The notes under the pieces: generated by a model
Seen by the model: the letters and a program-made list of their open reading frames with translations, nothing else
Database searches by the model: none
Told to the model about the DNA's origin: nothing
Source of the DNA: Gammaproteobacteria bacterium
GTDB taxonomy: Bacteria > Pseudomonadota > Gammaproteobacteria > Xanthomonadales > SZUA-36
Assembly (NCBI GenBank): GCA_021772915.1
Contig: JAJFLB010000026.1
Span: forward strand, 1-64,000
Length of the DNA: 64,000 nt
Direction of reading: 5' to 3'
Shown: piece after piece, positions 1-64,000 of the stretch
Numbering within the stretch: the first letter of the stretch is position 1
Layout: each line of letters begins with the position of its first letter
Translations under genes and position numbers: made by a program

Positions 1-1
1 G

Positions 2-223
2 TGGAGCAACAGTTATCTACCGGCAGTTGGTCCCACCAAGGAAAACGCACCGATGAACCTCTCGGAAAAGACCGGTGGCATTCTGAACGAGCTGGAAAAG
101 GCACATATCTACATTGAGCAACTGCATACGCGTAACCTGTCGCATGAGCAGCGCATAGCCGACCTGGAGCATCTGGTATCGCGGCTGGTGGCGAACCAGG
201 CAGAGCAGGTCAACATGAACTGA
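2..223 (+). CDS. 3' end of an unidentified protein with a C-terminal coiled coil (partial)
   Basis: Only the last 73 codons are in the window; the frame is open from base 2 to a TGA at 221-223. The final ~45 residues, from about GGILNELEKAHIYIEQLHTR onward, have spaced leucine, isoleucine and valine residues typical of a heptad coiled coil, and end in a Gln/Asn-rich tail. Short C-terminal coiled coils like this occur in trimeric fibre proteins and in many unrelated proteins, so no function is assigned. The reading direction is supported by a strong intrinsic terminator directly after the stop. The opposite-strand frame over the same bases is treated as a shadow. Confidence 0.55.
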   Translation, partial: WSNSYLPAVGPTKENAPMNLSEKTGGILNELEKAHIYIEQLHTRNLSHEQRIADLEHLVSRLVANQAEQVNMN

Positions 224-230
224 TTTCACG

Positions 231-262
231 GGGCCGTCAATCGCTGACGGCCCTTCTTATTC
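231..262 (+). terminator. Intrinsic terminator after the partial gene
   Basis: A 9-bp perfect stem (GGGCCGTCA / TGACGGCCC, 231-239 and 245-253) closes a 5-nt loop and is followed by a T-rich run, TTCTTATT. It lies 7 bases after the upstream stop codon. The rest of the gap up to 380 shows nothing else I can support. Confidence 0.85.
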
Positions 263-380
263 ACACGGTGGAATGGGTGGATTTTTGGTGGCCTTGGCAA
301 GAAATCCAAAGGTCCACTCCTGGTCGGGAGCAGCTTTTCACTGGTGGTGCCTGCAAACTTGGGAAGCCTGCTTTAGGCGC

Positions 381-1673
381 TCACTTGCTAACAAGATACC
401 AGTACACGGGCAAGGATACGGCCACCATTGCTACCGCATACACCGCAGTTTCCCGTTCGACGTAGGCCTGAAATACGGTAATTAGTGTCCATCCGAGCAG
501 GCACACGATCGTAGAGTAGGGGTGGCCCCAGGCACGGTACGGTCGCTCACTTTCCGGTTCACGTTTGCGCAGGATGAGCACGCCGACAATCAATGCCAGG
601 TAAAGGGGTATAAAGAGAAATACGGAGAGCAGCACCAGGAATTCGAATCCACCCAGAAAAATCAGGCCAACAGAAACCAGCCAGGTGAGTAACACGGCGA
701 ACACAGGGTTACCACCCTTGCCAAGCTCTTGGGCACGCTTCGCCGCAAAACCATCCTTTGCAAGTGCTTGAAGTACACGTGGTGCCCCCATATAGGCCAG
801 GTTTTGATGGCTCAATAGAATCAGGATGGCTGCGACGACCACTGCGTTGCCAACTGCGGGTGAAGTGACAAGTTCAAGCGCATGCGCCAGCGCCAGATCA
901 CTCCCCGCAAGCGCGGCTAAGCCAACACTTTTCACCAGTGCGATGTTCAGCAGCATATACAGTGCAATGACGATAACGACGCCCTTGATACATGAGCGTG
1001 CCACGGTACCGGAGCCACCCCTGATTTCGCCGCTAAAGTAAGACGCGTACAGCCATCCATCGTAGGTGAAAATGATAGTCGCGATTACCAGACTCCAGTC
1101 GTGGAGTCCGGATCTCGTGGGTATCACAGCCGTGGCATTGATAACCGGTGCTTCTACAAAAAACAATACCAGCGCCAGGACAACGACGACCAGTCCTATT
1201 GCCGCAGTTGCAAACTCCTGGATAAGGGCACACAAGGCGATTCCACGCAGTTGGAGGGCTGCGAATACCGATGTCACCATGATAGACAGCGGCGTATGCC
1301 AGCTTGCTGTTTCAGGGAAGAGAATCGCCACGAACTCAATGGTTACAACCGCTTTGAGTGCGATGTCGGGAACGAAACTCAGCCAGTCAACCCAGCCAAT
1401 CAGAAATCCAGGGTAGGGTCCGTATGCGCGGCGAATGAGTGAATAGGTGCCACCGGAACGTGGTGTCATGCCAACCAGTTCAGCGGATACAACCGTGCTC
1501 AATAAAACGAACAAGCCACCAATTAGCCAAAGTGAGAGGTAGGAAACAGAGTCAGGAATAACGAGCGCGATTTCACCAGGGCCCCGTAAGATGCCGAGAC
1601 CGATGACACCACCAACAATAACTGCCAGTACAAATTTGCCGGGCAATGCCCGTGTCACACTCTGGTCTGTCAT
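381..1673 (-). CDS. APC-family amino acid permease
   Basis: A 430-residue polytopic inner-membrane protein, about 12 hydrophobic segments, that probably takes up or exchanges amino acids. The first segment has the glycine-rich GVIGLGILRGPGEI stretch typical of APC superfamily TM1, where substrate binds. The C-terminal part carries the RPYRAWGHPY motif usual in LAT-like and related APC members. I chose ATG 1673 (MTDQSVTRALPGKF) because the hydrophobic core begins right after it; an upstream ATG at 1787 would add 38 polar residues and reach the guaB promoter. The gene is monocistronic and divergent from guaB. The substrate cannot be told from sequence alone. Confidence 0.85.
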   Translation of the reverse strand: MTDQSVTRALPGKFVLAVIVGGVIGLGILRGPGEIALVIPDSVSYLSLWLIGGLFVLLSTVVSAELVGMTPRSGGTYSLIRRAYGPYPGFLIGWVDWLSFVPDIALKAVVTIEFVAILFPETASWHTPLSIMVTSVFAALQLRGIALCALIQEFATAAIGLVVVVLALVLFFVEAPVINATAVIPTRSGLHDWSLVIATIIFTYDGWLYASYFSGEIRGGSGTVARSCIKGVVIVIALYMLLNIALVKSVGLAALAGSDLALAHALELVTSPAVGNAVVVAAILILLSHQNLAYMGAPRVLQALAKDGFAAKRAQELGKGGNPVFAVLLTWLVSVGLIFLGGFEFLVLLSVFLFIPLYLALIVGVLILRKREPESERPYRAWGHPYSTIVCLLGWTLITVFQAYVERETAVYAVAMVAVSLPVYWYLVSK

Positions 1674-1790
1674 AGTCGATCGTGCCCTGTCGATGCTGAT
1701 TTGGACTGTGCCTGAAAGTGAACACTCTAACATCACCGACTGCGAAGTCGCTTCTCCCGGTTTTGAAAGGGTGCGAAAGAACCACACACT

Positions 1791-1820
1791 CTGTCAATAA
1801 CATTGCCGGGTGGTTATAAT
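1791..1820 (+). promoter_or_regulatory. Sigma70-type promoter of guaB
   Basis: A perfect -10 TATAAT at 1815-1820 is preceded, with an 18-bp spacer, by a CTGTCA -35-like hexamer at 1791-1796 (4 of 6 matches). It is the only good promoter in the divergent gap and points into guaB. Confidence 0.7.
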
Positions 1821-1828
1821 GACCGGTT

Positions 1829-3336
<1,508 letters not shown>

Positions 3337-3347
3337 ACGGACCTAAT

Positions 3348-4937
3348 ATGCCTCAGGATATTCACCAGCATCGAATATTGATACTGGATTTCGGATCTCA
3401 ATACACGCAACTGATCGCGCGTCGCGTTCGAGAGATTGGTGTGTATTGCGAAATCTGGCCCTGGGATGCCGGGGAAACAGAAATCAACGATTTTGCACCC
3501 AACGGGATCGTCCTGACCGGAGGCCCGGAGTCTGCAAGCAGTGACACCGGTCCGCAGGCCCCGCAAATTGTGTTTGAAATGAAGGTACCGGTGCTGGGCA
3601 TTTGTTACGGCCTGCATATCATGGCCGCTCAACTGGGTGGCAAGGTCGAGCCTTCGAAGACCAAGGAGTTTGGCTACGCGGAAGTCGATTTGCTTCGTCC
3701 TTCGTCCTTGTTTGACGGCATCACCGATCGTCAGGGTGACACCGGCACAGGGCAACTGGATGTATGGATGAGTCACGGTGACAAGGTTGTCGACCTGCCA
3801 CCCGGTTTTGAACGGGTTGCCAGTACAAGCGCCGCCCCCGTGAGCGCCATTGTGGATGAGAAACGTCGCTTTTATGGCGTCCAGTTCCACCCGGAAGTGA
3901 CTCACACCAAAAGTGGACTGCAAATTTTGCAGCGGTTTGTGCTTGATATTTGTGCCTGTGAAGCAAACTGGACACCCGCAAGTATTATTGACGACGCCGT
4001 TGCACAGGTCCGCGGGAATGTCGGTACCGATCATGTGCTGCTGGGTCTTTCAGGTGGTGTGGATTCCAGTGTGGTTGCGAGTCTTCTGCACTCAGCCATC
4101 GGTGATCAGCTGACTTGCATTTTTGTTGATACGGGCTTGTTACGGTTCCGTGAGGGTGACCAGGTGATGGCAACTTTTGCCCGTCACATGGGGGTACGCG
4201 TCATTCGTGTCGATGCCCGCGAGCGGTTTCTCGCGGGTCTCAAAGGTGTAGAAGATCCGGAAGAAAAGCGCAAAGTTATCGGTAAGCTGTTTATTGATAT
4301 TTTTGAAGAACAGGCACTGGCTTGTTCAAAGTCGGCGGGGCCGGTCAAATGGCTGGCGCAAGGCACCATTTATCCCGATGTGATCGAATCTTCCGGCAGT
4401 CGCACGGGCAAGGCGCATGTGATTAAATCTCACCATAATGTAGGTGGCCTGCCGGAAGCCATGAAAATGCGGCTACTTGAACCCTTACGCGAGTTATTCA
4501 AGGATGAAGTCCGGCGTATTGGCATGGCTTTGGGCCTGCCACGTGAGATGGTATATCGCCATCCGTTTCCGGGTCCGGGTCTGGGTGTGCGGGTCCTGGG
4601 TGAAGTGCGGGAGGAATACCTGCAACCACTGGCGCAGGCGGACCACATTTTTATCGAGGAGTTACGCAACCACGATCTTTACGATAGTGTCAGCCAGGCT
4701 TTCGCTGTGTTTCTACCCATAAAATCAGTCGGTGTGGTGGGTGATCAGCGTCGTTATGAATGGGTTATCGCATTGCGTGCAGTTGAGACCATCGACTTTA
4801 TGACAGCGATCTGGGCGCGCTTGCCTCACGAGTTCCTGGAACACGTTTCAAGAAGAATAATTAATGAAATCAGCGGAATATCACGTGTTGTTTATGACAT
4901 TTCTGGAAAACCGCCCGCCACGATTGAATGGGAGTGA
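3348..4937 (+). CDS. guaA: GMP synthase (glutamine-hydrolysing)
   Basis: Converts XMP to GMP with ATP and glutamine. The class I amidotransferase domain occupies about 1-205 with catalytic Cys86 (GICYGLH), His181 and Glu183 (QFHPEV). The ATP-pyrophosphatase domain follows with the P-loop SGGVDS at 235-240, and the C-terminal dimerisation domain ends in the usual KPPATIEWE. At 529 residues it is full length and close to the E. coli enzyme. It is the second gene of the guaBA operon. Confidence 0.98.
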
Positions 4938-4981
4938 GTCCTTGAATTACCGACTTCCATTGCGAACTAACGAGACATGAA

Positions 4982-5485
4982 GTGAAATCTGAAGCAGGTC
5001 GTGTCTCGCACAAACAGGACGAGGTCTGGATGGCGGAGGCGCTGGAGTTGGCAAGACGTGCCGGTGAGGAGGATGAGGTGCCAGTGGGGGCGGTCGTCGT
5101 CCAGGAAGCTGAGATAATCGGACAGGGTTGGAACCGCAACATCGGCACCCATGACCCATCCGCACATGCTGAGATCATGGCAATGCGCGAAGCTGGCTTG
5201 TCATTGGGTAATCACCGGCTGACAGGATGCACTTTATACGTGACCCTGGAGCCTTGCGTGATGTGCGCCGGCGCTGTGACACATGCGCGACTGGAGCGTA
5301 TCGTGTATGGTGCCATGGACCCGAAAACGGGGGCGGCTGGAGGTCGATTTGACCTTTTGGGTGATCCCGCGCACAACCACATACCACTTATTTACGGCGG
5401 GTGCAGGGCGGAGGAAAGTTCTGCTCTGTTAAAGCGCTTTTTCGGACAGCGCCGACTACGGGGCGCTGCAATCAGTGGCAAGTGA
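4982..5485 (+). CDS. tadA: tRNA-specific adenosine deaminase
   Basis: Deaminates A34 to inosine in tRNA-Arg(ACG), which lets that tRNA read CGU, CGC and CGA. The 167-residue protein has the zinc cytidine-deaminase-like fold signatures: His62-Ala-Glu64, with Glu64 as proton shuttle, and Pro91-Cys92-Val-Met-Cys95 as zinc ligands. The start is a GTG at 4982; no in-frame ATG lies close to it and the conserved core begins around residue 15. It sits 44 bases after guaA on the same strand, an arrangement common in gammaproteobacteria. Confidence 0.95.
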   Translation: MKSEAGRVSHKQDEVWMAEALELARRAGEEDEVPVGAVVVQEAEIIGQGWNRNIGTHDPSAHAEIMAMREAGLSLGNHRLTGCTLYVTLEPCVMCAGAVTHARLERIVYGAMDPKTGAAGGRFDLLGDPAHNHIPLIYGGCRAEESSALLKRFFGQRRLRGAAISGK

Positions 5486-5570
5486 TACAATGCGCGGCCA
5501 GTGCCCATTTCAAGCCTAGGGTATGACTCGCTGGCAGCATTAACTAATTGAATATAAAAGAGATAAATGT

Positions 5571-5777
5571 ATGAGAATTTTCACTACAGTGGCGTTGTTG
5601 TTGCTTATTGTTACTGATGTCCAAGCCTATCTGGATCCAGGTACGGGCAGTATGTTGTTGCAGGTTATCCTTGGCGGCATCGCCGCAGTGGGTGTGGCGC
5701 TCAAGTTGTACTGGCATAGGCTTAAAGCCGCGTTTGGGGCAGGGAAAAAGCGGCAAATCGAAGACGAATCGGATTAA
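5571..5777 (+). CDS. Small membrane protein of the LDPGTGSMLLQ type
   Basis: A 68-residue protein: an N-terminal hydrophobic segment that could be a signal peptide or anchor (1-19), then the conserved-looking YLDPGTGSMLLQ stretch (20-31), a second hydrophobic helix (about 32-46) and a basic then acidic tail. I recall short proteins with this PGTGS motif near exopolysaccharide and sulfatase genes, but no biochemical role. It lies 7 bases before a methyltransferase gene and starts the accessory glycan region, so it likely works with the modification enzymes at the membrane. ATG 5571 is the only sensible start. Confidence 0.75.
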   Translation: MRIFTTVALLLLIVTDVQAYLDPGTGSMLLQVILGGIAAVGVALKLYWHRLKAAFGAGKKRQIEDESD

Positions 5778-5784
5778 AGAACCG

Positions 5785-7203
5785 ATGGGCAATAGCGCCG
5801 GGATACTCAATGCGGGGTCTTTCCGCGACCGTGACGGGCGTGTGTATCACTTCCAGGGCCGTGTTTTCAGGGGTTTGAGTGAATCTGCGTTGGAAAACTA
5901 CCGGCAATTGCAGGGTAAGAAGTTTTACAAGAAGCTGGCAAATTCCGGAAAAGTGATAGCAACTCGTGAACTTCCTCAGGGTGAGAACCCACTACCGGAA
6001 GAGCTCAAAAATCAATGGGCGGGTTTTCTTGAGCACGATGTCGTGCCAGTTATCAGTTATGCCTACGAATGGACCTTCAGTATGCTCAAGGCCGCGGCCG
6101 AGTTGCAGTTGCACTTGGTGGAACGTGCGGTCAGCAGTGGCTTTACGCTTAAAGATGCAACCCCATATAACGTCCAGTTTGTTGGTCGTCAACCGGTGTT
6201 TATAGATATACCTTCATTTGCGCCGCTACAACAGGGTGAGCCGTGGTCCGGTTACCGACAGTTTTGTGAAATGTTTTTGTTTCCCTTGTTGCTCCAGGCC
6301 TACAAGGGGTGTAATTTTCAGCCATTCATGCGGGCTGCCATTGACGGTGTGGATGTACAGACCGCGGCCAGCTTGTTTAGTTTTCGTGATCGTTTCCGCA
6401 AGGGTGTACTAAGCCACGTGTGGTTGCAGTCCAAACTGGACCGACGCTATGGCGGAACTTCTGAGAATGTTCGGTCCGACCTGAAATCTGCGGGCTTCAA
6501 TCGTGAACTGATTCTGGTGAATATACGCAAACTGCAAAGACTGGTAAAGCGACTTGAATGGAAAGCGGTTGGCTCGGAGTGGGGTGATTATACCGAGTTT
6601 CACAATTACTCTGATGACGATCACGTGCAAAAGGAAGAGTTTATCCGCAGCGCCATTGAGACAGAAAAACCGACAACTGTTTGGGACATTGGCTGCAATA
6701 CAGGTCAGTTTTCACGCATTGCAGCATCCGGTTGCCAGCAGGTGGTGGCAACGGATATCGATCACGTCGCGGTCGAGCGTTTATTTTTGGACAAAAGCAC
6801 ACCGGATAACATCCTGCCGTTGGTACAGAATGTTGCAGATCCCTCACCCAATTGGGGTTGGCGCAACCGTGAGCGCAGCGATCTGCAAAGCCGCAGCGAG
6901 CCCGGGCTCGTACTTTGTCTGGCACTGATACATCACGTTGTCATCACCGCAAATATCCCATTGGCGGAATTTATTGACTGGTTGGCCGGGCTGACGGATA
7001 AGCTGGTGATTGAATACGTGTCTCGTAAGGATGACAAGGTACAGGCCCTGTTGCGAAACAAGGAGGACAAGTACCAGGATTACAGCCGCGAGTCTTTGGA
7101 AGCAAACCTCAAACGACATTTTGAAATTCGCATGCAACAGGATGTGAATAATGGTGACCGCACATTGTTTCTGTGTAACAAAGCTGGAGCCACAGTCGTC
7201 TGA
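5785..7203 (+). CDS. NoeA-like class I SAM-dependent methyltransferase
   Basis: A 472-residue protein with an N-terminal ~270-residue region and a C-terminal Rossmann methyltransferase domain. The SAM-binding motif I is visible as VWDIGCNTGQFS at about 298-309, followed by VVATDID, where the acidic residue would bind the SAM ribose. The N-terminal half has FIDIPSFAPL and GYRQFCEMFLFPLLLQAY, a pattern I associate with nodulation protein NoeA and its relatives. The frame stays open upstream to 5608, but that stretch overlaps the small membrane gene, so ATG 5785 was chosen; its ribosome site is weak, which suggests coupling to the upstream gene. The substrate is unknown; a sugar or lipid-linked glycan is likely from context. 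Confidence 0.8.
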   Translation: MGNSAGILNAGSFRDRDGRVYHFQGRVFRGLSESALENYRQLQGKKFYKKLANSGKVIATRELPQGENPLPEELKNQWAGFLEHDVVPVISYAYEWTFSMLKAAAELQLHLVERAVSSGFTLKDATPYNVQFVGRQPVFIDIPSFAPLQQGEPWSGYRQFCEMFLFPLLLQAYKGCNFQPFMRAAIDGVDVQTAASLFSFRDRFRKGVLSHVWLQSKLDRRYGGTSENVRSDLKSAGFNRELILVNIRKLQRLVKRLEWKAVGSEWGDYTEFHNYSDDDHVQKEEFIRSAIETEKPTTVWDIGCNTGQFSRIAASGCQQVVATDIDHVAVERLFLDKSTPDNILPLVQNVADPSPNWGWRNRERSDLQSRSEPGLVLCLALIHHVVITANIPLAEFIDWLAGLTDKLVIEYVSRKDDKVQALLRNKEDKYQDYSRESLEANLKRHFEIRMQQDVNNGDRTLFLCNKAGATVV

Positions 7204-7243
7204 GCCTGACTGGTCTTGTCAGTCCAATTACCTGGCATAAAAG

Positions 7244-9076
7244 CTATTTGTCACTTGCCGGAGGGTAGGTCTTGCCGGTTTTAATCCACGATGTATCCAG
7301 CCAGCTGAAGCCCTCAACTATGAACTCAGTCATAGTGCTTCTGAAGGGTTCGGAATAAGCGGGGTTTTGAGCAAAAGTACTGTAATGAACCAACCGTTTT
7401 CGGGTTTCGTTTTCCGGCACATTAAACATTGACTTACCCGGAAAAGAACTGGCTTCAAAACCCAACTCAGTAACTACTGTCCGGGGTATATCACTGAGTG
7501 CAATCGGGGCATCATTGGTTCGCATGGTTCCCTGTGCGCCGATGCGTTTGATAAGCACCAGCGGCAGGGCTGTGCCTATTCGCTCAGGCAACAAATTTCT
7601 GGCAATCGAGCCGCTTTCGCCATGCAGTTGGGTTAGATAGTCTGGTATTTTTACCTCTGCAACCTTGGTCCACATGCCATGATCGGCGGTAACGATAATC
7701 AGGGCATTATCAAAAATCCCCAGCTCTCGGAAAGAACCCAATATCAAGTCAACCAGGCCGACGACACCAACTGACAAGTCCTTAAGTGAGGTTCGGCTTC
7801 TTTCTGGTTCCACATACTGAAAATCGTGGGTCATCCGGATCGGCAAATGTGTCCCCAACATGTGGAAGTACTTGAACACCGGTTGCTCATAGCCAACTTT
7901 TGAATAGTTGATGAAATGGTTGGCAACTCGCAGGTTGCTCAATTTCGCCAAAGCATCCTCGGTAAAATGTGTCTTGGCTGGCCGCTTTGACAAATCAATG
8001 TAGCCAGCGGTTTCGCCGTCTGCAGCCTTGTTGGCATTGCCTGCAGTGTTCGTAATTGACGAGTTTTGAGAGAACTGGTATGACAAAAACCAGAGTTGAT
8101 TGTTATACACCAGTTTTTTTAGAAAATGAGGAATGTACCGAAACAAAGCGACATCCAGATTGTAGAGAATGTCACTTGACGCTTGCACATAGTCAGTGCT
8201 GGGACTGGCATTGGTAATGACAGCGGGGTTAATATACAGACCGGGTTTGGATTCATAAACTTCGGATTTATAGCCGTTGTCGTTGAAGAATTTTGGCAGC
8301 GAAGACTTGCTCAGATAGGCATCACGCAAATAGTCCCACATGGGTTTTGAATTATCAAAATAAGTTGCTGTCAGGATGTTGGGGATGGAAGGGTACGACT
8401 GACGGAAACCGCTGACTGCGTTGCGAAAGTAAACAAAACCATCAAAAACATCTTTTAAAGCCGGGTCATCGTCAATGATTTCCTGAAATACATCCGTCTG
8501 AAAGGCGTCTACAACTATCAATATGACGTTTTGTTGACTGGAAAAGGTGTATTTCCCGCGTTCATCAACTCTATACCTGTCCACCGGTGGCTGATTGGAT
8601 AATCCAGAATAAATGCTTACACACTGGATGAGTATCAGGAAAACACTGCTAATGTTGACCAGGTTGTGGGTCATCCAGCTGGAGTACCGGACTGCAAGCC
8701 CAAGTCCCAAAAGCCACAATGCACCATCCAGCAGACCCAGGTACCACATACCAACCCAGTCTATATCACGTCCATCCAGTGCTCCGTAATCCCAAACCAG
8801 CAAATTCCCCTGCAGCCATAACAACAGGCTGAGCATGAACAAAACACTGAGTACCACCCTACGGGCGTTTCCTCGCAGCAGGGTCAGCAACAAAGTCAAT
8901 CCAGCCACACAGATCAAGGATATCGGCAGTAGTTGTTTGAACAAATCTGCGCTGGTGAAAACAAATTCAAACTGATTGGTGATATGTACATGTAGCGGGG
9001 CGACGATTACGACGGTGAAGCAAAACAGAAGCGCCACCAGAAAAGCCTGAGTTGTATTTCTTGTTCTATGATTCAT
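7244..9076 (-). CDS. Membrane-bound sulfatase/LTA-synthase-like phosphotransferase or hydrolase
   Basis: A 610-residue protein with about five N-terminal membrane helices (residues ~10-160) and a periplasmic alkaline-phosphatase-fold domain. Metal-binding signatures are NVILIVVDAFQTD (Asp about 190) and IIVTADHGMW (about residue 465), with HMLGTHLP between them. The nucleophile is probably in RQSYPSIPNILTATY, where a Ser or Thr replaces the sulfatase Cys/Ser-X-Pro-X-Arg motif, so this is more like LTA synthase/YejM-type enzymes than a true sulfatase. ATG 9076 overlaps the 3' end of the AlgJ-like gene by 11 bases, showing an operon. It may transfer or remove a phospho- or sulfo-group on a surface glycan. 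Confidence 0.8.
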   Translation of the reverse strand: MNHRTRNTTQAFLVALLFCFTVVIVAPLHVHITNQFEFVFTSADLFKQLLPISLICVAGLTLLLTLLRGNARRVVLSVLFMLSLLLWLQGNLLVWDYGALDGRDIDWVGMWYLGLLDGALWLLGLGLAVRYSSWMTHNLVNISSVFLILIQCVSIYSGLSNQPPVDRYRVDERGKYTFSSQQNVILIVVDAFQTDVFQEIIDDDPALKDVFDGFVYFRNAVSGFRQSYPSIPNILTATYFDNSKPMWDYLRDAYLSKSSLPKFFNDNGYKSEVYESKPGLYINPAVITNASPSTDYVQASSDILYNLDVALFRYIPHFLKKLVYNNQLWFLSYQFSQNSSITNTAGNANKAADGETAGYIDLSKRPAKTHFTEDALAKLSNLRVANHFINYSKVGYEQPVFKYFHMLGTHLPIRMTHDFQYVEPERSRTSLKDLSVGVVGLVDLILGSFRELGIFDNALIIVTADHGMWTKVAEVKIPDYLTQLHGESGSIARNLLPERIGTALPLVLIKRIGAQGTMRTNDAPIALSDIPRTVVTELGFEASSFPGKSMFNVPENETRKRLVHYSTFAQNPAYSEPFRSTMTEFIVEGFSWLDTSWIKTGKTYPPASDK

Positions 9077-10772
9077 CGTTGTCACCGGTTCGTTCAAATT
9101 CGATTGACATAAATGCAAGTGAGACTACTCGCAAATCAGTGCCGATTCCCAGTGATTGTGGGGTCTTGGCATCAGGCAACGCAAACTTGATGTCAGTTTT
9201 TCCTGAAGGGTTAAACAACCCTCCAGGGATCACCAATTCAATGGTATGAAAATTATTGAATGACACTAACCATTCACCCACATTTTCCGGGCCCACAAAA
9301 ACACGCACCTGTTGGTGATCCAGTTTGCCGGGGCTGACCAGTGGCTTGATCTTCACACGCATTGTGACGGGACCATTGATTTCAGAAAAATCGACAGCCA
9401 AACTGGCGTTTGCCCCCTGTGTCCAGGTTACAAGGGGGGTAGCCGGAGTGGTCCAACCTCCGTTTTGGTATGGCCGGGAGTTACCCTGATTACCAAACGT
9501 GATTTTCTCACCCCACTGGTAAATACCAGCTTGGTTTCGGATCTGGACGGGGTTAGACACGGCCCGCTGCGATGAAGCGAGCGGGTTAATATTGGCGGGT
9601 TGTGCTCGCAACAGGTCATCAACGGGCGGATAGATAAGAATCCGCTCAACAAATTGATAAATTACCAGGTCTGGATCGTAGCGTTCTACATCTGCAGGAT
9701 CGAAGCCCATTACGTCTGTCGGTGCGGCGTAAATCACTTCATCGAAACTGTGGATCAGATAGGGAACCATCGCATTGGCGTACGAATCCCTGTAAAGCAG
9801 TACACGGGATCGATCACGCGGCTCCGATCGTCTGTAGCTACGATGCTCCTTGGGTGGTGGTGCGGAATAGATATAGTCGAATGATTGTCCATCAGACGGT
9901 CTTGTTGCCTTTATGTCAGCACTCATGTTTGGATTACAGGTGAAACTATAAGGCTCTTGAAACTCTCCAGAGAGATTCAAGAGGTTGTGCACAATATCGG
10001 TGTTGTGTGGTTTTTCTAGCCGGTTAAAATTGATTTCAGACTCATCCAATATCCGGCCACCCTGATAGCCCACTTCCCTGATCTTCGCCATTAAAGCAAG
10101 GTAGCCAAACCAGGCGCCCCGACAGTTCCAGTGAGAGTCTGTTTTGTAATAAACCGCTTCACCGTTTTGCTTGGCTGTTTCGAGTGCAAGCAGGGAATCC
10201 ACGGCATGAAACCCTGCGTTTCGGGCTGCTTTACGAAATTGCCTGAAACGACTCGGACCTACGATTTTGACGGAATCCGGCAGGAACTCCGGATACAGTG
10301 AATTCTTGTCAGGCACAGGAAATACGACAAGTAATTTCTGCCGGGAATCAAGGTACCGGTGTCGAAGTTCAAAACTCTCAACCAAGTTTTCAAGTTGCCT
10401 GTCACTAAACGGGTGAGCACCCCGGTTCGTTTCACCCAGCCATGTTTCTTCGAGGAACAGCCAGCCGTCTTTACCCACACGGACCCTGCTGATGGGCGAA
10501 ACACCGGCTTTCATGTGTATCAAGTTGTACATACGCACCAACTTGGCCCGGAACCCAAAGTGATCGGCGACAAAACTCTCGAAGCGGGTTGGCCAAGCAA
10601 CTAGACTTTCTGCATCAGTGGGGATATCGGGTAGTGCAGCCAGGCTACGGTTCTCAGCTGCGGAAAGGGTTTCACCGTCAAACTGAAGTAACATCAAGCC
10701 TGGCAGTAAACACATCGTGCCGAGCAAGATGAGCAGCAAAATGGATGGGATATTTCTGGTAGATTTCTGCAT
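9066..10772 (-). CDS. AlgJ/AlgX-like SGNH protein with a C-terminal beta-sandwich domain
   Basis: A 568-residue periplasmic protein held by an N-terminal hydrophobic helix (about 8-30). The AlgX/AlgJ-type SGNH domain (about 40-370) shows the Asp212-Ser-His214 pair in KTDSHWN and the nucleophile serine Ser330 in YRDSYANAM. Such proteins move acetyl groups onto polysaccharides. Residues ~420-560 form an extra region containing GWTTPATPLVTWTQG and a late PQSLGIGTDLRVVSLAF segment, which looks like a beta-sandwich carbohydrate-binding-type module absent from AlgJ itself. ATG 10772 lies 2 bases past the MBOAT stop codon, so the two are co-transcribed. Confidence 0.85.
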   Translation of the reverse strand: MQKSTRNIPSILLLILLGTMCLLPGLMLLQFDGETLSAAENRSLAALPDIPTDAESLVAWPTRFESFVADHFGFRAKLVRMYNLIHMKAGVSPISRVRVGKDGWLFLEETWLGETNRGAHPFSDRQLENLVESFELRHRYLDSRQKLLVVFPVPDKNSLYPEFLPDSVKIVGPSRFRQFRKAARNAGFHAVDSLLALETAKQNGEAVYYKTDSHWNCRGAWFGYLALMAKIREVGYQGGRILDESEINFNRLEKPHNTDIVHNLLNLSGEFQEPYSFTCNPNMSADIKATRPSDGQSFDYIYSAPPPKEHRSYRRSEPRDRSRVLLYRDSYANAMVPYLIHSFDEVIYAAPTDVMGFDPADVERYDPDLVIYQFVERILIYPPVDDLLRAQPANINPLASSQRAVSNPVQIRNQAGIYQWGEKITFGNQGNSRPYQNGGWTTPATPLVTWTQGANASLAVDFSEINGPVTMRVKIKPLVSPGKLDHQQVRVFVGPENVGEWLVSFNNFHTIELVIPGGLFNPSGKTDIKFALPDAKTPQSLGIGTDLRVVSLAFMSIEFERTGDNDES

Positions 10773-10774
10773 GA

Positions 10775-12226
10775 TCAAAACCGGAAATAAATAAATGGGC
10801 TGTAAGCGTTCGCGGCAATAGACAGCAGGCACAAGACCATTAATGAGCTGAGCACAAGCAGGTTGACACCGGTATAGCTCACGGCCACTGCCCTCTGGTA
10901 GGATCCCGTCAGCTCTTTCATGCGGGCGAGAACCAGGTGATTAAGAGAGGATGTTGCCGGTGTCGCCAGCAAGATGCCAACAGCCAGAATCAAAGCGATT
11001 TTTATGTCCAGATATCTTTCCAGGTAGTGGATATCACCATTGCCGCTTGAGAAACCTCCAAGAGCTTCAAAAAACAACATCGCTTCGGTCAGGCTCTCGG
11101 TTCGAAAAAATACCCAACCGGCCATAACGACCAGCAAGGTATAAATATGTCGCATAAATACCGGCAACCTGCTTAGCACTCTGCCCATAAAGGTCCGTTC
11201 AGCCACCAGGAAACTGCCGTGAAACAATCCCCAGATAAGAAACGTCCAACTGGCACCGTGCCACAGTCCACATAGGCAAAACACAAGCAGCAGGTTGGTG
11301 AATGTTCGCAATCGTCCGAAGCGGTTGCCACCCAGAGGGATATACAAGTAGTCGCGGAACCAGGAGGACAGGGAAATATGCCAGCGACGCCAGAACTCCT
11401 TGATGGATTGTGAAATATAGGGATAGTTGAAATTTTCCAGGAAACGGAAACCCAGCATCCGACCAAGTCCAATTGCCATATCAGAATAACCAGAAAAGTC
11501 AAAATAGATTTGCAGCGTATAGCAAATCAGCCCTAGCCAGGCCAATTCGGTGCTCAGTTGTCCGCCGTCGATTGCAAAAATCTGGTCTGCAACCAACCCC
11601 AGTGGATTTGCGATCAGAATCTTTTTTGCAAGACCGTAGATAAAGCGCTGTGCCCCGCTGTTGAGTAGCTTCAGACTCAGAACCCGCTCGCGTATTTGCT
11701 TCGAAATATCATGGTAACGCACGATGGGTCCGGCAATCAGTTGCGGGAACAATGAGATGTACAATGCAACGTTGACAATGTTCTTTTGAGGTTTGCTTTC
11801 ACCACGGTAGACATCAATCAGGTATGACATCGCCTGAAAGGTGAAAAAAGAAATACCGAGTGGTAAATGAACCGGTGACCAGTCAATGGTTTCGATATCA
11901 CTCAGGGCGATCAGTTTGTTGATATTTTCAACTACAAAATTGGCGTACTTGTAATAGGCCAGTAGCCCCAGGTTAATTACAATTCCTGCTGCCAAAAGCG
12001 CTTTCTTTTTCGTGGGCTTGTGACTTCCTCCCAGCAAACGCCCAAATACATAATTGATGCTGATGCTTCCCAGCATGATCAGTACGTAAAAAATTTCTCC
12101 CCAGGCATAAAAAACTAAACTGGCCATTAGCAGGAACAGATTTTTGAGTCGCCGGCCCAGCAGGTAGTAACAAAGCAGAACTACCGGCAAAAAAACGAAC
12201 AGGAAAATTGAAGAACTAAATACCAT
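10775..12226 (-). CDS. MBOAT-family polysaccharide O-acyltransferase (AlgI-like)
   Basis: A 483-residue integral membrane acyltransferase expected to carry acetyl groups across the inner membrane to the periplasmic AlgJ-like partner encoded next. It has the typical N-terminus (MVFSSSIFLFVFLP), the FDFSGYSDMAIGLGRMLGF block, His283 in RRWHISLSSWFRDYLYIPL, and the invariant catalytic histidine His323 in LWHGASWTFLIWG. It is first in a three-gene operon on the - strand (MBOAT, AlgJ-like, sulfatase-like). No alginate polymerase or epimerase genes are seen, so the polymer is probably not alginate. Confidence 0.93.
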   Translation of the reverse strand: MVFSSSIFLFVFLPVVLLCYYLLGRRLKNLFLLMASLVFYAWGEIFYVLIMLGSISINYVFGRLLGGSHKPTKKKALLAAGIVINLGLLAYYKYANFVVENINKLIALSDIETIDWSPVHLPLGISFFTFQAMSYLIDVYRGESKPQKNIVNVALYISLFPQLIAGPIVRYHDISKQIRERVLSLKLLNSGAQRFIYGLAKKILIANPLGLVADQIFAIDGGQLSTELAWLGLICYTLQIYFDFSGYSDMAIGLGRMLGFRFLENFNYPYISQSIKEFWRRWHISLSSWFRDYLYIPLGGNRFGRLRTFTNLLLVFCLCGLWHGASWTFLIWGLFHGSFLVAERTFMGRVLSRLPVFMRHIYTLLVVMAGWVFFRTESLTEAMLFFEALGGFSSGNGDIHYLERYLDIKIALILAVGILLATPATSSLNHLVLARMKELTGSYQRAVAVSYTGVNLLVLSSLMVLCLLSIAANAYSPFIYFRF

Positions 12227-12308
12227 GGCGAAATAAAATCCGATGTACAGGGAATGTGATTTGGTTTGTTTGCAGCTATGGGCAGTGTGTTATATTTTAC
12301 TGGCGTGA

Positions 12309-12337
12309 TTGAACGATAAATTACAATTTATTACAAG
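12309..12337 (+). promoter_or_regulatory. Candidate promoter with a palindrome filling the spacer
   Basis: TTGAAC (12309-12314) and TACAAG (12332-12337) are separated by 17 bases, and 16 of these (12316-12331) are the perfect palindrome ATAAATTACAATTTAT (7-bp arms, 2-bp centre). A regulator bound there would compete with RNA polymerase. It faces the methyltransferase gene at 12494; the intervening leader is about 150 bases. The gap 12227-12493 also must hold the MBOAT operon promoter, for which I see only a weak TATAAC. Confidence 0.4.
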
Positions 12338-12493
12338 GCAGTTGGGCTAACTTACTGAGTATCCCTCTCTGACAAAGGAAAAGGGTTTACCGTGTTCATA
12401 CGACCTCCAACCAGTTGTCTGTACCACTCGGCGATAAGTCATGCGACGTGAACTTGAGACGTCAGAGCGGCTTTGCAGTATTGGGTGTGCAAG

Positions 12494-13342
12494 ATGAAAC
12501 AGGTTTTGGTATCTGAGCTGCCTGAGCCTTTTGTCAGCGTGAAGAAAATTGATGCTGTACTCGATTTTGTCAGACGGTGTCAGTCAGACTCAGAAGCTAT
12601 TCAAGTCCCGGTTGAAACACTTGAAGGACAGTGTTTCATCTGTGCCAAAGAGGTCGCTTTCAATGTTCATGCGCCCACCGATGGTGCAGCCATTAACTGG
12701 CGTGAAACGCTGTCCTGTCCGGGGTGCGGGCTTATCAACCGGTGGCGCGGTTGCCTGCACGTGTTTGAAGCTGTCGGCGAGCCCAAAAAATCAGACCGGA
12801 TCTATTTGACCGAAACTTTGTCACCGGTCTATGAAAATCTGGCCAGTCGGTTTCCCTTGCTAATTGCCTCCGAATATTTCCCGGATTCAGAGCCGGGTAG
12901 CGTGGTCGAGGCGCACTATACCCAAGTCAGGAACGAAGACGCGACACAACTCACTTTTGATGACGAGAGTTTCGAATTTGTACTGTGTTTTGATGTTCTG
13001 GAGCACGTACCGGATTATCGTCAGGCTCTCAGGGAGTTTTGCCGGGTTCTGACAACGAACGGTCAACTGGTGCTGAGTGTTCCTTTTAATTTCAAACACG
13101 AGACCGACGTTCGGGCCGTTCTGGATCAAGACGGCAATATCAAACACCTCATGGAGCCCTGCTACCACGGTGACCCGTTGTCCAGCGAGGGTGTACTCAG
13201 TTTTCGTGACTTTGGAATGGATTTACTGGAAGAAATGCACACGGCTGGATTCCAGGACAGTTTTGCAGTGTGTTACAACACGAGGGAATGGGGTTATTTG
13301 GAGAACAATATTGCGTTTGTTGGACGCAAGACAGGAAATTGA
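12494..13342 (+). CDS. Zinc-ribbon class I SAM methyltransferase-like protein
   Basis: A 282-residue protein. Residues ~45-90 contain a CFIC ... CPGC pair, a four-cysteine zinc ribbon. The C-terminal part has methyltransferase motifs: the acidic/NEDATQLTFDDESFEFVLC stretch, FDVLEHVPDY and LTTNGQLVLSVPF. The usual glycine-rich motif I is replaced by RIYLTETLSPVYENL. I have seen this pattern in a family of methyltransferases near sugar-modification genes, so it may still bind SAM. ATG 12494 was preferred to the TTG at 12473. It sits between the glycan operon and fba and may belong to the former. Confidence 0.75.
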   Translation: MKQVLVSELPEPFVSVKKIDAVLDFVRRCQSDSEAIQVPVETLEGQCFICAKEVAFNVHAPTDGAAINWRETLSCPGCGLINRWRGCLHVFEAVGEPKKSDRIYLTETLSPVYENLASRFPLLIASEYFPDSEPGSVVEAHYTQVRNEDATQLTFDDESFEFVLCFDVLEHVPDYRQALREFCRVLTTNGQLVLSVPFNFKHETDVRAVLDQDGNIKHLMEPCYHGDPLSSEGVLSFRDFGMDLLEEMHTAGFQDSFAVCYNTREWGYLENNIAFVGRKTGN

Positions 13343-13417
13343 CGACCTGCGCAATGAGTGCGTTACAGCGGGTGAAAAGCGATAGAATAAAACTCAGTAT
13401 CAACCAAGGAATCTGTG

Positions 13418-14494
13418 ATGAGCAATAAGTTATTAAAACCGGGTGTGGTCACCGGAGAAGGTTATGCAACTTTGGTGGCAGCTGCCAAGTCTGGTGGTTA
13501 TGCCTTACCAGCCGTAAACGTGACCGGAACCAATACGATCAACGCCGTGATGGAGGCCGCTGCCCAGGCCAATTCCGACATTATCATTCAGCTATCCAAC
13601 AGTGGCGCCCAGTTTTATGCGGGCCGGGGTATTGCGGATGGTTTCAAGGCCAAGGTGGTCGGGGCGGTCGCTGCAGCACAGCACGCACAGTTGCTGGCGG
13701 AGCATTACGGTATATGTGTCGCCATGCATACTGATCACGCCAACCGTGCGCTGATTCCCTGGATCGAGGCCATGCTCGATGCAGGCGAAGAACACTATGA
13801 GAAGCATGGCAAACCGTTGTATAGCTCACACATGCTGGATCTGTCTGCCGATCCCATTGATTTCAATCTTGGTGAGTGCGCGAGAATTCTTACACGGATG
13901 GCAAAAATTGATATGTCACTTGAGATAGAACTGGGTGTAACGGGCGGAGAAGAAGATGGTATCGGCAGTGAATTTGAAGAAGCCGCGGACAACTCCAAGT
14001 TGTACACCCAACCGGAAGATGTTTTGCAGGCCTACGAATTACTGAATCCGATTGGCCATTTTTCCGTTGCCGCGTCATTCGGCAACGTCCATGGCGTATA
14101 TAAGCCGGGTAACGTCACTTTGCGTCCTGAAATCCTGAAGAATTCACAGTCGCTGGTGCAGCAAACCCATGATACGAAACCCAATCCTTTACATCTGGTT
14201 TTCCACGGCGGCTCAGGTTCGGAAAAGGCCAAAATTCACGAGGCGGTTGGCTACGGTGTATTCAAGATGAATATCGACACCGATACACAGTTTGCTTTCT
14301 CGCAGCCGGTTGGCAGCTTCGTTGAGGAGAATGCGCGGGCATTCAAGCACCAGATCGATCCTGATGATGGTACGCCGTACAAGAAGTTTTACGATCCCAG
14401 AAAGTATCTGCGACTGGGTGAGGAAGGCATCGTGGCACGTCTGCAGGAAGCCTGTGACGACCTCGGTTCGAAGGGCAAATCCATCGCGGGCTAG
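13418..14494 (+). CDS. fbaA: Fructose-bisphosphate aldolase, class II
   Basis: Cleaves fructose-1,6-bisphosphate to DHAP and glyceraldehyde-3-phosphate, using zinc, in glycolysis and gluconeogenesis. The 358-residue protein follows the class IIA (E. coli FbaA-like) pattern throughout: CVAMHTDHANRALIPW with zinc and catalytic residues, LEIELGVTGGEEDG, SFGNVHGVYKPGNV, VFHGGSGS and KMNIDTDTQ. The AAGGA at 13406-13410 is 7 bases before ATG 13418; a GTG three bases earlier is the alternative. Confidence 0.96.
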   Translation: MSNKLLKPGVVTGEGYATLVAAAKSGGYALPAVNVTGTNTINAVMEAAAQANSDIIIQLSNSGAQFYAGRGIADGFKAKVVGAVAAAQHAQLLAEHYGICVAMHTDHANRALIPWIEAMLDAGEEHYEKHGKPLYSSHMLDLSADPIDFNLGECARILTRMAKIDMSLEIELGVTGGEEDGIGSEFEEAADNSKLYTQPEDVLQAYELLNPIGHFSVAASFGNVHGVYKPGNVTLRPEILKNSQSLVQQTHDTKPNPLHLVFHGGSGSEKAKIHEAVGYGVFKMNIDTDTQFAFSQPVGSFVEENARAFKHQIDPDDGTPYKKFYDPRKYLRLGEEGIVARLQEACDDLGSKGKSIAG

Positions 14495-14518
14495 TTCTCC
14501 TGGTTTTTACAGCGAGAC

Positions 14519-16270
14519 TTAACTGCCGTATTTGGCCGAGAACCGGTGTTTTACGGGATAGGGAAACACATCCGCAAGATCACCGCGGAGCAGGGTGTCC
14601 TTGATGCCGTTCCACCATGCCGGGTCCATCAGGTCCGCATGATCCTGCTCAAACAACTTGAGATCATCACCGTTGGCAAAGAAAAATGGTCCGAACGACT
14701 CAGGGAAAACATCATTGTGTGCTATTGAATACCATGGTGTTTCTGAAATCTCGTCCTCGTAATGAAGTGCTGGCGGAATCCGGCGAAAGTTACACTCGGT
14801 GATATAACAAATCTCGTCATAGTCATAGAAGACAACCCGCCTGCTCCTGGTGACACCGAAGTTCTTTTTGAGCATGTCACCAGGAAAGATATTGGCGCTG
14901 GCGAGGTCGCGGATCGCGTAACCAAAATCCCGAATGGCCCGGCGTCGCCGTGGTGGGGTTGCGCGCGTCAGATACTCGTCCAATGGCTCCATGCGCCGCT
15001 CTATGTATATGTGCTTGATGACCAACTGGTCACCCACTTCCTCAATCGAGTTTTCAGCAGTTGCACGCAACTCGGCCAATAGAAGAGGGTCGATGCGGTC
15101 GAGTGCGATTGCCACATTGGAGTACTCCAGTGTGTCAGCCAGTCTGCCTACCCGGTCGTGGTACTTCACCAATTGATACTTTTGCCGTACTTCTTCCCGG
15201 GACGCGGACTTGGGTGGGTCAAACTGATCCCTGATTAGCTTGAAGACGAACTGGAAAGACGGCAGCGTAAACACCAGCATCACGAGGCCACGCACACCAG
15301 GCGCGATCTGGAAGTTATCCTGGGAATGACTCAGATGATGTGTCATTTCCCGGTAGAAAAGAGTTTTAGCCTGTTTTTGAAGCCCCAGCATTGCATAAAG
15401 ATCGACCGGTGGTTTGCTGGGCATGATGGAAAGCAAAAATCGCACGTAGGCCGACGGTACTTCCATATCGACCATGAAATAAGCACGGGAGAAGCTGAAC
15501 ACGACACTGACGTGTTTGCGACGCAGTAAAGCCGTGTCCAGAAACATTTTGCGGCTACCGTCCTGCAGAATTGAAATAACCAGAGGTTGCACGATGTCGC
15601 CGTTAATAATACGACAGACGATATAGGCTGCTTTACCGCGAAAAAACAGCGAGCCCAACACCTGTACTTGATAATTGGCCTGGGCCTGCCAGTCTTTTGC
15701 CCGCTGCTCTAGTATCGATCTTTCCAGATAGCGTATGTCCCGGCGCAGATTCTGAAAGCCATTAGCGAGACTAAAACTCGTGACTGTTTGTAGCAGACAT
15801 CGTCGTAAGCCCTTGGTGAGTGGGTAATAACTGCGGTAGGTTGGGGTCGGACCGTAGAGGTGCTCGGTACTCAGACTCGGTCGCCAGAAGATATTCCTAT
15901 TATTGTAGTAATCCCTATGCAGAACTCTACAAACAATTGAATTGTAGAATGTTTCTGCACACTCTGCCTGGAGATGGTTCAATACCAGTGTGATAAACGC
16001 TGCTTTTACGTTTGGCCACCATTGTGCATTCCCGGCAGCCAGGGGAAAGCTCTTGTTGAGGGAATTGACGGTTTCGCTTACACGTTTCTCATAACCAAGA
16101 ATGCGTTCCTTCCTGCCTTCCCCGGCGCGTGACCAGTCGGTGTGTTCAAAGCAAACTTTGGCTTCATGGCCAAAGCTTCTGAACAGGTAGTAGTGATTGT
16201 TGAAGCCATCCAGAATCGTCTGTGCGATGGCCTGCGGATCTTCACCCCCTGTGCGAGCTGATGTGATCAC
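14519..16270 (-). CDS. aceK: Isocitrate dehydrogenase kinase/phosphatase
   Basis: Phosphorylates and dephosphorylates isocitrate dehydrogenase, shifting carbon into the glyoxylate bypass on acetate or fatty acids. Strong family blocks are present: PGVRGLVMLVFTLPSFQFVF, QLVKYHDRVGRLADTLEY, KHIYIERRM, FPGDMLKKNFGVTR and VVFYDYDEICY, the last two forming the catalytic loop and metal site. The frame is open to 16375, but GTG 16270 makes a GTGA overlap with the glpT stop and leaves 15 residues before the conserved IAQTIL start, as in E. coli; I chose it. The protein is then 583 residues. It is coupled to a glpT-like gene rather than to aceBA. The likely target, Icd with Ser113, is at 29892-31136. 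Confidence 0.95.
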   Translation of the reverse strand: MITSARTGGEDPQAIAQTILDGFNNHYYLFRSFGHEAKVCFEHTDWSRAGEGRKERILGYEKRVSETVNSLNKSFPLAAGNAQWWPNVKAAFITLVLNHLQAECAETFYNSIVCRVLHRDYYNNRNIFWRPSLSTEHLYGPTPTYRSYYPLTKGLRRCLLQTVTSFSLANGFQNLRRDIRYLERSILEQRAKDWQAQANYQVQVLGSLFFRGKAAYIVCRIINGDIVQPLVISILQDGSRKMFLDTALLRRKHVSVVFSFSRAYFMVDMEVPSAYVRFLLSIMPSKPPVDLYAMLGLQKQAKTLFYREMTHHLSHSQDNFQIAPGVRGLVMLVFTLPSFQFVFKLIRDQFDPPKSASREEVRQKYQLVKYHDRVGRLADTLEYSNVAIALDRIDPLLLAELRATAENSIEEVGDQLVIKHIYIERRMEPLDEYLTRATPPRRRRAIRDFGYAIRDLASANIFPGDMLKKNFGVTRSRRVVFYDYDEICYITECNFRRIPPALHYEDEISETPWYSIAHNDVFPESFGPFFFANGDDLKLFEQDHADLMDPAWWNGIKDTLLRGDLADVFPYPVKHRFSAKYGS

Positions 16271-17616
16271 CGGGGTGTCTTCACCAACGATTGATTTTCG
16301 GCCTTCCATGTCATGGCAATCATCATGATGGATATTATACAAGCGGTGGAAATCAACATGAATCCGGCATCCCAACCTGAACGATCTACGAGATATCCAA
16401 TCACAAGATTGGCGCTGACCGCACCCCCGACATAACCAAACAGACCGGTGAAGCCCGCAGCCGTACCAGCGGCTTTTTTGGGTACGAGGTCAAGTGCGTG
16501 CACACCGATAAGCATCACCGGCCCGTAAATCAGGAAACCGATGGCAATCAGCATTGCGATATCGATGCCCGGGTTGCCCGGTGGGTTAAACCAGTAGACA
16601 AGTACGCAGACCAGGGTCAACAACAGATAGATTATGCTGACGGGAGCGCGTCTGCCACGAAAAACATTATCTGACAGATACCCGCATAGCAGGGTGCCCG
16701 GTATACCGGCCCATTCATAGAGGGCATAGGCCCATCCCGAGTCTTCAAAAGAAAAATTCTTGGCTTCATGGAGATAGGTCGGTGCCCAGTCCAGCACACC
16801 ATAGCGAACCAGATAGACAAAGGCGTTGGCAATGGCGATGGACCACAACAGCCGGTTATTGAGTACATGGCGCAGGAATATATCGCGGGCTGAAAATTCC
16901 TGTTCATGTTGCTGCTGATATTTGAACGTCTTGGGGTAGTCCTGTTTATACACTTCAATGGCGGGCAGCCCCTGGGATTGGGGTGTATCGCGTACTGCCA
17001 GCCAGATATACAGTGCGATGACCAGGGCGAAAAAGCCGTGCAGATAAAGGATTGCATGCCAGTCGGCAAACACTGCCATCGCAAGGATGGCAACGGGCCC
17101 GACCAGGCCGCCACCCACGTTGTGGGCGACGTTCCAAAACGCCATTTTCGTACCCCTTTCACTGGCTGAAAACCAGTGCACCATGGTGCGACCGCATGCC
17201 GGCCAGCCCATTCCCTGAAACCAGCCATTGGCCAACAGTAAGCCAAACATGATACCGACGGACCCCGTGGCTGCGGGTAGCAAGCCCATGGCGATCATGG
17301 TCAGGGCACTCAGGATCAGTCCTGTCGTCATGAACAGCCGTGCATTGCTGCGGTCGGAAACATTACCCATGAAGAACTTGGAAAGCCCGTAGGCTATGGC
17401 GACACCCGACAAGGCAAAACCAAGTGCTGTTCTCGAATAGCCCTCTTCAATTAAATGGGGCATGGCCAGGGAGAAGTTCTTTCTGACCAGATAGTAACCG
17501 GCATAACCCACAAAAATTCCACTGTATACCTGCCATCTCAGACGGGTATAACTGCGATCTATATCCGTTTCAGGAATCTGCGGGCGGTGGGGAGGAGGTG
17601 TGAAAAATCTGCTCAT
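16267..17616 (-). CDS. glpT: Glycerol-3-phosphate:phosphate antiporter
   Basis: A 449-residue MFS transporter with 12 membrane segments. It tracks E. coli GlpT along its whole length: RLRWQVYSGIFVGYAGYYLV in TM1 (containing the substrate-binding Arg), FMGNVSDRSN, GWFQGMGWPACGRTMVHWF, FVYLVRYGVLDWAPTYL (second substrate Arg) and LVPKKAAGTAAGFTGLFGY. ATG 17616 (MSRFFTPPPHRP) matches the GlpT N-terminus; ATG 17655 would add 13 residues. It is divergent from the DUF885 gene and overlaps aceK by 4 bases. Closely related UhpT/PgtP-type transporters are a less likely alternative. Confidence 0.92.
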   Translation of the reverse strand: MSRFFTPPPHRPQIPETDIDRSYTRLRWQVYSGIFVGYAGYYLVRKNFSLAMPHLIEEGYSRTALGFALSGVAIAYGLSKFFMGNVSDRSNARLFMTTGLILSALTMIAMGLLPAATGSVGIMFGLLLANGWFQGMGWPACGRTMVHWFSASERGTKMAFWNVAHNVGGGLVGPVAILAMAVFADWHAILYLHGFFALVIALYIWLAVRDTPQSQGLPAIEVYKQDYPKTFKYQQQHEQEFSARDIFLRHVLNNRLLWSIAIANAFVYLVRYGVLDWAPTYLHEAKNFSFEDSGWAYALYEWAGIPGTLLCGYLSDNVFRGRRAPVSIIYLLLTLVCVLVYWFNPPGNPGIDIAMLIAIGFLIYGPVMLIGVHALDLVPKKAAGTAAGFTGLFGYVGGAVSANLVIGYLVDRSGWDAGFMLISTACIISIMMIAMTWKAENQSLVKTPR

Positions 17617-17723
17617 TATCTGCTCGATCAATCCTACAGGTCGGGTTTCAGACATTCCAGCCCGGCTTCAGGCTCTGTACAATACGACGGTCGTGCCATT
17701 CACCCAACAAAACGGAATACGCT

Positions 17724-19550
17724 ATGAACAGAATTATTTTCTTGATTTCAGTGATGCTGCTCAGCTTTTGCCCCTTGGCCAGTGCGGATTTCCTGGACGA
17801 AATCAACGCCCTGACCACACGTGTGCGGGTATTGGCTGGTGGCGATACCGGTCTGAGTGATTCGGCACGTTATCACGAATTGGTCGAAATCACCTATGAG
17901 TACACGATGCTCAGCTATCCCGAATTTGCCACTTACCTGGGTGACCCACGCGGCCAGGACCGGTGGTCAGACCAGTCGGAAGAAATTACACGGCAACGGG
18001 AGCAGGATGAAAAGGACCTGTTGGCAGCCCTGGAGAATATCAACCGGGAGGCGCTAACGGCTAATGAGCGGGTCAGCTACGATTTGCTACTCGATAGCCA
18101 GAAAAGGGACGTCGAAGGTCAACAATTCCCGGCTGAGTTGATGCCACTTAATCAGATGGGTGGTGTACAGCAGAATATTGCTCAAATGATGACGATTTCG
18201 CAGCCCAAAGACGCTGCAGATTATGCAAATATGATTGCCCGACTGGAGAAAGTTCCACAAGTGGTTGATCAGACCATCGCCTGGATGCGTAAGGGTTTAC
18301 AGGCCGGTGTCACGCCCCCCGCAATTACTTTGCGTGATGTCCCGCAGCAAATTCGCAACCAGTTGGTTGATGAGCCTGAAGAAAGCCCGATGCTGGGTGC
18401 ATTCAAACAGTTTTCAGCCAATGTGGATTCACTCCAGCAAAAATCCCTCAAACAGCAGGCAATGAAGGCCTTCAGTGACAAGGTCGCACCGGCTTTTGAA
18501 AAACTGCTGGCTTTTGTCGAAAATGAGTACATACCGGCGGCACGAAGCTCCATAGCCATGCGGGACTTACCCAACGGTGAGGCCTGGTACTCCTACAATG
18601 TGAAACAACGCACCACGACCCAGCTCACACCTGAACAGATACATAAAATCGGGCTTGCTGAGGTTAAGCGCATTCGTAACGAAATGGATGTGATCATCAA
18701 AGCCAGCGGTTTCAAGGGTACATTTGAAGAGTTTCTGAAGTTTCTACGCACTGACCCGCAGTTTTATCACACCAGCAAGGAAGACTTGCTGCGTGAGTAC
18801 CGTGATATTTCCAAACGTGCCGACCCGGAGCTGATGAAGCTATTTGGCAAGTTGCCGCGAACGCCCTATGGGGTTATCCCCATACCCTCTTATGCGGAAA
18901 AATCGCAAACGACGGCCTATTACCAGCGGGGCTCAGTTGAGGCTGGTCGCCCCGGTAATTTCTTCGCCAATACTTACGCCCTGGATACACGCCCGCGCTG
19001 GGAGATGGAAGCGTTGACCCTGCATGAGGCTGTACCTGGTCACCATTTGCAACTGGCCATCCAGGATGAGCTGGAGGATGTTCCCTGGTTCCGTCGTATT
19101 GGCAGTTACACTGCCTTCATCGAGGGCTGGGGGCTGTATTCGGAAAGCCTGGGTGTGGAGATGGGTTTCTACACAGACCCCTACTCGAAGTTCGGACAGT
19201 TGACTTACGAAATGTGGCGCGCAATTCGCCTGGTTGTGGATACGGGCATGCATCAATTTGGCTGGTCACGGCAAAAAGCCATCGATTACTTTATGAAAAA
19301 TGCCGGCAAGCAGGAACATGACGTGGTCGTTGAAATTGACCGGTACATCGTTTGGCCCGGTCAGGCCCTGGCCTACAAAATTGGAGAGCTGAAGATCAAG
19401 GAACTGCGTGCCTGGGCAACCGATGAACTCGGTGAGAACTTCGACATCCGGGCATTTCACGATGAGGTTTTGGGCAGGGGTGCCGTACCGTTAAGCATGT
19501 TGGAAGCCAACCTCAAGGCATGGGTCCGAGATCAGCAGACTCATGATTGA
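17724..19550 (+). CDS. DUF885 family secreted peptidase-like protein
   Basis: A 608-residue protein with a clear signal peptide (1-21, ending in LASA). The centre of the DUF885 family is present: LHEAVPGHHLQL, with His434-Glu435 and the downstream His pair resembling a gluzincin-type zinc site, followed by EGWGLYSESLG. Members are usually annotated as uncharacterised or as zinc carboxypeptidase-like proteins. It overlaps add by 8 bases, so the two are expressed together. The substrate is unknown; a periplasmic peptide hydrolase is a reasonable inference. Confidence 0.88.
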   Translation: MNRIIFLISVMLLSFCPLASADFLDEINALTTRVRVLAGGDTGLSDSARYHELVEITYEYTMLSYPEFATYLGDPRGQDRWSDQSEEITRQREQDEKDLLAALENINREALTANERVSYDLLLDSQKRDVEGQQFPAELMPLNQMGGVQQNIAQMMTISQPKDAADYANMIARLEKVPQVVDQTIAWMRKGLQAGVTPPAITLRDVPQQIRNQLVDEPEESPMLGAFKQFSANVDSLQQKSLKQQAMKAFSDKVAPAFEKLLAFVENEYIPAARSSIAMRDLPNGEAWYSYNVKQRTTTQLTPEQIHKIGLAEVKRIRNEMDVIIKASGFKGTFEEFLKFLRTDPQFYHTSKEDLLREYRDISKRADPELMKLFGKLPRTPYGVIPIPSYAEKSQTTAYYQRGSVEAGRPGNFFANTYALDTRPRWEMEALTLHEAVPGHHLQLAIQDELEDVPWFRRIGSYTAFIEGWGLYSESLGVEMGFYTDPYSKFGQLTYEMWRAIRLVVDTGMHQFGWSRQKAIDYFMKNAGKQEHDVVVEIDRYIVWPGQALAYKIGELKIKELRAWATDELGENFDIRAFHDEVLGRGAVPLSMLEANLKAWVRDQQTHD

Positions 19551-20568
19551 TCCAAATTTTCCACTTTGTGAGCTGCATCGTCACCTTGATGGCAGTATTC
19601 GCTTGCAAACCATACTTGAACTGGCAGAGCAACATGGTATCGAGCTGCCCGCAAACGACATGGATGGCTTAAAGCCTTACGTGCATATCGATAAGCGGGA
19701 ACCGGGTCTGATGGCATTCATTGCCCGGTTCAGGTATCCAGTTGAAGTGCTGGCCGACGCCGAGGCCTGTCGCCGCGTGGCGTACGAGAACCTGGAAGAT
19801 GCAAAAGCCGAGGGCATTGACTATATCGAGTTACGTTTCAGTCCCTGGTTTATGGCGCAACGGCATGGTCTGGATGCCCAGGAAGTTGTTGAGGCATGTC
19901 TTGACGGCATCCGGGCCGGTGAGCGCGACACTGGTGTGCGGGCCAACGCAATTGGGATATTAAGTCGTAATCTTGGGGTCGAAACCTGTCAAAAGGAGCT
20001 GGACGCGATACTTGCTTGTCGGGAAGGTATGGTCGCGGTAGATCTGGCCGGGGACGAGGCCGGTTTTCCGGCATCGCTATTTGTAAATCACTTCAAGCAG
20101 GTTCGCGACGCAGGTCTGCATGTCACCATCCATGCGGGTGAAGCAGACGGACCGCACAGTGTATGGTCGGCAATCCGTGATCTCGGTGCTGAACGCATTG
20201 GTCATGGCTTCCGCTCCATTGAAGATCCGGTGCTGGTAGAGCACCTGGCAGAGCACGGCATAGGCCTCGAATCCTGTCCGACATCCAATCTCCATATCAG
20301 CGCGGTGGACAGCTACCCGGAACACCCCGCTGGGAGGCTTGCAGAGCAGGGTGTAAAGCTCTGTTTCAACACTGATGATCCTGGCATAAGTAATATTGTT
20401 TTAAGTCATGAATACGAGGTTGCGGCCCCGGCAATCGGGTTGGACCAGGCGCAGATTCGCCAGGCACAATCCAATGGACTGGAGATGGCATTTCTCAGTA
20501 GCGACGACAAAACTGCATTGTGTGAAAATGGGCTAGAGCTCAAACTCTCCAAAATCTGCCCGTTGTAA
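19543..20568 (+). CDS. add: Adenosine deaminase (or adenine deaminase-like)
   Basis: Hydrolyses adenosine to inosine with zinc, for purine salvage. Metal and catalytic motifs are HRHLDGS (His12, His14), VTIHAGEADG, GAERIGHGFR, ESCPTSNLH and FNTDDPG. At 341 residues it is a normal Add length. The ATG overlaps the DUF885 gene. The 3' end overlaps the PhyH gene on the other strand by 36 bases. The ARFRYPVEV segment is a little unlike E. coli Add, so related adenine deaminases (ADE) cannot be fully excluded. Confidence 0.92.
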   Translation: MIDPNFPLCELHRHLDGSIRLQTILELAEQHGIELPANDMDGLKPYVHIDKREPGLMAFIARFRYPVEVLADAEACRRVAYENLEDAKAEGIDYIELRFSPWFMAQRHGLDAQEVVEACLDGIRAGERDTGVRANAIGILSRNLGVETCQKELDAILACREGMVAVDLAGDEAGFPASLFVNHFKQVRDAGLHVTIHAGEADGPHSVWSAIRDLGAERIGHGFRSIEDPVLVEHLAEHGIGLESCPTSNLHISAVDSYPEHPAGRLAEQGVKLCFNTDDPGISNIVLSHEYEVAAPAIGLDQAQIRQAQSNGLEMAFLSSDDKTALCENGLELKLSKICPL

Positions 20569-21384
20569 CCAGTTTCTTTTGGACCAGATGGCCTCCGCTT
20601 CCGCAACGTGTAGCGTCAACGCGTGTCTTGATTTGGGGGAGAGGTTTTGTGAGCTGTAATGCGGCATGTGGTCATGGAAAATCACCACACTGCCGGCTTT
20701 GACTTCCACGGCAAGGGCCTCCTCATCAGAAGGCCATGGCGTCTTGTCCAGATCGGTAAGACGCCCTTCACGTCTGGCCCAATCGACCTGGTAGATCTCA
20801 CGCAAAGGCGAGTGGTGGCCACCCGGTTGTACCCACAGACAACCGTTGTTCCGATTGGCGTCTTCGATGGCCACCCAAATACCCGTGACACCGGGTGACT
20901 CAGAAATCAGGTAGCTGGCATCCTGGTGCCAGCGGACCTCACCGCCAATATGGGGTTGCTTGAATATGTACATGGTTTGCCACAACAATGGCCGCTGATA
21001 ACCAACACCCCGCAATGCTGCAGCAAACAAGGTCTGGCGGCAAAAATCCCTGAACACGGGGTTAAGGTCATGCATCGCATGCCCAATCTTGTTAATGGCC
21101 AACCTTGCTGGCTTGACCAGTTTGCCATCTTCATCCAGTGCATCCTCTTCAAGAAAGCAGTGAACGTTTTGGGCAGACTCAAAAAAATAGTCGTCCCGGC
21201 CCGAATCACGGTCCCGGGTTGAGAAAACGGTGCGATGATTGTCAATATCAAATTTATCAACAATTTGTAAGGCTGCTGATTTGAGGCGCGCGAGTTCGCG
21301 CTCGGCTACCGCGTCTTCCAATACCAGAAAACCCTGGTCCCGGTATTGGTTCTGCTGATCCTTGTTCAGCTGAAATTGTCCCAC
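20533..21384 (-). CDS. Phytanoyl-CoA dioxygenase (PhyH) family protein
   Basis: A 283-residue Fe(II)/2-oxoglutarate oxygenase-type protein. The iron ligands are visible as His-x-Asp in EVRWHQDASYL and a distal His in GSVVIFHDHMPHYSSQNLS, followed by SRHALTLHVA with the Arg that binds 2-oxoglutarate. The substrate is unknown. The frame extends to 21465, inside the ABC permease gene; GTG 21384 was chosen because it gives the typical start (MGQFQLNKDQQNQYRDQGFLVLED... in outline) 4 bases after the permease stop, so it looks like the last gene of the ybbAP-like operon. ATG 21420 is an alternative. Confidence 0.85.
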   Translation of the reverse strand: MGQFQLNKDQQNQYRDQGFLVLEDAVAERELARLKSAALQIVDKFDIDNHRTVFSTRDRDSGRDDYFFESAQNVHCFLEEDALDEDGKLVKPARLAINKIGHAMHDLNPVFRDFCRQTLFAAALRGVGYQRPLLWQTMYIFKQPHIGGEVRWHQDASYLISESPGVTGIWVAIEDANRNNGCLWVQPGGHHSPLREIYQVDWARREGRLTDLDKTPWPSDEEALAVEVKAGSVVIFHDHMPHYSSQNLSPKSRHALTLHVAEAEAIWSKRNWLQRADFGEFEL

Positions 21385-21388
21385 CGTG

Positions 21389-23875
21389 CTAGCTGGCCCT
21401 GAGTACACTGACCGGCGCATGCGTGACCACACGCCAGGTGGCAAGTAAACCGCTGGCACCGACAAATGCCATACCCAAAAACGGTCCAGCCAGCCACAGC
21501 GTGGGGTTGAAGTGATACTGCAGCTCGTAAACGTTTACACCAAGGTGCCAGGCAGCGAGGCTTGCGCCCGTGGCTGCCAGCAGCCCGGCGAGTAATCCGA
21601 TAGCGGCAAACTCGACGGCAACACCGGACAATACCCTGCTGCGGGATGCTCCAAGCGTGCGCAGGATCGCACTTTCAAACTGGCGCTCATCACGACTGGA
21701 TTGCACGGCAGCCCATAACACGGCCAGCCCGGCAAGCAGGGTAAAAAGAAAAACCGCCTGTACCGCCAGTGATGCTTTGTCCATGACGTCGCGGACCTGT
21801 GCCAGTGAGGCATCAAGGTCAATGACGGTCACACTCGGGAACTCACGCATCAGTGTCAGGATTTTTTTAGAATCTTTGTCTTGCGCAAATAATGCCGTTA
21901 TGTAACTGGCCGGGTACCCCTTGAGCGCAGCCGGGGACAAAACCATGAAAAAATTGGGTCTGAAGGTGTCCCACTCCACGGTTCTGAAACTGCTGATAGT
22001 TGCCTCAACCGGTTCACCGGCAATATCAAAAGTGAGTACGTCGCCCATTTTGACACCCAGTTCCCGACCAAAATCGACCTCTACCGAAACCTCATGTCTT
22101 GCAGTTCCGGCTGGCCACCATACCCCTTCGGTTATTTGATTACCGATCTGTACTTGATCGCCAAAACTAAGATTCGACTCACGCTTCGCCCAGCGTTCAC
22201 CCTGTGGGTCTTCGAAGCTGATCTGGCCGACGTCCTGCCCGTTGATTGCAGTCATTCTCGCCCGTACCAACGGCACAAAAAGTGGCACTTCCATATTTTG
22301 TGATGCGAGGAATTGTGCCATCGGTGCAACTTCGTGCGGCTGGATGTTGATGAGGAACTGGTTAGGTGCATCGGCAGGAAGGCTGCTGCGCCAGTTATCC
22401 ATCAGGTCATTTCTGACCAGGGTCAGAAGCATCAGGACCATCAGCCCAAGACCAAATGCAACGACCTGGACGATGCTCTCACGGCCACGTCGATTCAGAT
22501 TCGCAAGCCCATATCGCCAGGCTACCCCCGCGACGCCACGAAACCGGCCTGTGGCCTTAACCAGTACCCATCCCACCAGGCCAAGCACTGTAAAGGTTCC
22601 CGCAGCACCCACGACGATGCCTAACATCAGGCCCACATCACGCACCAGCCATTGCAGCAGGGCGAGTACGGCAAGTATCCCCGCCAGGTAGCTGATCCCA
22701 TACCGCAAGGGTGGTGGGTCGACATCCTGTCGAAGTACCCTCAAGACCGGGGTCTTACCCATTTGGACAAGATCCGGCAGGGCAAACCCACACAGTATAA
22801 ACAAGGCCGTAACCAGCCCAAGTAAGATCGGTGAAGCGCCGGGTGGTGGTAACTCCTGTGCAATGAGATCACGTGCGACCCACGCCAGGGCTTCCTGTGA
22901 GAGATATCCCAGTACACAACCTACTGCCGCACCCATCAGGGTTAGCATCACCAATTGCATAAGATTCAGTTTGAGAATCATTGCCTGCTGCGAACCCAGG
23001 CACTTCAGCAAGGCAATGCGATCGCGGTGGCGGATGGCATAACGTCTGGCCGCCATGGCAACAGCAATGGCAGCCAGCAGCACACTGATCAATGACGCCA
23101 GGTTCAAAAACTTACCGGAGCGATCCATGGCGGAACGGATTTGCGGGCTCGTATTCTCGATATCTCTCAATTGTTCGCCGTCAGCCAGTAGCTTTTCAAG
23201 CTCCGGCTTAAAGTCGGTAACCACGGACCTGGGACCGGCAAACAGCAGGCGATAACTGACCCGGCTGCCGGGTTGAATCAGGGCAGTGTCTGCAAGGTCA
23301 GCGATGTTGATCAATAGCGTTGGGGCAAGATCAACGAACCGCCAACCCTGGTCGGGTCGGTAGTCCAGCACCTGGGTGATTTTGAAACTGGCATTGCCAA
23401 CAGTGATCGTGGCCCCGCTATCGACCCCAAGCCTGGCCAGCAGACGGGTCGTGGCCCAGGCCTCGCCCCTGCTGGGAATGTTTTCGGTCTTGACCGCAGG
23501 TGCCAGCAGTTTTGGTGATACCTTGAGTGTTCCCCGCAGTGGGTACTCACCGGTGACGGCCCGTAACGCTGACAGCGTGTTGTTGCCGTCGGCAAATACC
23601 ACACTGGGCATGGTGATCATGGAAGCGGTTTGCAGGCCTGCCTGTTCAGCCATTTCTGTATAGCGGGTGGGTAACTCCTGACTGGAACCAAGTCGTAAGT
23701 CTGCTGCAAGTGATTCGGCCGCACGCAGTTCCACCGCGTGCCCGACGCGGTCGGTGAGGAATGCAACCGCCGTCAAGGACGTAACTGCAATGACCAGGGC
23801 AATGCTCAGCACCAGTATCTCACCGGATTTCCAGTCTCTGGCGAGCAGACGCCAGGCCAGGACACTAGTCCGCAT
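21389..23875 (-). CDS. ybbP: FtsX-like ABC transporter permease (YbbP family)
   Basis: An 828-residue permease with one N-terminal helix, a large periplasmic region, two clusters of FtsX-type membrane helices and a last helix group near the C-terminus. RYAIRHRDRIALLKCLGSQ and RQFESAILRTLGASRSRVL are the duplicated cytoplasmic segments that contact the ATPase in this family. E. coli YbbP has the same architecture. The start overlaps the ATPase gene by 11 bases. It likely works in mechanotransmission or lipid/lipoprotein handling rather than import, but its substrate is not known. Confidence 0.92.
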   Translation of the reverse strand: MRTSVLAWRLLARDWKSGEILVLSIALVIAVTSLTAVAFLTDRVGHAVELRAAESLAADLRLGSSQELPTRYTEMAEQAGLQTASMITMPSVVFADGNNTLSALRAVTGEYPLRGTLKVSPKLLAPAVKTENIPSRGEAWATTRLLARLGVDSGATITVGNASFKITQVLDYRPDQGWRFVDLAPTLLINIADLADTALIQPGSRVSYRLLFAGPRSVVTDFKPELEKLLADGEQLRDIENTSPQIRSAMDRSGKFLNLASLISVLLAAIAVAMAARRYAIRHRDRIALLKCLGSQQAMILKLNLMQLVMLTLMGAAVGCVLGYLSQEALAWVARDLIAQELPPPGASPILLGLVTALFILCGFALPDLVQMGKTPVLRVLRQDVDPPPLRYGISYLAGILAVLALLQWLVRDVGLMLGIVVGAAGTFTVLGLVGWVLVKATGRFRGVAGVAWRYGLANLNRRGRESIVQVVAFGLGLMVLMLLTLVRNDLMDNWRSSLPADAPNQFLINIQPHEVAPMAQFLASQNMEVPLFVPLVRARMTAINGQDVGQISFEDPQGERWAKRESNLSFGDQVQIGNQITEGVWWPAGTARHEVSVEVDFGRELGVKMGDVLTFDIAGEPVEATISSFRTVEWDTFRPNFFMVLSPAALKGYPASYITALFAQDKDSKKILTLMREFPSVTVIDLDASLAQVRDVMDKASLAVQAVFLFTLLAGLAVLWAAVQSSRDERQFESAILRTLGASRSRVLSGVAVEFAAIGLLAGLLAATGASLAAWHLGVNVYELQYHFNPTLWLAGPFLGMAFVGASGLLATWRVVTHAPVSVLRAS

Positions 23876-24578
23876 GTTGCACCTTCGTGGTCAAAATTTG
23901 ACCGGCATCCATTTGAATAATGCAATCACAGCGTTTGGCAAGCCCCAGGTCATGACTGACCAGCACCAGCGTGGTGCCGTACTCGCGGTTCATACGAAAC
24001 AGTATGTCGATCACGGACTCGCCTGTTTGCTGGTCCAAATTTCCGGTGGGCTCGTCGGCAAACAAGACTGTTGGCTGGATAACATAGGCACGGGCAATGG
24101 CGACCCGCTGCTTTTCACCACCGGATAGCTGACGCGGATAGTGGCCGGCACGTTCACCCAGGCCGACATTCTCCAAAGCTTGCATGGCGGTTCGCCGCGG
24201 TTGGGCATGGTTCGCCAGCTCCAATGGCAACATGACATTTTCCAGTGCGGTCAAGGATGGGATCAGGTGAAAAGACTGGAATACAAAGCCCACTTCATTG
24301 GCACGCAGCGCAGCCCGGCCGTCTTCGTCCAGTGCCGTCAGTTCATTCCCACCCAGCCAGACCTTGCCGGTGGTGGGCAGATCCAGACCGGCCAATAGAC
24401 CGAGTAAGGTAGACTTTCCGGCACCGGACGGCCCGGTGATGGCAATCCGCTCACCAACGCTGACTTGCAGGCTGACCTGGTCTAATATGGTCAACATGCC
24501 CTCGGGGCTGGTAACTGTTTTACTGAGATTTTCTGCTTTGAGTGCAAGGGTCTCTGACACTGTTTGTGGGGTATTCAT
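23865..24578 (-). CDS. ybbA: ABC transporter ATP-binding protein (YbbA family)
   Basis: A 237-residue LolD/MacB-type ATPase. Walker A is GPSGAGKST, the Q-loop is in VGFVFQSFHLIP, the signature is QLSGGEKQRVAIARA, Walker B is VLFADEPTGNLD and the H-loop is LVSHD. It is the partner of the adjacent permease. ATG 24578 (MNTPQTVSETLA) was chosen; upstream in-frame ATGs would overlap tesA. Even so its start codon overlaps that of tesA on the other strand. A GTG at 24560 is an alternative. Confidence 0.94.
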   Translation of the reverse strand: MNTPQTVSETLALKAENLSKTVTSPEGMLTILDQVSLQVSVGERIAITGPSGAGKSTLLGLLAGLDLPTTGKVWLGGNELTALDEDGRAALRANEVGFVFQSFHLIPSLTALENVMLPLELANHAQPRRTAMQALENVGLGERAGHYPRQLSGGEKQRVAIARAYVIQPTVLFADEPTGNLDQQTGESVIDILFRMNREYGTTLVLVSHDLGLAKRCDCIIQMDAGQILTTKVQHAD

Positions 24579-25197
24579 GGGAGTTATTTTAGCCTTTTTC
24601 TTGTCTTTTGCAGGATTGATGCCAGTCATTGTATTGGCCTCCGAGCCACCTGTCATACTGGTGCTGGGTGACAGCCTCAGTGCGGGTTTTGGTATGGACC
24701 GTGAACAGTCGTGGGTTGCCCTGCTGGAAACCCGTTTGCAAGCTGGTGGTCATGTTTATCGTATTCTTAATTCCAGTATTAGCGGAGACACCACCCAGGG
24801 CGGGGTCGCACGCCTGCCGCGTTTGTTACAGCGCTATCAGCCGGTATTTGTAATCGTAGAACTCGGTGGCAATGACGGTTTACGAGGGCTCGACCTGAGC
24901 GTTACCCGTGAAAATCTGACCCGTATTATCCAGCAAAGCCAGGCAAGCGGGTCCCAGGTTCTGCTTGCTGGAATTAAATTGCCGCCAAACTACGGTGAAG
25001 TTTACACCCAAAAGTTCGAATCCATATATACAGATCTTGCCCGTGAATTTGAAGTTTTGCTTGTGCCATTCTTCATGCAAGGTGTTATTTTTACACCCGG
25101 GCTGATGCAAGCCGATGGCATCCACCCGAATGCCGATGGGCAACCTGTGTTACTTGATAATATCTGGACCGTATTGGCGCCCGCCTTGGACCACTGA
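24577..25197 (+). CDS. tesA: Periplasmic lysophospholipase/thioesterase/protease I
   Basis: A 206-residue SGNH hydrolase. After an N-terminal hydrophobic export signal come the four family blocks: LVLGDSLSAGFGM (nucleophile Ser), ISGDTTQGG, VELGGNDGLRG (oxyanion Asn) and ADGIHPNADGQP (catalytic Asp-x-x-His). The match to E. coli TesA is good along the length, and the divergent ybbAP neighbour is the same as in E. coli. The start is at ATG 24577, with GGGG 7 bases upstream; ATG 24619 is possible but would shorten the signal peptide too much. Confidence 0.93.
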   Translation: MGVILAFFLSFAGLMPVIVLASEPPVILVLGDSLSAGFGMDREQSWVALLETRLQAGGHVYRILNSSISGDTTQGGVARLPRLLQRYQPVFVIVELGGNDGLRGLDLSVTRENLTRIIQQSQASGSQVLLAGIKLPPNYGEVYTQKFESIYTDLAREFEVLLVPFFMQGVIFTPGLMQADGIHPNADGQPVLLDNIWTVLAPALDH

Positions 25198-25207
25198 GCT
25201 GAACCAC

Positions 25208-26116
25208 GTGCTGAATCCCGTTTTCAACGCCATCAAGGGCACTGGTTCACTGCTGGTTGTGATTGTCAATACCATTGCAATGACCTCAGCGATTCTCGTA
25301 CTGGCGGTGCTCAAACTGATTTCACCGCCAGGTGCGATAAAAAACACGGTCAATCACTGGTTATCCGCACTGGGAGAATTATGGGTATCTGTCAACAAGA
25401 CCCTGGTGTGGTTTTATCGCGATATGGAATGGGACATTCATTTGCCCGATGGACTGAATCGCAAGGGTCGTTACCTGGTATTTTGTAATCACAACTCCTG
25501 GGTGGATATCATTGTCCTGCAACACGTCCTCAACCGACGCGCGCCATTCATGCGCTTCCTGCTGAAGCACGAACTGATCTGGGTGCCTTTTTTAGGTTTT
25601 GCCTGGTGGGCACTGGATATGGCGTTTTTGCGTCGTTACAGCGCTCAAGAGTTACTCAAAGACCCATCTTTACGTGGCAAGGATCTGGAAAATGCCGCGC
25701 GCGCCTGTGAGAAACTCAAGCAGATTCCTGTGTCCATGATGACCTTCCCTGAGGGTACGCGCTTTACCAGGGCTAAACAGGAGCAACAGAAGTCGCCCTA
25801 CAAACACCTTCTCAGACCCCGCTACGGTGGTATAGGCCAGGTCCTGTACTCATTTGACGGGGCCCTCGAAAACCTGATCGATGTCACCATCGTGTACCCG
25901 GATGGAACACCGACTCTCTGGCAATTCGCTTCTGGCCAGGTGCGCAAAATTTCGGTGTTTGTGCAAATACGCTCAATTGCTACTGATCTACATGGTAAGG
26001 ATTTTCGTGCTGATGCCGTCGCCAGGAGCAAGTTAAAAACCTGGTTGAATGATTTATGGGTGAATAAGGACCGCATGCTTACAAGCAGATTCTCAGATAG
26101 TCAGCATACTAAATAG
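25208..26116 (+). CDS. PlsC-like acyltransferase (YihG/LPLAT type)
   Basis: A 302-residue membrane acyltransferase. An N-terminal hydrophobic segment (about 14-40) precedes the acyltransferase domain with the HX4D motif NHNSWVDI and the glycerol-phosphate site FPEGTRFT. The long spacing and C-terminal DVTIVYPDG resemble E. coli YihG/YihG-like lysophospholipid acyltransferases rather than the short PlsC. GTG 25208, 10 bases after tesA, was chosen; the upstream frame overlaps tesA. It could remodel phospholipids together with the TesA lysophospholipase. Confidence 0.85.
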   Translation: MLNPVFNAIKGTGSLLVVIVNTIAMTSAILVLAVLKLISPPGAIKNTVNHWLSALGELWVSVNKTLVWFYRDMEWDIHLPDGLNRKGRYLVFCNHNSWVDIIVLQHVLNRRAPFMRFLLKHELIWVPFLGFAWWALDMAFLRRYSAQELLKDPSLRGKDLENAARACEKLKQIPVSMMTFPEGTRFTRAKQEQQKSPYKHLLRPRYGGIGQVLYSFDGALENLIDVTIVYPDGTPTLWQFASGQVRKISVFVQIRSIATDLHGKDFRADAVARSKLKTWLNDLWVNKDRMLTSRFSDSQHTK

Positions 26117-26220
26117 TAAAAATGACCTTGCCCATAACTCGGTGGTGGCTGGGTTTACGCCTGGTAGTCATTCCTATGTGCGGATCACGCAACCCAGACA
26201 ACGTCAGGAGTATTACCGAG

Positions 26221-26298
26221 CGTAGGACTGACGACATCGTCGTCGGGAATCGGGTTTTGCGACAACCGTTCCCGACCAGCAAGCGGGTCGGTCCTACG
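26221..26298. repeat. Inverted pair of REP-like units (BIME-like)
   Basis: Two 28-29 nt units face each other: 26222-26249 on + and 26269-26297 on -. Each begins GTAGGACYGAC, has a short hairpin and ends GTCGGGAA. The outer ends pair as a 12-bp inverted repeat with one mismatch. The same unit recurs at 43033-43061 and 43856-43884. The layout is that of bacterial REP/BIME elements. The remaining bases between 26117 and 26220 show nothing else. Confidence 0.75.
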
Positions 26299-26336
26299 GG
26301 TCCCGTTTGAAATTTGAGACGACAATACAACGGGTT

Positions 26337-26430
26337 AACAAAAAACAGGCGGCCCGAAGGCCGCCTGTGTAACCCCGTACGCAATTAACCCTGCGTCACA
26401 GAAGAAGGGGGGGACTGTGCTAGGGTTACA
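26337..26430 (-). ncRNA. Candidate small RNA with C-rich hairpin loop
   Basis: Read on the - strand from about 26430. A first hairpin pairs UAACCCU with AGGGUUA and CACAG with CUGUG around a 13-nt loop, UCCCCCCCUUCUU. A second 10-bp hairpin with a UUCG loop and a U-tract is the terminator (26345-26368). A promoter stands at the right place upstream (26437-26464). The 5' UGUAACCC can instead pair with GGGUUACA just before the terminator, so two folds compete. There is no ORF. It lies 93 bases downstream of the ferredoxin-NADP reductase gene on the same strand and could also be part of its 3' UTR. The family is not one I recognise. Confidence 0.55.
26338..26368 (-). terminator. Strong intrinsic terminator with UUCG loop
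   Basis: ACAGGCGGCC (26345-26354) pairs perfectly with GGCCGCCTGT (26359-26368). On the - strand the loop is UUCG and the stem runs into UUUUUGUU. It ends the candidate small RNA and any read-through from the reductase gene. Confidence 0.9.
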
Positions 26431-26436
26431 GTGCTT

Positions 26437-26464
26437 AGGATAAGGGAAAAACGATTTTTTTCAA
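26437..26464 (-). promoter_or_regulatory. Promoter of the candidate small RNA
   Basis: On the - strand, TTGAAA (26464-26459) and TATCCT (26442-26437) are 16 bases apart, 5 and 4 matches to the sigma70 hexamers. It lies 60 bases beyond the reductase stop codon, where an mRNA promoter would have no gene to serve. Confidence 0.55.
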
Positions 26465-26523
26465 GGCTTTTTTGGAAAAATATCGAAATACTCTGATATT
26501 AAACACATAAGCACATCTATTGG

Positions 26524-27552
26524 TTAACTTTTTTTAATACCCAGTCGTTGCTGCATGATTGGACTGGTGGTGGTGTATTGCAAAAATACTTTCTTGTCAG
26601 GATTAAGGTGTTTTTGCACCCCAAATGCTGCCAGTGCGGCTTCGTGAAAACCGCTTAATATGAGTTTTTTCTTCCCCGGGTAGGTGTTGATATCACCGAC
26701 CGCAAATATGCCGGGCTCATCGGTCTGAAATTGCTCTGTATCAACCCGAATCTGGCGTTTCTCTATTTCAAGACCCCAGTCGGCAAGTGGTCCCAAGTTG
26801 GGTGACAGTCCCCAAAACACATAAACCTGCTGTGCATCGATTTCACTTAGGTCACCATTGGCATCCGCTACGGCCAGACCACGAAACCTGCCATCGTCCG
26901 ACAATACTTCACGCACCATGCCGTGAAATTCACGCAGTGCACCGGATTTTACCAATTGCTTCATTTTCTTGACCGAAGCTGGTTGAGCACGGTAGTCGAC
27001 CCGACGGTGAATCAGCACCAAACTGTTAACTTTATCGTGTAGCTCCAGTGTCCAGTCCAATGCTGAATCACCACCACCCAGAATAATAATGTCCTTGCCG
27101 GTCACTTCCTCCGGCCGGGTAATGCGGTAGTGTATGTTCTTGTCAACAAAGTCCGCCGCTCCGGGGGCACGCAAACTGCGTGGCTCGAATGCACCGAGCC
27201 CGGCAGCGATAATCACGGTTGCGGTGTCGAACTTGACGCCGGCGGAAGTCGTAAGTGCAAAACGGCCATCGGCCTTACGCTCTAGTTGCGTAACGGACTG
27301 GCCCAGGTGAAACTGGGGTTCAAATGGTTTTACCTGCTCCATCAGACGGTCAACAAGCTCCTGCGCGCCGATTACGGGATAGGCGGGAATGTCGTAAATT
27401 GGCTTTTCCGGATACAGCTCTCCGCATTGGCCACCCACATGGGCAAGAGAGTCCACGACATGTGCGCGGATATCCAGCAGACCAAGTTCAAAAATCTGGA
27501 ATAAACCGGACGGGCCGGCACCAATAATGACTACATCTGTGCTGATGGACAT
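26524..27552 (-). CDS. Ferredoxin/flavodoxin-NADP+ reductase, thioredoxin-reductase-like type
   Basis: A 342-residue flavoprotein. FAD-binding GAGPSGLFQIFELG lies at the N-terminus, followed by GGQCGELYPEKPIYDIPAYP, which lacks the redox-active CxxC of thioredoxin reductases. The NADP-binding motif is GGGDSALDW and the C-terminal FAD motif is FAVGDINTYPGKKKLI. This set is diagnostic of type-2 ferredoxin-NADP reductases. It would pass electrons between NADPH and ferredoxin or flavodoxin. Divergent from ung. Confidence 0.92.
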   Translation of the reverse strand: MSISTDVVIIGAGPSGLFQIFELGLLDIRAHVVDSLAHVGGQCGELYPEKPIYDIPAYPVIGAQELVDRLMEQVKPFEPQFHLGQSVTQLERKADGRFALTTSAGVKFDTATVIIAAGLGAFEPRSLRAPGAADFVDKNIHYRITRPEEVTGKDIIILGGGDSALDWTLELHDKVNSLVLIHRRVDYRAQPASVKKMKQLVKSGALREFHGMVREVLSDDGRFRGLAVADANGDLSEIDAQQVYVFWGLSPNLGPLADWGLEIEKRQIRVDTEQFQTDEPGIFAVGDINTYPGKKKLILSGFHEAALAAFGVQKHLNPDKKVFLQYTTTSPIMQQRLGIKKS

Positions 27553-27635
27553 GGGCGTTCTCGCAAAGGATTATGAATGTCGTCGCGGCTTCTGTGCGAA
27601 GTGTATAAAATTACGCAATGGGGTGAAACAATTTT

Positions 27636-28328
27636 ATGCCTGAATCACGCAAAATTGTGTTGAATGAGACCTGGCTCAGAAGGCTGGAGGATCAATTTCA
27701 GCAGGAATACATGCATAACTTACGTGAGTTTCTTCTAACCAGGAAACATCACCGTGTACGTATATATCCAAGGGGTGCCGATATTTTTAATGCACTCAAT
27801 TCAACTCCGTTCGAAAAAGTGCGTGTGGTTATTCTTGGCCAGGACCCCTACCATGGTCCGGGGCAGGCACATGGATTGTGTTTCTCAGTGTTGCCGGATG
27901 TGCAGATCCCCCCTTCGTTGGCCAATATCTACCGGGAAATACACTCTGACCTCGGTATCACCCCTCCCGGGCACGGCTACCTGCAGTCCTGGGCAGAGCA
28001 GGGCGTGTTACTGCTCAATTCGGTGCTGACCGTCGAGCAGGGACAGGCCGGATCCCATCAGGGCAAAGGCTGGGAAAAATTTACTGATGCGGTCGTGCAG
28101 ATGCTTAGTGATGCCAGGGAAGGACTCGTCTTCATGCTGTGGGGAAGTTACGCGACGAAGAAGGGCGCAGCCATAGATCGTGGCAAACACCTTGTGTTGA
28201 AAGCACCGCACCCCTCGCCATTATCCGCCCATCGCGGGTTTCTGGGCTGTCGGCACTTTTCCAAAGCCAATGAATATTTGCATAAGTCCCGGCAGGAACC
28301 CATTGACTGGTCGGTACCAGACCATTAA
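27636..28328 (+). CDS. ung: Uracil-DNA glycosylase, family 1
   Basis: Removes uracil from DNA at the start of base excision repair. The 230-residue enzyme has the water-activating loop [18 protein letters not shown], the uracil-recognition [13 protein letters not shown], and the DNA-intercalating [24 protein letters not shown] at 27602-27607 could be its -10. The stop overlaps the GFA gene on the other strand by 4 bases. Confidence 0.97.
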
Positions 28329-28735
28329 CCCCCGGTCTGTTTGAGGGTCTGGTCTATCGGCATCCAGTCGACGTGTTTGTCAAAAAATACATTGGCCTGT
28401 GGCTGACGGTCGATCTCGTCATGGATGCAGCCCAGTGCGACATGCAATTCACCCGCCCACTGCTCGGAGCGGAAAAACAAACTGCTCCCACATTCACTGC
28501 AAAAGCCCCGCTCCGCGCCTGGTGACGACTCGTACCACTCGAGTTTTATCTTACCCTGTGGGAATACAACCTGGTTTTTCTCAAAACCAACCCAGGTGAC
28601 ATAACCCGCACCGTGTGCTTTTCTACACATGCTGCAGTGGCAGTGAGCACACCACTTACTGGGCAGCTGCATGGCAAATTCAACTGCGCCACACAGACAA
28701 CTACCCGTGACTTGTTTTTCCTCGGGCGTTTTCAT
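28325..28735 (-). CDS. GFA (CENP-V/glutathione-dependent formaldehyde-activating) family protein
   Basis: A 136-residue zinc protein. The cysteine motifs of the fold are complete: [17 protein letters not shown] and [12 protein letters not shown]. Members bind zinc; a formaldehyde role is proven only for the Paracoccus enzyme, so no reaction is claimed. ATG 28735 makes a 4-base ATGA overlap with the MAPEG gene stop; the upstream ATG at 28768 would add 11 residues. Confidence 0.87.
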
Positions 28736-29157
28736 GACTGGATAATGATCCAGCCAAGTCTGGTCCACAAGGCAAACAGGACCAGCGTGCTGAATATGAA
28801 AACCATAAAGCGGTGCATCACCCGGTTATAAGTGATGTGGACAAAGCTGTGTATCCACCGGGACATCACAAAAGTCCAGGCCAGCGCGACGATGACCATA
28901 TCCTGGACCATCAGCACCAGGGTAAGCAGGATCGCGGTGTAGAAAAGCACCGGGAATTCAAACAGGTTGGCAAGGTTGTCCGAGGTGCTTGCGGAATCCC
29001 TCAATGCCGTAGTGGAGTTTGCCCGAATGTCCACAGACTGGGGGTGGATTCGCTTGGTTTTCATTTCAGCAATGCGTTTTCGGTACATTGCTGAGGTAAC
29101 AACAAATGTCAGGGCAACCTGCGCCAACAAGGGCAAAAGCAAGGGTTTGAAGTACAT
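28732..29157 (-). CDS. MAPEG-family membrane protein
   Basis: A 141-residue protein with four hydrophobic helices. The arrangement fits MAPEG (membrane-associated eicosanoid/glutathione metabolism) proteins: NLFEFPVLFYTAILLTL in helix 2 and the helix 3-4 segment SRWIHSFVHITYNRVMHRF. Bacterial members are mostly uncharacterised glutathione-transferase-like proteins. ATG 29157 follows an AGGA at a 10-base distance; the ORF upstream of it (to 29271) has no hydrophobic or conserved content and covers a terminator. Confidence 0.82.
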   Translation of the reverse strand: MYFKPLLLPLLAQVALTFVVTSAMYRKRIAEMKTKRIHPQSVDIRANSTTALRDSASTSDNLANLFEFPVLFYTAILLTLVLMVQDMVIVALAWTFVMSRWIHSFVHITYNRVMHRFMVFIFSTLVLFALWTRLGWIIIQS

Positions 29158-29233
29158 TTTTTGTGTCCTGTGTTCGCGGGAACCAATACATTCTAAACAC
29201 ACGACATCGCGGTAACAACAAATCAGGTGGTGT

Positions 29234-29294
29234 AAAAAAAGCGATGACCTGACGGATGGTTCGGGCTGCAAACTATCGTCATCAAGTCATCGCT
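29234..29294 (-). terminator. Long hairpin terminator between two small membrane genes
   Basis: AGCGATGAC (29240-29248) pairs with GTCATCGCT (29286-29294), and TGACG (29250-29254) with CGTCA (29277-29281). On the - strand the stem ends in seven U residues. It separates the upstream 79-residue protein gene from the MAPEG gene. Confidence 0.75.
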
Positions 29295-29379
29295 TGCGCT
29301 GCATTCAAAAAAAACCTTGCCTTGCCAGTTGGTCAAACCGTAAATCGCAATCAGGGGTCATTTGAATGATAAAAACTTC

Positions 29380-29619
29380 TTACCAGTCGTATCCTCGTCT
29401 GTGTCGATATGACCTGGAACGCGCTGGTGGATCATAGATGGCTGCATCAATGATTGACCACAGGTGAATGATCCATCCCAGCCATATGAGCCAAAGCAGG
29501 ACGGACATGATGAACATGAAACCCGCCAGTAGCCAACGGCCAAGCAAAAGCTGGCCAAGCCCTGGAATGAAGAAACTGCATAAGGCTGCAATTACATTAC
29601 CCGTTGAACCCCGACCCAT
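29380..29619 (-). CDS. Small two-helix membrane protein
   Basis: A 79-residue protein: an N-terminal GRGSTGNVIAALCSFFIPG helix, GLGQLLLGRW turn, a second helix rich in Leu/Ile/Trp and an Arg/Tyr-rich cytoplasmic tail. The IPGLGQLLLGR turn is typical of TM2-type and related small membrane proteins. An ideal AGGAGG lies 7 bases before ATG 29619 and decides the start; the ORF upstream of it has no support. Function unknown. Confidence 0.72.
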   Translation of the reverse strand: MGRGSTGNVIAALCSFFIPGLGQLLLGRWLLAGFMFIMSVLLWLIWLGWIIHLWSIIDAAIYDPPARSRSYRHRRGYDW

Positions 29620-29782
29620 CTTATCCTCCTGCAAACTTTTAAATGACCATGACTGGATAAATGCAGGTTTCATGCCATATTGATTCATTCGCACTGGCGC
29701 GTGGACTCCCTGGGGCACAAGAGGGTATTTCATTTTTGAAGCTGGCGAAATCCGCCAATGTTTTGCATAAAGAGAACTCGAT

Positions 29783-29804
29783 GGGAATCCGGTGGGAATC
29801 CGGT
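29783..29804 (+). repeat. Perfect 11-bp tandem duplication upstream of icd
   Basis: GGGAATCCGGT occurs twice in direct succession (29783-29793, 29794-29804), ending about 40 bases before the icd -10 box. It may be a slippage product or a doubled activator site. Confidence 0.5.
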
Positions 29805-29845
29805 CGAACGCCTCATTTGTGTATGTGATTTAGGTGCTTCGGACG

Positions 29846-29851
29846 TATAAT
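29846..29851 (+). promoter_or_regulatory. -10 box of icd
   Basis: A perfect TATAAT stands 40 bases before the icd ATG. No convincing -35 hexamer is seen at 16-18 bases, so an activator may be needed. Confidence 0.5.
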
Positions 29852-29891
29852 ATCGACATTCATAAAAGACCCACCACAAGGAACCCGATCG

Positions 29892-31136
29892 ATGAGCTAC
29901 CAGCACATTCAAATACCTGTCAGTGGTGAAAAAATCACCATTATTAACGACCGCCTGGTAATCCCTGAAAACCCTGTATTGGGCTTTGTAGAAGGCGATG
30001 GGATTGGACCGGATATCACGCGCGCAGCCATGCGGGTCTGGGACGCGGCAGTTGAAAAAGCCTACAACGGGCAGCGAAAAGTGCACTGGGCCGAGTTATA
30101 CCTTGGTGAAAAAGCCGCCGGTATTTACGATGGCAATTACTTTCCTGCGGAAACGCTCGAGGCCGTCAAGGATTTGATTGTTTCCGTCAAGGGCCCGTTG
30201 ACCACGCCCGTTGGTGGTGGTTTCCGGTCACTGAACGTTTCTTTGCGTCAGGACCTTGACCTATACGCCTGTGTGCGGCCGGTTGATTACTTTGCCGGGG
30301 TCCCATCACCCATGAAGCGCCCGGAAGATGTGCATGCCATTCTTTTCAGGGAGAATACCGAGGACGTATACGCCGGGATCGAATACGAATCGGGTACACC
30401 TGAAAACGAAAAACTGGCAAAATTCTTGCGAGAGGAGATGGGTGCTGAATTTTTCGAAGGTGCCGGGATTGGTATCAAACCCGTGTCAGCTTTTGGCTCA
30501 AAACGACTTGTCCGCAAAGCGATTCAGTACGCCATTGATCATCACCACGACAGCGTCACACTGGTGCACAAGGGTAATATTCAGAAGTTTACCGAGGGCG
30601 CTTTCCGTAAATGGGGTTACGAGCTGGCGGCTGAAGAGTTTGGTGAGCAAACCATCACAGAGACCGAGTTGTGGGATAAATACGATGGCAAGCAACCGCA
30701 GGGCAAAATTGTCATTAAGGATCGCATAGCCGACATCATGTTCCAGTTAATGCAACTGCGACCGGCAGAGTTCAGTGTGATAGCCACGACCAACCTTAAT
30801 GGCGACTACCTGTCTGATGCCCTGGCCGCCGAAGTCGGTGGGATGGGTATTGCTCCCGGCGCGAACATGGCCGATCACATTGCCGTTTTTGAAGCCACAC
30901 ATGGCACGGCTCCCAAGTACGCCAACCTGGACAAGGTCAATCCAAGCTCGTTGATGTTTTCAGGCTCCATGATGTTTGATTACATCGGTTGGGGTGAAGT
31001 ATCTGCGATGATTGCAGACGCTTTTGGCAAGACCATTCTACAAAAGACGGTAACTTATGATTTTGCCCGTCAGATGGAAGGTGCGACCGAAGTGTCCACT
31101 TCAGCCTTTGCGGATGCACTGATTGGCAACATGTAA
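29892..31136 (+). CDS. icd: NADP+-dependent isocitrate dehydrogenase
   Basis: Oxidatively decarboxylates isocitrate to 2-oxoglutarate in the TCA cycle. The 414-residue protein follows the E. coli Icd pattern: [71 protein letters not shown] and the NADP site [11 protein letters not shown]. Ser113, the residue phosphorylated by AceK in E. coli, is at the same number here. An AAGGAA ribosome site precedes ATG 29892. Confidence 0.97.
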
Positions 31137-31214
31137 GCACACCAGGGTCAGAAATCACTGCAGTAATGGTCGAAAACACATTCAGGAAGCAGGTCTCTGA
31201 AGCCAACAGCTACA

Positions 31215-32003
31215 GTGGCGTTTTTTGAGCAAACAGCCCGCTGCCTGGAAATTTCTTCCCCGGAAGAAAAATGCCAGGCCGTAAATGATTTGTCGTTTGC
31301 CGTGCAAGGCGGCAACTTTGTTTTTGACCCACATACACCCGTCAAACCGATGGGCGTGCCGGGGCGTCCTGATGAGCCTGGTTTGGTTGAGCCGGCGAAA
31401 TTACACCGTCGTCGACTCGGCAGTGCCCTCGGACGTGCCGCGCTGGTACACGCCGTAACCCATATCGAATTCAATGCCATTAATCTCGCCCTTGACGCGG
31501 CTTTCAGGTTTCGGGAGATGCCACGTCAGTATTACCTGGACTGGTTAACTGTGGCGGTCGATGAGTCACGTCACTTTCTGTTGTTGTCTGCACGTCTGCA
31601 GTCCATGGGCTATAAGTACGGAGACTTTCCAGCCCACAACGGTCTTTGGGAAATGGCGCAACGTACCGCGGAAGACTGCCTGCATCGTATGGCCCTGGTG
31701 CCGCGGGTGCTGGAGGCAAGGGGGCTGGATGTTACACCCGACATGATCAGACGCTTGCAAGCTGCTGGTGATGTGGAAACCGCCGGCATTCTGGAAACCA
31801 TACTCGAGGAGGAGGTTCGTCATGTTGAAATTGGCAGCCACTGGTTTCGAAACTGCTGTGACCAGAGGGGTTGTGATCCTGAAATCACTTTTCAGAAACT
31901 GGTGAAAAAGTATTACAGTGGATCGGTACGTGGACCGCTTAACATACCCGCACGTATCAAGGCAGGTTTTACCCAACGGGAACTGGACGCGTTGCAGCGG
32001 TAA
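31215..32003 (+). CDS. DUF455 family ferritin-like protein
   Basis: A 262-residue protein. Three stretches carry the metal-ligand residues of a ferritin-like four-helix bundle: HAVTHIEFNAINLALD, VAVDESRHFLLL and EEEVRHVEIGSHWF. These are typical of DUF455, whose role is not known. The start is taken as GTG 31215 because no ATG is in frame upstream; residues 1-30 are weakly conserved in appearance, so a later start is possible. It faces lpxH, ending 12 bases before the lpxH stop. Confidence 0.85.
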   Translation: MAFFEQTARCLEISSPEEKCQAVNDLSFAVQGGNFVFDPHTPVKPMGVPGRPDEPGLVEPAKLHRRRLGSALGRAALVHAVTHIEFNAINLALDAAFRFREMPRQYYLDWLTVAVDESRHFLLLSARLQSMGYKYGDFPAHNGLWEMAQRTAEDCLHRMALVPRVLEARGLDVTPDMIRRLQAAGDVETAGILETILEEEVRHVEIGSHWFRNCCDQRGCDPEITFQKLVKKYYSGSVRGPLNIPARIKAGFTQRELDALQR

Positions 32004-32015
32004 TAGCCCGGTCGA

Positions 32016-32741
32016 TTACTTTGAGTCAAGTGACACAAGATCATACTGACCGGGCGCTACCCGCAGAACACTGGATTTGACGTACCAGTCACCCAGTACA
32101 ATACGCTGGGCTGGCCGTCCGTTTAGGTCAAGATCATGGATGGCAGGTCGGTGTGTGTGTCCGTGGATCATCCTGTGTACGTCGTGGCGTTCAAAAGCGC
32201 TTATTACCTCGGTTGGGCTTACATCCATAATGCTCATCTCAACACCACTTTTGTGTCTGGCACTGGCCTCCCTTGCCTCCATCGCGACTTTCATCCTCTC
32301 GCCTGGTGGCTTGCTTAGAAAATCATCCTGCCAGGCTGGATTCCGTACCCGCGTGCGAAATTGCTGGTAAGGAATATCCTGTGTGCAGAGGCTGTCACCA
32401 TGCATCAACAGGACTTGATCCCCGTACAGATCCACCACGTGTTCTTCGGGCAGCAGAGTGAGTCCAGCTCGCCGTGCATAAGCGTCACCCAACAGAAAAT
32501 CGCGGTTGCCGTGCATGAAATAGCAGGACAGCCCCTTTACAGCCAGGGACGACAACGCCTCAGTGACCTGTGTGGCACACCGCGAACCCACATCGTCACC
32601 CAGCCAATATTCAAACAGATCACCAAGTATGTAGAGGGCATCGGCTTTGGCGGCTTCGTGACTCAGAAAATCCAGCAACAAGTCAATCGTTTCGGGTCTT
32701 TCGTCATCAAGATGCAGGTCTGATATGAATAGTGTCAGCAT
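32016..32741 (-). CDS. lpxH: UDP-2,3-diacylglucosamine diphosphatase
   Basis: Hydrolyses UDP-2,3-diacylglucosamine to lipid X in lipid A synthesis, at the inner face of the inner membrane. The calcineurin-like metal motifs are complete: FISDLHLDDERP, LGDLFEYWLGDD, MHGNRDFLLG, LLMHGDSLC and MIHGHTHRP. The 241-residue length is typical. It lies 18 bases downstream of the cyclophilin gene, the same pairing (ppiB-lpxH) as in E. coli. Confidence 0.96.
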   Translation of the reverse strand: MLTLFISDLHLDDERPETIDLLLDFLSHEAAKADALYILGDLFEYWLGDDVGSRCATQVTEALSSLAVKGLSCYFMHGNRDFLLGDAYARRAGLTLLPEEHVVDLYGDQVLLMHGDSLCTQDIPYQQFRTRVRNPAWQDDFLSKPPGERMKVAMEAREASARHKSGVEMSIMDVSPTEVISAFERHDVHRMIHGHTHRPAIHDLDLNGRPAQRIVLGDWYVKSSVLRVAPGQYDLVSLDSK

Positions 32742-32759
32742 GGCGGTTGGAACACTGCT

Positions 32760-33317
32760 TCAGTGGACCTCAATCGACTCGATAAGCACGACCTCGTTGG
32801 GCACGTCTCGCACATCTGTTGTCACAAACCGGATATTATCGACAACCTCCATGCCTTCAACAACCCGGCCGAAAACCGCGTATCCCCAGTCACGGGAATT
32901 GGCGGTGCCTTTGTGGTCCAGCGTACCGTTTACTTCGACATTGATAAAAAACTGTGAAGTGGCAGAATCGACTTCGCTGGTCCGTGCCATGGCAACGGTT
33001 CCACGCAGGTTAGTCAGCCCATTATCGGCCTCGTTTGGAATTGGGTCGTGTGTCTGTTTTTGTGTCAGGTCGGGAGTCATACCACCGCCCTGGATCATAA
33101 AGTGGCTGATAACACGATGAAATATGGTGCCGGCGTAGAAACCCTCGTTAGCGTACTGCAGAAAATTCTCGACGGTTTTAGGTGCCTTTTCGGGAAACAA
33201 CTCCAAGCGTATGTCACCCATACTGGTGTGTATCGTTACCTGTGGATTAGGACCCTGCGCATGTGCAGCAGACAGGCAGATGGCCAGGACAGAGACAAAT
33301 GTAAGCAGTTGCTTCAT
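32760..33317 (-). CDS. Periplasmic cyclophilin-type peptidyl-prolyl isomerase
   Basis: A 185-residue protein with a signal peptide (MKQLLTFVSVLAICLSAAHA) and a cyclophilin domain: FHRVISHFMIQGG, with the catalytic Arg, and SQFFINVEVN. The signal peptide makes it PpiA-like although its neighbour lpxH is usually next to cytoplasmic PpiB. ATG 33317 has GGAGA 8 bases upstream; the ATGs at 33332 and 33365 lack a ribosome site. It assists folding of exported proteins. Confidence 0.9.
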   Translation of the reverse strand: MKQLLTFVSVLAICLSAAHAQGPNPQVTIHTSMGDIRLELFPEKAPKTVENFLQYANEGFYAGTIFHRVISHFMIQGGGMTPDLTQKQTHDPIPNEADNGLTNLRGTVAMARTSEVDSATSQFFINVEVNGTLDHKGTANSRDWGYAVFGRVVEGMEVVDNIRFVTTDVRDVPNEVVLIESIEVH

Positions 33318-33455
33318 GACGTAGTTCTCCATTAAAAACACCCATGATACTGGGGAGTTGGGCAAGGATAAAGATTAGTCTTTCAAAACCCCATGAATTT
33401 CGTTGTTTAGGCTCTCGTCAGATCGGTTTCTCAAGCTCATTCTGAGGCCGAAATG

Positions 33456-33464
33456 TGCTATAAT
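33456..33464 (+). promoter_or_regulatory. Extended -10 promoter of gyrA
   Basis: TGCTATAAT is a full extended -10 element with no good -35. It gives a leader of about 100 bases that is AT-rich (33480-33573). gyrA promoters are often supercoiling-sensitive, and a weak -35 with a strong -10 would fit. Confidence 0.6.
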
Positions 33465-33573
33465 TTCACATGCGTGTGCAGAACCAGAACGTTTACATTT
33501 CGTTTGAAATATGGACATTATATTAAGTCTATATATCAATTAGTTATAGATCATTCCGGAGTATTCACATTTA

Positions 33574-36150
33574 ATGGCTGAACTCGCCAAAGAAGTGCTG
33601 CAGGTTAACCTCGAAGACGAGATGCGCCAGTCCTATATGGACTATGCCATGAGTGTCATTGTTGGCCGTGCATTACCGGATGTCCGCGATGGTCTGAAAC
33701 CGGTGCATCGGCGTGTGCTTTACGCCATGAGTGTGCTGGGAAATGACTGGAACAAGGCCTATAAGAAATCAGCCCGTGTGGTGGGTGACGTCATTGGTAA
33801 GTATCACCCACACGGTGACTCGGCGGTGTATGACACCATCGTTAGAATGGCGCAGCCGTTTGCAATGCGCTATATGCTGGTGGATGGGCAGGGTAATTTC
33901 GGTTCGGTAGATGGAGACGCCGCTGCGGCGATGCGTTATACCGAGGTCCGGATGGCGAAATTGGCCCATGAGTTACTGGCCGATCTCGACAAGGAAACCG
34001 TCAATTTCGGTCCGAATTACGATGAATCCGAGAGTGAGCCACTGGTTTTACCTACCCGCGTGCCAGGTTTGCTGGTCAATGGTTCTGCCGGCATCGCTGT
34101 GGGTATGGCCACCAACATTCCCCCACATAACCTCGTCGAGGTCATCAATGCCACCATTGCACTAATCGACAATCCTGGCATGGGCATTGACGCAATCATG
34201 GAGCACCTGCCCGGTCCGGATTTTCCGACTGCGGGTATGATTAATGGCGCCCAGGGCATACATGACGCCTATCACACAGGTCGTGGCCGCATTTACGTTC
34301 GTGCCAAGTCCCATGTTGAGACCAACGAGCGTAATGGCAAAGACTCATTGATCGTTACCGAATTGCCGTACCAGGTTAACAAGGCGCGCTTGTTGGAAAA
34401 GATTGCTGACCTGGTCAAAGACAAGAAGATCGACGGTATTACTGAATTGCGTGATGAGTCTGACAAAGATGGCATGCGTGTTGTTATTGAGTTGCGTCGT
34501 GGTGAAGTCCCCGAGGTTATCCTGAATAACCTCTACAAGCAGACCGTGATGCAGAATGTGTTTGGCATCAACATGGTCGCCCTGGTCAACGGCCAGCCCC
34601 GCGTACTGAATCTGCTGGAAATCCTGCAAGCCTTTATTGGACACCGCAGAGAGGTGGTTACCCGAAGGACATTATTTGAGCTACGCAAGGCACGTAGCCG
34701 TGCGCATGCCTTGGAAGGCCTGACAGTCGCCCTCGCCAACCTCGATGAGCTGATTGTACTGATAAAGAGCTCAGCGTCACCCGTTGAGGCCAAGGAAAGA
34801 CTGCTGGCAAAACGCTGGGATCCGGGGGTGGTGCGTTCCATGCTGGGTCGGGGTGGTGCTGAAACATCGCGGCCAGAGGATCTTGACCATAAATTTGGTC
34901 TGCAGGATGACGGTTACCAGTTGTCGCCCGTACAGGCACAGGAAATTCTCAATATGCGTCTGCACCGTTTGACCGGTCTGGAGCAGGAAAAATTAACTGG
35001 GGAATACGAAGAAATCCTGGGTAGGGTTATAGATTTACTTGAAATTCTATCTGATCCGACGCGGCTGATGACGGTTATCCGCGAGGAACTGGAGGAAGTA
35101 CGGGAGAAATACGGTGATGAGCGGCGCACTCTGATCCTGGAAAAGAAGCTCGATTTGAGTCTCGAGGATTTGATTACGGAAGAAGACGTTGTAGTTACGC
35201 TATCGCACGCAGGCTATGCAAAATCCCAATCCCTTGATCGTTACCAGGCGCAACGACGGGGTGGTAAAGGCAAATCGGCAACCAAGGTTAAGGAAGAGGA
35301 CTTTGTTGATGAAATATTCGTTGCCAATACACACGACACCCTGTTGTGTTTCACCTCCCGTGGGAAAATATACTGGCTCAAGGTTTATGAGTTACCGCAG
35401 GCAAGCCACGTAAGCCGGGGCAAGCCAATCGTAAATCTGCTGCCTCTGGAAAAAGACGAGCGAGTCAATGCAGTGCTACCCGTGCGTGAGTATTCGGAGG
35501 ACAAGTTTGTATTCTTTGCAACGCGTAAGGGTATCGTCAAGAAAACACCCCTGCCGGCTTACGGCAATCAGCGTGTCAATGGAATTTGGGCAATCAATCT
35601 TGATGATGACGATGAGTTGGTAAACGTTGAAATTACCAACGGTGAATGCGAGGTCATGCTGTTTGCAAACTCCGGCAAGTGTATCCGTTTTGCAGAAAGC
35701 AACGTCAGTTCAGTGGGCCGAACAGCCAGGGGTGTGATTGGTATACGCCTGAAGAAGGACCAGCTTGTGGTCTCCATGCTGGTGCTGGGTGATGGTGATA
35801 TCCTGACCGCCACGGAGCGTGGCTACGGCAAGCGCAGTCATCCCGAAGAGCACTCCCGTCAAGGGCGGGGCGGACAGGGAGTAATTGGAATAGCGACTTC
35901 TGAGCGCAATGGCGAATTGATCTCGGCCTTACAGGTGACCGATGAGGATGACATCATGCTTATTTCCGACAGTGGAACCCTGGTCAGAACACGTACTGAT
36001 GAAATTTCCACATTGGGTCGTAATACCCAGGGTGTTACGCTGATTCGTCTCCGGGATGGCGAAAAACTGGTTGGCGTTGCCAAGATTCAGGCAGAAGATG
36101 GCGAGGCAGAAGAAGAACGCTCAGAAGAGGAGGACACGCGGGCCCCGTGA
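33574..36150 (+). CDS. gyrA: DNA gyrase subunit A
   Basis: An 858-residue GyrA: breakage-reunion domain with catalytic Tyr122 ([10 protein letters not shown]), coiled coil, and a C-terminal beta-pinwheel with the GyrA box QRRGGKG (about residue 565). The tail is very acidic ([13 protein letters not shown]). At the quinolone site Ser83 and Asp87 are both present ([13 protein letters not shown]), so the protein is of the sensitive form. With GyrB it introduces negative supercoils. Confidence 0.98.
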
Positions 36151-36257
36151 AAGGGCTTGCTGGATACCTTCACAACGCGTAAAGCACCAGCAAATGCCGG
36201 TGCGTAGTGTGTTTACTGTTCCTGACAAACGGCCCTGTCAGAGGACATACAGCCCTA

Positions 36258-36737
36258 TCAGAGCGCGGCAAGCACCGAATCAGCTGCGCTGACCCTGAAT
36301 TCGCCAGGCGCTTCAACAAATAACCCGGTGACGACGCCATCGTCGGCAATCAATGCAAAACGTTGTGAACGCTGCCCCATTCCAAATGCAGAAGCATCCA
36401 GTTCGAGACCCAGTGACACGGCAAATTCGCCGTTACCATCCGCCAGCATATCGACCCCATCTGCGTGTGCATTTTTGCCCCAGGCATGCATGACGAACAC
36501 ATCGTTTACTGCGACACATGCAATGGCATCAACACCCTTGGCACTAAAATCTGCCACATGCTCAATATAGCCGGGTAGATGTTGGGCAGAGCAGGTCGGC
36601 GTAAATGCGCCCGGAACAGAAAACAACACAACCTTTTTCCCACCAAAATATTCGTTGGTTGAAACAGGCTGCGGCCCTTGTTCCGTCATGCGGGTCAAGA
36701 CAGAATCAGGAATGCGATCTCCTACTACTATGGTCAT
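36258..36737 (-). CDS. Peroxiredoxin of the Prx5 type
   Basis: A 159-residue thiol peroxidase. The peroxidatic Cys49 stands in the typical PGAFTPTCSAQHLPGY, followed by VAVNDVFVMHAWGK, which is diagnostic of Prx5. It reduces hydrogen peroxide and alkyl hydroperoxides with a glutathione or thioredoxin partner. AAGGAG precedes ATG 36737. Its upstream side is occupied by a long inverted repeat. Confidence 0.94.
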   Translation of the reverse strand: MTIVVGDRIPDSVLTRMTEQGPQPVSTNEYFGGKKVVLFSVPGAFTPTCSAQHLPGYIEHVADFSAKGVDAIACVAVNDVFVMHAWGKNAHADGVDMLADGNGEFAVSLGLELDASAFGMGQRSQRFALIADDGVVTGLFVEAPGEFRVSAADSVLAAL

Positions 36738-36754
36738 ACTTTAGCTCCTTGATT

Positions 36755-36877
36755 AGTGTGGTGTAACGTATAAATGGTACCTATCAGCGTGACGAGAAGC
36801 CATTAACTGCGAGCTGTGCCTTGTCTTGAATCATTTGTGGGCCTCTGATAGGTGCCATTTATACGTTACACCACACT
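36755..36877. repeat. 33-bp inverted repeat around a 57-bp centre
   Basis: The left arm (36755-36787) and right arm (36845-36877) are complementary over 33 bases with a single mismatch that would be G-U in RNA. The element fills the gap between the receiver gene (stop at 36885) and the peroxiredoxin gene (start 36737). No ORF and no convincing target-site duplication are seen. It may be a MITE-like insertion, or a read-through hairpin cut by RNase III. Confidence 0.7.
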
Positions 36878-36884
36878 GGGTTTC

Positions 36885-37253
36885 TCAGACGGCAACTGCG
36901 TCCGTAATGGCATTTAATAATACATCCGGATTGACCGGCTTGGTTACATAGGCAACAGCGCCCTGGCGCATGGCCCAAACCCGGTCGGCCTCACCGTCCT
37001 TGCTACTGACGAATACAATTGGAATACCCTGGGTCGCCTGGTCCTTGAATAGGTTGCGCGTGGCCTGAAACCCATTCATGCCGGGCATGACCACATCCAT
37101 CAGGATCACGTTAGGTTGTTCCTCACGTGCAATTTCCAGTGCCTGGTCACCATTCTCTGCGACCAGTGCCGTGTGTCCCCAGTTTTCGATTAATTTTGTC
37201 AGTGCGTATACCTGTGTGGGAGAGTCGTCTACGATCAGCACTTTTGCTATCAC
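36885..37253 (-). CDS. Single-domain response regulator, PilH/CheY-like
   Basis: A 122-residue receiver domain without an output domain. Acidic residues Asp9/Asp10, phosphorylation site Asp53 (LMDVVMPGMNG) and Lys105 (VTKPV) are in place. DDSPTQVYALTKLIENWGH and NGFQATRNLFKD resemble PilH of the type IV pilus twitching system, but no other pil-chp gene is near. The start is GTG 37253 with AAGGAAAAA upstream. Its phosphodonor is unknown. Confidence 0.88.
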   Translation of the reverse strand: MIAKVLIVDDSPTQVYALTKLIENWGHTALVAENGDQALEIAREEQPNVILMDVVMPGMNGFQATRNLFKDQATQGIPIVFVSSKDGEADRVWAMRQGAVAYVTKPVNPDVLLNAITDAVAV

Positions 37254-37375
37254 GATTTTTCCTTTTTCTTAGACTTAAAACAACCCCGCCCAGACAATTA
37301 TGCACGAATCGCTTACAGAAATGCAGTCAAGAACTGGTGAACTCTTTGCTCTCGCTCTGCAAGCCTGGCAAACCG

Positions 37376-38416
37376 TCAGGATAACCTGACCAGCGTTCGA
37401 CCAAGTGATTCTCCGTCCATCAGGACATCAAAGGCTGTACCCAGCTCAGTCAGACTCACCTCTTTGGTGATAATGGACTCCAGGTGTTGTGGGCGCCATT
37501 TGTCTGCCAGGCGGTTCCAGAGCAGTTTTCGGAGACGATAGGGTGCGTTATTGGAGCTGATTCCAATCAGGCTGACGCCGCGTAAAATGCAGGGCAGGTT
37601 GGTGGCATGCAGTCCAACGCCACCGGCCATTCCACACACGGCAATATTGCCCCATAGGTCGATGACCCGGCTGATACCGGCGAGCATATCACCACCTACA
37701 TTGTCGACACATCCTGCCCAGCGCACAGACTCCAGTGGTTGTTGTCCCCAGTGCAGGTCATGACGGGAAATACATTGGCGGGCACCCAGTTCTTCCAGGT
37801 AATCAAATTGATCTACTTTGCCCGTGATCGCGTGCACCTCATAGCCGGCCTGGGTCAGGACATCGATAGCGAAACTACCCACACCACCGCTGGCACCCGT
37901 AACAACCACCGGGCCATTTTGAGGTTTCTGGCCGAGTGCTTCCATGCGATATAGCGATATCGCCGCTGTGAAGCCTGCCGTACCAATCCCCATCGCTTCC
38001 CGGGTAGTGAGGCCGGCGGGTAAAGGTACGACATGTTTACTGTCGAGACGCAAATATTGCGAATAACCCCCGTCGCGATTCTCTGACAGCTTACAACCAG
38101 TGACCAGCACCTTGTCACCGGTGCTGAAGCGTTTGCTTGCAGAACTAATCACTTCACCGGCGACGTCGATACCGCCCACCAGAGGAAATGTCTTCAGTAT
38201 TTTGCCCTTGCCGGTGGCCGCCAGGGCGTCCTTGTAGTTGATGCCGGACCATTCACAACGAATGGTGACGTCACCTTTGCTCAGGTCATCGATGCCGAGT
38301 TTTTCCAGACCCGAGCGATATCCTTCAGCATCATCATGAATACGAAACGCTTTGAATGTTTTTGGAACGGCAACTGGCCTGGCTTTACTTTTGCTTTGTT
38401 TTTTCTTGGTTACCAC
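37376..38416 (-). CDS. acuI: Acryloyl-CoA reductase-like MDR oxidoreductase (AcuI/YhdH family)
   Basis: A 346-residue zinc-independent alcohol-dehydrogenase-like protein. It shows GINYKDALAATGKGKI, FPLVGGIDVAGEV, the NADPH site VVVTGASGGVGSFAI and the YhdH/YhfP ending ESLGRTLVRL. This group includes AcuI, which reduces toxic acryloyl-CoA to propionyl-CoA, for example after DMSP breakdown. An unusual lysine-rich N-terminal tail (MVTKKKQSKSKAR) precedes the domain. The symbol is given by family; no DMSP gene is in the window. Confidence 0.8.
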   Translation of the reverse strand: MVTKKKQSKSKARPVAVPKTFKAFRIHDDAEGYRSGLEKLGIDDLSKGDVTIRCEWSGINYKDALAATGKGKILKTFPLVGGIDVAGEVISSASKRFSTGDKVLVTGCKLSENRDGGYSQYLRLDSKHVVPLPAGLTTREAMGIGTAGFTAAISLYRMEALGQKPQNGPVVVTGASGGVGSFAIDVLTQAGYEVHAITGKVDQFDYLEELGARQCISRHDLHWGQQPLESVRWAGCVDNVGGDMLAGISRVIDLWGNIAVCGMAGGVGLHATNLPCILRGVSLIGISSNNAPYRLRKLLWNRLADKWRPQHLESIITKEVSLTELGTAFDVLMDGESLGRTLVRLS

Positions 38417-38429
38417 GTGTTAACAGGCC

Positions 38430-39509
38430 CTAGTCAAGGTCTTCTTCATATTTGCGGAAGAGTTTGTAGTTATGGGCGAGCGCATCGGAGCCATCACCTT
38501 GCTGTATTCTTGCGATACGTAATTGCTCTTTAATCCATACGTGTTCTGCCCAGTTCCCCCCACCCGTCTTGACCACTTCCATCTCTGCATTATTTGCGCC
38601 CATTACACCACCGATACCGCTATACGCTTTTGACAGATCTCCCATTGAAGGCTCTTCACCGGCCTTTTTCTTGGCTTCCATCTCAGCAGAGAACTTTTGC
38701 ATTTTTTCCGCATATTCTTCATGAATTGCACGGGTTTTCTTGAGCACTTTGGTATAGGCAACGACCTGTGACTCATCCAACTCACCATCGTCCGGTGGAT
38801 CATAGGTGTCGTCTTCTGCAGCTTCCATCAGGCGGCCCTGGCGTTCGAATTCGCCCAGGACACCTGAACCGGTCAATGCGCTGGAAGTGGTCCGGTCGGC
38901 ACTGAATAGGTCACGATCCAGGTTACTGCTCAAAGAGCCGACGCCAATGACACTTCCAACAATCATATTCAGTATTATTATTGAAATGAGTGAGACGACA
39001 AAATGTGCCACGCGCTTGTCATCCGGTAATCCCAGTGCCAGAGGCATGATCTTGTACATGAACACCAACGACGTGATGCCACCGGCCAGCACGATCAGAC
39101 CTCCAATGGCAAAGGAGGGCACAAGCGCGCCCACAACACCCGCGACCCAGGAAGGAATAGCAGCCAGACTGACGGCGGCTAATGCGCGTGCAAAATTGCT
39201 GTTGCCCTTAAATACACCGGCCAGGAAATTGAAGACAAAAACCGAGATGGTAAAACCTATACCGGCCATCACCAGTCCCCAAATCAAGGCGGAGAAAAAA
39301 TTGCTGTGGTAAGGAAGATAGCTGTATCCGCCCAACATCCTTGACAAGATTCCGCTGAGCACAATATTGGCTACAATCAACGGCCCCGCGAGTACTGTGG
39401 CGGTGTATTGCCAGTCGGGATTTTCCTCCAGATAAGATTTCCAGGTTGCCTGGTGGTCAAATAATCCACCTTTGACCAATGCTAGTGTCTTGGTAAAATC
39501 GAATGTCAT
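38430..39509 (-). CDS. Yip1-domain membrane protein with a charged C-terminal tail
   Basis: A 359-residue protein. Five hydrophobic segments in residues ~35-205 form a Yip1-like membrane domain (NFLAGVFKGNSNFARALAAVSLAAIPSW in outline). Residues ~230-359 are soluble and rich in Lys/Glu, with a helix likely to be coiled coil (about KVLKKTRAIHEEYAEKMQKF). ATG 39509 has GGAG 8 bases upstream; the ATG at 39533 lacks one. Function unknown. Confidence 0.75.
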   Translation of the reverse strand: MTFDFTKTLALVKGGLFDHQATWKSYLEENPDWQYTATVLAGPLIVANIVLSGILSRMLGGYSYLPYHSNFFSALIWGLVMAGIGFTISVFVFNFLAGVFKGNSNFARALAAVSLAAIPSWVAGVVGALVPSFAIGGLIVLAGGITSLVFMYKIMPLALGLPDDKRVAHFVVSLISIIILNMIVGSVIGVGSLSSNLDRDLFSADRTTSSALTGSGVLGEFERQGRLMEAAEDDTYDPPDDGELDESQVVAYTKVLKKTRAIHEEYAEKMQKFSAEMEAKKKAGEEPSMGDLSKAYSGIGGVMGANNAEMEVVKTGGGNWAEHVWIKEQLRIARIQQGDGSDALAHNYKLFRKYEEDLD

Positions 39510-39598
39510 GGTCTTTCTCCTCTTGTAACCCACGTTTTTGGTGACCCGCTAACTATACGCTTTTTAGTCGGAAAATCGATTCTAGTGCAGTATGGTGA

Positions 39599-42421
<2,823 letters not shown>

Positions 42422-43032
42422 GGTGCTGGAATGCGTACGGCAGAAACCGGTCGCTGACCACGACATTTCAAAACCCGGATTTGCAGGCTGTCGTCATCCG
42501 GCTCGAGCAGCAGACGTAATGCGGCGGGTGACGAGGCAGAGGCAGCTTCGATGTGGCGGAATATGAAAGCGATCTTCTGACTGTGCTTTGCCGCCAGTTG
42601 CAGGCGCCGCAGTTCGCTGAAAGATACTGTGTCAGGCCAGGCCAGTACGGCACCACCCGGTATACCACGTAAAACCTGTTCACAGGCCCAGAGCGATTCA
42701 CCCCGGTTCTGGGTGCGGACCAGCAGTAACCTGTCCAGCACCAGACCGTGTCCGTGCAGGGCAGGTGGGTAGGGTATCCAGGGTGGGTCAACCACGATGA
42801 TCCAGTGTTTTTCCTGGCTGAGTTTTGCAAGCACTGGCAATATCAGGCTGAGTTCACCGCAACCGGCTGTAGCATTGACAAGCTCGGTAACAGCACCTGT
42901 TGGCCAACCATTTCCCGGCAGGGCAGCATCCAGACCCGTATGGCCGGTAGTCAGTGTCTGTATGTGACCTAAGCCCTGCTTACCCCGCCACACAGGACCG
43001 ATGAGTTTGCTCATCGGGAACCCACTGGCAAA

Positions 43033-43061
43033 TTCGCGACGACCCAGGTCGTCGCTCCTAC
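43033..43061 (-). repeat. REP-like unit between lexA and imuA
   Basis: On the - strand it begins GTAGGAGCGAC and ends GTCGCGAA around an 8-9 bp hairpin. Compared with the other copies the stem base is G-C rather than C-G, a paired change. It lies 26 bases past the lexA stop. Confidence 0.75.
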
Positions 43062-43086
43062 TTCGACTTTCAGACTCCATCAGTTT

Positions 43087-43731
43087 TCAGGTATCCAGCC
43101 TGGGCCGAATAACCCCCACACCCAGGCCCTCAATATTCAGCTCCTGGGATCGCAGGTCGAGCAAAATAGGTTTGAATTCCGGGTTTTCCGGAACCAGCCT
43201 GACCCGGTAACCGCGACGCTCAAAACGTTTGACCGTTACCTCATCGTCGATGCGTGCCACTACAAGCTGTCCATTCTGTGCCACCGGTGTGCGGTGCACC
43301 GCCAGCAGGTCACCGTCCAGGATACCGACATCGCGCATGCTGTCACCCTCAACACGCAGCAGGTAATCTGGCCTGGGTGAGAACAACGATGAATCCAGTT
43401 GGTACTCGTCCTCGATGTTTTCCTGCGCCAGGATCGGGCTGCCTGCTGCAACCCGACCAACCAGTGGCAGCGGTGTACGCCGGGTTTTAGCCGTGGGCAG
43501 GCTGGCACGTGATAGTGCTGTCAGGGTAATGCCGCGAGAGTGGCCGGCTTTGATCCGGATAACACCTTTACGTTCCAGGGTGCGTAAATGACTTTCCGCA
43601 GCATTTGGTGAGCGAAAACCAAAGTGTTTTGATATTTCATTTCTCGTCGGTGGAAAACCGTCGGCATCAATATGATCCGAGATAAAGTTAAGAATTTCTT
43701 CCTGGCGTTTTGTCAACGGTTTTTCGAACAT
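43087..43731 (-). CDS. lexA: LexA repressor
   Basis: A 214-residue SOS repressor. The N-terminal winged helix (1-70) contains [22 protein letters not shown] and the recognition helix around [17 protein letters not shown]. The self-cleavage bond is Ala96-Gly97 (VAAGSPIL), with Ser131 (EGDSMRD) and Lys168 (VTVKRF) as the catalytic pair. It stands 25 bases downstream of a perfect SOS box, so it is autoregulated, and imuA follows in the same transcript. Confidence 0.97.
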
Positions 43732-43755
43732 GCTGAGCAGCTTGTATTTTAACTA

Positions 43756-43771
43756 CTGTAAATATATACAG
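43756..43771 (-). promoter_or_regulatory. LexA-binding SOS box
   Basis: CTGTAAATATATACAG is a perfect CTGT-N8-ACAG operator of the gammaproteobacterial type, with an AT-rich centre, placed 25 bases upstream of lexA. Confidence 0.95.
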
Positions 43772-43849
43772 TACTGAGATTTTATTCAAGCAGCAATACG
43801 AAGCACCTATTCGGTCCGTGCCGGTGTGTGCTTCAGATGTGTAATTCGA

Positions 43850-45850
43850 TCAGGGTTCCCGACGAGCATACTCGTCGGTCCTACTGGGATTAAAATCCTG
43901 AATCAATTCCTTCAGTTCAACCTGACCACTGTTGCGTGGGGAGTAGCGGCAAAAGGTATACAACTCTGTAATCCGGTAAATTACGTCAGCTGCATAGCTC
44001 AATTGAGCACTGGCCATTGCAGCAATTTCCGCCGGACCCATGGAAGGCTGCGGATCAAGACCGGCATTTGCCAGTTTCGTGATGAATTTTTGCCATAGCC
44101 GAACCAGTGGATCCTGCTTGCGGGATGACCGGAACCTTAAAAGCAGTGGCATGATCATAAAAATGGCGGCACCGGCGACAAGTAAAGTGACACCCATTGC
44201 GATCACCAGTTTGGCGGAATCAAATATCCCCCAGCCAAATACTGTAAATAAACGGGACTGGCGATCAGAATCAAAAGCGATAACCCAGCTATTCCAACCC
44301 CTTTGTAACAAATCCAGGGTATTCCTGACGTCTCTTAACCATTCAAAATCCAGTATGTGTCTGCGTGGAATGGCCAGACTCATTGCGCCTCGCTCAACAC
44401 GCTCGGGTGCTACCGCTGCTGTTGGATCAACACGCCTCCAGCCGGTACCGCGGATCCATACCTCAGACCAGGCGTGCGCATCAGACTGTCTGACCAGCAC
44501 GTAAGACCCCATCTCACTGTACCACCCCCCCTGGTATCCGGTAACTATACGGGCCGGGATACCTGCCATACGCATCATGACAGTGAACGCCGAGGCGTAA
44601 TGCTCACAAAAGCCCCGCCGCGTATCGAACAGAAATTCATCAATGGTATTCCTGTTCAATAGTGGTGGATTCAATGTGTAATGGAATTGTTCCTGGTTAA
44701 AGTGCGCCAGTGCCCGACGGATAATTGCGGCGTCACTGTTCGTTTCCCTGCGCCACCCGGCCACCATTTTCGCCGTCCTCGGGTTAAACCCCACTGGCAG
44801 TTCGAGTGCGGCCCCGCGCATGGTCAGACCCAATTGTGGCGTGTCAACAAAATCCGGATCAGAGGCCATAACATAGTTGCGTAGTTGTGTGATCGGCTGT
44901 CTGGTGATTAGCTGGTAGTCCATGCTCAGGCTTGCACCCCTGGGCTCTAACGCAGGGTAATCCAGGGCAAATAACCAGCTTTGTTCCGTGGGTTCCATTT
45001 GCACTGAGTAGCGAAATGGGGCCTTGCCAGGGTCCGGTTTGGTCGTGGCATCTATGGTGCGGCCCAGATAATTGCCTCGCCATCTTCGACCATCGAAATC
45101 CCAGAATACAGGCCCACGCCAGTACAACTCACCGCGACTGGGTACAGGCCCTTCAAAGGCAGCACGAAAAGCCGGAGAGTCATCCATGTACAAACTTTGT
45201 ATACTGCCCGGGGTCATTGAATCCGAAAGCCCGGAGCGCGCATCCAGGGCATCCTCCGGCACACCCCACAATGGACTAACCCAACGTGGAAATAACAAAA
45301 AAAGAGCCAGGCCGACCGGCAACGCCAGCAGCATCAAACGCAAACCGAAACCCAACTCGCTAAACAGGCTGCGACCTGTTTCCGGGATGTTGCGCAGATT
45401 GGCAAAGGCTTCTTGCCGCTGCAAGTACATCAACGCGGTCAGCGTACTGAGCAAACAGGCGATGAAATACACAATCATCGGAATGCCCTGGTGAAAAAGA
45501 AACTGTGTTGCACACAAAAACAGACTGAGGCTGGCTACGATACGTGCGTCACGGATACGGAATGTTTCCAGTAGCTTAAGTGATAACATCAGTAATAGCA
45601 TGCTGACCGCAATACGTCTTCCCAGCAGTTGCCCATAGGTAAGAAACAGTGCCGTGACGGCGAATGCTGTTGCCAGAACACGCAACCATATTGACATGGG
45701 CTTCCAGTTACGAAACTGGGCCAGTAAGCGCCAGACTATTGGCAGTAGTGCAATTGCCACCACCAGCACCGGCATGCCGATCAATTGGGGCAACATACTG
45801 ATGCCCAAAGCGGCAATAACCCACAAAATTGCAGCATGTCTGGTGTTCAT
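43850..45850 (-). CDS. tgpA: TgpA-like membrane transglutaminase (DUF3488/DUF4129)
   Basis: A 666-residue protein: six N-terminal membrane helices (to about 190), a periplasmic transglutaminase-like domain and one more helix (about 550-575), then a cytoplasmic tail. The catalytic triad is in RRGFCEHYASAFTVMMR (Cys), DAHAWSEVW (His) and GWRRVDPTA (Asp). It is the last gene of the moxR-DUF58-tgpA operon; the start overlaps DUF58 by ATGA. Its C-terminal residues TDEYARREP are encoded by a REP-like unit, so the natural end may have been altered. Confidence 0.93.
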   Translation of the reverse strand: MNTRHAAILWVIAALGISMLPQLIGMPVLVVAIALLPIVWRLLAQFRNWKPMSIWLRVLATAFAVTALFLTYGQLLGRRIAVSMLLLMLSLKLLETFRIRDARIVASLSLFLCATQFLFHQGIPMIVYFIACLLSTLTALMYLQRQEAFANLRNIPETGRSLFSELGFGLRLMLLALPVGLALFLLFPRWVSPLWGVPEDALDARSGLSDSMTPGSIQSLYMDDSPAFRAAFEGPVPSRGELYWRGPVFWDFDGRRWRGNYLGRTIDATTKPDPGKAPFRYSVQMEPTEQSWLFALDYPALEPRGASLSMDYQLITRQPITQLRNYVMASDPDFVDTPQLGLTMRGAALELPVGFNPRTAKMVAGWRRETNSDAAIIRRALAHFNQEQFHYTLNPPLLNRNTIDEFLFDTRRGFCEHYASAFTVMMRMAGIPARIVTGYQGGWYSEMGSYVLVRQSDAHAWSEVWIRGTGWRRVDPTAAVAPERVERGAMSLAIPRRHILDFEWLRDVRNTLDLLQRGWNSWVIAFDSDRQSRLFTVFGWGIFDSAKLVIAMGVTLLVAGAAIFMIMPLLLRFRSSRKQDPLVRLWQKFITKLANAGLDPQPSMGPAEIAAMASAQLSYAADVIYRITELYTFCRYSPRNSGQVELKELIQDFNPSRTDEYARREP
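43856..43884 (-). repeat. REP-like unit inside the 3' end of tgpA
   Basis: On the - strand it reads GTAGGACCGAC, an 8-bp hairpin with TATG loop, and GTCGGGAA, the best match to the four-copy consensus. It ends 3 bases before the tgpA stop codon (43852-43850) and therefore encodes the last residues of the protein. Confidence 0.8.
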
Positions 45851-46812
45851 TGCTCAAACAACGCCAGCAGTTCCAGACATTTCGAACGGTGGTCATCGCC
45901 ACTGCCGCAGGTCACCTGGGCGCTGGGAAGCTTCAGACTGTAAAGCAGCTGTTTGTGGTCCGCGGCTATGACCCACGCGGTCAGTATGGAGAGCCGCGTT
46001 TCCAGATTCTCATCACGAAGGGAATCCCAGTCCAACTCACAGGCTTGCTCCCGGGGTGCTTCCATTTCCAGGCTGTAGAGGTCGTCATGACGTGCACTGG
46101 CCCGCCAGGCAATACGCTGCATGGAGTCACCTGCCTGGTACTGGCGCAGACCGTAAATCTGATCACCACTGCCTTTTTTGGCCATTCCGGACTGACCCTG
46201 GCCAGTGCTTGGCAAAGGCGGTGCGTTGATGGCGGGCGCCGGGTAAACCAGGCATTGGATTTGTGGAAAAACCCACGACCAGGCTTTAAATAGTCCGAGT
46301 GGAAAGCGTGTTTCAAGCCGGAAAGACGGCATTTCAGCCCATCCGCGTTTAACCGTCGGGAACGCCAGGTTCAGTGGTTCACAGACATTCAGTTTGAAAT
46401 CCGAACAATCCAGTGGCTTGTCAAAACCGGCCTGCACCGCAAACCGCTGGCGTTCGTCCCCATTGGAAATGAAAGTCCGAAAATGTGCAACCTCTCCACA
46501 AAAAATAGGCTCAGCGTGAATGCTGTCGATGCTCAGCTCGGACAAGTTGCGATAAGCGATAAACGTGGTCAATTGCGCGATGGTTCCCAACAGAAACACC
46601 AGCATCAGGGCCATATTGTTATTGAAATTCAGCCCACCCAGAGCCATTAGAAGCAATAGCAGACCAAAGCCCCAGCCAAATTTTGTTGGCAGAATATAAA
46701 TGTGTCGATATTGCAACTCGAACGGATATGTCATTGGGCCGCGTTTGATCCGCGCGCGTTGCATGACCCGGTTTACCACTAAGTCTTTCAGAGCTGGCCC
46801 AAAGCCGGACAT
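45847..46812 (-). CDS. DUF58 domain-containing protein
   Basis: A 321-residue protein with two membrane helices (about 42-80) followed by an exposed DUF58 region. The family segments FPLGLFKAWSWV and the basic YQAGDSMQRIAWRASAR lead to a von Willebrand-like end. It links MoxR to the transglutaminase in these operons, but the reaction is unknown. It lies 3 bases after moxR and overlaps tgpA by 4. Confidence 0.92.
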   Translation of the reverse strand: MSGFGPALKDLVVNRVMQRARIKRGPMTYPFELQYRHIYILPTKFGWGFGLLLLLMALGGLNFNNNMALMLVFLLGTIAQLTTFIAYRNLSELSIDSIHAEPIFCGEVAHFRTFISNGDERQRFAVQAGFDKPLDCSDFKLNVCEPLNLAFPTVKRGWAEMPSFRLETRFPLGLFKAWSWVFPQIQCLVYPAPAINAPPLPSTGQGQSGMAKKGSGDQIYGLRQYQAGDSMQRIAWRASARHDDLYSLEMEAPREQACELDWDSLRDENLETRLSILTAWVIAADHKQLLYSLKLPSAQVTCGSGDDHRSKCLELLALFEQ

Positions 46813-46815
46813 ACT

Positions 46816-47772
46816 TCAGGGAATTGCGAGTTGGTCCAGCATGCCGGAAATCTGCTCATCGACCGAAGTTTCCATTCCATGTGGCACCGTCATGCGATGA
46901 CGTGAAAGTCCGGGGAAAACCGCCTTGACGTCTTCCGGGACCACAAACTCCCTGCCCTCGAGATAGGCAAATGCCTTGCAACAATGCAAAAGACCAATGC
47001 CTGCGCGAGGTGACAAGCCAGTTTCGAACCACCGGTTGTTACGGGTCTCAGCGAGCAAGGCCTGCAGGTAGTCCAGAAGTGCCTCGCTTACATGCACCTG
47101 CCGGCAGTCCTGGTGGAGTTGGAGGACATCATGCGGACCGATCACCGGTTCGGTATCACGCAACAATGACAGCCGGTCTCTGGCAGTTAGTAATTTACGC
47201 TCAATGTCCGGCTCGGGAAATCCAAGTGAGATGCTGAGCAAAAAGCGGTCAAGCTGGGAATCAGGTAATGGGAAGGTGCCGACGAGATCTAACGCATTCT
47301 GGGTGGCAATGACAAAGAATGGCTGTGGCAAGGTATGGGTTTTGCCCTCGATGGTGACCTGGCCCTCCGCCATCGCCTCCAACAATGCACTCTGCGCCTT
47401 TGGTGTGGCACGGTTGATTTCGTCAGCCAACACCAGTTCAGCAAATATGGGTCCCGGATGAAACTCAAATTTCTCCTGGTCACGGCGGTAAATGGAAACA
47501 CCTAAAATGTCGGCCGGCAGCAGATCACTGGTAAACTGAATTCGCTGGTAACGAACTCCGATCACCGTCGCAAGAGCATGTGCCAGTGTTGTCTTACCCA
47601 CACCCGGCAAATCTTCGATCAACAGGTGCCCACGCGCCAGTAAGCAGCTAAATGCCAGTTTTACTTGTTGATCCTTACCCATGACAATTTGGTTAACCGC
47701 GTCGAGCGCGGTCTTCAGGCGTTCCAATCTGTCATTGGCGGAAGTGGATGGATGCGCTGTTATTTCAGTCAT
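46816..47772 (-). CDS. MoxR-family AAA+ ATPase
   Basis: A 318-residue AAA+ chaperone. Walker A is LPGVGKTTLAHAL, Walker B is LVLADEINRATP, and sensor 1 is FFVIATQNALD, with LSPRAGIGLL as sensor 2. It is first in the operon with DUF58 and tgpA and probably assembles or activates them. Divergent from the patatin gene. Confidence 0.94.
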   Translation of the reverse strand: MTEITAHPSTSANDRLERLKTALDAVNQIVMGKDQQVKLAFSCLLARGHLLIEDLPGVGKTTLAHALATVIGVRYQRIQFTSDLLPADILGVSIYRRDQEKFEFHPGPIFAELVLADEINRATPKAQSALLEAMAEGQVTIEGKTHTLPQPFFVIATQNALDLVGTFPLPDSQLDRFLLSISLGFPEPDIERKLLTARDRLSLLRDTEPVIGPHDVLQLHQDCRQVHVSEALLDYLQALLAETRNNRWFETGLSPRAGIGLLHCCKAFAYLEGREFVVPEDVKAVFPGLSRHRMTVPHGMETSVDEQISGMLDQLAIP

Positions 47773-47846
47773 TGTTGAGATGCACCGGGAACGGGAGCTA
47801 TTTCGAATCAGTATAGTGCCAAAGGGGTTAGAGAACCATTTCCTGA

Positions 47847-47881
47847 CCGAACTTGTTCGGTGTCACGGTCTGATGTATAAA
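47847..47881 (+). promoter_or_regulatory. Promoter of the patatin-like gene with a palindrome at -35
   Basis: TTGTTC (47853-47858) and TATAAA (47876-47881) are 17 bases apart. The -35 lies inside the perfect palindrome CCGAACTTGTTCGG (47847-47860), a possible repressor site. Confidence 0.5.
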
Positions 47882-47906
47882 ACCCTAAACTGGAAGTGTA
47901 TCTGAG

Positions 47907-49037
47907 ATGCGATCTAAGAAACCCAATTGCACAGCGCTTGTCCTGCCGGGTGGTGGCGCCCGGGGGGCCTACCAGGTAGGTGTTCTCAAGGCTATTTCCG
48001 AATTGCTGGGCGGTGATCAAAATCCGTTCCCGGTCATTTGTGGCACCTCAGCCGGCGCAATCAACGCCGCAGTAGTCGCCAGTCATGCGCATGAATTCCC
48101 GGTGGGTATTGAGAGACTGGAGCACTTTTGGCGCACCATGCGTTGTGATCTCGTTTACCGCACTGATGCATGGACGGTGTTCAAATCCGGAATGCGGTTC
48201 GCCGTCACACTGTTGACCGGTGGCCTGGTCAACGGTAATCCCAAGGCGTTTTTGGACAACCTGCCGCTGCGGCAGTTTTTACAAAAAACACTGCGTCTCG
48301 AAGGAATACAAACAGCCCTGGAATTAGGGGCATTACGTGGTGTGGCCGTCACGGCTTCGGCTTACACAACCGCCAGTGCGGTCAGTTTTTTTCAGGCGCA
48401 TCCCAAAATCGATGAATGGCAGCGTACACGTCGTGGAGGTCAGGCTACTAAATTGAGTCTGGATCATTTGCTGGCATCAGCGGCGCTGCCGATATTGTTT
48501 CCGGCTGAACGTATCGGTCTCGAATATTTCGGCGACGGCGGCATGCGTATGGTGGCCCCATTGAGCCCGGCGGTACACCTGGGCGCAAACAGGATACTGG
48601 TTATCGGCACACGTGATGATATACCAGACCTGGCACCGCAAAGTCTGCCCGATTATCCTTCTGCAGGTGAGATTGGCGGTTACCTGATGGATACCATTTT
48701 CATGGATACGCTCAATGCGGACCTGACACGCATGAAGCGCATTAACAAGACCTTGGAGTTGGTCCCCGAGAGATTTCACAAGCGTGCTGGTCTGATCAAT
48801 ATCGAAAGCCTGGTGATCAAGCCAAGTAGAGATCTACGTCATGTAACCCAGGCACACGTGCATGAAATACCCCGCAGTGTGCAGATTCTGTTACGTACAC
48901 TGGGTGGGTGGGGTCGTGACTGGCGTATGGCCAGTTATCTTCTGTTTGCGTCACCTTATTGCAGTGAACTCATCGATCTGGGTTACGCCGATGGTATGGC
49001 TGCAGAATCAGAGATCATTAATTTTTTTCAGGGCTAG
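47907..49037 (+). CDS. Patatin-like phospholipase
   Basis: A 376-residue lipid acyl hydrolase. The oxyanion loop LVLPGGGARGAYQVG, the nucleophile elbow Cys-Gly-Thr-Ser48-Ala-Gly (GTSAG) and the catalytic Asp in FGDGGMR (near residue 210) form the Ser-Asp dyad. The C-terminal ~130 residues belong to the DUF3336-like end of bacterial patatins (LRTLGGWGRDWRMASYLLF). No signal peptide is evident. It converges with fadE. Confidence 0.92.
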   Translation: MRSKKPNCTALVLPGGGARGAYQVGVLKAISELLGGDQNPFPVICGTSAGAINAAVVASHAHEFPVGIERLEHFWRTMRCDLVYRTDAWTVFKSGMRFAVTLLTGGLVNGNPKAFLDNLPLRQFLQKTLRLEGIQTALELGALRGVAVTASAYTTASAVSFFQAHPKIDEWQRTRRGGQATKLSLDHLLASAALPILFPAERIGLEYFGDGGMRMVAPLSPAVHLGANRILVIGTRDDIPDLAPQSLPDYPSAGEIGGYLMDTIFMDTLNADLTRMKRINKTLELVPERFHKRAGLINIESLVIKPSRDLRHVTQAHVHEIPRSVQILLRTLGGWGRDWRMASYLLFASPYCSELIDLGYADGMAAESEIINFFQG

Positions 49038-49199
49038 CCCGAACATTTCATCAAGGATCGACCGAAATGTGAAGTCAGATTCGGTGCAAAACCGGATAGG
49101 ACAAACTGTAATTGCGAAAAATAAGTAAAAACACATGTTTCCTATTGATTAAAAGAAACATTTGTCATTCTATGGTCCGCCTTGGTGAAATGTTCGGGC
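49037..49199. repeat. 20-bp inverted repeat spanning the patatin/fadE junction
   Basis: Arms at 49037-49056 and 49180-49199 match over 20 bases with one G-U type mismatch. Inside are two smaller hairpins: ACCGAA with TTCGGT (49061-49086) and ATGTTTC with GAAACAT. It covers the patatin stop codon and the last codons of fadE. No ORF lies between. It may fold as a bidirectional terminator structure. Confidence 0.55.
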
Positions 49200-51624
49200 C
49201 CGTTGCCTCTTTCAGAGGTGGGAAGTCATCCACGGCGATTACCCTGGCCGTGGCCTGTTGCGCGAGACGAACCCCAGTGGCCTGTTCTTCGGTGATAACA
49301 CCGCTTTCAGTGGCGCGTTTTACAAGGCCTTCATAATTTTCAAAATTAACCGTCTCCTTGAGTGCATTTTTTATCGCAATCTCGGCCGATGCCGACTCCA
49401 GCACCAGATGGAAAGCCTTGTTCACGTGGCCCGTGGCATCATTTGTGTCTGAAATAAATACGCCATCAATCAAACGGTCACGGCTTGCATTTTCATGCAG
49501 TAGCAATTTCGCAATCGCCTTGACAACTTTGTCCGACGGGCCACGGTACGGTAGACCAATTGGAAAAATGATCCTGCGGATAAGCGTGCCCAGTACTGGC
49601 ACAGGCAGATTTCTAAGGACCCCCAGCAAACCTTGCTGAATGTTGTAGAGACTGTCTTCCATTCCCCAGGTGAGCAATGGCAGATCACTGTCCTGCCGGC
49701 CTTCGTCTTCAAATCGCTTCAGCATGGCGCTGCCCAGGTAGAGATGTATTAATACATCTGCCAGTCTTCCAGAGAGCTTTTCCTTGAATTTGAATTTTCC
49801 ACCCAACAACACCAGTGCCGAGTCTGAGACAAATGCGAAGGCAGCGCTCATCCGTCCGAGTTTTCGAAAATAGTGTGTGTGCGGGCCCCGTACCGGTGCA
49901 GGGGTTAACCGACCACCACCAAGACCAAGAAGCAGGCTGCGAATCGCGTTACTCAAGGTGTAGCCGACGTGTGCAAACAGCGCGTTATCAAAATCGCGTC
50001 GACCCTTGCTGCTGGCGCCACCTCTAACCGCCTGCATTTCCTTGAGCAGGTAGGGATGAGCACGAATGGCACCCTGGCCGAAAATGATCATCGACCGGGT
50101 CAGGATATTGGCACCCTCAACCGTAATTGAAATGGGCAGAGCTTGGTAGGCGTGGGCAAGATAGTTGTTGGGTCCCTGGATAATACCTTTACCGCCGTGC
50201 ACATCCATGGCGTCCAGAATACATTGACGACTGCTTTCAGTAAGCTGGTATTTGTTGATGGCGGACAGTACGCCTGGTTTTTCTCCTTTATCCAGTGCCA
50301 CCAGTGTCAGTAAACGGGCGGCGTCCATTTGATAGGTGCGGCCCCCGATCCTGGCGAGAGGCTCTTCGACACCGCCAAAATAACCAATGGGCACATCAAA
50401 TTGTGTCCGGATTCGGGCATATGCCCCGGTGAGCATGGTCGACATCTTGCCACCCGCAGCGCCCAAAGACGGCAGAGAAATAGCCCGGCCGGCTGCCAGG
50501 CTTTGCATCAGCATGCGCCAGCCCTGTCCAATACGTTCCTGCCCACCGATCAGCCAGTCCAGGGGTATAAAAACATCCTTGCCACTGGTGGGACCGTTCA
50601 TGAACACGGCACCGACTGGAATGTGACGTCTACCGATTTCTACACCGGGTGTGGCGACCGGGATCAGCGCACAGCTGATTCCCAGGTCCTCGGTATCACC
50701 CAGTAATCCGTCCGGGTCATAAACGCGAAACGCCAGGCCGAGCAAAGTCGCAACCGGGGCGAGCGTGATGTAGCGTTTGTTCCAGCTCACCCGCAGACCC
50801 ACAACTTCCGTGCCGGCAAATTCATCTCTGCACACGATGCCCTTGTCCGGCATGGCACCCGCATCCGACCCGGCCAGCGGTGAGGTAAGTGCAAAACAGG
50901 GGACTTCCTCACCACTGGCGAGACGTGGCAGGAAGTGGGTACGTTGTTCGTCAGTACCGTAGTGCAGTATTAGCTCAGCGGGTCCAAGTGAATTGGGAAC
51001 CATTACCGTAACGGCAGCGGTAAGATTGCGACTTGCAAGTTTCATCACGACCGCAGAGTTAGCCTGGGCTGAAAACTCAAGGCCACCATACCGCTCAGGG
51101 ATAATCATGCTGAAAAATCGCTTGTCACAAATAAACCGCCAGACATGGTCTGGCAAATGTTTGTGTTTATCGCAGATTTCCCAATCATCAAGTAACAGGC
51201 AGAGTTCTTCAGTCGGCCCGTTAAGGAACTCCAACTCCCGATCGCTCAGGGACGGGGCAGGTTGGGCCAGCAGCCTGCGCCAGTGGGGTCTGCCGCTGAA
51301 CAATTCGGCGTCCCACCAGACGGTACCTGCTTCGAGTGCTTCACGTTCAGTCGAGGACAGACTGGGCATGACTTTGCGGAACAGGCTGAACAAACGGTTG
51401 CTGATTAACAGTCGTCTGAGTGGTTTGATGGAGAAACCCATCAGGCTGACAGCCAAGATTCCGTAGGACCAGCGAAACCAGCCTGGAACGGGGTAAAAAT
51501 GCCGAAGCTCCGTGAACGCAAACGTCAATCCGGCCAGAATCGCGACCGTAATGAGCAGTGGAATACGGTAGTAGGCCAGCAAAAGCAGGGACAGTACAAA
51601 TATGGCCAGATAAAAGGCAGTCAT
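49165..51624 (-). CDS. fadE: Acyl-CoA dehydrogenase FadE
   Basis: First step of fatty acid beta-oxidation: FAD-dependent oxidation of acyl-CoA to trans-2-enoyl-CoA, at the membrane. The 819-residue protein has N-terminal membrane helices (about 5-65), then the acyl-CoA dehydrogenase fold with CFALTSPLAGSDAGAMPDKG, WNKRYITLAPVATLLGLAFR and DAMDVHGGKGIIQGPNNYL, and the long C-terminal region of FadE. It resembles E. coli FadE in size and layout. With fadI/fadJ at 60-63 kb it completes the beta-oxidation core. Confidence 0.96.
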   Translation of the reverse strand: MTAFYLAIFVLSLLLLAYYRIPLLITVAILAGLTFAFTELRHFYPVPGWFRWSYGILAVSLMGFSIKPLRRLLISNRLFSLFRKVMPSLSSTEREALEAGTVWWDAELFSGRPHWRRLLAQPAPSLSDRELEFLNGPTEELCLLLDDWEICDKHKHLPDHVWRFICDKRFFSMIIPERYGGLEFSAQANSAVVMKLASRNLTAAVTVMVPNSLGPAELILHYGTDEQRTHFLPRLASGEEVPCFALTSPLAGSDAGAMPDKGIVCRDEFAGTEVVGLRVSWNKRYITLAPVATLLGLAFRVYDPDGLLGDTEDLGISCALIPVATPGVEIGRRHIPVGAVFMNGPTSGKDVFIPLDWLIGGQERIGQGWRMLMQSLAAGRAISLPSLGAAGGKMSTMLTGAYARIRTQFDVPIGYFGGVEEPLARIGGRTYQMDAARLLTLVALDKGEKPGVLSAINKYQLTESSRQCILDAMDVHGGKGIIQGPNNYLAHAYQALPISITVEGANILTRSMIIFGQGAIRAHPYLLKEMQAVRGGASSKGRRDFDNALFAHVGYTLSNAIRSLLLGLGGGRLTPAPVRGPHTHYFRKLGRMSAAFAFVSDSALVLLGGKFKFKEKLSGRLADVLIHLYLGSAMLKRFEDEGRQDSDLPLLTWGMEDSLYNIQQGLLGVLRNLPVPVLGTLIRRIIFPIGLPYRGPSDKVVKAIAKLLLHENASRDRLIDGVFISDTNDATGHVNKAFHLVLESASAEIAIKNALKETVNFENYEGLVKRATESGVITEEQATGVRLAQQATARVIAVDDFPPLKEATGPNISPRRTIE

Positions 51625-51735
51625 TCTTATCCTCGTCTTTGACTAAAGTGACCCAGGGCAATTTTACAGTCATTAAGAACGTTTTCCTCAAAAAAATTCG
51701 CTTTGTGTTCAAACTCAAGCCATTTGCGACTACCC

Positions 51736-51760
51736 CAACGCGCTCCCGGCTGACGCGTTG
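51736..51760. other. Hairpin in the fadE-ndk gap
   Basis: CAACGCG (51736-51742) pairs with CGCGTTG (51754-51760) in the divergent gap 51625-51870. No T-run follows. Apart from this and the AT-rich stretch before ndk, nothing else can be supported there. Confidence 0.35.
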
Positions 51761-51870
51761 CAAGCAGGTCTTCACGAGCTTAAAATTAGCGGTTGTGCAA
51801 GGGATCACGAACCTCGTATGGTCTTTTTTATTAAATCAATAAATATCAAATAGATATCAGGAGTTCTTAA

Positions 51871-52281
51871 GTGTCTATCGAACAAACCTTATCCATCATC
51901 AAGCCCGATGCTGTGGCAAAAAACGTCATTGGTGAAATTTATAGCCGTTTTGAGAAGGCGGGGCTGGTGATTGCTGCTGCGAGAATGCAGCACCTCAGCA
52001 GGGCAGAAGCCGAAGGGTTTTACGCGGTGCATCAGGAACAGCCATTTTTTGCTGATCTGGTTGAGTTCATGACCTCAGGACCGGTCATGATTCAGGTACT
52101 CGAAGGTGAAAATGCCATCAACCTGAATCGTCAATTGATGGGTGCCACCAATCCGGCGTCGGCGGACCCGGGTACCATACGTGCTGATTTTGCTGAAGAT
52201 ATAGGCGCCAACGCGGTACACGGCTCCGATGCGCTGGAAACTGCAAGAACAGAGATTGCCTACTTTTTTGGTAACCTGTAA
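51871..52281 (+). CDS. ndk: Nucleoside diphosphate kinase
   Basis: Transfers the gamma-phosphate between nucleoside tri- and diphosphates. The 136-residue protein has the ATP site SIIKPDAV and the phosphorylated His117 in NAVHGSD. It is slightly shorter than the usual 141-143 residues. The start is GTG 51871 with an AGGAG 7-8 bases upstream. It begins a run of same-strand genes that reaches der. Confidence 0.97.
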
Positions 52282-52298
52282 TTCGGGTGAACGGTTAA

Positions 52299-53405
52299 AT
52301 GGCACACACAAGCCGCATCAATTTGCTCGACCTGGATGAAGCAGGTCTGCGTGGATTTTTTGAATCCATCGGGGAAAAACCCTTTCGGGCCCAGCAGGTG
52401 CTGAAGTGGGTATTTCACCACGCGCAAACCGATATCACCGCAATGACAGATCTTGGTGTGGCCCTGCGTCAGAAGCTGACTGCTATTGCAGAGATCAAGC
52501 TACCTGAAATTATTCATGAACAGCGATCAAGCGATGGCAGCGTCAAATGGCTGATTGGTTTTTCTGGAGGAAATGCAGTCGAGACGGTTTACATTCCCGA
52601 GCCCAAAAGAGGTACCTTGTGTGTGTCATCGCAGGTGGGTTGTGCGCTCAACTGTACTTTTTGTGCCACGGGCGCACAGGGGTTTGCACGTAACCTTACC
52701 AGTAGCGAGATTATAGGCCAGGTTTGGCTTGCGGCACAGGCTCTGGGTCATGAACGCAACGGTGAGCGACGGCTGACCAATATCGTAATGATGGGTATGG
52801 GTGAACCCCTGTTGAATTTTGATGCAGTGGTTTCCGCCATGTCGTTAATGCGAAATGACCTTGGCTTTGGCCTTGCTGCAAAGCGGGTTACCCTGAGCAC
52901 GGCCGGACTGGTTCCCGGGATAAACCGGTTGCGCGAAACCCTCGATGTCGCACTGGCGGTGTCGTTACACGCCCCTGAGGATGCGCTGCGCACTGAGCTT
53001 GTACCGCTTAACCGCAAGTACCCGATTGCCGAGTTGATACAGGCCTGCAGGGATTTTGTGTCGGAAAAACACAAGCGTAGTGTGACCTTTGAATATACAC
53101 TCTTGGACGGCATTAACGACCATCCCGAGCATGCACACAAACTGGTTAAATTATTAAGAACCGTACCTAGCAAGCTGAATCTGATACCATTTAACCCCTT
53201 TTTGGGAACAATTTACCGTTGTTCGAGTGTCCAGCGAATTAAGCAGTTCCAGGAAATAGTGATGCACGGTGGCTTGATCGCAACTGTCAGAAAGACAAGA
53301 GGCGAGGATATTGATGCCGCGTGTGGCCAGCTGGTGGGTAAGGTTTTGGACCGTACCCGAAGAAGTGAACGGGCAAAGTTTGTAACGACAGAGACCACTG
53401 TATGA
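52299..53405 (+). CDS. rlmN: 23S rRNA (A2503)/tRNA (A37) C2-methyltransferase
   Basis: A 368-residue radical SAM methyltransferase. The iron-sulfur cluster cysteines are Cys115, Cys119 and Cys122 ([12 protein letters not shown]); the resolving cysteine is near the end in DIDAACGQL. Other blocks are [21 protein letters not shown] and VSLHAPED. It methylates A2503 in 23S rRNA and A37 in some tRNAs. The stop overlaps pilF by 4 bases. Confidence 0.97.
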
Positions 53406-54214
53406 AGACCGCAGTCCAGCAGTACCGCATTGATCGCACACCAAGGGTGTGCCGGGAACTACTGGTGTTCTGTTTGTTTTTGGCCTCAATACTGTTGTCA
53501 GCTTGTGCAGGTAGTGGAGCCGTCGACACTGATGACGAAACGCTTGGACGTAAATCTGCCGAGTCCAACACCTCGCTGGGTCTTGAGTATATGAATCGCG
53601 GACAGTTGGAAGTGGCCTTGGGGAAACTCAAGAAAGCGGTAGTGGATGACCCTGGCTACGCACCAGGCCACACCGTGCTGGCCGTACTATATGAACGTAT
53701 CGGAGAGTTGGAGTTGGCGGGAAAACACTACCAAAGCGCCTACAAGGCAGACCCGGCGAATGGCGATGTTAATAATAATTATGGGGTCTACTTGTGTAAG
53801 ACAAAAAATGCCAACAGTGCAACGCGTCACTTTCTCAAGGCTCTAGAGGATCCGTTCTATCGTTCGCCGGCAGTTGCATTGACCAATGCCGGTTCCTGTG
53901 CGCTGAGTCAGAATAAGATAGCCGAGGCCAATGATTATTCACGCCGGGCCCTACAATACGATCCAAAATTTCCTGATGCCCTGGTGACCATGGCCAGGTT
54001 GAGCTTCATGGAAAAGAACTACCTGCGGTCACGTGCGTTTATGCAGCGGTATGAAGTAAGCAGCAACCATACCGCAGGAACACTGTTGCTTGGGTTTCAG
54101 TTGGAAAGCGCTTTGCAGGATGACGCTGCTGCCGACGCATACTTGTTGGCGCTAAGAAACAGTTTTCCCGATTCCGCGCAGGCTGAACAAGCCTTGAGGT
54201 CAATAGAACAATGA
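53402..54214 (+). CDS. pilF: Type IV pilus biogenesis lipoprotein PilF/PilW
   Basis: A 270-residue outer-membrane lipoprotein: a long basic N-region, hydrophobic stretch and lipobox LSAC with Cys35. About six TPR repeats follow (for example [19 protein letters not shown] and [16 protein letters not shown]). PilF/PilW helps the PilQ secretin reach the outer membrane. The position between rlmN and rodZ is the standard one. Confidence 0.9.
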
Positions 54215-55071
54215 GTAAGCAACCGGACCTTTACCCGCTCGCTACAGGAGAGCACCTGAAGCAGCAACGGTTGAGACGTAAATTGTCTCTGGAGAATGTG
54301 GCCAGCGCCATTAGCCTGGACCTTGAATTACTCAGGGACATTGAGGCTGACAGGGCTATTGATATTGCCACGGTTTATAAAAAAGGCTACGTCCGGGCAT
54401 ATGCACACTACTTGAAAATTCCGGAGCAGGAAATCAGCACGCTGGTGGAGTCCATTGGTGCATCGGAAATGCAGCTGCGAACTATTTTCCAGATTTCAAC
54501 CCGGCGCAATCCTGCGGATCGATGGCTACGTGGGACCAGTTATGTTCTGGCGTCACTGTTGGTTGGGACGCTGGTCTGGCAGTTTACTCATGAGGCCGTG
54601 CGTTTGTCACAAAACGAATCACTGTTCAGTTTTGGCCAGGAAAACCAGCAAACCAGGAAAGAGAATGCCAATGGCAGACAGACATTCAGTGTTCCTGTGA
54701 ATGCATCCATTACTTCATTGGGTGCACTGCATACTACCCGGGCGGGGGGACCTGACACTGCTGAACAGGCATGGGCTGCGGTCAGTCAGCCTGCATTACC
54801 TGAGGGCGAGAGCCGTTTGCAAGTGCGTGTCTCCGCTGACAGCTGGATTGAAATCACTGATGCGCTCGGCCGGGAACTGGAGATGGACTTGTTGCGTGGT
54901 GGCAATGAGAAAGCGTACCAGGGGACACCCCCATTCCGGATGCTCTTCGGACAGGCGGCGGCGGTCAGGTTGACCGTGGATGGAGAACCCGTGGACCTTT
55001 CCGGATTCACCCATGAAAATGTAGCCCGCATCACATGGCCACAAGCGACAGCCCAGCCACAGCCAGAATGA
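54211..55071 (+). CDS. rodZ: RodZ-like cell-shape protein
   Basis: A 286-residue protein with the three RodZ parts: a cytoplasmic Cro-type helix-turn-helix (about 10-75), one membrane helix (about 107-127) and a periplasmic DUF4115 domain at the end (about 200-278, DSWIEITDALGRELEMDLLRGG). RodZ links MreB to the elongation machinery. ATGA overlaps join it to pilF and hisS. Confidence 0.93.
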   Translation: MSKQPDLYPLATGEHLKQQRLRRKLSLENVASAISLDLELLRDIEADRAIDIATVYKKGYVRAYAHYLKIPEQEISTLVESIGASEMQLRTIFQISTRRNPADRWLRGTSYVLASLLVGTLVWQFTHEAVRLSQNESLFSFGQENQQTRKENANGRQTFSVPVNASITSLGALHTTRAGGPDTAEQAWAAVSQPALPEGESRLQVRVSADSWIEITDALGRELEMDLLRGGNEKAYQGTPPFRMLFGQAAAVRLTVDGEPVDLSGFTHENVARITWPQATAQPQPE

Positions 55072-56342
55072 ATTCTCCAATCAGGTCAATCCGTGGGATG
55101 AGCGACATCCTGCCGGAGGACATTCGCTACTGGCGCAGACTGGAACAAATTGCTGAAAAGACGTTTTTGACGCACGGGTTTGAGCAAATTCGTATCCCAC
55201 TGCTGGAAAAAACAGAGGTGTTTACACGTGCCATAGGGTCGGCAACTGACGTTGTCGCCAAGGAAATGTACAGTTTTGAGGATCGCAAGGGCACGTCGTT
55301 GAGTCTGCGGCCGGAAGGAACTGCGGGTGTGGTGCGTGCAGCTTTGCAAAACAGTCTGTTGTACGGGCCGGTCAACCGGCTCTGGTATAGCGGACCCATG
55401 TTTCGCTATGAGCGTCCACAGAAAGGCCGGAGCCGACAATTTCATCAACTCGGTGCCGAGCTTTTTGGAGCCGCCGGCCCTGATGCGGATGCCGAAATCA
55501 TCGCGTTGGGAAGCCGTTTGTGGTCAAACCTTGGGTTGGAAGGGTTGCGGCTGGAATTGAACTCACTTGGCAATGCAGATGAACGGCAGGACTATCGCGT
55601 GCGGCTGCAGGGATTTCTACAAGCTCATCGACATGAGCTTGACGACGAAACAAACGAACGAGCAGAACGGAATCCACTGCGGGTGTTGGACAGCAAGAAT
55701 CCTCAAGTCAGGGACTTGCTCACGGAAGCCCCACTGTTAAGGGATCAACTTGGCACTGCGTCTCGCCAGCATTACGACCAACTAAAAGCGTATCTGGATC
55801 GGTTGGGAATCGAATATCATGAAAATCCCCGTCTGGTACGTGGACTTGATTACTATTGTCATACCGTCTTTGAATGGATAACAGACGAATTGGGTGCTCA
55901 GGGCACTGTTTGCGCCGGTGGTCGTTACGATAATCTGGTTGAGTTGCAGGGTGGTAAGCCCTGGCCGGGCATCGGTTTTGCGATGGGTGAGGAAAGACTG
56001 GTTGAACTGCTCCGGAAAAAAGACGATATTGTGCCACCAATTGTGCATGCCTATCTGATTGCAGTGGGTGAAAACAGTACTGAATCTGCATTGGAACTGG
56101 CGTATGATTTGCGCGCCAGCGTTCCGGGTCTGCAACTGCTCAACAATCTGAATGGCGGCAGTTTCAAAGCCCAGTTCAAGCGCGCAGACCGTAGCGGGGC
56201 AATGTTGGGGTTGGTTTTGGGCGAGAATGAAATCAGTGGCGGTCAGGTTACTGTCAAGTTTCTGCGCCAAGATGCGGAGCAACTCAAACTGGATCGCAGT
56301 GAGACCACAGATTGGCTCCGTGGATATATCGATTCAATTTAG
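55068..56342 (+). CDS. hisS: Histidyl-tRNA synthetase
   Basis: A 424-residue class II synthetase. Motif 1 region starts at RSIRGMSDILPED, motif 2 is FRYERPQKGRSRQFHQLGAE, the histidine loop is LVRGLDYYCHTVFE and motif 3 is GIGFAMGEERL. A C-terminal anticodon-binding domain follows. ATG 55068 overlaps the rodZ stop (ATGA). In many relatives ispG stands between rodZ and hisS; it is absent here. Confidence 0.97.
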   Translation: MNSPIRSIRGMSDILPEDIRYWRRLEQIAEKTFLTHGFEQIRIPLLEKTEVFTRAIGSATDVVAKEMYSFEDRKGTSLSLRPEGTAGVVRAALQNSLLYGPVNRLWYSGPMFRYERPQKGRSRQFHQLGAELFGAAGPDADAEIIALGSRLWSNLGLEGLRLELNSLGNADERQDYRVRLQGFLQAHRHELDDETNERAERNPLRVLDSKNPQVRDLLTEAPLLRDQLGTASRQHYDQLKAYLDRLGIEYHENPRLVRGLDYYCHTVFEWITDELGAQGTVCAGGRYDNLVELQGGKPWPGIGFAMGEERLVELLRKKDDIVPPIVHAYLIAVGENSTESALELAYDLRASVPGLQLLNNLNGGSFKAQFKRADRSGAMLGLVLGENEISGGQVTVKFLRQDAEQLKLDRSETTDWLRGYIDSI

Positions 56343-56408
56343 GAGCCCGTTAATTTTCTGCCGTGCAGCAGCCGGTGAACTTTTCAACTTATGGAATAGC
56401 TAAAAACA

Positions 56409-57080
56409 ATGTCCGACTTATATGACACTCATGAACAGGGTGAACGCGTAAAAAACTGGTTACGAGAGAACGGTGGTGCCATGGTCATGGGCCTGGTGCT
56501 TGCATTTGGTCTGATGTTTGGCTTTAAACAGTGGCAGGCCTGGGAAGTGTCCAAGCGCCAACAGGCATCGGCAGAGTACCAGATGCTGGTCAGCTTGCTT
56601 GAGGCTGGCAATATGGATGCTGCCGTACCCAATTACGAAGTCCTGAAATCAGAGTTCTCCGGTTCTGCTTACACCGCCATGGCGGCAATGTTAATGGCCA
56701 AGGCAAGGATAGAGTCCGGTCAAGTGGATCTGGCCGCCCGGGCCCTGGAGTTTGCAATGGAAAACGGGCAGCCCGCCCCGCTAAAAGTGATTGCCCGGGA
56801 ACGCCTTGCGCGTGTCAGATTGAGCCAGGGTGATACCGAGACGGCGCAACAGCTGCTTGACAGTGTGTCTTCCGAAACTGGCTTTGAAGCTCAGTTCGAG
56901 GAAATTCGTGGGGATATCCACCTGGCCAAGGGTGAGGAGGATCTGGCAATCGAACGTTACCGGTCCGCCCTGGACAAACTTGAGGAAGGCGTCGGAAACA
57001 GGGAATACCTCACCATGAAGTTGGAGGCGCTTGGCGCCGGCCCGGATACAATTGCCGATACCAATGGGGGTGAGCCGTGA
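56409..57080 (+). CDS. yfgM: YfgM-like ancillary SecYEG protein
   Basis: A 223-residue protein with one membrane helix near the N-terminus (about 18-37) and a periplasmic TPR-like domain. YfgM binds PpiD at the Sec translocon and helps periplasmic chaperone trafficking. DTHEQGERVKNWLRENG and the FKQWQAWEVSKRQQASAEYQ block are typical. Between hisS and bamB as in E. coli; its end overlaps bamB by 4 bases. Confidence 0.92.
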   Translation: MSDLYDTHEQGERVKNWLRENGGAMVMGLVLAFGLMFGFKQWQAWEVSKRQQASAEYQMLVSLLEAGNMDAAVPNYEVLKSEFSGSAYTAMAAMLMAKARIESGQVDLAARALEFAMENGQPAPLKVIARERLARVRLSQGDTETAQQLLDSVSSETGFEAQFEEIRGDIHLAKGEEDLAIERYRSALDKLEEGVGNREYLTMKLEALGAGPDTIADTNGGEP

Positions 57081-58243
57081 GGCGGTTTTTTTTCCCCGCG
57101 CTGCTGGTGTTATTACTGCTTGACGGTTGCAGCTGGATAAAAGGCTGGGGTCAGGACGATGATGCAGATGCCCCTGCTGAATTGGTTGAATTTAGCGCTA
57201 CGCTCAACGTCAGAAAGGTCTGGTCAACAGGTGTCGGCAGTGGTCTGGATGAAGCCGGGCGGCAGCTGCGCCCCGTGTTTTCTTCAGGCAGTTTGTTTGC
57301 GGCTGACTATAAAGGCCTCCTGGTGGCGCTTAACGCCGAAAATGGCCGCAAGCAATGGGAGATCAAAACCAAATTACCATTTTCCGGTGGGCCCGGTGTT
57401 TCAGGGAATCTACTACTCATGGGAACACAAGACGGTGAAGTGTTCGCCTTTGATGCGACCACTGGAGGTCAGTTGTGGTCGGCCAAAGTAACCTCAGAAG
57501 TGCTGGCAGCACCTTCTGAGGCTGACGGCATTGTAGTTGTGCGCTGTATTGATGGACGCGTATTTGGTCTGGATGCCAATACTGGTCAGCGATTGTGGAT
57601 TTATGACCACAGTGTCCCGCTATTGACCTTACGGGGCAACGCGCCGCCATTACTGAGAGCAGGGGTTGTCTTCATTGGCTATGACGGTGGGCAGGTCGTG
57701 GCATTGAGGCTGAATGATGGCACGCTGATGTGGGAGCGACGGCTGGCCACCTCAGGAGGCCGGACAGAACTTGAGCGGATGGCAGATATCGACGGTCAGT
57801 TGGTTTTTATAGCCTCTGATTTGCTGGTTTCAAGCTACAAAAGCCGTCTTGCTTCACTGGCAGCAGATTCCGGTAGTTTGCTGTGGTTCAAGGATGTTTC
57901 TTCAGCCACTGGAGTTGCAGTGAGTCGTGTGAATTTGGCACTCAGTGACAAGGATGGCAATCTGTGGATGCTGGACCGGCGTAATGGGGCGGAATTCTGG
58001 AAGCATGACCAACTGCTTCGCCGGGGTCTGACCCGTCCGGCTTTCTATGGCAGTTTCGTTGTAGTGGGCGATGCGGAGGGCTATTTGCATTGGATCAACA
58101 ACAGTGACGGGCAGTTCGCAGCACGGATCAAGCTGGGTGGCGATGGGTTTGCCGGCCCGCCCCTGGTGGTGGGCAATACACTGTATGCCATGACCAAAAA
58201 GGGCGAATTGTCGGCCTACCGAGCGGGCGCAGCTCTGAATTGA
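57077..58243 (+). CDS. bamB: Outer membrane assembly lipoprotein BamB
   Basis: A 388-residue lipoprotein with lipobox LLDGC (Cys18) and an eight-bladed PQQ-like beta-propeller, seen as repeated units such as GLLVALNAENGRKQWEIKT, GEVFAFDATTGGQLWSAKV and GRVFGLDANTGQRLWIYDH. It is part of the BAM complex that inserts beta-barrel proteins. GTG 57077 starts within the end of yfgM. Confidence 0.95.
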   Translation: MRRFFFPALLVLLLLDGCSWIKGWGQDDDADAPAELVEFSATLNVRKVWSTGVGSGLDEAGRQLRPVFSSGSLFAADYKGLLVALNAENGRKQWEIKTKLPFSGGPGVSGNLLLMGTQDGEVFAFDATTGGQLWSAKVTSEVLAAPSEADGIVVVRCIDGRVFGLDANTGQRLWIYDHSVPLLTLRGNAPPLLRAGVVFIGYDGGQVVALRLNDGTLMWERRLATSGGRTELERMADIDGQLVFIASDLLVSSYKSRLASLAADSGSLLWFKDVSSATGVAVSRVNLALSDKDGNLWMLDRRNGAEFWKHDQLLRRGLTRPAFYGSFVVVGDAEGYLHWINNSDGQFAARIKLGGDGFAGPPLVVGNTLYAMTKKGELSAYRAGAALN

Positions 58244-58258
58244 TCCGGTGGATGAGTC

Positions 58259-59656
58259 ATGTTACCCGTTGTAGCCATCGTCGGCCGTCCAAATGTCGGC
58301 AAGTCCACCCTTTTTAACGCACTGACACACACACGTGATGCTTTGGTCGCCAATGTTCCGGGGGTCACCCGGGACCGGCAATATGGCATCAGCGATGTGG
58401 GTGACTCTCCCTGTGTTTTGATTGATACCGGGGGACTGGTGGGCCAGGCTGAAGGCATCGATTACCTGACAGCCCGCCAGGTCCTCCAGGCCATTGATGA
58501 GTCACAACTGGTGTTGTTCGTGGTGAGCGCCAGGGAGGGTCTGACACATGCTGATGAAGAAATAGGCAAAGTACTGCGTCAGCGCGACCGGCCAGTTTTG
58601 CTCGTGGGTAACAAGACGGATGGCACGGATCCTGACATGTCACTGGCAGAATTTTCAGCACTGGGAATGGGTGCAGCCTTGCCGGTAGCGGCCTCACATC
58701 GCCAGGGGATGTCCGCCTTGATGGAGCAGGTAGTTTCCGAATTACCACTGTTCGAGGTACCCGAGGCGAGCCAGGAACCGGATGAGGATCGTTTGCGTCT
58801 GGCAATCGTAGGCAGACCGAATGTTGGTAAGTCAACGCTGGTCAATCGTCTGCTTGGCGAAGAAAGAGTGATGGCATATGACACCCCAGGTACTACACGC
58901 GACAGCATCAGCACCTTTATGGAGCGGGCGGGTACCCGATACGAACTGATAGACACTGCGGGTGTTCGCAGACGCTCCCGGGTTACCGACGCCATTGAGA
59001 AGTTCAGCGTAATAAAAGCCTTGCAGGCCATTGACCGGGCACACGTGGTTGTATTGATGCTGGATGCCACCGAGGGAATAACCGACCAGGACACCACTTT
59101 ACTGGGACACATCATGCGCCGGGGCAGGGCGCTGGTGATTGCCCTGAATAAATGGGACAGTGTGGATGCTGATCAACGCAAGCAGGTTTTGTCGGAAATG
59201 GATCGCCGTCTGAGATTCATTAACTGGGCACGGCAAATACAACTGTCAGCATTACGCGGCTCGGGATTGAAAGTGCTGCTCAGGGCTGTTCGTGAAGCCT
59301 GGAGAAGCGCAACCCTTGAAATGCCGACTCCTGAACTGACCAGGGTACTGCAACAAGCCTGGCAGGCCCACCAGCCACCCATGAGTCAGGGGCGCTCATC
59401 ACGGCTGAGATTTGCACACGCCGGCGGCAATCTGCCCCCACGTATTGTCATCCATGGCAATCGCACGGATGCCATCCCGACAGCATACAAGCGCTACCTT
59501 GAGAACGTATTTATCAAGCACTTCAAGTTGAAAGGAACCCCATTGCTGATTGAACTTCGCAGTGGAGACAACCCATACAAGGACAAGAAAAACAAGCTGA
59601 CCCAACGGCAGTTGGCCAAACGCAGACGACTGAAGAAATTCACCAAAAGGAAGTAA
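58259..59656 (+). CDS. der: Ribosome-assembly GTPase Der (EngA)
   Basis: A 465-residue protein with two G domains, each with GRPNVGKST: residues ~8-16 and ~185-193. The G3 motifs are DTGGL and DTAGV, and G4 are NKTD and NKWD. The KH-like C-terminal domain ends in a basic tail rich in Lys/Arg. It acts in 50S subunit maturation. It closes the ndk-der block and converges with fadI. Confidence 0.97.
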   Translation: MLPVVAIVGRPNVGKSTLFNALTHTRDALVANVPGVTRDRQYGISDVGDSPCVLIDTGGLVGQAEGIDYLTARQVLQAIDESQLVLFVVSAREGLTHADEEIGKVLRQRDRPVLLVGNKTDGTDPDMSLAEFSALGMGAALPVAASHRQGMSALMEQVVSELPLFEVPEASQEPDEDRLRLAIVGRPNVGKSTLVNRLLGEERVMAYDTPGTTRDSISTFMERAGTRYELIDTAGVRRRSRVTDAIEKFSVIKALQAIDRAHVVVLMLDATEGITDQDTTLLGHIMRRGRALVIALNKWDSVDADQRKQVLSEMDRRLRFINWARQIQLSALRGSGLKVLLRAVREAWRSATLEMPTPELTRVLQQAWQAHQPPMSQGRSSRLRFAHAGGNLPPRIVIHGNRTDAIPTAYKRYLENVFIKHFKLKGTPLLIELRSGDNPYKDKKNKLTQRQLAKRRRLKKFTKRK

Positions 59657-59689
59657 GGGGACTCCTTGAATTTCTGGAAATATTATTTA

Positions 59690-60970
59690 TCAGGGCCGCT
59701 CCAATATAGCGCTGACCCCCATACCACCTGCCGTACAAACTGAAATTAGCCCACGTCCTGAACCCTTATCCGCCAACATTTGAGCCAGGGTCCCCATGAT
59801 GCGGGCACCGGTTGCTGCAAACGGGTGACCGGCAGCCAGGCTGCCGCCATTGACGTTCAGTTTCTTGCGGTCGATGCTGCCAAGGGCTTTCTCAAGACCG
59901 AGTCGTTGTGTGCAATAGGTTTTCGACTCCCACGCCTTGAGCGTACACAACACCTGTGCAGCAAATGCTTCATGGATTTCATAAAAGTCAAAATCCTGTA
60001 ATGAGAGCGCCTTGCGTTGGAGCATCTCAGCCACTGCAACCGTTGGACCCATCAACAAACCTTCGTCATTCACAAAATCGACTGCGGCGGAACGGCCAGT
60101 CTCCAGAAAAGCCTGTACCGGGAGGTCATGCTGCTGCGCCCACTGCTCCGAGCACAACAAAACGGCAGCGGCGCCGTCGGTCAGTGGTGTGCTGTTGCCA
60201 GCGCTCAAGGTGGCACCGGATGTCTTGGAGAAAACGGTGCGTAAACTGGCAAGTTTTTCCATACTGGTGTCAGCTCGTAAATTATTATCCCGGCTGACGC
60301 CACTGAATGGGGTTACGAGGGTGTCAAAGAAACCGGCGTCGTAGGCGGCTGCGGCTTTGTGGTGACTTTCAAAAGCCAGTTGGTCCTGCTCCTCGCGGGG
60401 AATGTGCCATTCCCGGGCCATGCGTTCGCAATGTTGACCCATTGATAAACCGGTGCGCATCTCACTATTGGTGGGGGACACCGGCTTGAGTTCGCGCGGA
60501 CTGAATCCTTTCAACGCTGACAATCGGTCTCGCAGTGTTCTGGCTTGGCTGAAACGGATCAGACGTCGGGCAAACTTGTTACCAAAAACAATTGGCGCAT
60601 CCGAGGTGGTGTCACTACCTGCTGCAATGCCGCAGTCGATCTGTCCGCTGGAAATTTTGGCTGCCAGTGTCAGTGCAGCCTGTAAACTGGTTCCACAGGC
60701 CTGTTGTAGCGTGATACCCGCTGTGAGCGGTGACAGCTTACTGGATAGGACCGCTTCACGCGCCAGGTTGAAATCTCTCGAGTGGGTAATGACTGCCCCC
60801 GCCATTACCTCGTCGATTTGTGCACCAGCCAGATCGAATCGGTCGGCGACCCCGTCAATGACAGATGAGAGCATATCCAGGTTGCTCTTATCCGCATAAA
60901 AGGTATTGGAACGACAAAATGGAATTCGACTGCCTCCCACGATGGCGACTTTACGAAGAGAATCAGTCAT
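59690..60970 (-). CDS. fadI: 3-ketoacyl-CoA thiolase
   Basis: Last step of beta-oxidation: thiolytic release of acetyl-CoA. The 426-residue protein has the nucleophile in QQACGTSLQAAL, the His in YEIHEAFAAQV and the second Cys in SVCTAGGMGVSA; GGSLAAGHPFAATGARI is the Gly-rich loop. The length and the partnership with fadJ point to FadI rather than an acetoacetyl-CoA thiolase. ATG 60970 overlaps the fadJ stop by 8 bases. Confidence 0.93.
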   Translation of the reverse strand: MTDSLRKVAIVGGSRIPFCRSNTFYADKSNLDMLSSVIDGVADRFDLAGAQIDEVMAGAVITHSRDFNLAREAVLSSKLSPLTAGITLQQACGTSLQAALTLAAKISSGQIDCGIAAGSDTTSDAPIVFGNKFARRLIRFSQARTLRDRLSALKGFSPRELKPVSPTNSEMRTGLSMGQHCERMAREWHIPREEQDQLAFESHHKAAAAYDAGFFDTLVTPFSGVSRDNNLRADTSMEKLASLRTVFSKTSGATLSAGNSTPLTDGAAAVLLCSEQWAQQHDLPVQAFLETGRSAAVDFVNDEGLLMGPTVAVAEMLQRKALSLQDFDFYEIHEAFAAQVLCTLKAWESKTYCTQRLGLEKALGSIDRKKLNVNGGSLAAGHPFAATGARIMGTLAQMLADKGSGRGLISVCTAGGMGVSAILERP

Positions 60971-62942
60971 TGTCCTGCTCCTGTTGCCGTAGGTAGTGCA
61001 ATGGGCCACCACGAAAGGGTGCAAAACCGGTGCCAAAAATCATGCCTGCATCCAGTACATCTGCATCCTCAACTATATCGTCAGCCAGTGCTGTTTCACA
61101 GGCCTGAAAATAGGGTGCCATCAGCTCTTTGGTGATGTGCTCTATTGGATAATCCTTGATATCCGAAGATGTCCCTTTTGGTTTGCCTTTTACCCAGTTG
61201 TAAAAGCCCTTGCCGGACTTGCGCCCCAGGTTTCCTTCATTAACCATCTGTTGTAACCGGGCAGCTCCCTTCCTGGCGTCGTCTCCACCCAGCATGGTTA
61301 CAACATTGAGACATACGTCCAGTCCAACCGTGTCTGCCAGCTCCACCGGACCCATTGGCATTCCGAACGACTTGGCTGCATGGTCCAACACGTCAATGGG
61401 AATGTTTTGGGTCAAATGCATTGTCATTGCCCTGGCCATATAACCTGACAGAACCCGGTTTACCAGAAAGCCCGGCGTACTTTTGACCGGCAGTGGGAAA
61501 CGGTTAATGAGACGACAAAATGCCGCACCCCTGGCAACTTGGGCAGCGTCGGTTTGCGGGTCATGGACAATTTCAACCAAGGGCATTTTGGCTACTGGGT
61601 TAAAGAAATGGATACCGATCAGACGCTCTGGCTGCTCAAGCACAGTTGCCAGCTCATCCAGAGGTATGGCAGACGTATTGGTGGCGAGTATGGCGCCCGC
61701 TTTCAACCGTGGTTCAAGGCTTGCAAAAAGTGCCCGTTTTGCATCCGCATCTTCAAAAATGGCTTCTATTATGACATCGGCCTTGCCAACACCTTTGCCC
61801 TCCACATCCGGCAACAAACGACTCAGTGCGGCCTCGACCTTGTTAGGGTCTCGCAGCTTTTTCCTGAACAGAGATTTTGCGCGTTTAAGTGCGGGTTCAA
61901 TGTAACTTAACTCCCGGTCCTGCAAGGTGACCTCCAACCCCTGCAATACGCACCACGCAGCGATATCACCCCCCATGACACCGGCGCCGATGACGTGCAC
62001 CCTGCGAGCGCTAAAATCTGCTTGCTTGCCAATTTCCTTCAACCGTTCCATCAGGAAAAACACCCGTCGTAAGTTCCTGGAGGTTTCACCCGTGATAAGT
62101 TTGCCGACACGTTCTGACTCTTCCACCAGCATGCGGTGCGGGTCATCACCATGTAGTTCCCACGCCTCGATTAGCTCAAAGGGTGCCGGATAGTGCCCGG
62201 GGTTGGCTTTGGCTGATACCTGTTTGCGCATCATGCGCGCAAGCAGAGGTCTGATCGGGCCAAAATTCTGTAGGCGGGTCACGGAACCGGGTTGCCGGCT
62301 CTTACGACCTTGTTTTATCGCCCGACGAGCCGCCCAGCGTAGTGATCCATGCGCACCCACCAATTCATCAACAAGCCCCATGGCCCTGGCCGCCTGGGGA
62401 CGAAGGTTACGGCTGCTGAGCATCAGTGACATGGCCTTTGACGCGCCGATGCGCTGCACACTCCGTGCACTGCCACCAAAACCCGGGTAAATGCCGAGCT
62501 GAATTTCAGGAAATCCAAGCCGGGTGTGCTCAACGCTACTTGCAATTATGTAATCAAAGGTCAACGCAAGCTCCAGTCCACCACCCAGACAATAGCCGTC
62601 TATGGTGACCACGGTCGGGAAGGGCAGTGCTTCAATGCGGCCCAATAGCCGGTGCACGCGGCGAATGCCTTCGCTGGCAACGGAGGCATCGTCGTAGGCA
62701 TCGAATTCTCGCACGTCAGCACCAACAACAAATGATCCTGGCTTTGCAGACTGTAAAACCAATCCGGCCGGCGCATCGGATTCCAGGGAGCCAACAATGG
62801 TGTCGAGTTCGGCAAGCAACTCCAGCGACAGGCTGTTGACCCGTTCGCCCGCACGGTCAATGGACAGCCAAAGGACATTGTCGATATCGCTTGAAAGTTT
62901 CCAGTGTTTAAATTGTCTGTCTTTGAGTGGCGTATTGTTCAT
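60963..62942 (-). CDS. fadJ: Fatty acid oxidation multifunctional enzyme (hydratase/3-hydroxyacyl-CoA dehydrogenase)
   Basis: A 659-residue enzyme. The N-terminal crotonase half (about 1-190) has GGGLELALTFDYIIAS and LGFPEIQLGIYPGFGG. The dehydrogenase half has the NAD site VHVIGAGVMGGDIAAWC (about 315) and IGIHFFNPVAKMPLVEIV with the catalytic His, and two C-terminal domains (FLVNRVLSGYM, GRKSGKGFYNW). It hydrates enoyl-CoA and oxidises the product for FadI, the next gene. It is shorter than E. coli FadJ (about 714 residues). Confidence 0.93.
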   Translation of the reverse strand: MNNTPLKDRQFKHWKLSSDIDNVLWLSIDRAGERVNSLSLELLAELDTIVGSLESDAPAGLVLQSAKPGSFVVGADVREFDAYDDASVASEGIRRVHRLLGRIEALPFPTVVTIDGYCLGGGLELALTFDYIIASSVEHTRLGFPEIQLGIYPGFGGSARSVQRIGASKAMSLMLSSRNLRPQAARAMGLVDELVGAHGSLRWAARRAIKQGRKSRQPGSVTRLQNFGPIRPLLARMMRKQVSAKANPGHYPAPFELIEAWELHGDDPHRMLVEESERVGKLITGETSRNLRRVFFLMERLKEIGKQADFSARRVHVIGAGVMGGDIAAWCVLQGLEVTLQDRELSYIEPALKRAKSLFRKKLRDPNKVEAALSRLLPDVEGKGVGKADVIIEAIFEDADAKRALFASLEPRLKAGAILATNTSAIPLDELATVLEQPERLIGIHFFNPVAKMPLVEIVHDPQTDAAQVARGAAFCRLINRFPLPVKSTPGFLVNRVLSGYMARAMTMHLTQNIPIDVLDHAAKSFGMPMGPVELADTVGLDVCLNVVTMLGGDDARKGAARLQQMVNEGNLGRKSGKGFYNWVKGKPKGTSSDIKDYPIEHITKELMAPYFQACETALADDIVEDADVLDAGMIFGTGFAPFRGGPLHYLRQQEQDND

Positions 62943-63042
62943 CGGGGTTCCGAATTTCCGGCCGGCACGGCCGATGTAGTGAGTTTAATGCAAAGATGAG
63001 GGCAAATCCTGCACATGCAACCGGGTTTCCACACGGGTTGAT

Positions 63043-63639
63043 TCATGGCAGCCGCAAGCCGGCATTTCGTAGCATGGTGGCCGTACGAATCAGGGGAAGC
63101 CCAATGATTGCGGTTGGGTCTTCGCTAACGATACGCTCGAATAACACGATTCCGAGTGACTCTGCTTTGAACGCGCCAACACAGTTGTAGGGTTTTTCCT
63201 TTAGCAAGTAACGCTCAATATCTATTGGGAGTAGCTTGCGGAAATGGACCTTGGTGCGATCAGTGTGCTGCTCTGAGAAGCCACGTGTAAGACATTGCAC
63301 ACTGACAGAAGTCAGGAATTCAACCATTTTTCCGCTACAGGACTCTAGCTGTTCCAGTGCAATATCATGAGTGCCGGGCTTGCCGATGACCCGCTCATCG
63401 AGCACTGCTACCTGGTCGGAGCCAATAACAACTGCATGTGGGTAGGTCCCGGTCACGGTCTTCGCCTTGAGCTTGGCCAGACGGGCAACCAGCCTGGCTG
63501 GCGACTCATCGGGGGCTGCAGTCTCATCAATTTGCGGGGAGTGGCAACTAAAAGGAATACCAAGACGCCCCAGCAGTAATTTACGATATTCACTGCTCGA
63601 GCCAAGCACCAGAGACTTCGGAGCTGGTTCGTTACTCAT
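63043..63639 (-). CDS. yceF: Maf-type nucleotide pyrophosphatase YceF
   Basis: A 198-residue house-cleaning enzyme that hydrolyses m7GTP and related nucleotides. Visible blocks: LVLGSSSEYRKLLLGRLG, the substrate-loop Asp/Glu in DETAAPDESPARLV, IGSDQVAVLD and CVGAFKAESLGIVLFERI. YceF is distinguished from Maf by GSDQVAVLD and its position divergent from yceD. Confidence 0.94.
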   Translation of the reverse strand: MSNEPAPKSLVLGSSSEYRKLLLGRLGIPFSCHSPQIDETAAPDESPARLVARLAKLKAKTVTGTYPHAVVIGSDQVAVLDERVIGKPGTHDIALEQLESCSGKMVEFLTSVSVQCLTRGFSEQHTDRTKVHFRKLLPIDIERYLLKEKPYNCVGAFKAESLGIVLFERIVSEDPTAIIGLPLIRTATMLRNAGLRLP

Positions 63640-63799
63640 TTATATTGTAAAATGATGGGTTAGTTTGGCTCATTATTACCAGTTTCTGTAGTGTGGTCCG
63701 GGGTCGTTATTATATTTCACCGGGATGAATTATCGGTGAGTTATTTTTACTCTGGGGGTCATACCCAGTACAGATATCAATCTTTTGGAAGTGTGTGTT

Positions 63800-64000
63800 A
63801 TGTCGCGGGAGTACCCTGACTGGATTTCGCCGGATCGAGCCGCCGAAGGTAGGCGGATTTTCAGGGGAACAATTCCGCTAGTGCGGTTACAGCGTCTCGT
63901 GCCCCTGTTGGTTGACGCACAAGGCGAAGTTGCTTTCCAGGCGGCTTTTAGTCGTGATATGGACAAACGTGTACGCATAAATTTACAGGCAGAAGCTTCG
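63800..64000 (+). CDS. yceD: YceD (DUF177) family protein, 5' part
   Basis: An open frame from ATG 63800 to the end of the window, 67 codons so far: MSREYPDWISPDRAAEGRR then FRGTIPLVRLQRLVPLL, matching the start of YceD, which influences 23S rRNA accumulation. The divergent yceF gene supports it; rpmF and the fatty acid genes are expected beyond the window. Confidence 0.88.
   Translation, partial: MSREYPDWISPDRAAEGRRIFRGTIPLVRLQRLVPLLVDAQGEVAFQAAFSRDMDKRVRINLQAEAS

Follow-up and report, generated by a model that had tools for sequence, protein, structure and literature searches.

Downstream of a flavin reductase gene, on the minus strand of the window (the whole stretch of DNA that was analysed, 64,000 nucleotides), lies what is most likely a member of a previously uncatalogued small RNA family that is supported by covariation and kept by many related bacteria. 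The predicted RNA is ~92 nt long (26339..26430, minus strand, with its start near 26430), an assignment that draws on the position of its promoter, the z-score of its fold and its homologues. Judged by folding and alignment, the body of the RNA is a closed three-way junction and not a row of hairpins, and a run of C residues in one hairpin loop is its one constant unpaired element as predicted. We put the probability at roughly 60% that this is a free-standing, trans-acting sRNA with its own promoter, whose loop of five to eight C residues would pair with G-rich mRNA starts in the manner of sX13 from Xanthomonas.

A sequence-only reading had singled out a promoter, a C-rich hairpin and a terminator on the minus strand, and all three are present. 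The −35 box, TTGAAA (26459..26464), and the −10 box, TATCCT (26437..26442), both read in the sequence and recovered by the promoter scan, are separated by a 16-nt spacer, and six more bases lie between TATCCT and the predicted start of the RNA. There follow, on the same strand, the 5′ arm of the basal stem (GUAACCCU; 26422..26429, from the fold and the alignments); hairpin 1 (26397..26419), in which CACAG and CUGUG enclose the 13-nt C-rich loop UCCCCCCCUUCUU with its run of seven Cs (26407..26413), the presumed binding element; hairpin 2 (ACGCAG/UUGCGU; 26379..26396), drawn from the fold and a nine-sequence alignment; and the 3′ arm of the basal stem (GGGGUUAC; 26369..26376). An intrinsic terminator of 10 bp with a UUCG loop (26345..26368), found by the terminator scan and in the alignment, comes next, and directly 3′ of it is a U6 tract (26339..26344). 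The upstream neighbour, also on the minus strand and syntenic with the RNA, is the flavin reductase gene, which encodes a TrxB-like FAD/NAD(P) oxidoreductase (26524..27552) recognized by Pyr_redox_2; among the NCBIfam matches listed for it, all 25 are below the cut-off.

Taken alone, the promoter scan is at chance level, with 5 promoters found in the region against a shuffle mean of 4.1 (sd 1.9), and terminators are weakly in excess (8 in the region versus 5.5 expected, sd 2.2); it is because the locus is conserved that we judge the small RNA gene to be real. The pattern of CACAG, a C-run and CUGUG has one exact match in the window's whole genome. The gene next downstream of the RNA in the window is on the opposite strand, so cis-regulation of that gene is unlikely, and a small ATG-started reading frame inside the RNA is rejected because no ATG is present. 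Just downstream of the RNA, at 26221-26298, is an imperfect, REP-like inverted repeat (CGTAGGACTGAC / GTCGGTCCTACG); GTCNGTCCTACG, with at most one mismatch allowed, has three copies in the window where 0.57 are expected, a number matched by 2 of 100 shuffles.

The 93-nt sequence folds with an energy of −43.9 kcal/mol (z −4.47), and none of 200 shuffles is as stable; once the terminator is removed, the excess shrinks to z −2.03, with 7 of 200 shuffles equally stable. Its minimum-energy fold is a closed three-way junction formed by the basal stem, which pairs UGUAACCC with GGGUUACA, the C-loop hairpin and hairpin 2, with the terminator directly after. The same structure is recovered by RNAalifold, unaided, from nine same-genus sequences; the junction forms in all eight loci that were folded singly (seven distinct sequences, z −4.4 to −6.4), and in stretches from other genera that were folded with their flanks it is the best fold in eight of nine, L063 being the exception. 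In four loci from several genera (L055, L058, L062 and L063), there is no terminator hairpin directly after the junction; by eye, these have a GC hairpin with a T-run ~25-45 nt further on.

It had also been suggested that the RNA could switch between two folds. In such a switch, the 5′ UGUAACCC would pair alternately within hairpin 2 and within the basal stem. We regard such a two-state switch as highly improbable. The alternative pairing (UAACCCU/AGGGUUA) spans 7 bp in the window, but of the 23 other homologues the 14 that were tested reach no more than 3-6 bp, and the centroid in the window is the junction fold, with an ensemble frequency of 0.34. Hence the two pairings proposed for UGUAACCC have fared differently: the one with GGGUUACA is conserved and the one with AGGGUUA is not.

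The sequence-only reading had named paired substitutions in relatives as a test of its proposal, and these are found in alignments of both nine and 18 sequences. Across the nine same-genus sequences, 98.1% of cells pair and two-sided changes occur at eight pairs, a number that none of 500 shuffles reaches and against which the slid controls give at most one pair. With 18 sequences, for which only the basal stem and the C-hairpin were counted and hairpin 2 was excluded, 99.1% of cells pair; compensatory cells number 29, every one of them in the basal stem (cells here count sequences, not independent events), compared with at most six in the slid controls and a cell count reached by none of 500 shuffles. 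Two-sided changes fall at six of the eight basal pairs in this set, a pair count that 2 of 500 shuffles reach. Five sequence versions of the basal stem occur, all of them self-complementary (GUAGCCUC/GAGGCUAC, GUGACCCAC/GUGGGUCAC and GCGGUUCAUC/GAUGAACCGC are examples); when one representative is taken per version, each makes 8 of 8 pairs with itself and 2-7 of 8 with the other versions.

The remaining elements vary to different degrees. Hairpin 1 is without covariation support because its stem hardly varies: its five pairs are invariant among the nine same-genus sequences, and the CACAG/CUGUG stem is identical in 23 of the 24 homologues, L052 having CGCAG/CUGUG. For hairpin 2, 92.5% of cells are paired in the nine sequences, with two-sided changes at two pairs, and between genera its sequence, length and register differ. 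In the terminator of the same nine sequences, every cell is paired (100%) and four pairs show two-sided changes. The homologues retain the promoter ahead of the basal stem: 23 of 24 have a TATNNT −10 element (TACCAT in L067), and the best-scoring match places a TTG 16 nt upstream of the −10 in 19 of the 24, the window's own included, with four more recognized by eye; L009 has no TTG there. These comparisons support the earlier proposal of a candidate small RNA gene equipped with a promoter and a terminator of its own.

When two model searches are combined, 24 of the 39 genomes searched from the window's family have the RNA, and these fall in nine of the 14 genera. Family members were located via the upstream reductase protein, and the second model (R2) added further ones. 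A DNA search of 101 genomes (the window's own and 100 relatives) gave matches in 17, of which nine, the own genome included, are real homologues (L001-L009); the other eight (L010-L017) were discarded, their similarity being confined to the GC-rich terminator. Divergent homologues missed by the DNA search were found by reading 3′ of the reductase stop codon in the 39 family genomes. The first model (R1), applied to 299 genomes of the order, gave ten family members and one terminator-only match, and R2, applied to 369 genomes of the class, had the own genome as its sole match; both searches used strict filters, by which weak matches can be lost. The model match L039 (G092) was discarded as similarity to the GC-rich terminator only. 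A contig pattern scan yielded 11 matches, three of which (L021, L024 and L029) were discarded as chance matches that by eye are without the junction context; two R2 matches were discarded as well, L090 and L089, the latter being antisense to the copy in G023. Counted among the 24 are L067, which was omitted from the alignments since it was misaligned by one base, and L077, L079 and L083-L085, which were found later and lie outside the alignment.

The searches gave no match in five genera of the family (g3, g9, g11, g13 and g14), nor in G001, G014, G024 and G016, whose genera otherwise carry the RNA; many of the 39 family genomes are incomplete. In G001, which belongs to the window's genus, the reductase gene is present (L042), but the RNA is missing from the stretch after it, and the model search finds none elsewhere.

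In 22 of the 24 genomes, the RNA lies on the same strand as the same flavin reductase gene and within ~170 nt downstream of it. This is the arrangement to be expected if the element were merely the reductase gene's 3′ UTR and terminator, with no independent function, yet we think this very unlikely. The G012 copy is on the other strand, ~135 nt off, in a contig with a fragment of the reductase gene, and the G026 copy is ~1.4 kb downstream of the gene; the RNA was not found in genomes of g3, g11, g13 and g14, all of which retain the reductase gene. Furthermore, the retention of a promoter in front of the stem is not what a 3′ UTR would predict, and a constant hairpin of CACAG, C7 and CUGUG would be needless for a terminator.

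In every one of the 24 homologues, the loop of hairpin 1 has 5-8 consecutive Cs. The flanks of this run vary: the window's genus has UUCUU, several genera have AAUUUU-like sequence, and g8 has UUUU, with GUU ahead of the Cs. That the C-run is kept in 24 of 24 while the flanks change fits the binding of G-runs. In the mechanism we propose, an RNA of ~92 nt would be made from its own sigma-70-type promoter and would begin at the basal stem, with the junction presenting the loop rigidly. Short stretches of C:G pairing between the loop and G-runs located in or close to ribosome-binding sites would lower the translation of several mRNAs, the effect that the 4C and 5C loops of sX13 have. Hfq may be dispensable, because apart from the U-tail the RNA has no long A/U-rich single-stranded stretch. 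Binding of the C-loop to G-rich ribosome sites, as proposed from the sequence at the outset, is plausible given the sX13 precedent, but we infer the mechanism only, because the target searches gave no conserved target.

Specifically, the pattern AAGAAGGGG-N2-14-ATG is not enriched in the 24 genomes with the RNA (49 versus 72 reversed-pattern controls) or in the 15 genomes without it (32 versus 37 reversed controls). For GGGGGG-N3-9-ATG there is enrichment both in genomes with the RNA (1264 versus 733, 1.72x) and, more strongly, in genomes without it (998 versus 438, 2.28x). Among the G6 starts read, which come from partial lists, no gene is shared between any of G000, G013 and G020: the window's genome (G000) contributed 91 distinct starts from 100 of 101 places, 12 of which precede plausible genes of at least 70 aa; G013 contributed 50 from 49 stretches, eight preceding plausible genes (one gene counted with two starts); and G020 contributed 44 from 43 stretches, with at least one listed place left out, three of them preceding plausible genes. 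The hfq gene, found in 33 of the 39 family genomes, has no G4 near its start in any of the 26 loci parsed (30 read), and of 30 reductase loci, 14 were parsed, two of which carry a G4 no more than 45 nt before the start of the gene, one of these at the ribosome site. A G7 at hflC in the window's genome is not kept, as 19 relatives have no run of six there; two of the 19 have a G4 at the ribosome site. A LuxR-type response regulator in the window's genome (L192 1489-1513) has AAAGGGGGGAATC directly before its ATG and is a possible target.

It is worth considering two other ways in which the C-run might be used. The RNA could be a protein-binding decoy, in which the exposed C-run titrates a C-preferring protein with no base pairing; Rho is the classic poly-C binder. 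The C-run alone is constant in the loop, with flanks that differ between genera, which fits a protein footprint; likewise, the closed scaffold exposes one short motif, and no conserved G-rich target was found in the searches. CsrA sponges are decoys with several sites, however, whereas the RNA described here has a single one, and the length of its C-run drifts from 5 to 8. CsrA/RsmA sponge RNAs carry several GGA motifs; there is no GGA in the 93-nt window sequence, and a CsrA/RsmA sponge is therefore rejected. Also against a decoy, sX13 is reported to act via complementarity between its C-loops and G motifs (PMC3771888), and we consider the decoy reading unlikely. Alternatively, the RNA could be a sponge or antagonist whose C-loop kisses the G-rich loop of one structured RNA, which seems to us quite unlikely. 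The constant stem that closes the hairpin loop would suit a kissing complex, and no shared mRNA target was seen among the G6 starts read in three genomes, but the G-rich partner RNA is hypothetical. We favor the reading in which the C-loop pairs with several mRNAs.

The expectation that the RNA belongs to no known family is borne out by Rfam 15, which gives no match at the gathering threshold for the window or for ten loci of other genera. With relaxed settings, a 231-base stretch of the window has 14 weak matches, all with E ≥0.11, the best by bits being Xoo2 (19.2 bits versus a threshold of 45, E 0.11), and L058 has no match up to E 5. No description of the RNA appeared among the entries listed in searches of the open-access literature.

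It is informative to examine the window RNA in light of a separate RNA that follows polA in the same genome (L125, G000:C51) and has a 4C hairpin, a 5C hairpin and a terminator; the window RNA is a second, different C-loop RNA in its genome. In the 420 nt read after the polA stop (307 in one locus), C-loop RNAs occur in 10 of 30 loci, namely eight of genus g1, G017 and G028. Single C4 hairpins at polA in G011, G013 and G015, which look coding, and in G036 were not counted. The polA RNAs have no Rfam 15 match (nine loci), and their position and architecture suggest that they are sX13-like. The window-type RNA occurs without a polA C-loop RNA in those 420 nt in G013 (g5), G015 and G025 (g7), and G020 (g12). 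In G028 and G017 (L148 and L144), where the window-type RNA was not found, the polA loops (GAGUCCCCCCCUUUU and CAGUCCCCCCUUUA, respectively) are close to the loop of the window RNA and sit on a different scaffold.

These observations add a covariation-supported sRNA family that is absent from Rfam 15. As this family occurs with a polA sX13-like RNA in one genus and with none seen there in others, they also offer a natural comparison for the replacement of C-loop regulators. We offer only tentatively, and as a doubtful generalization, the idea of a single-loop sRNA class, in which a covarying junction would present one C-run of drifting length as a general reader of G-runs, either accompanying or replacing the sX13-type RNA at polA; different scaffolds would then display the same C-loop in related lineages.

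Among known RNAs with C-rich loops, the 6C or B11 sRNA of Actinobacteria carries about six C in the loop of each of its two hairpins, and these C-rich loops are said to bind mRNAs; the window RNA has one such loop, and there is no Rfam match at gathering. RepG of Helicobacter pylori and HPnc5490 are the same RNA. RepG is reported to target an mRNA through a variable G-repeat in its leader (PMC8295292), and HPnc5490, with UCCCCCU in its loop, to act on TlpB (PMC3771888). Targeting of a G-repeat is shared with the mode proposed here, although the bacterium is distant. The alpha-r7 sRNAs and, in S. aureus, RNAIII and other RNAs with UCCC loops likewise have C-rich apical loops, a likeness by description (PMC3771888). 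The closest comparison is with sX13, which is described as highly structured, with apical loops of 4C, 4C and 5C, as repressing mRNAs through its 4C/5C loops at 4G motifs near the start codon, as having targets that include hfq and pilH with G-rich motifs near their starts, and as acting with Hfq dispensable (PMC3771888). The two RNAs are alike in being structured and in having a C-rich apical loop. However, sX13 lies at polA and the window RNA after the reductase gene, and sX13 combines an unstructured 5′ region with three separate stem-loops, whereas the window RNA has one C5-C8 loop on a closed junction. Identity with sX13 is rejected on this difference of locus and architecture, an sX13-like RNA being found separately after polA in the same genome. 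By placing one C-run on a closed junction, the window RNA would reduce the pairing of C-loops with G-runs, as reported for sX13 and RepG, to a single element.
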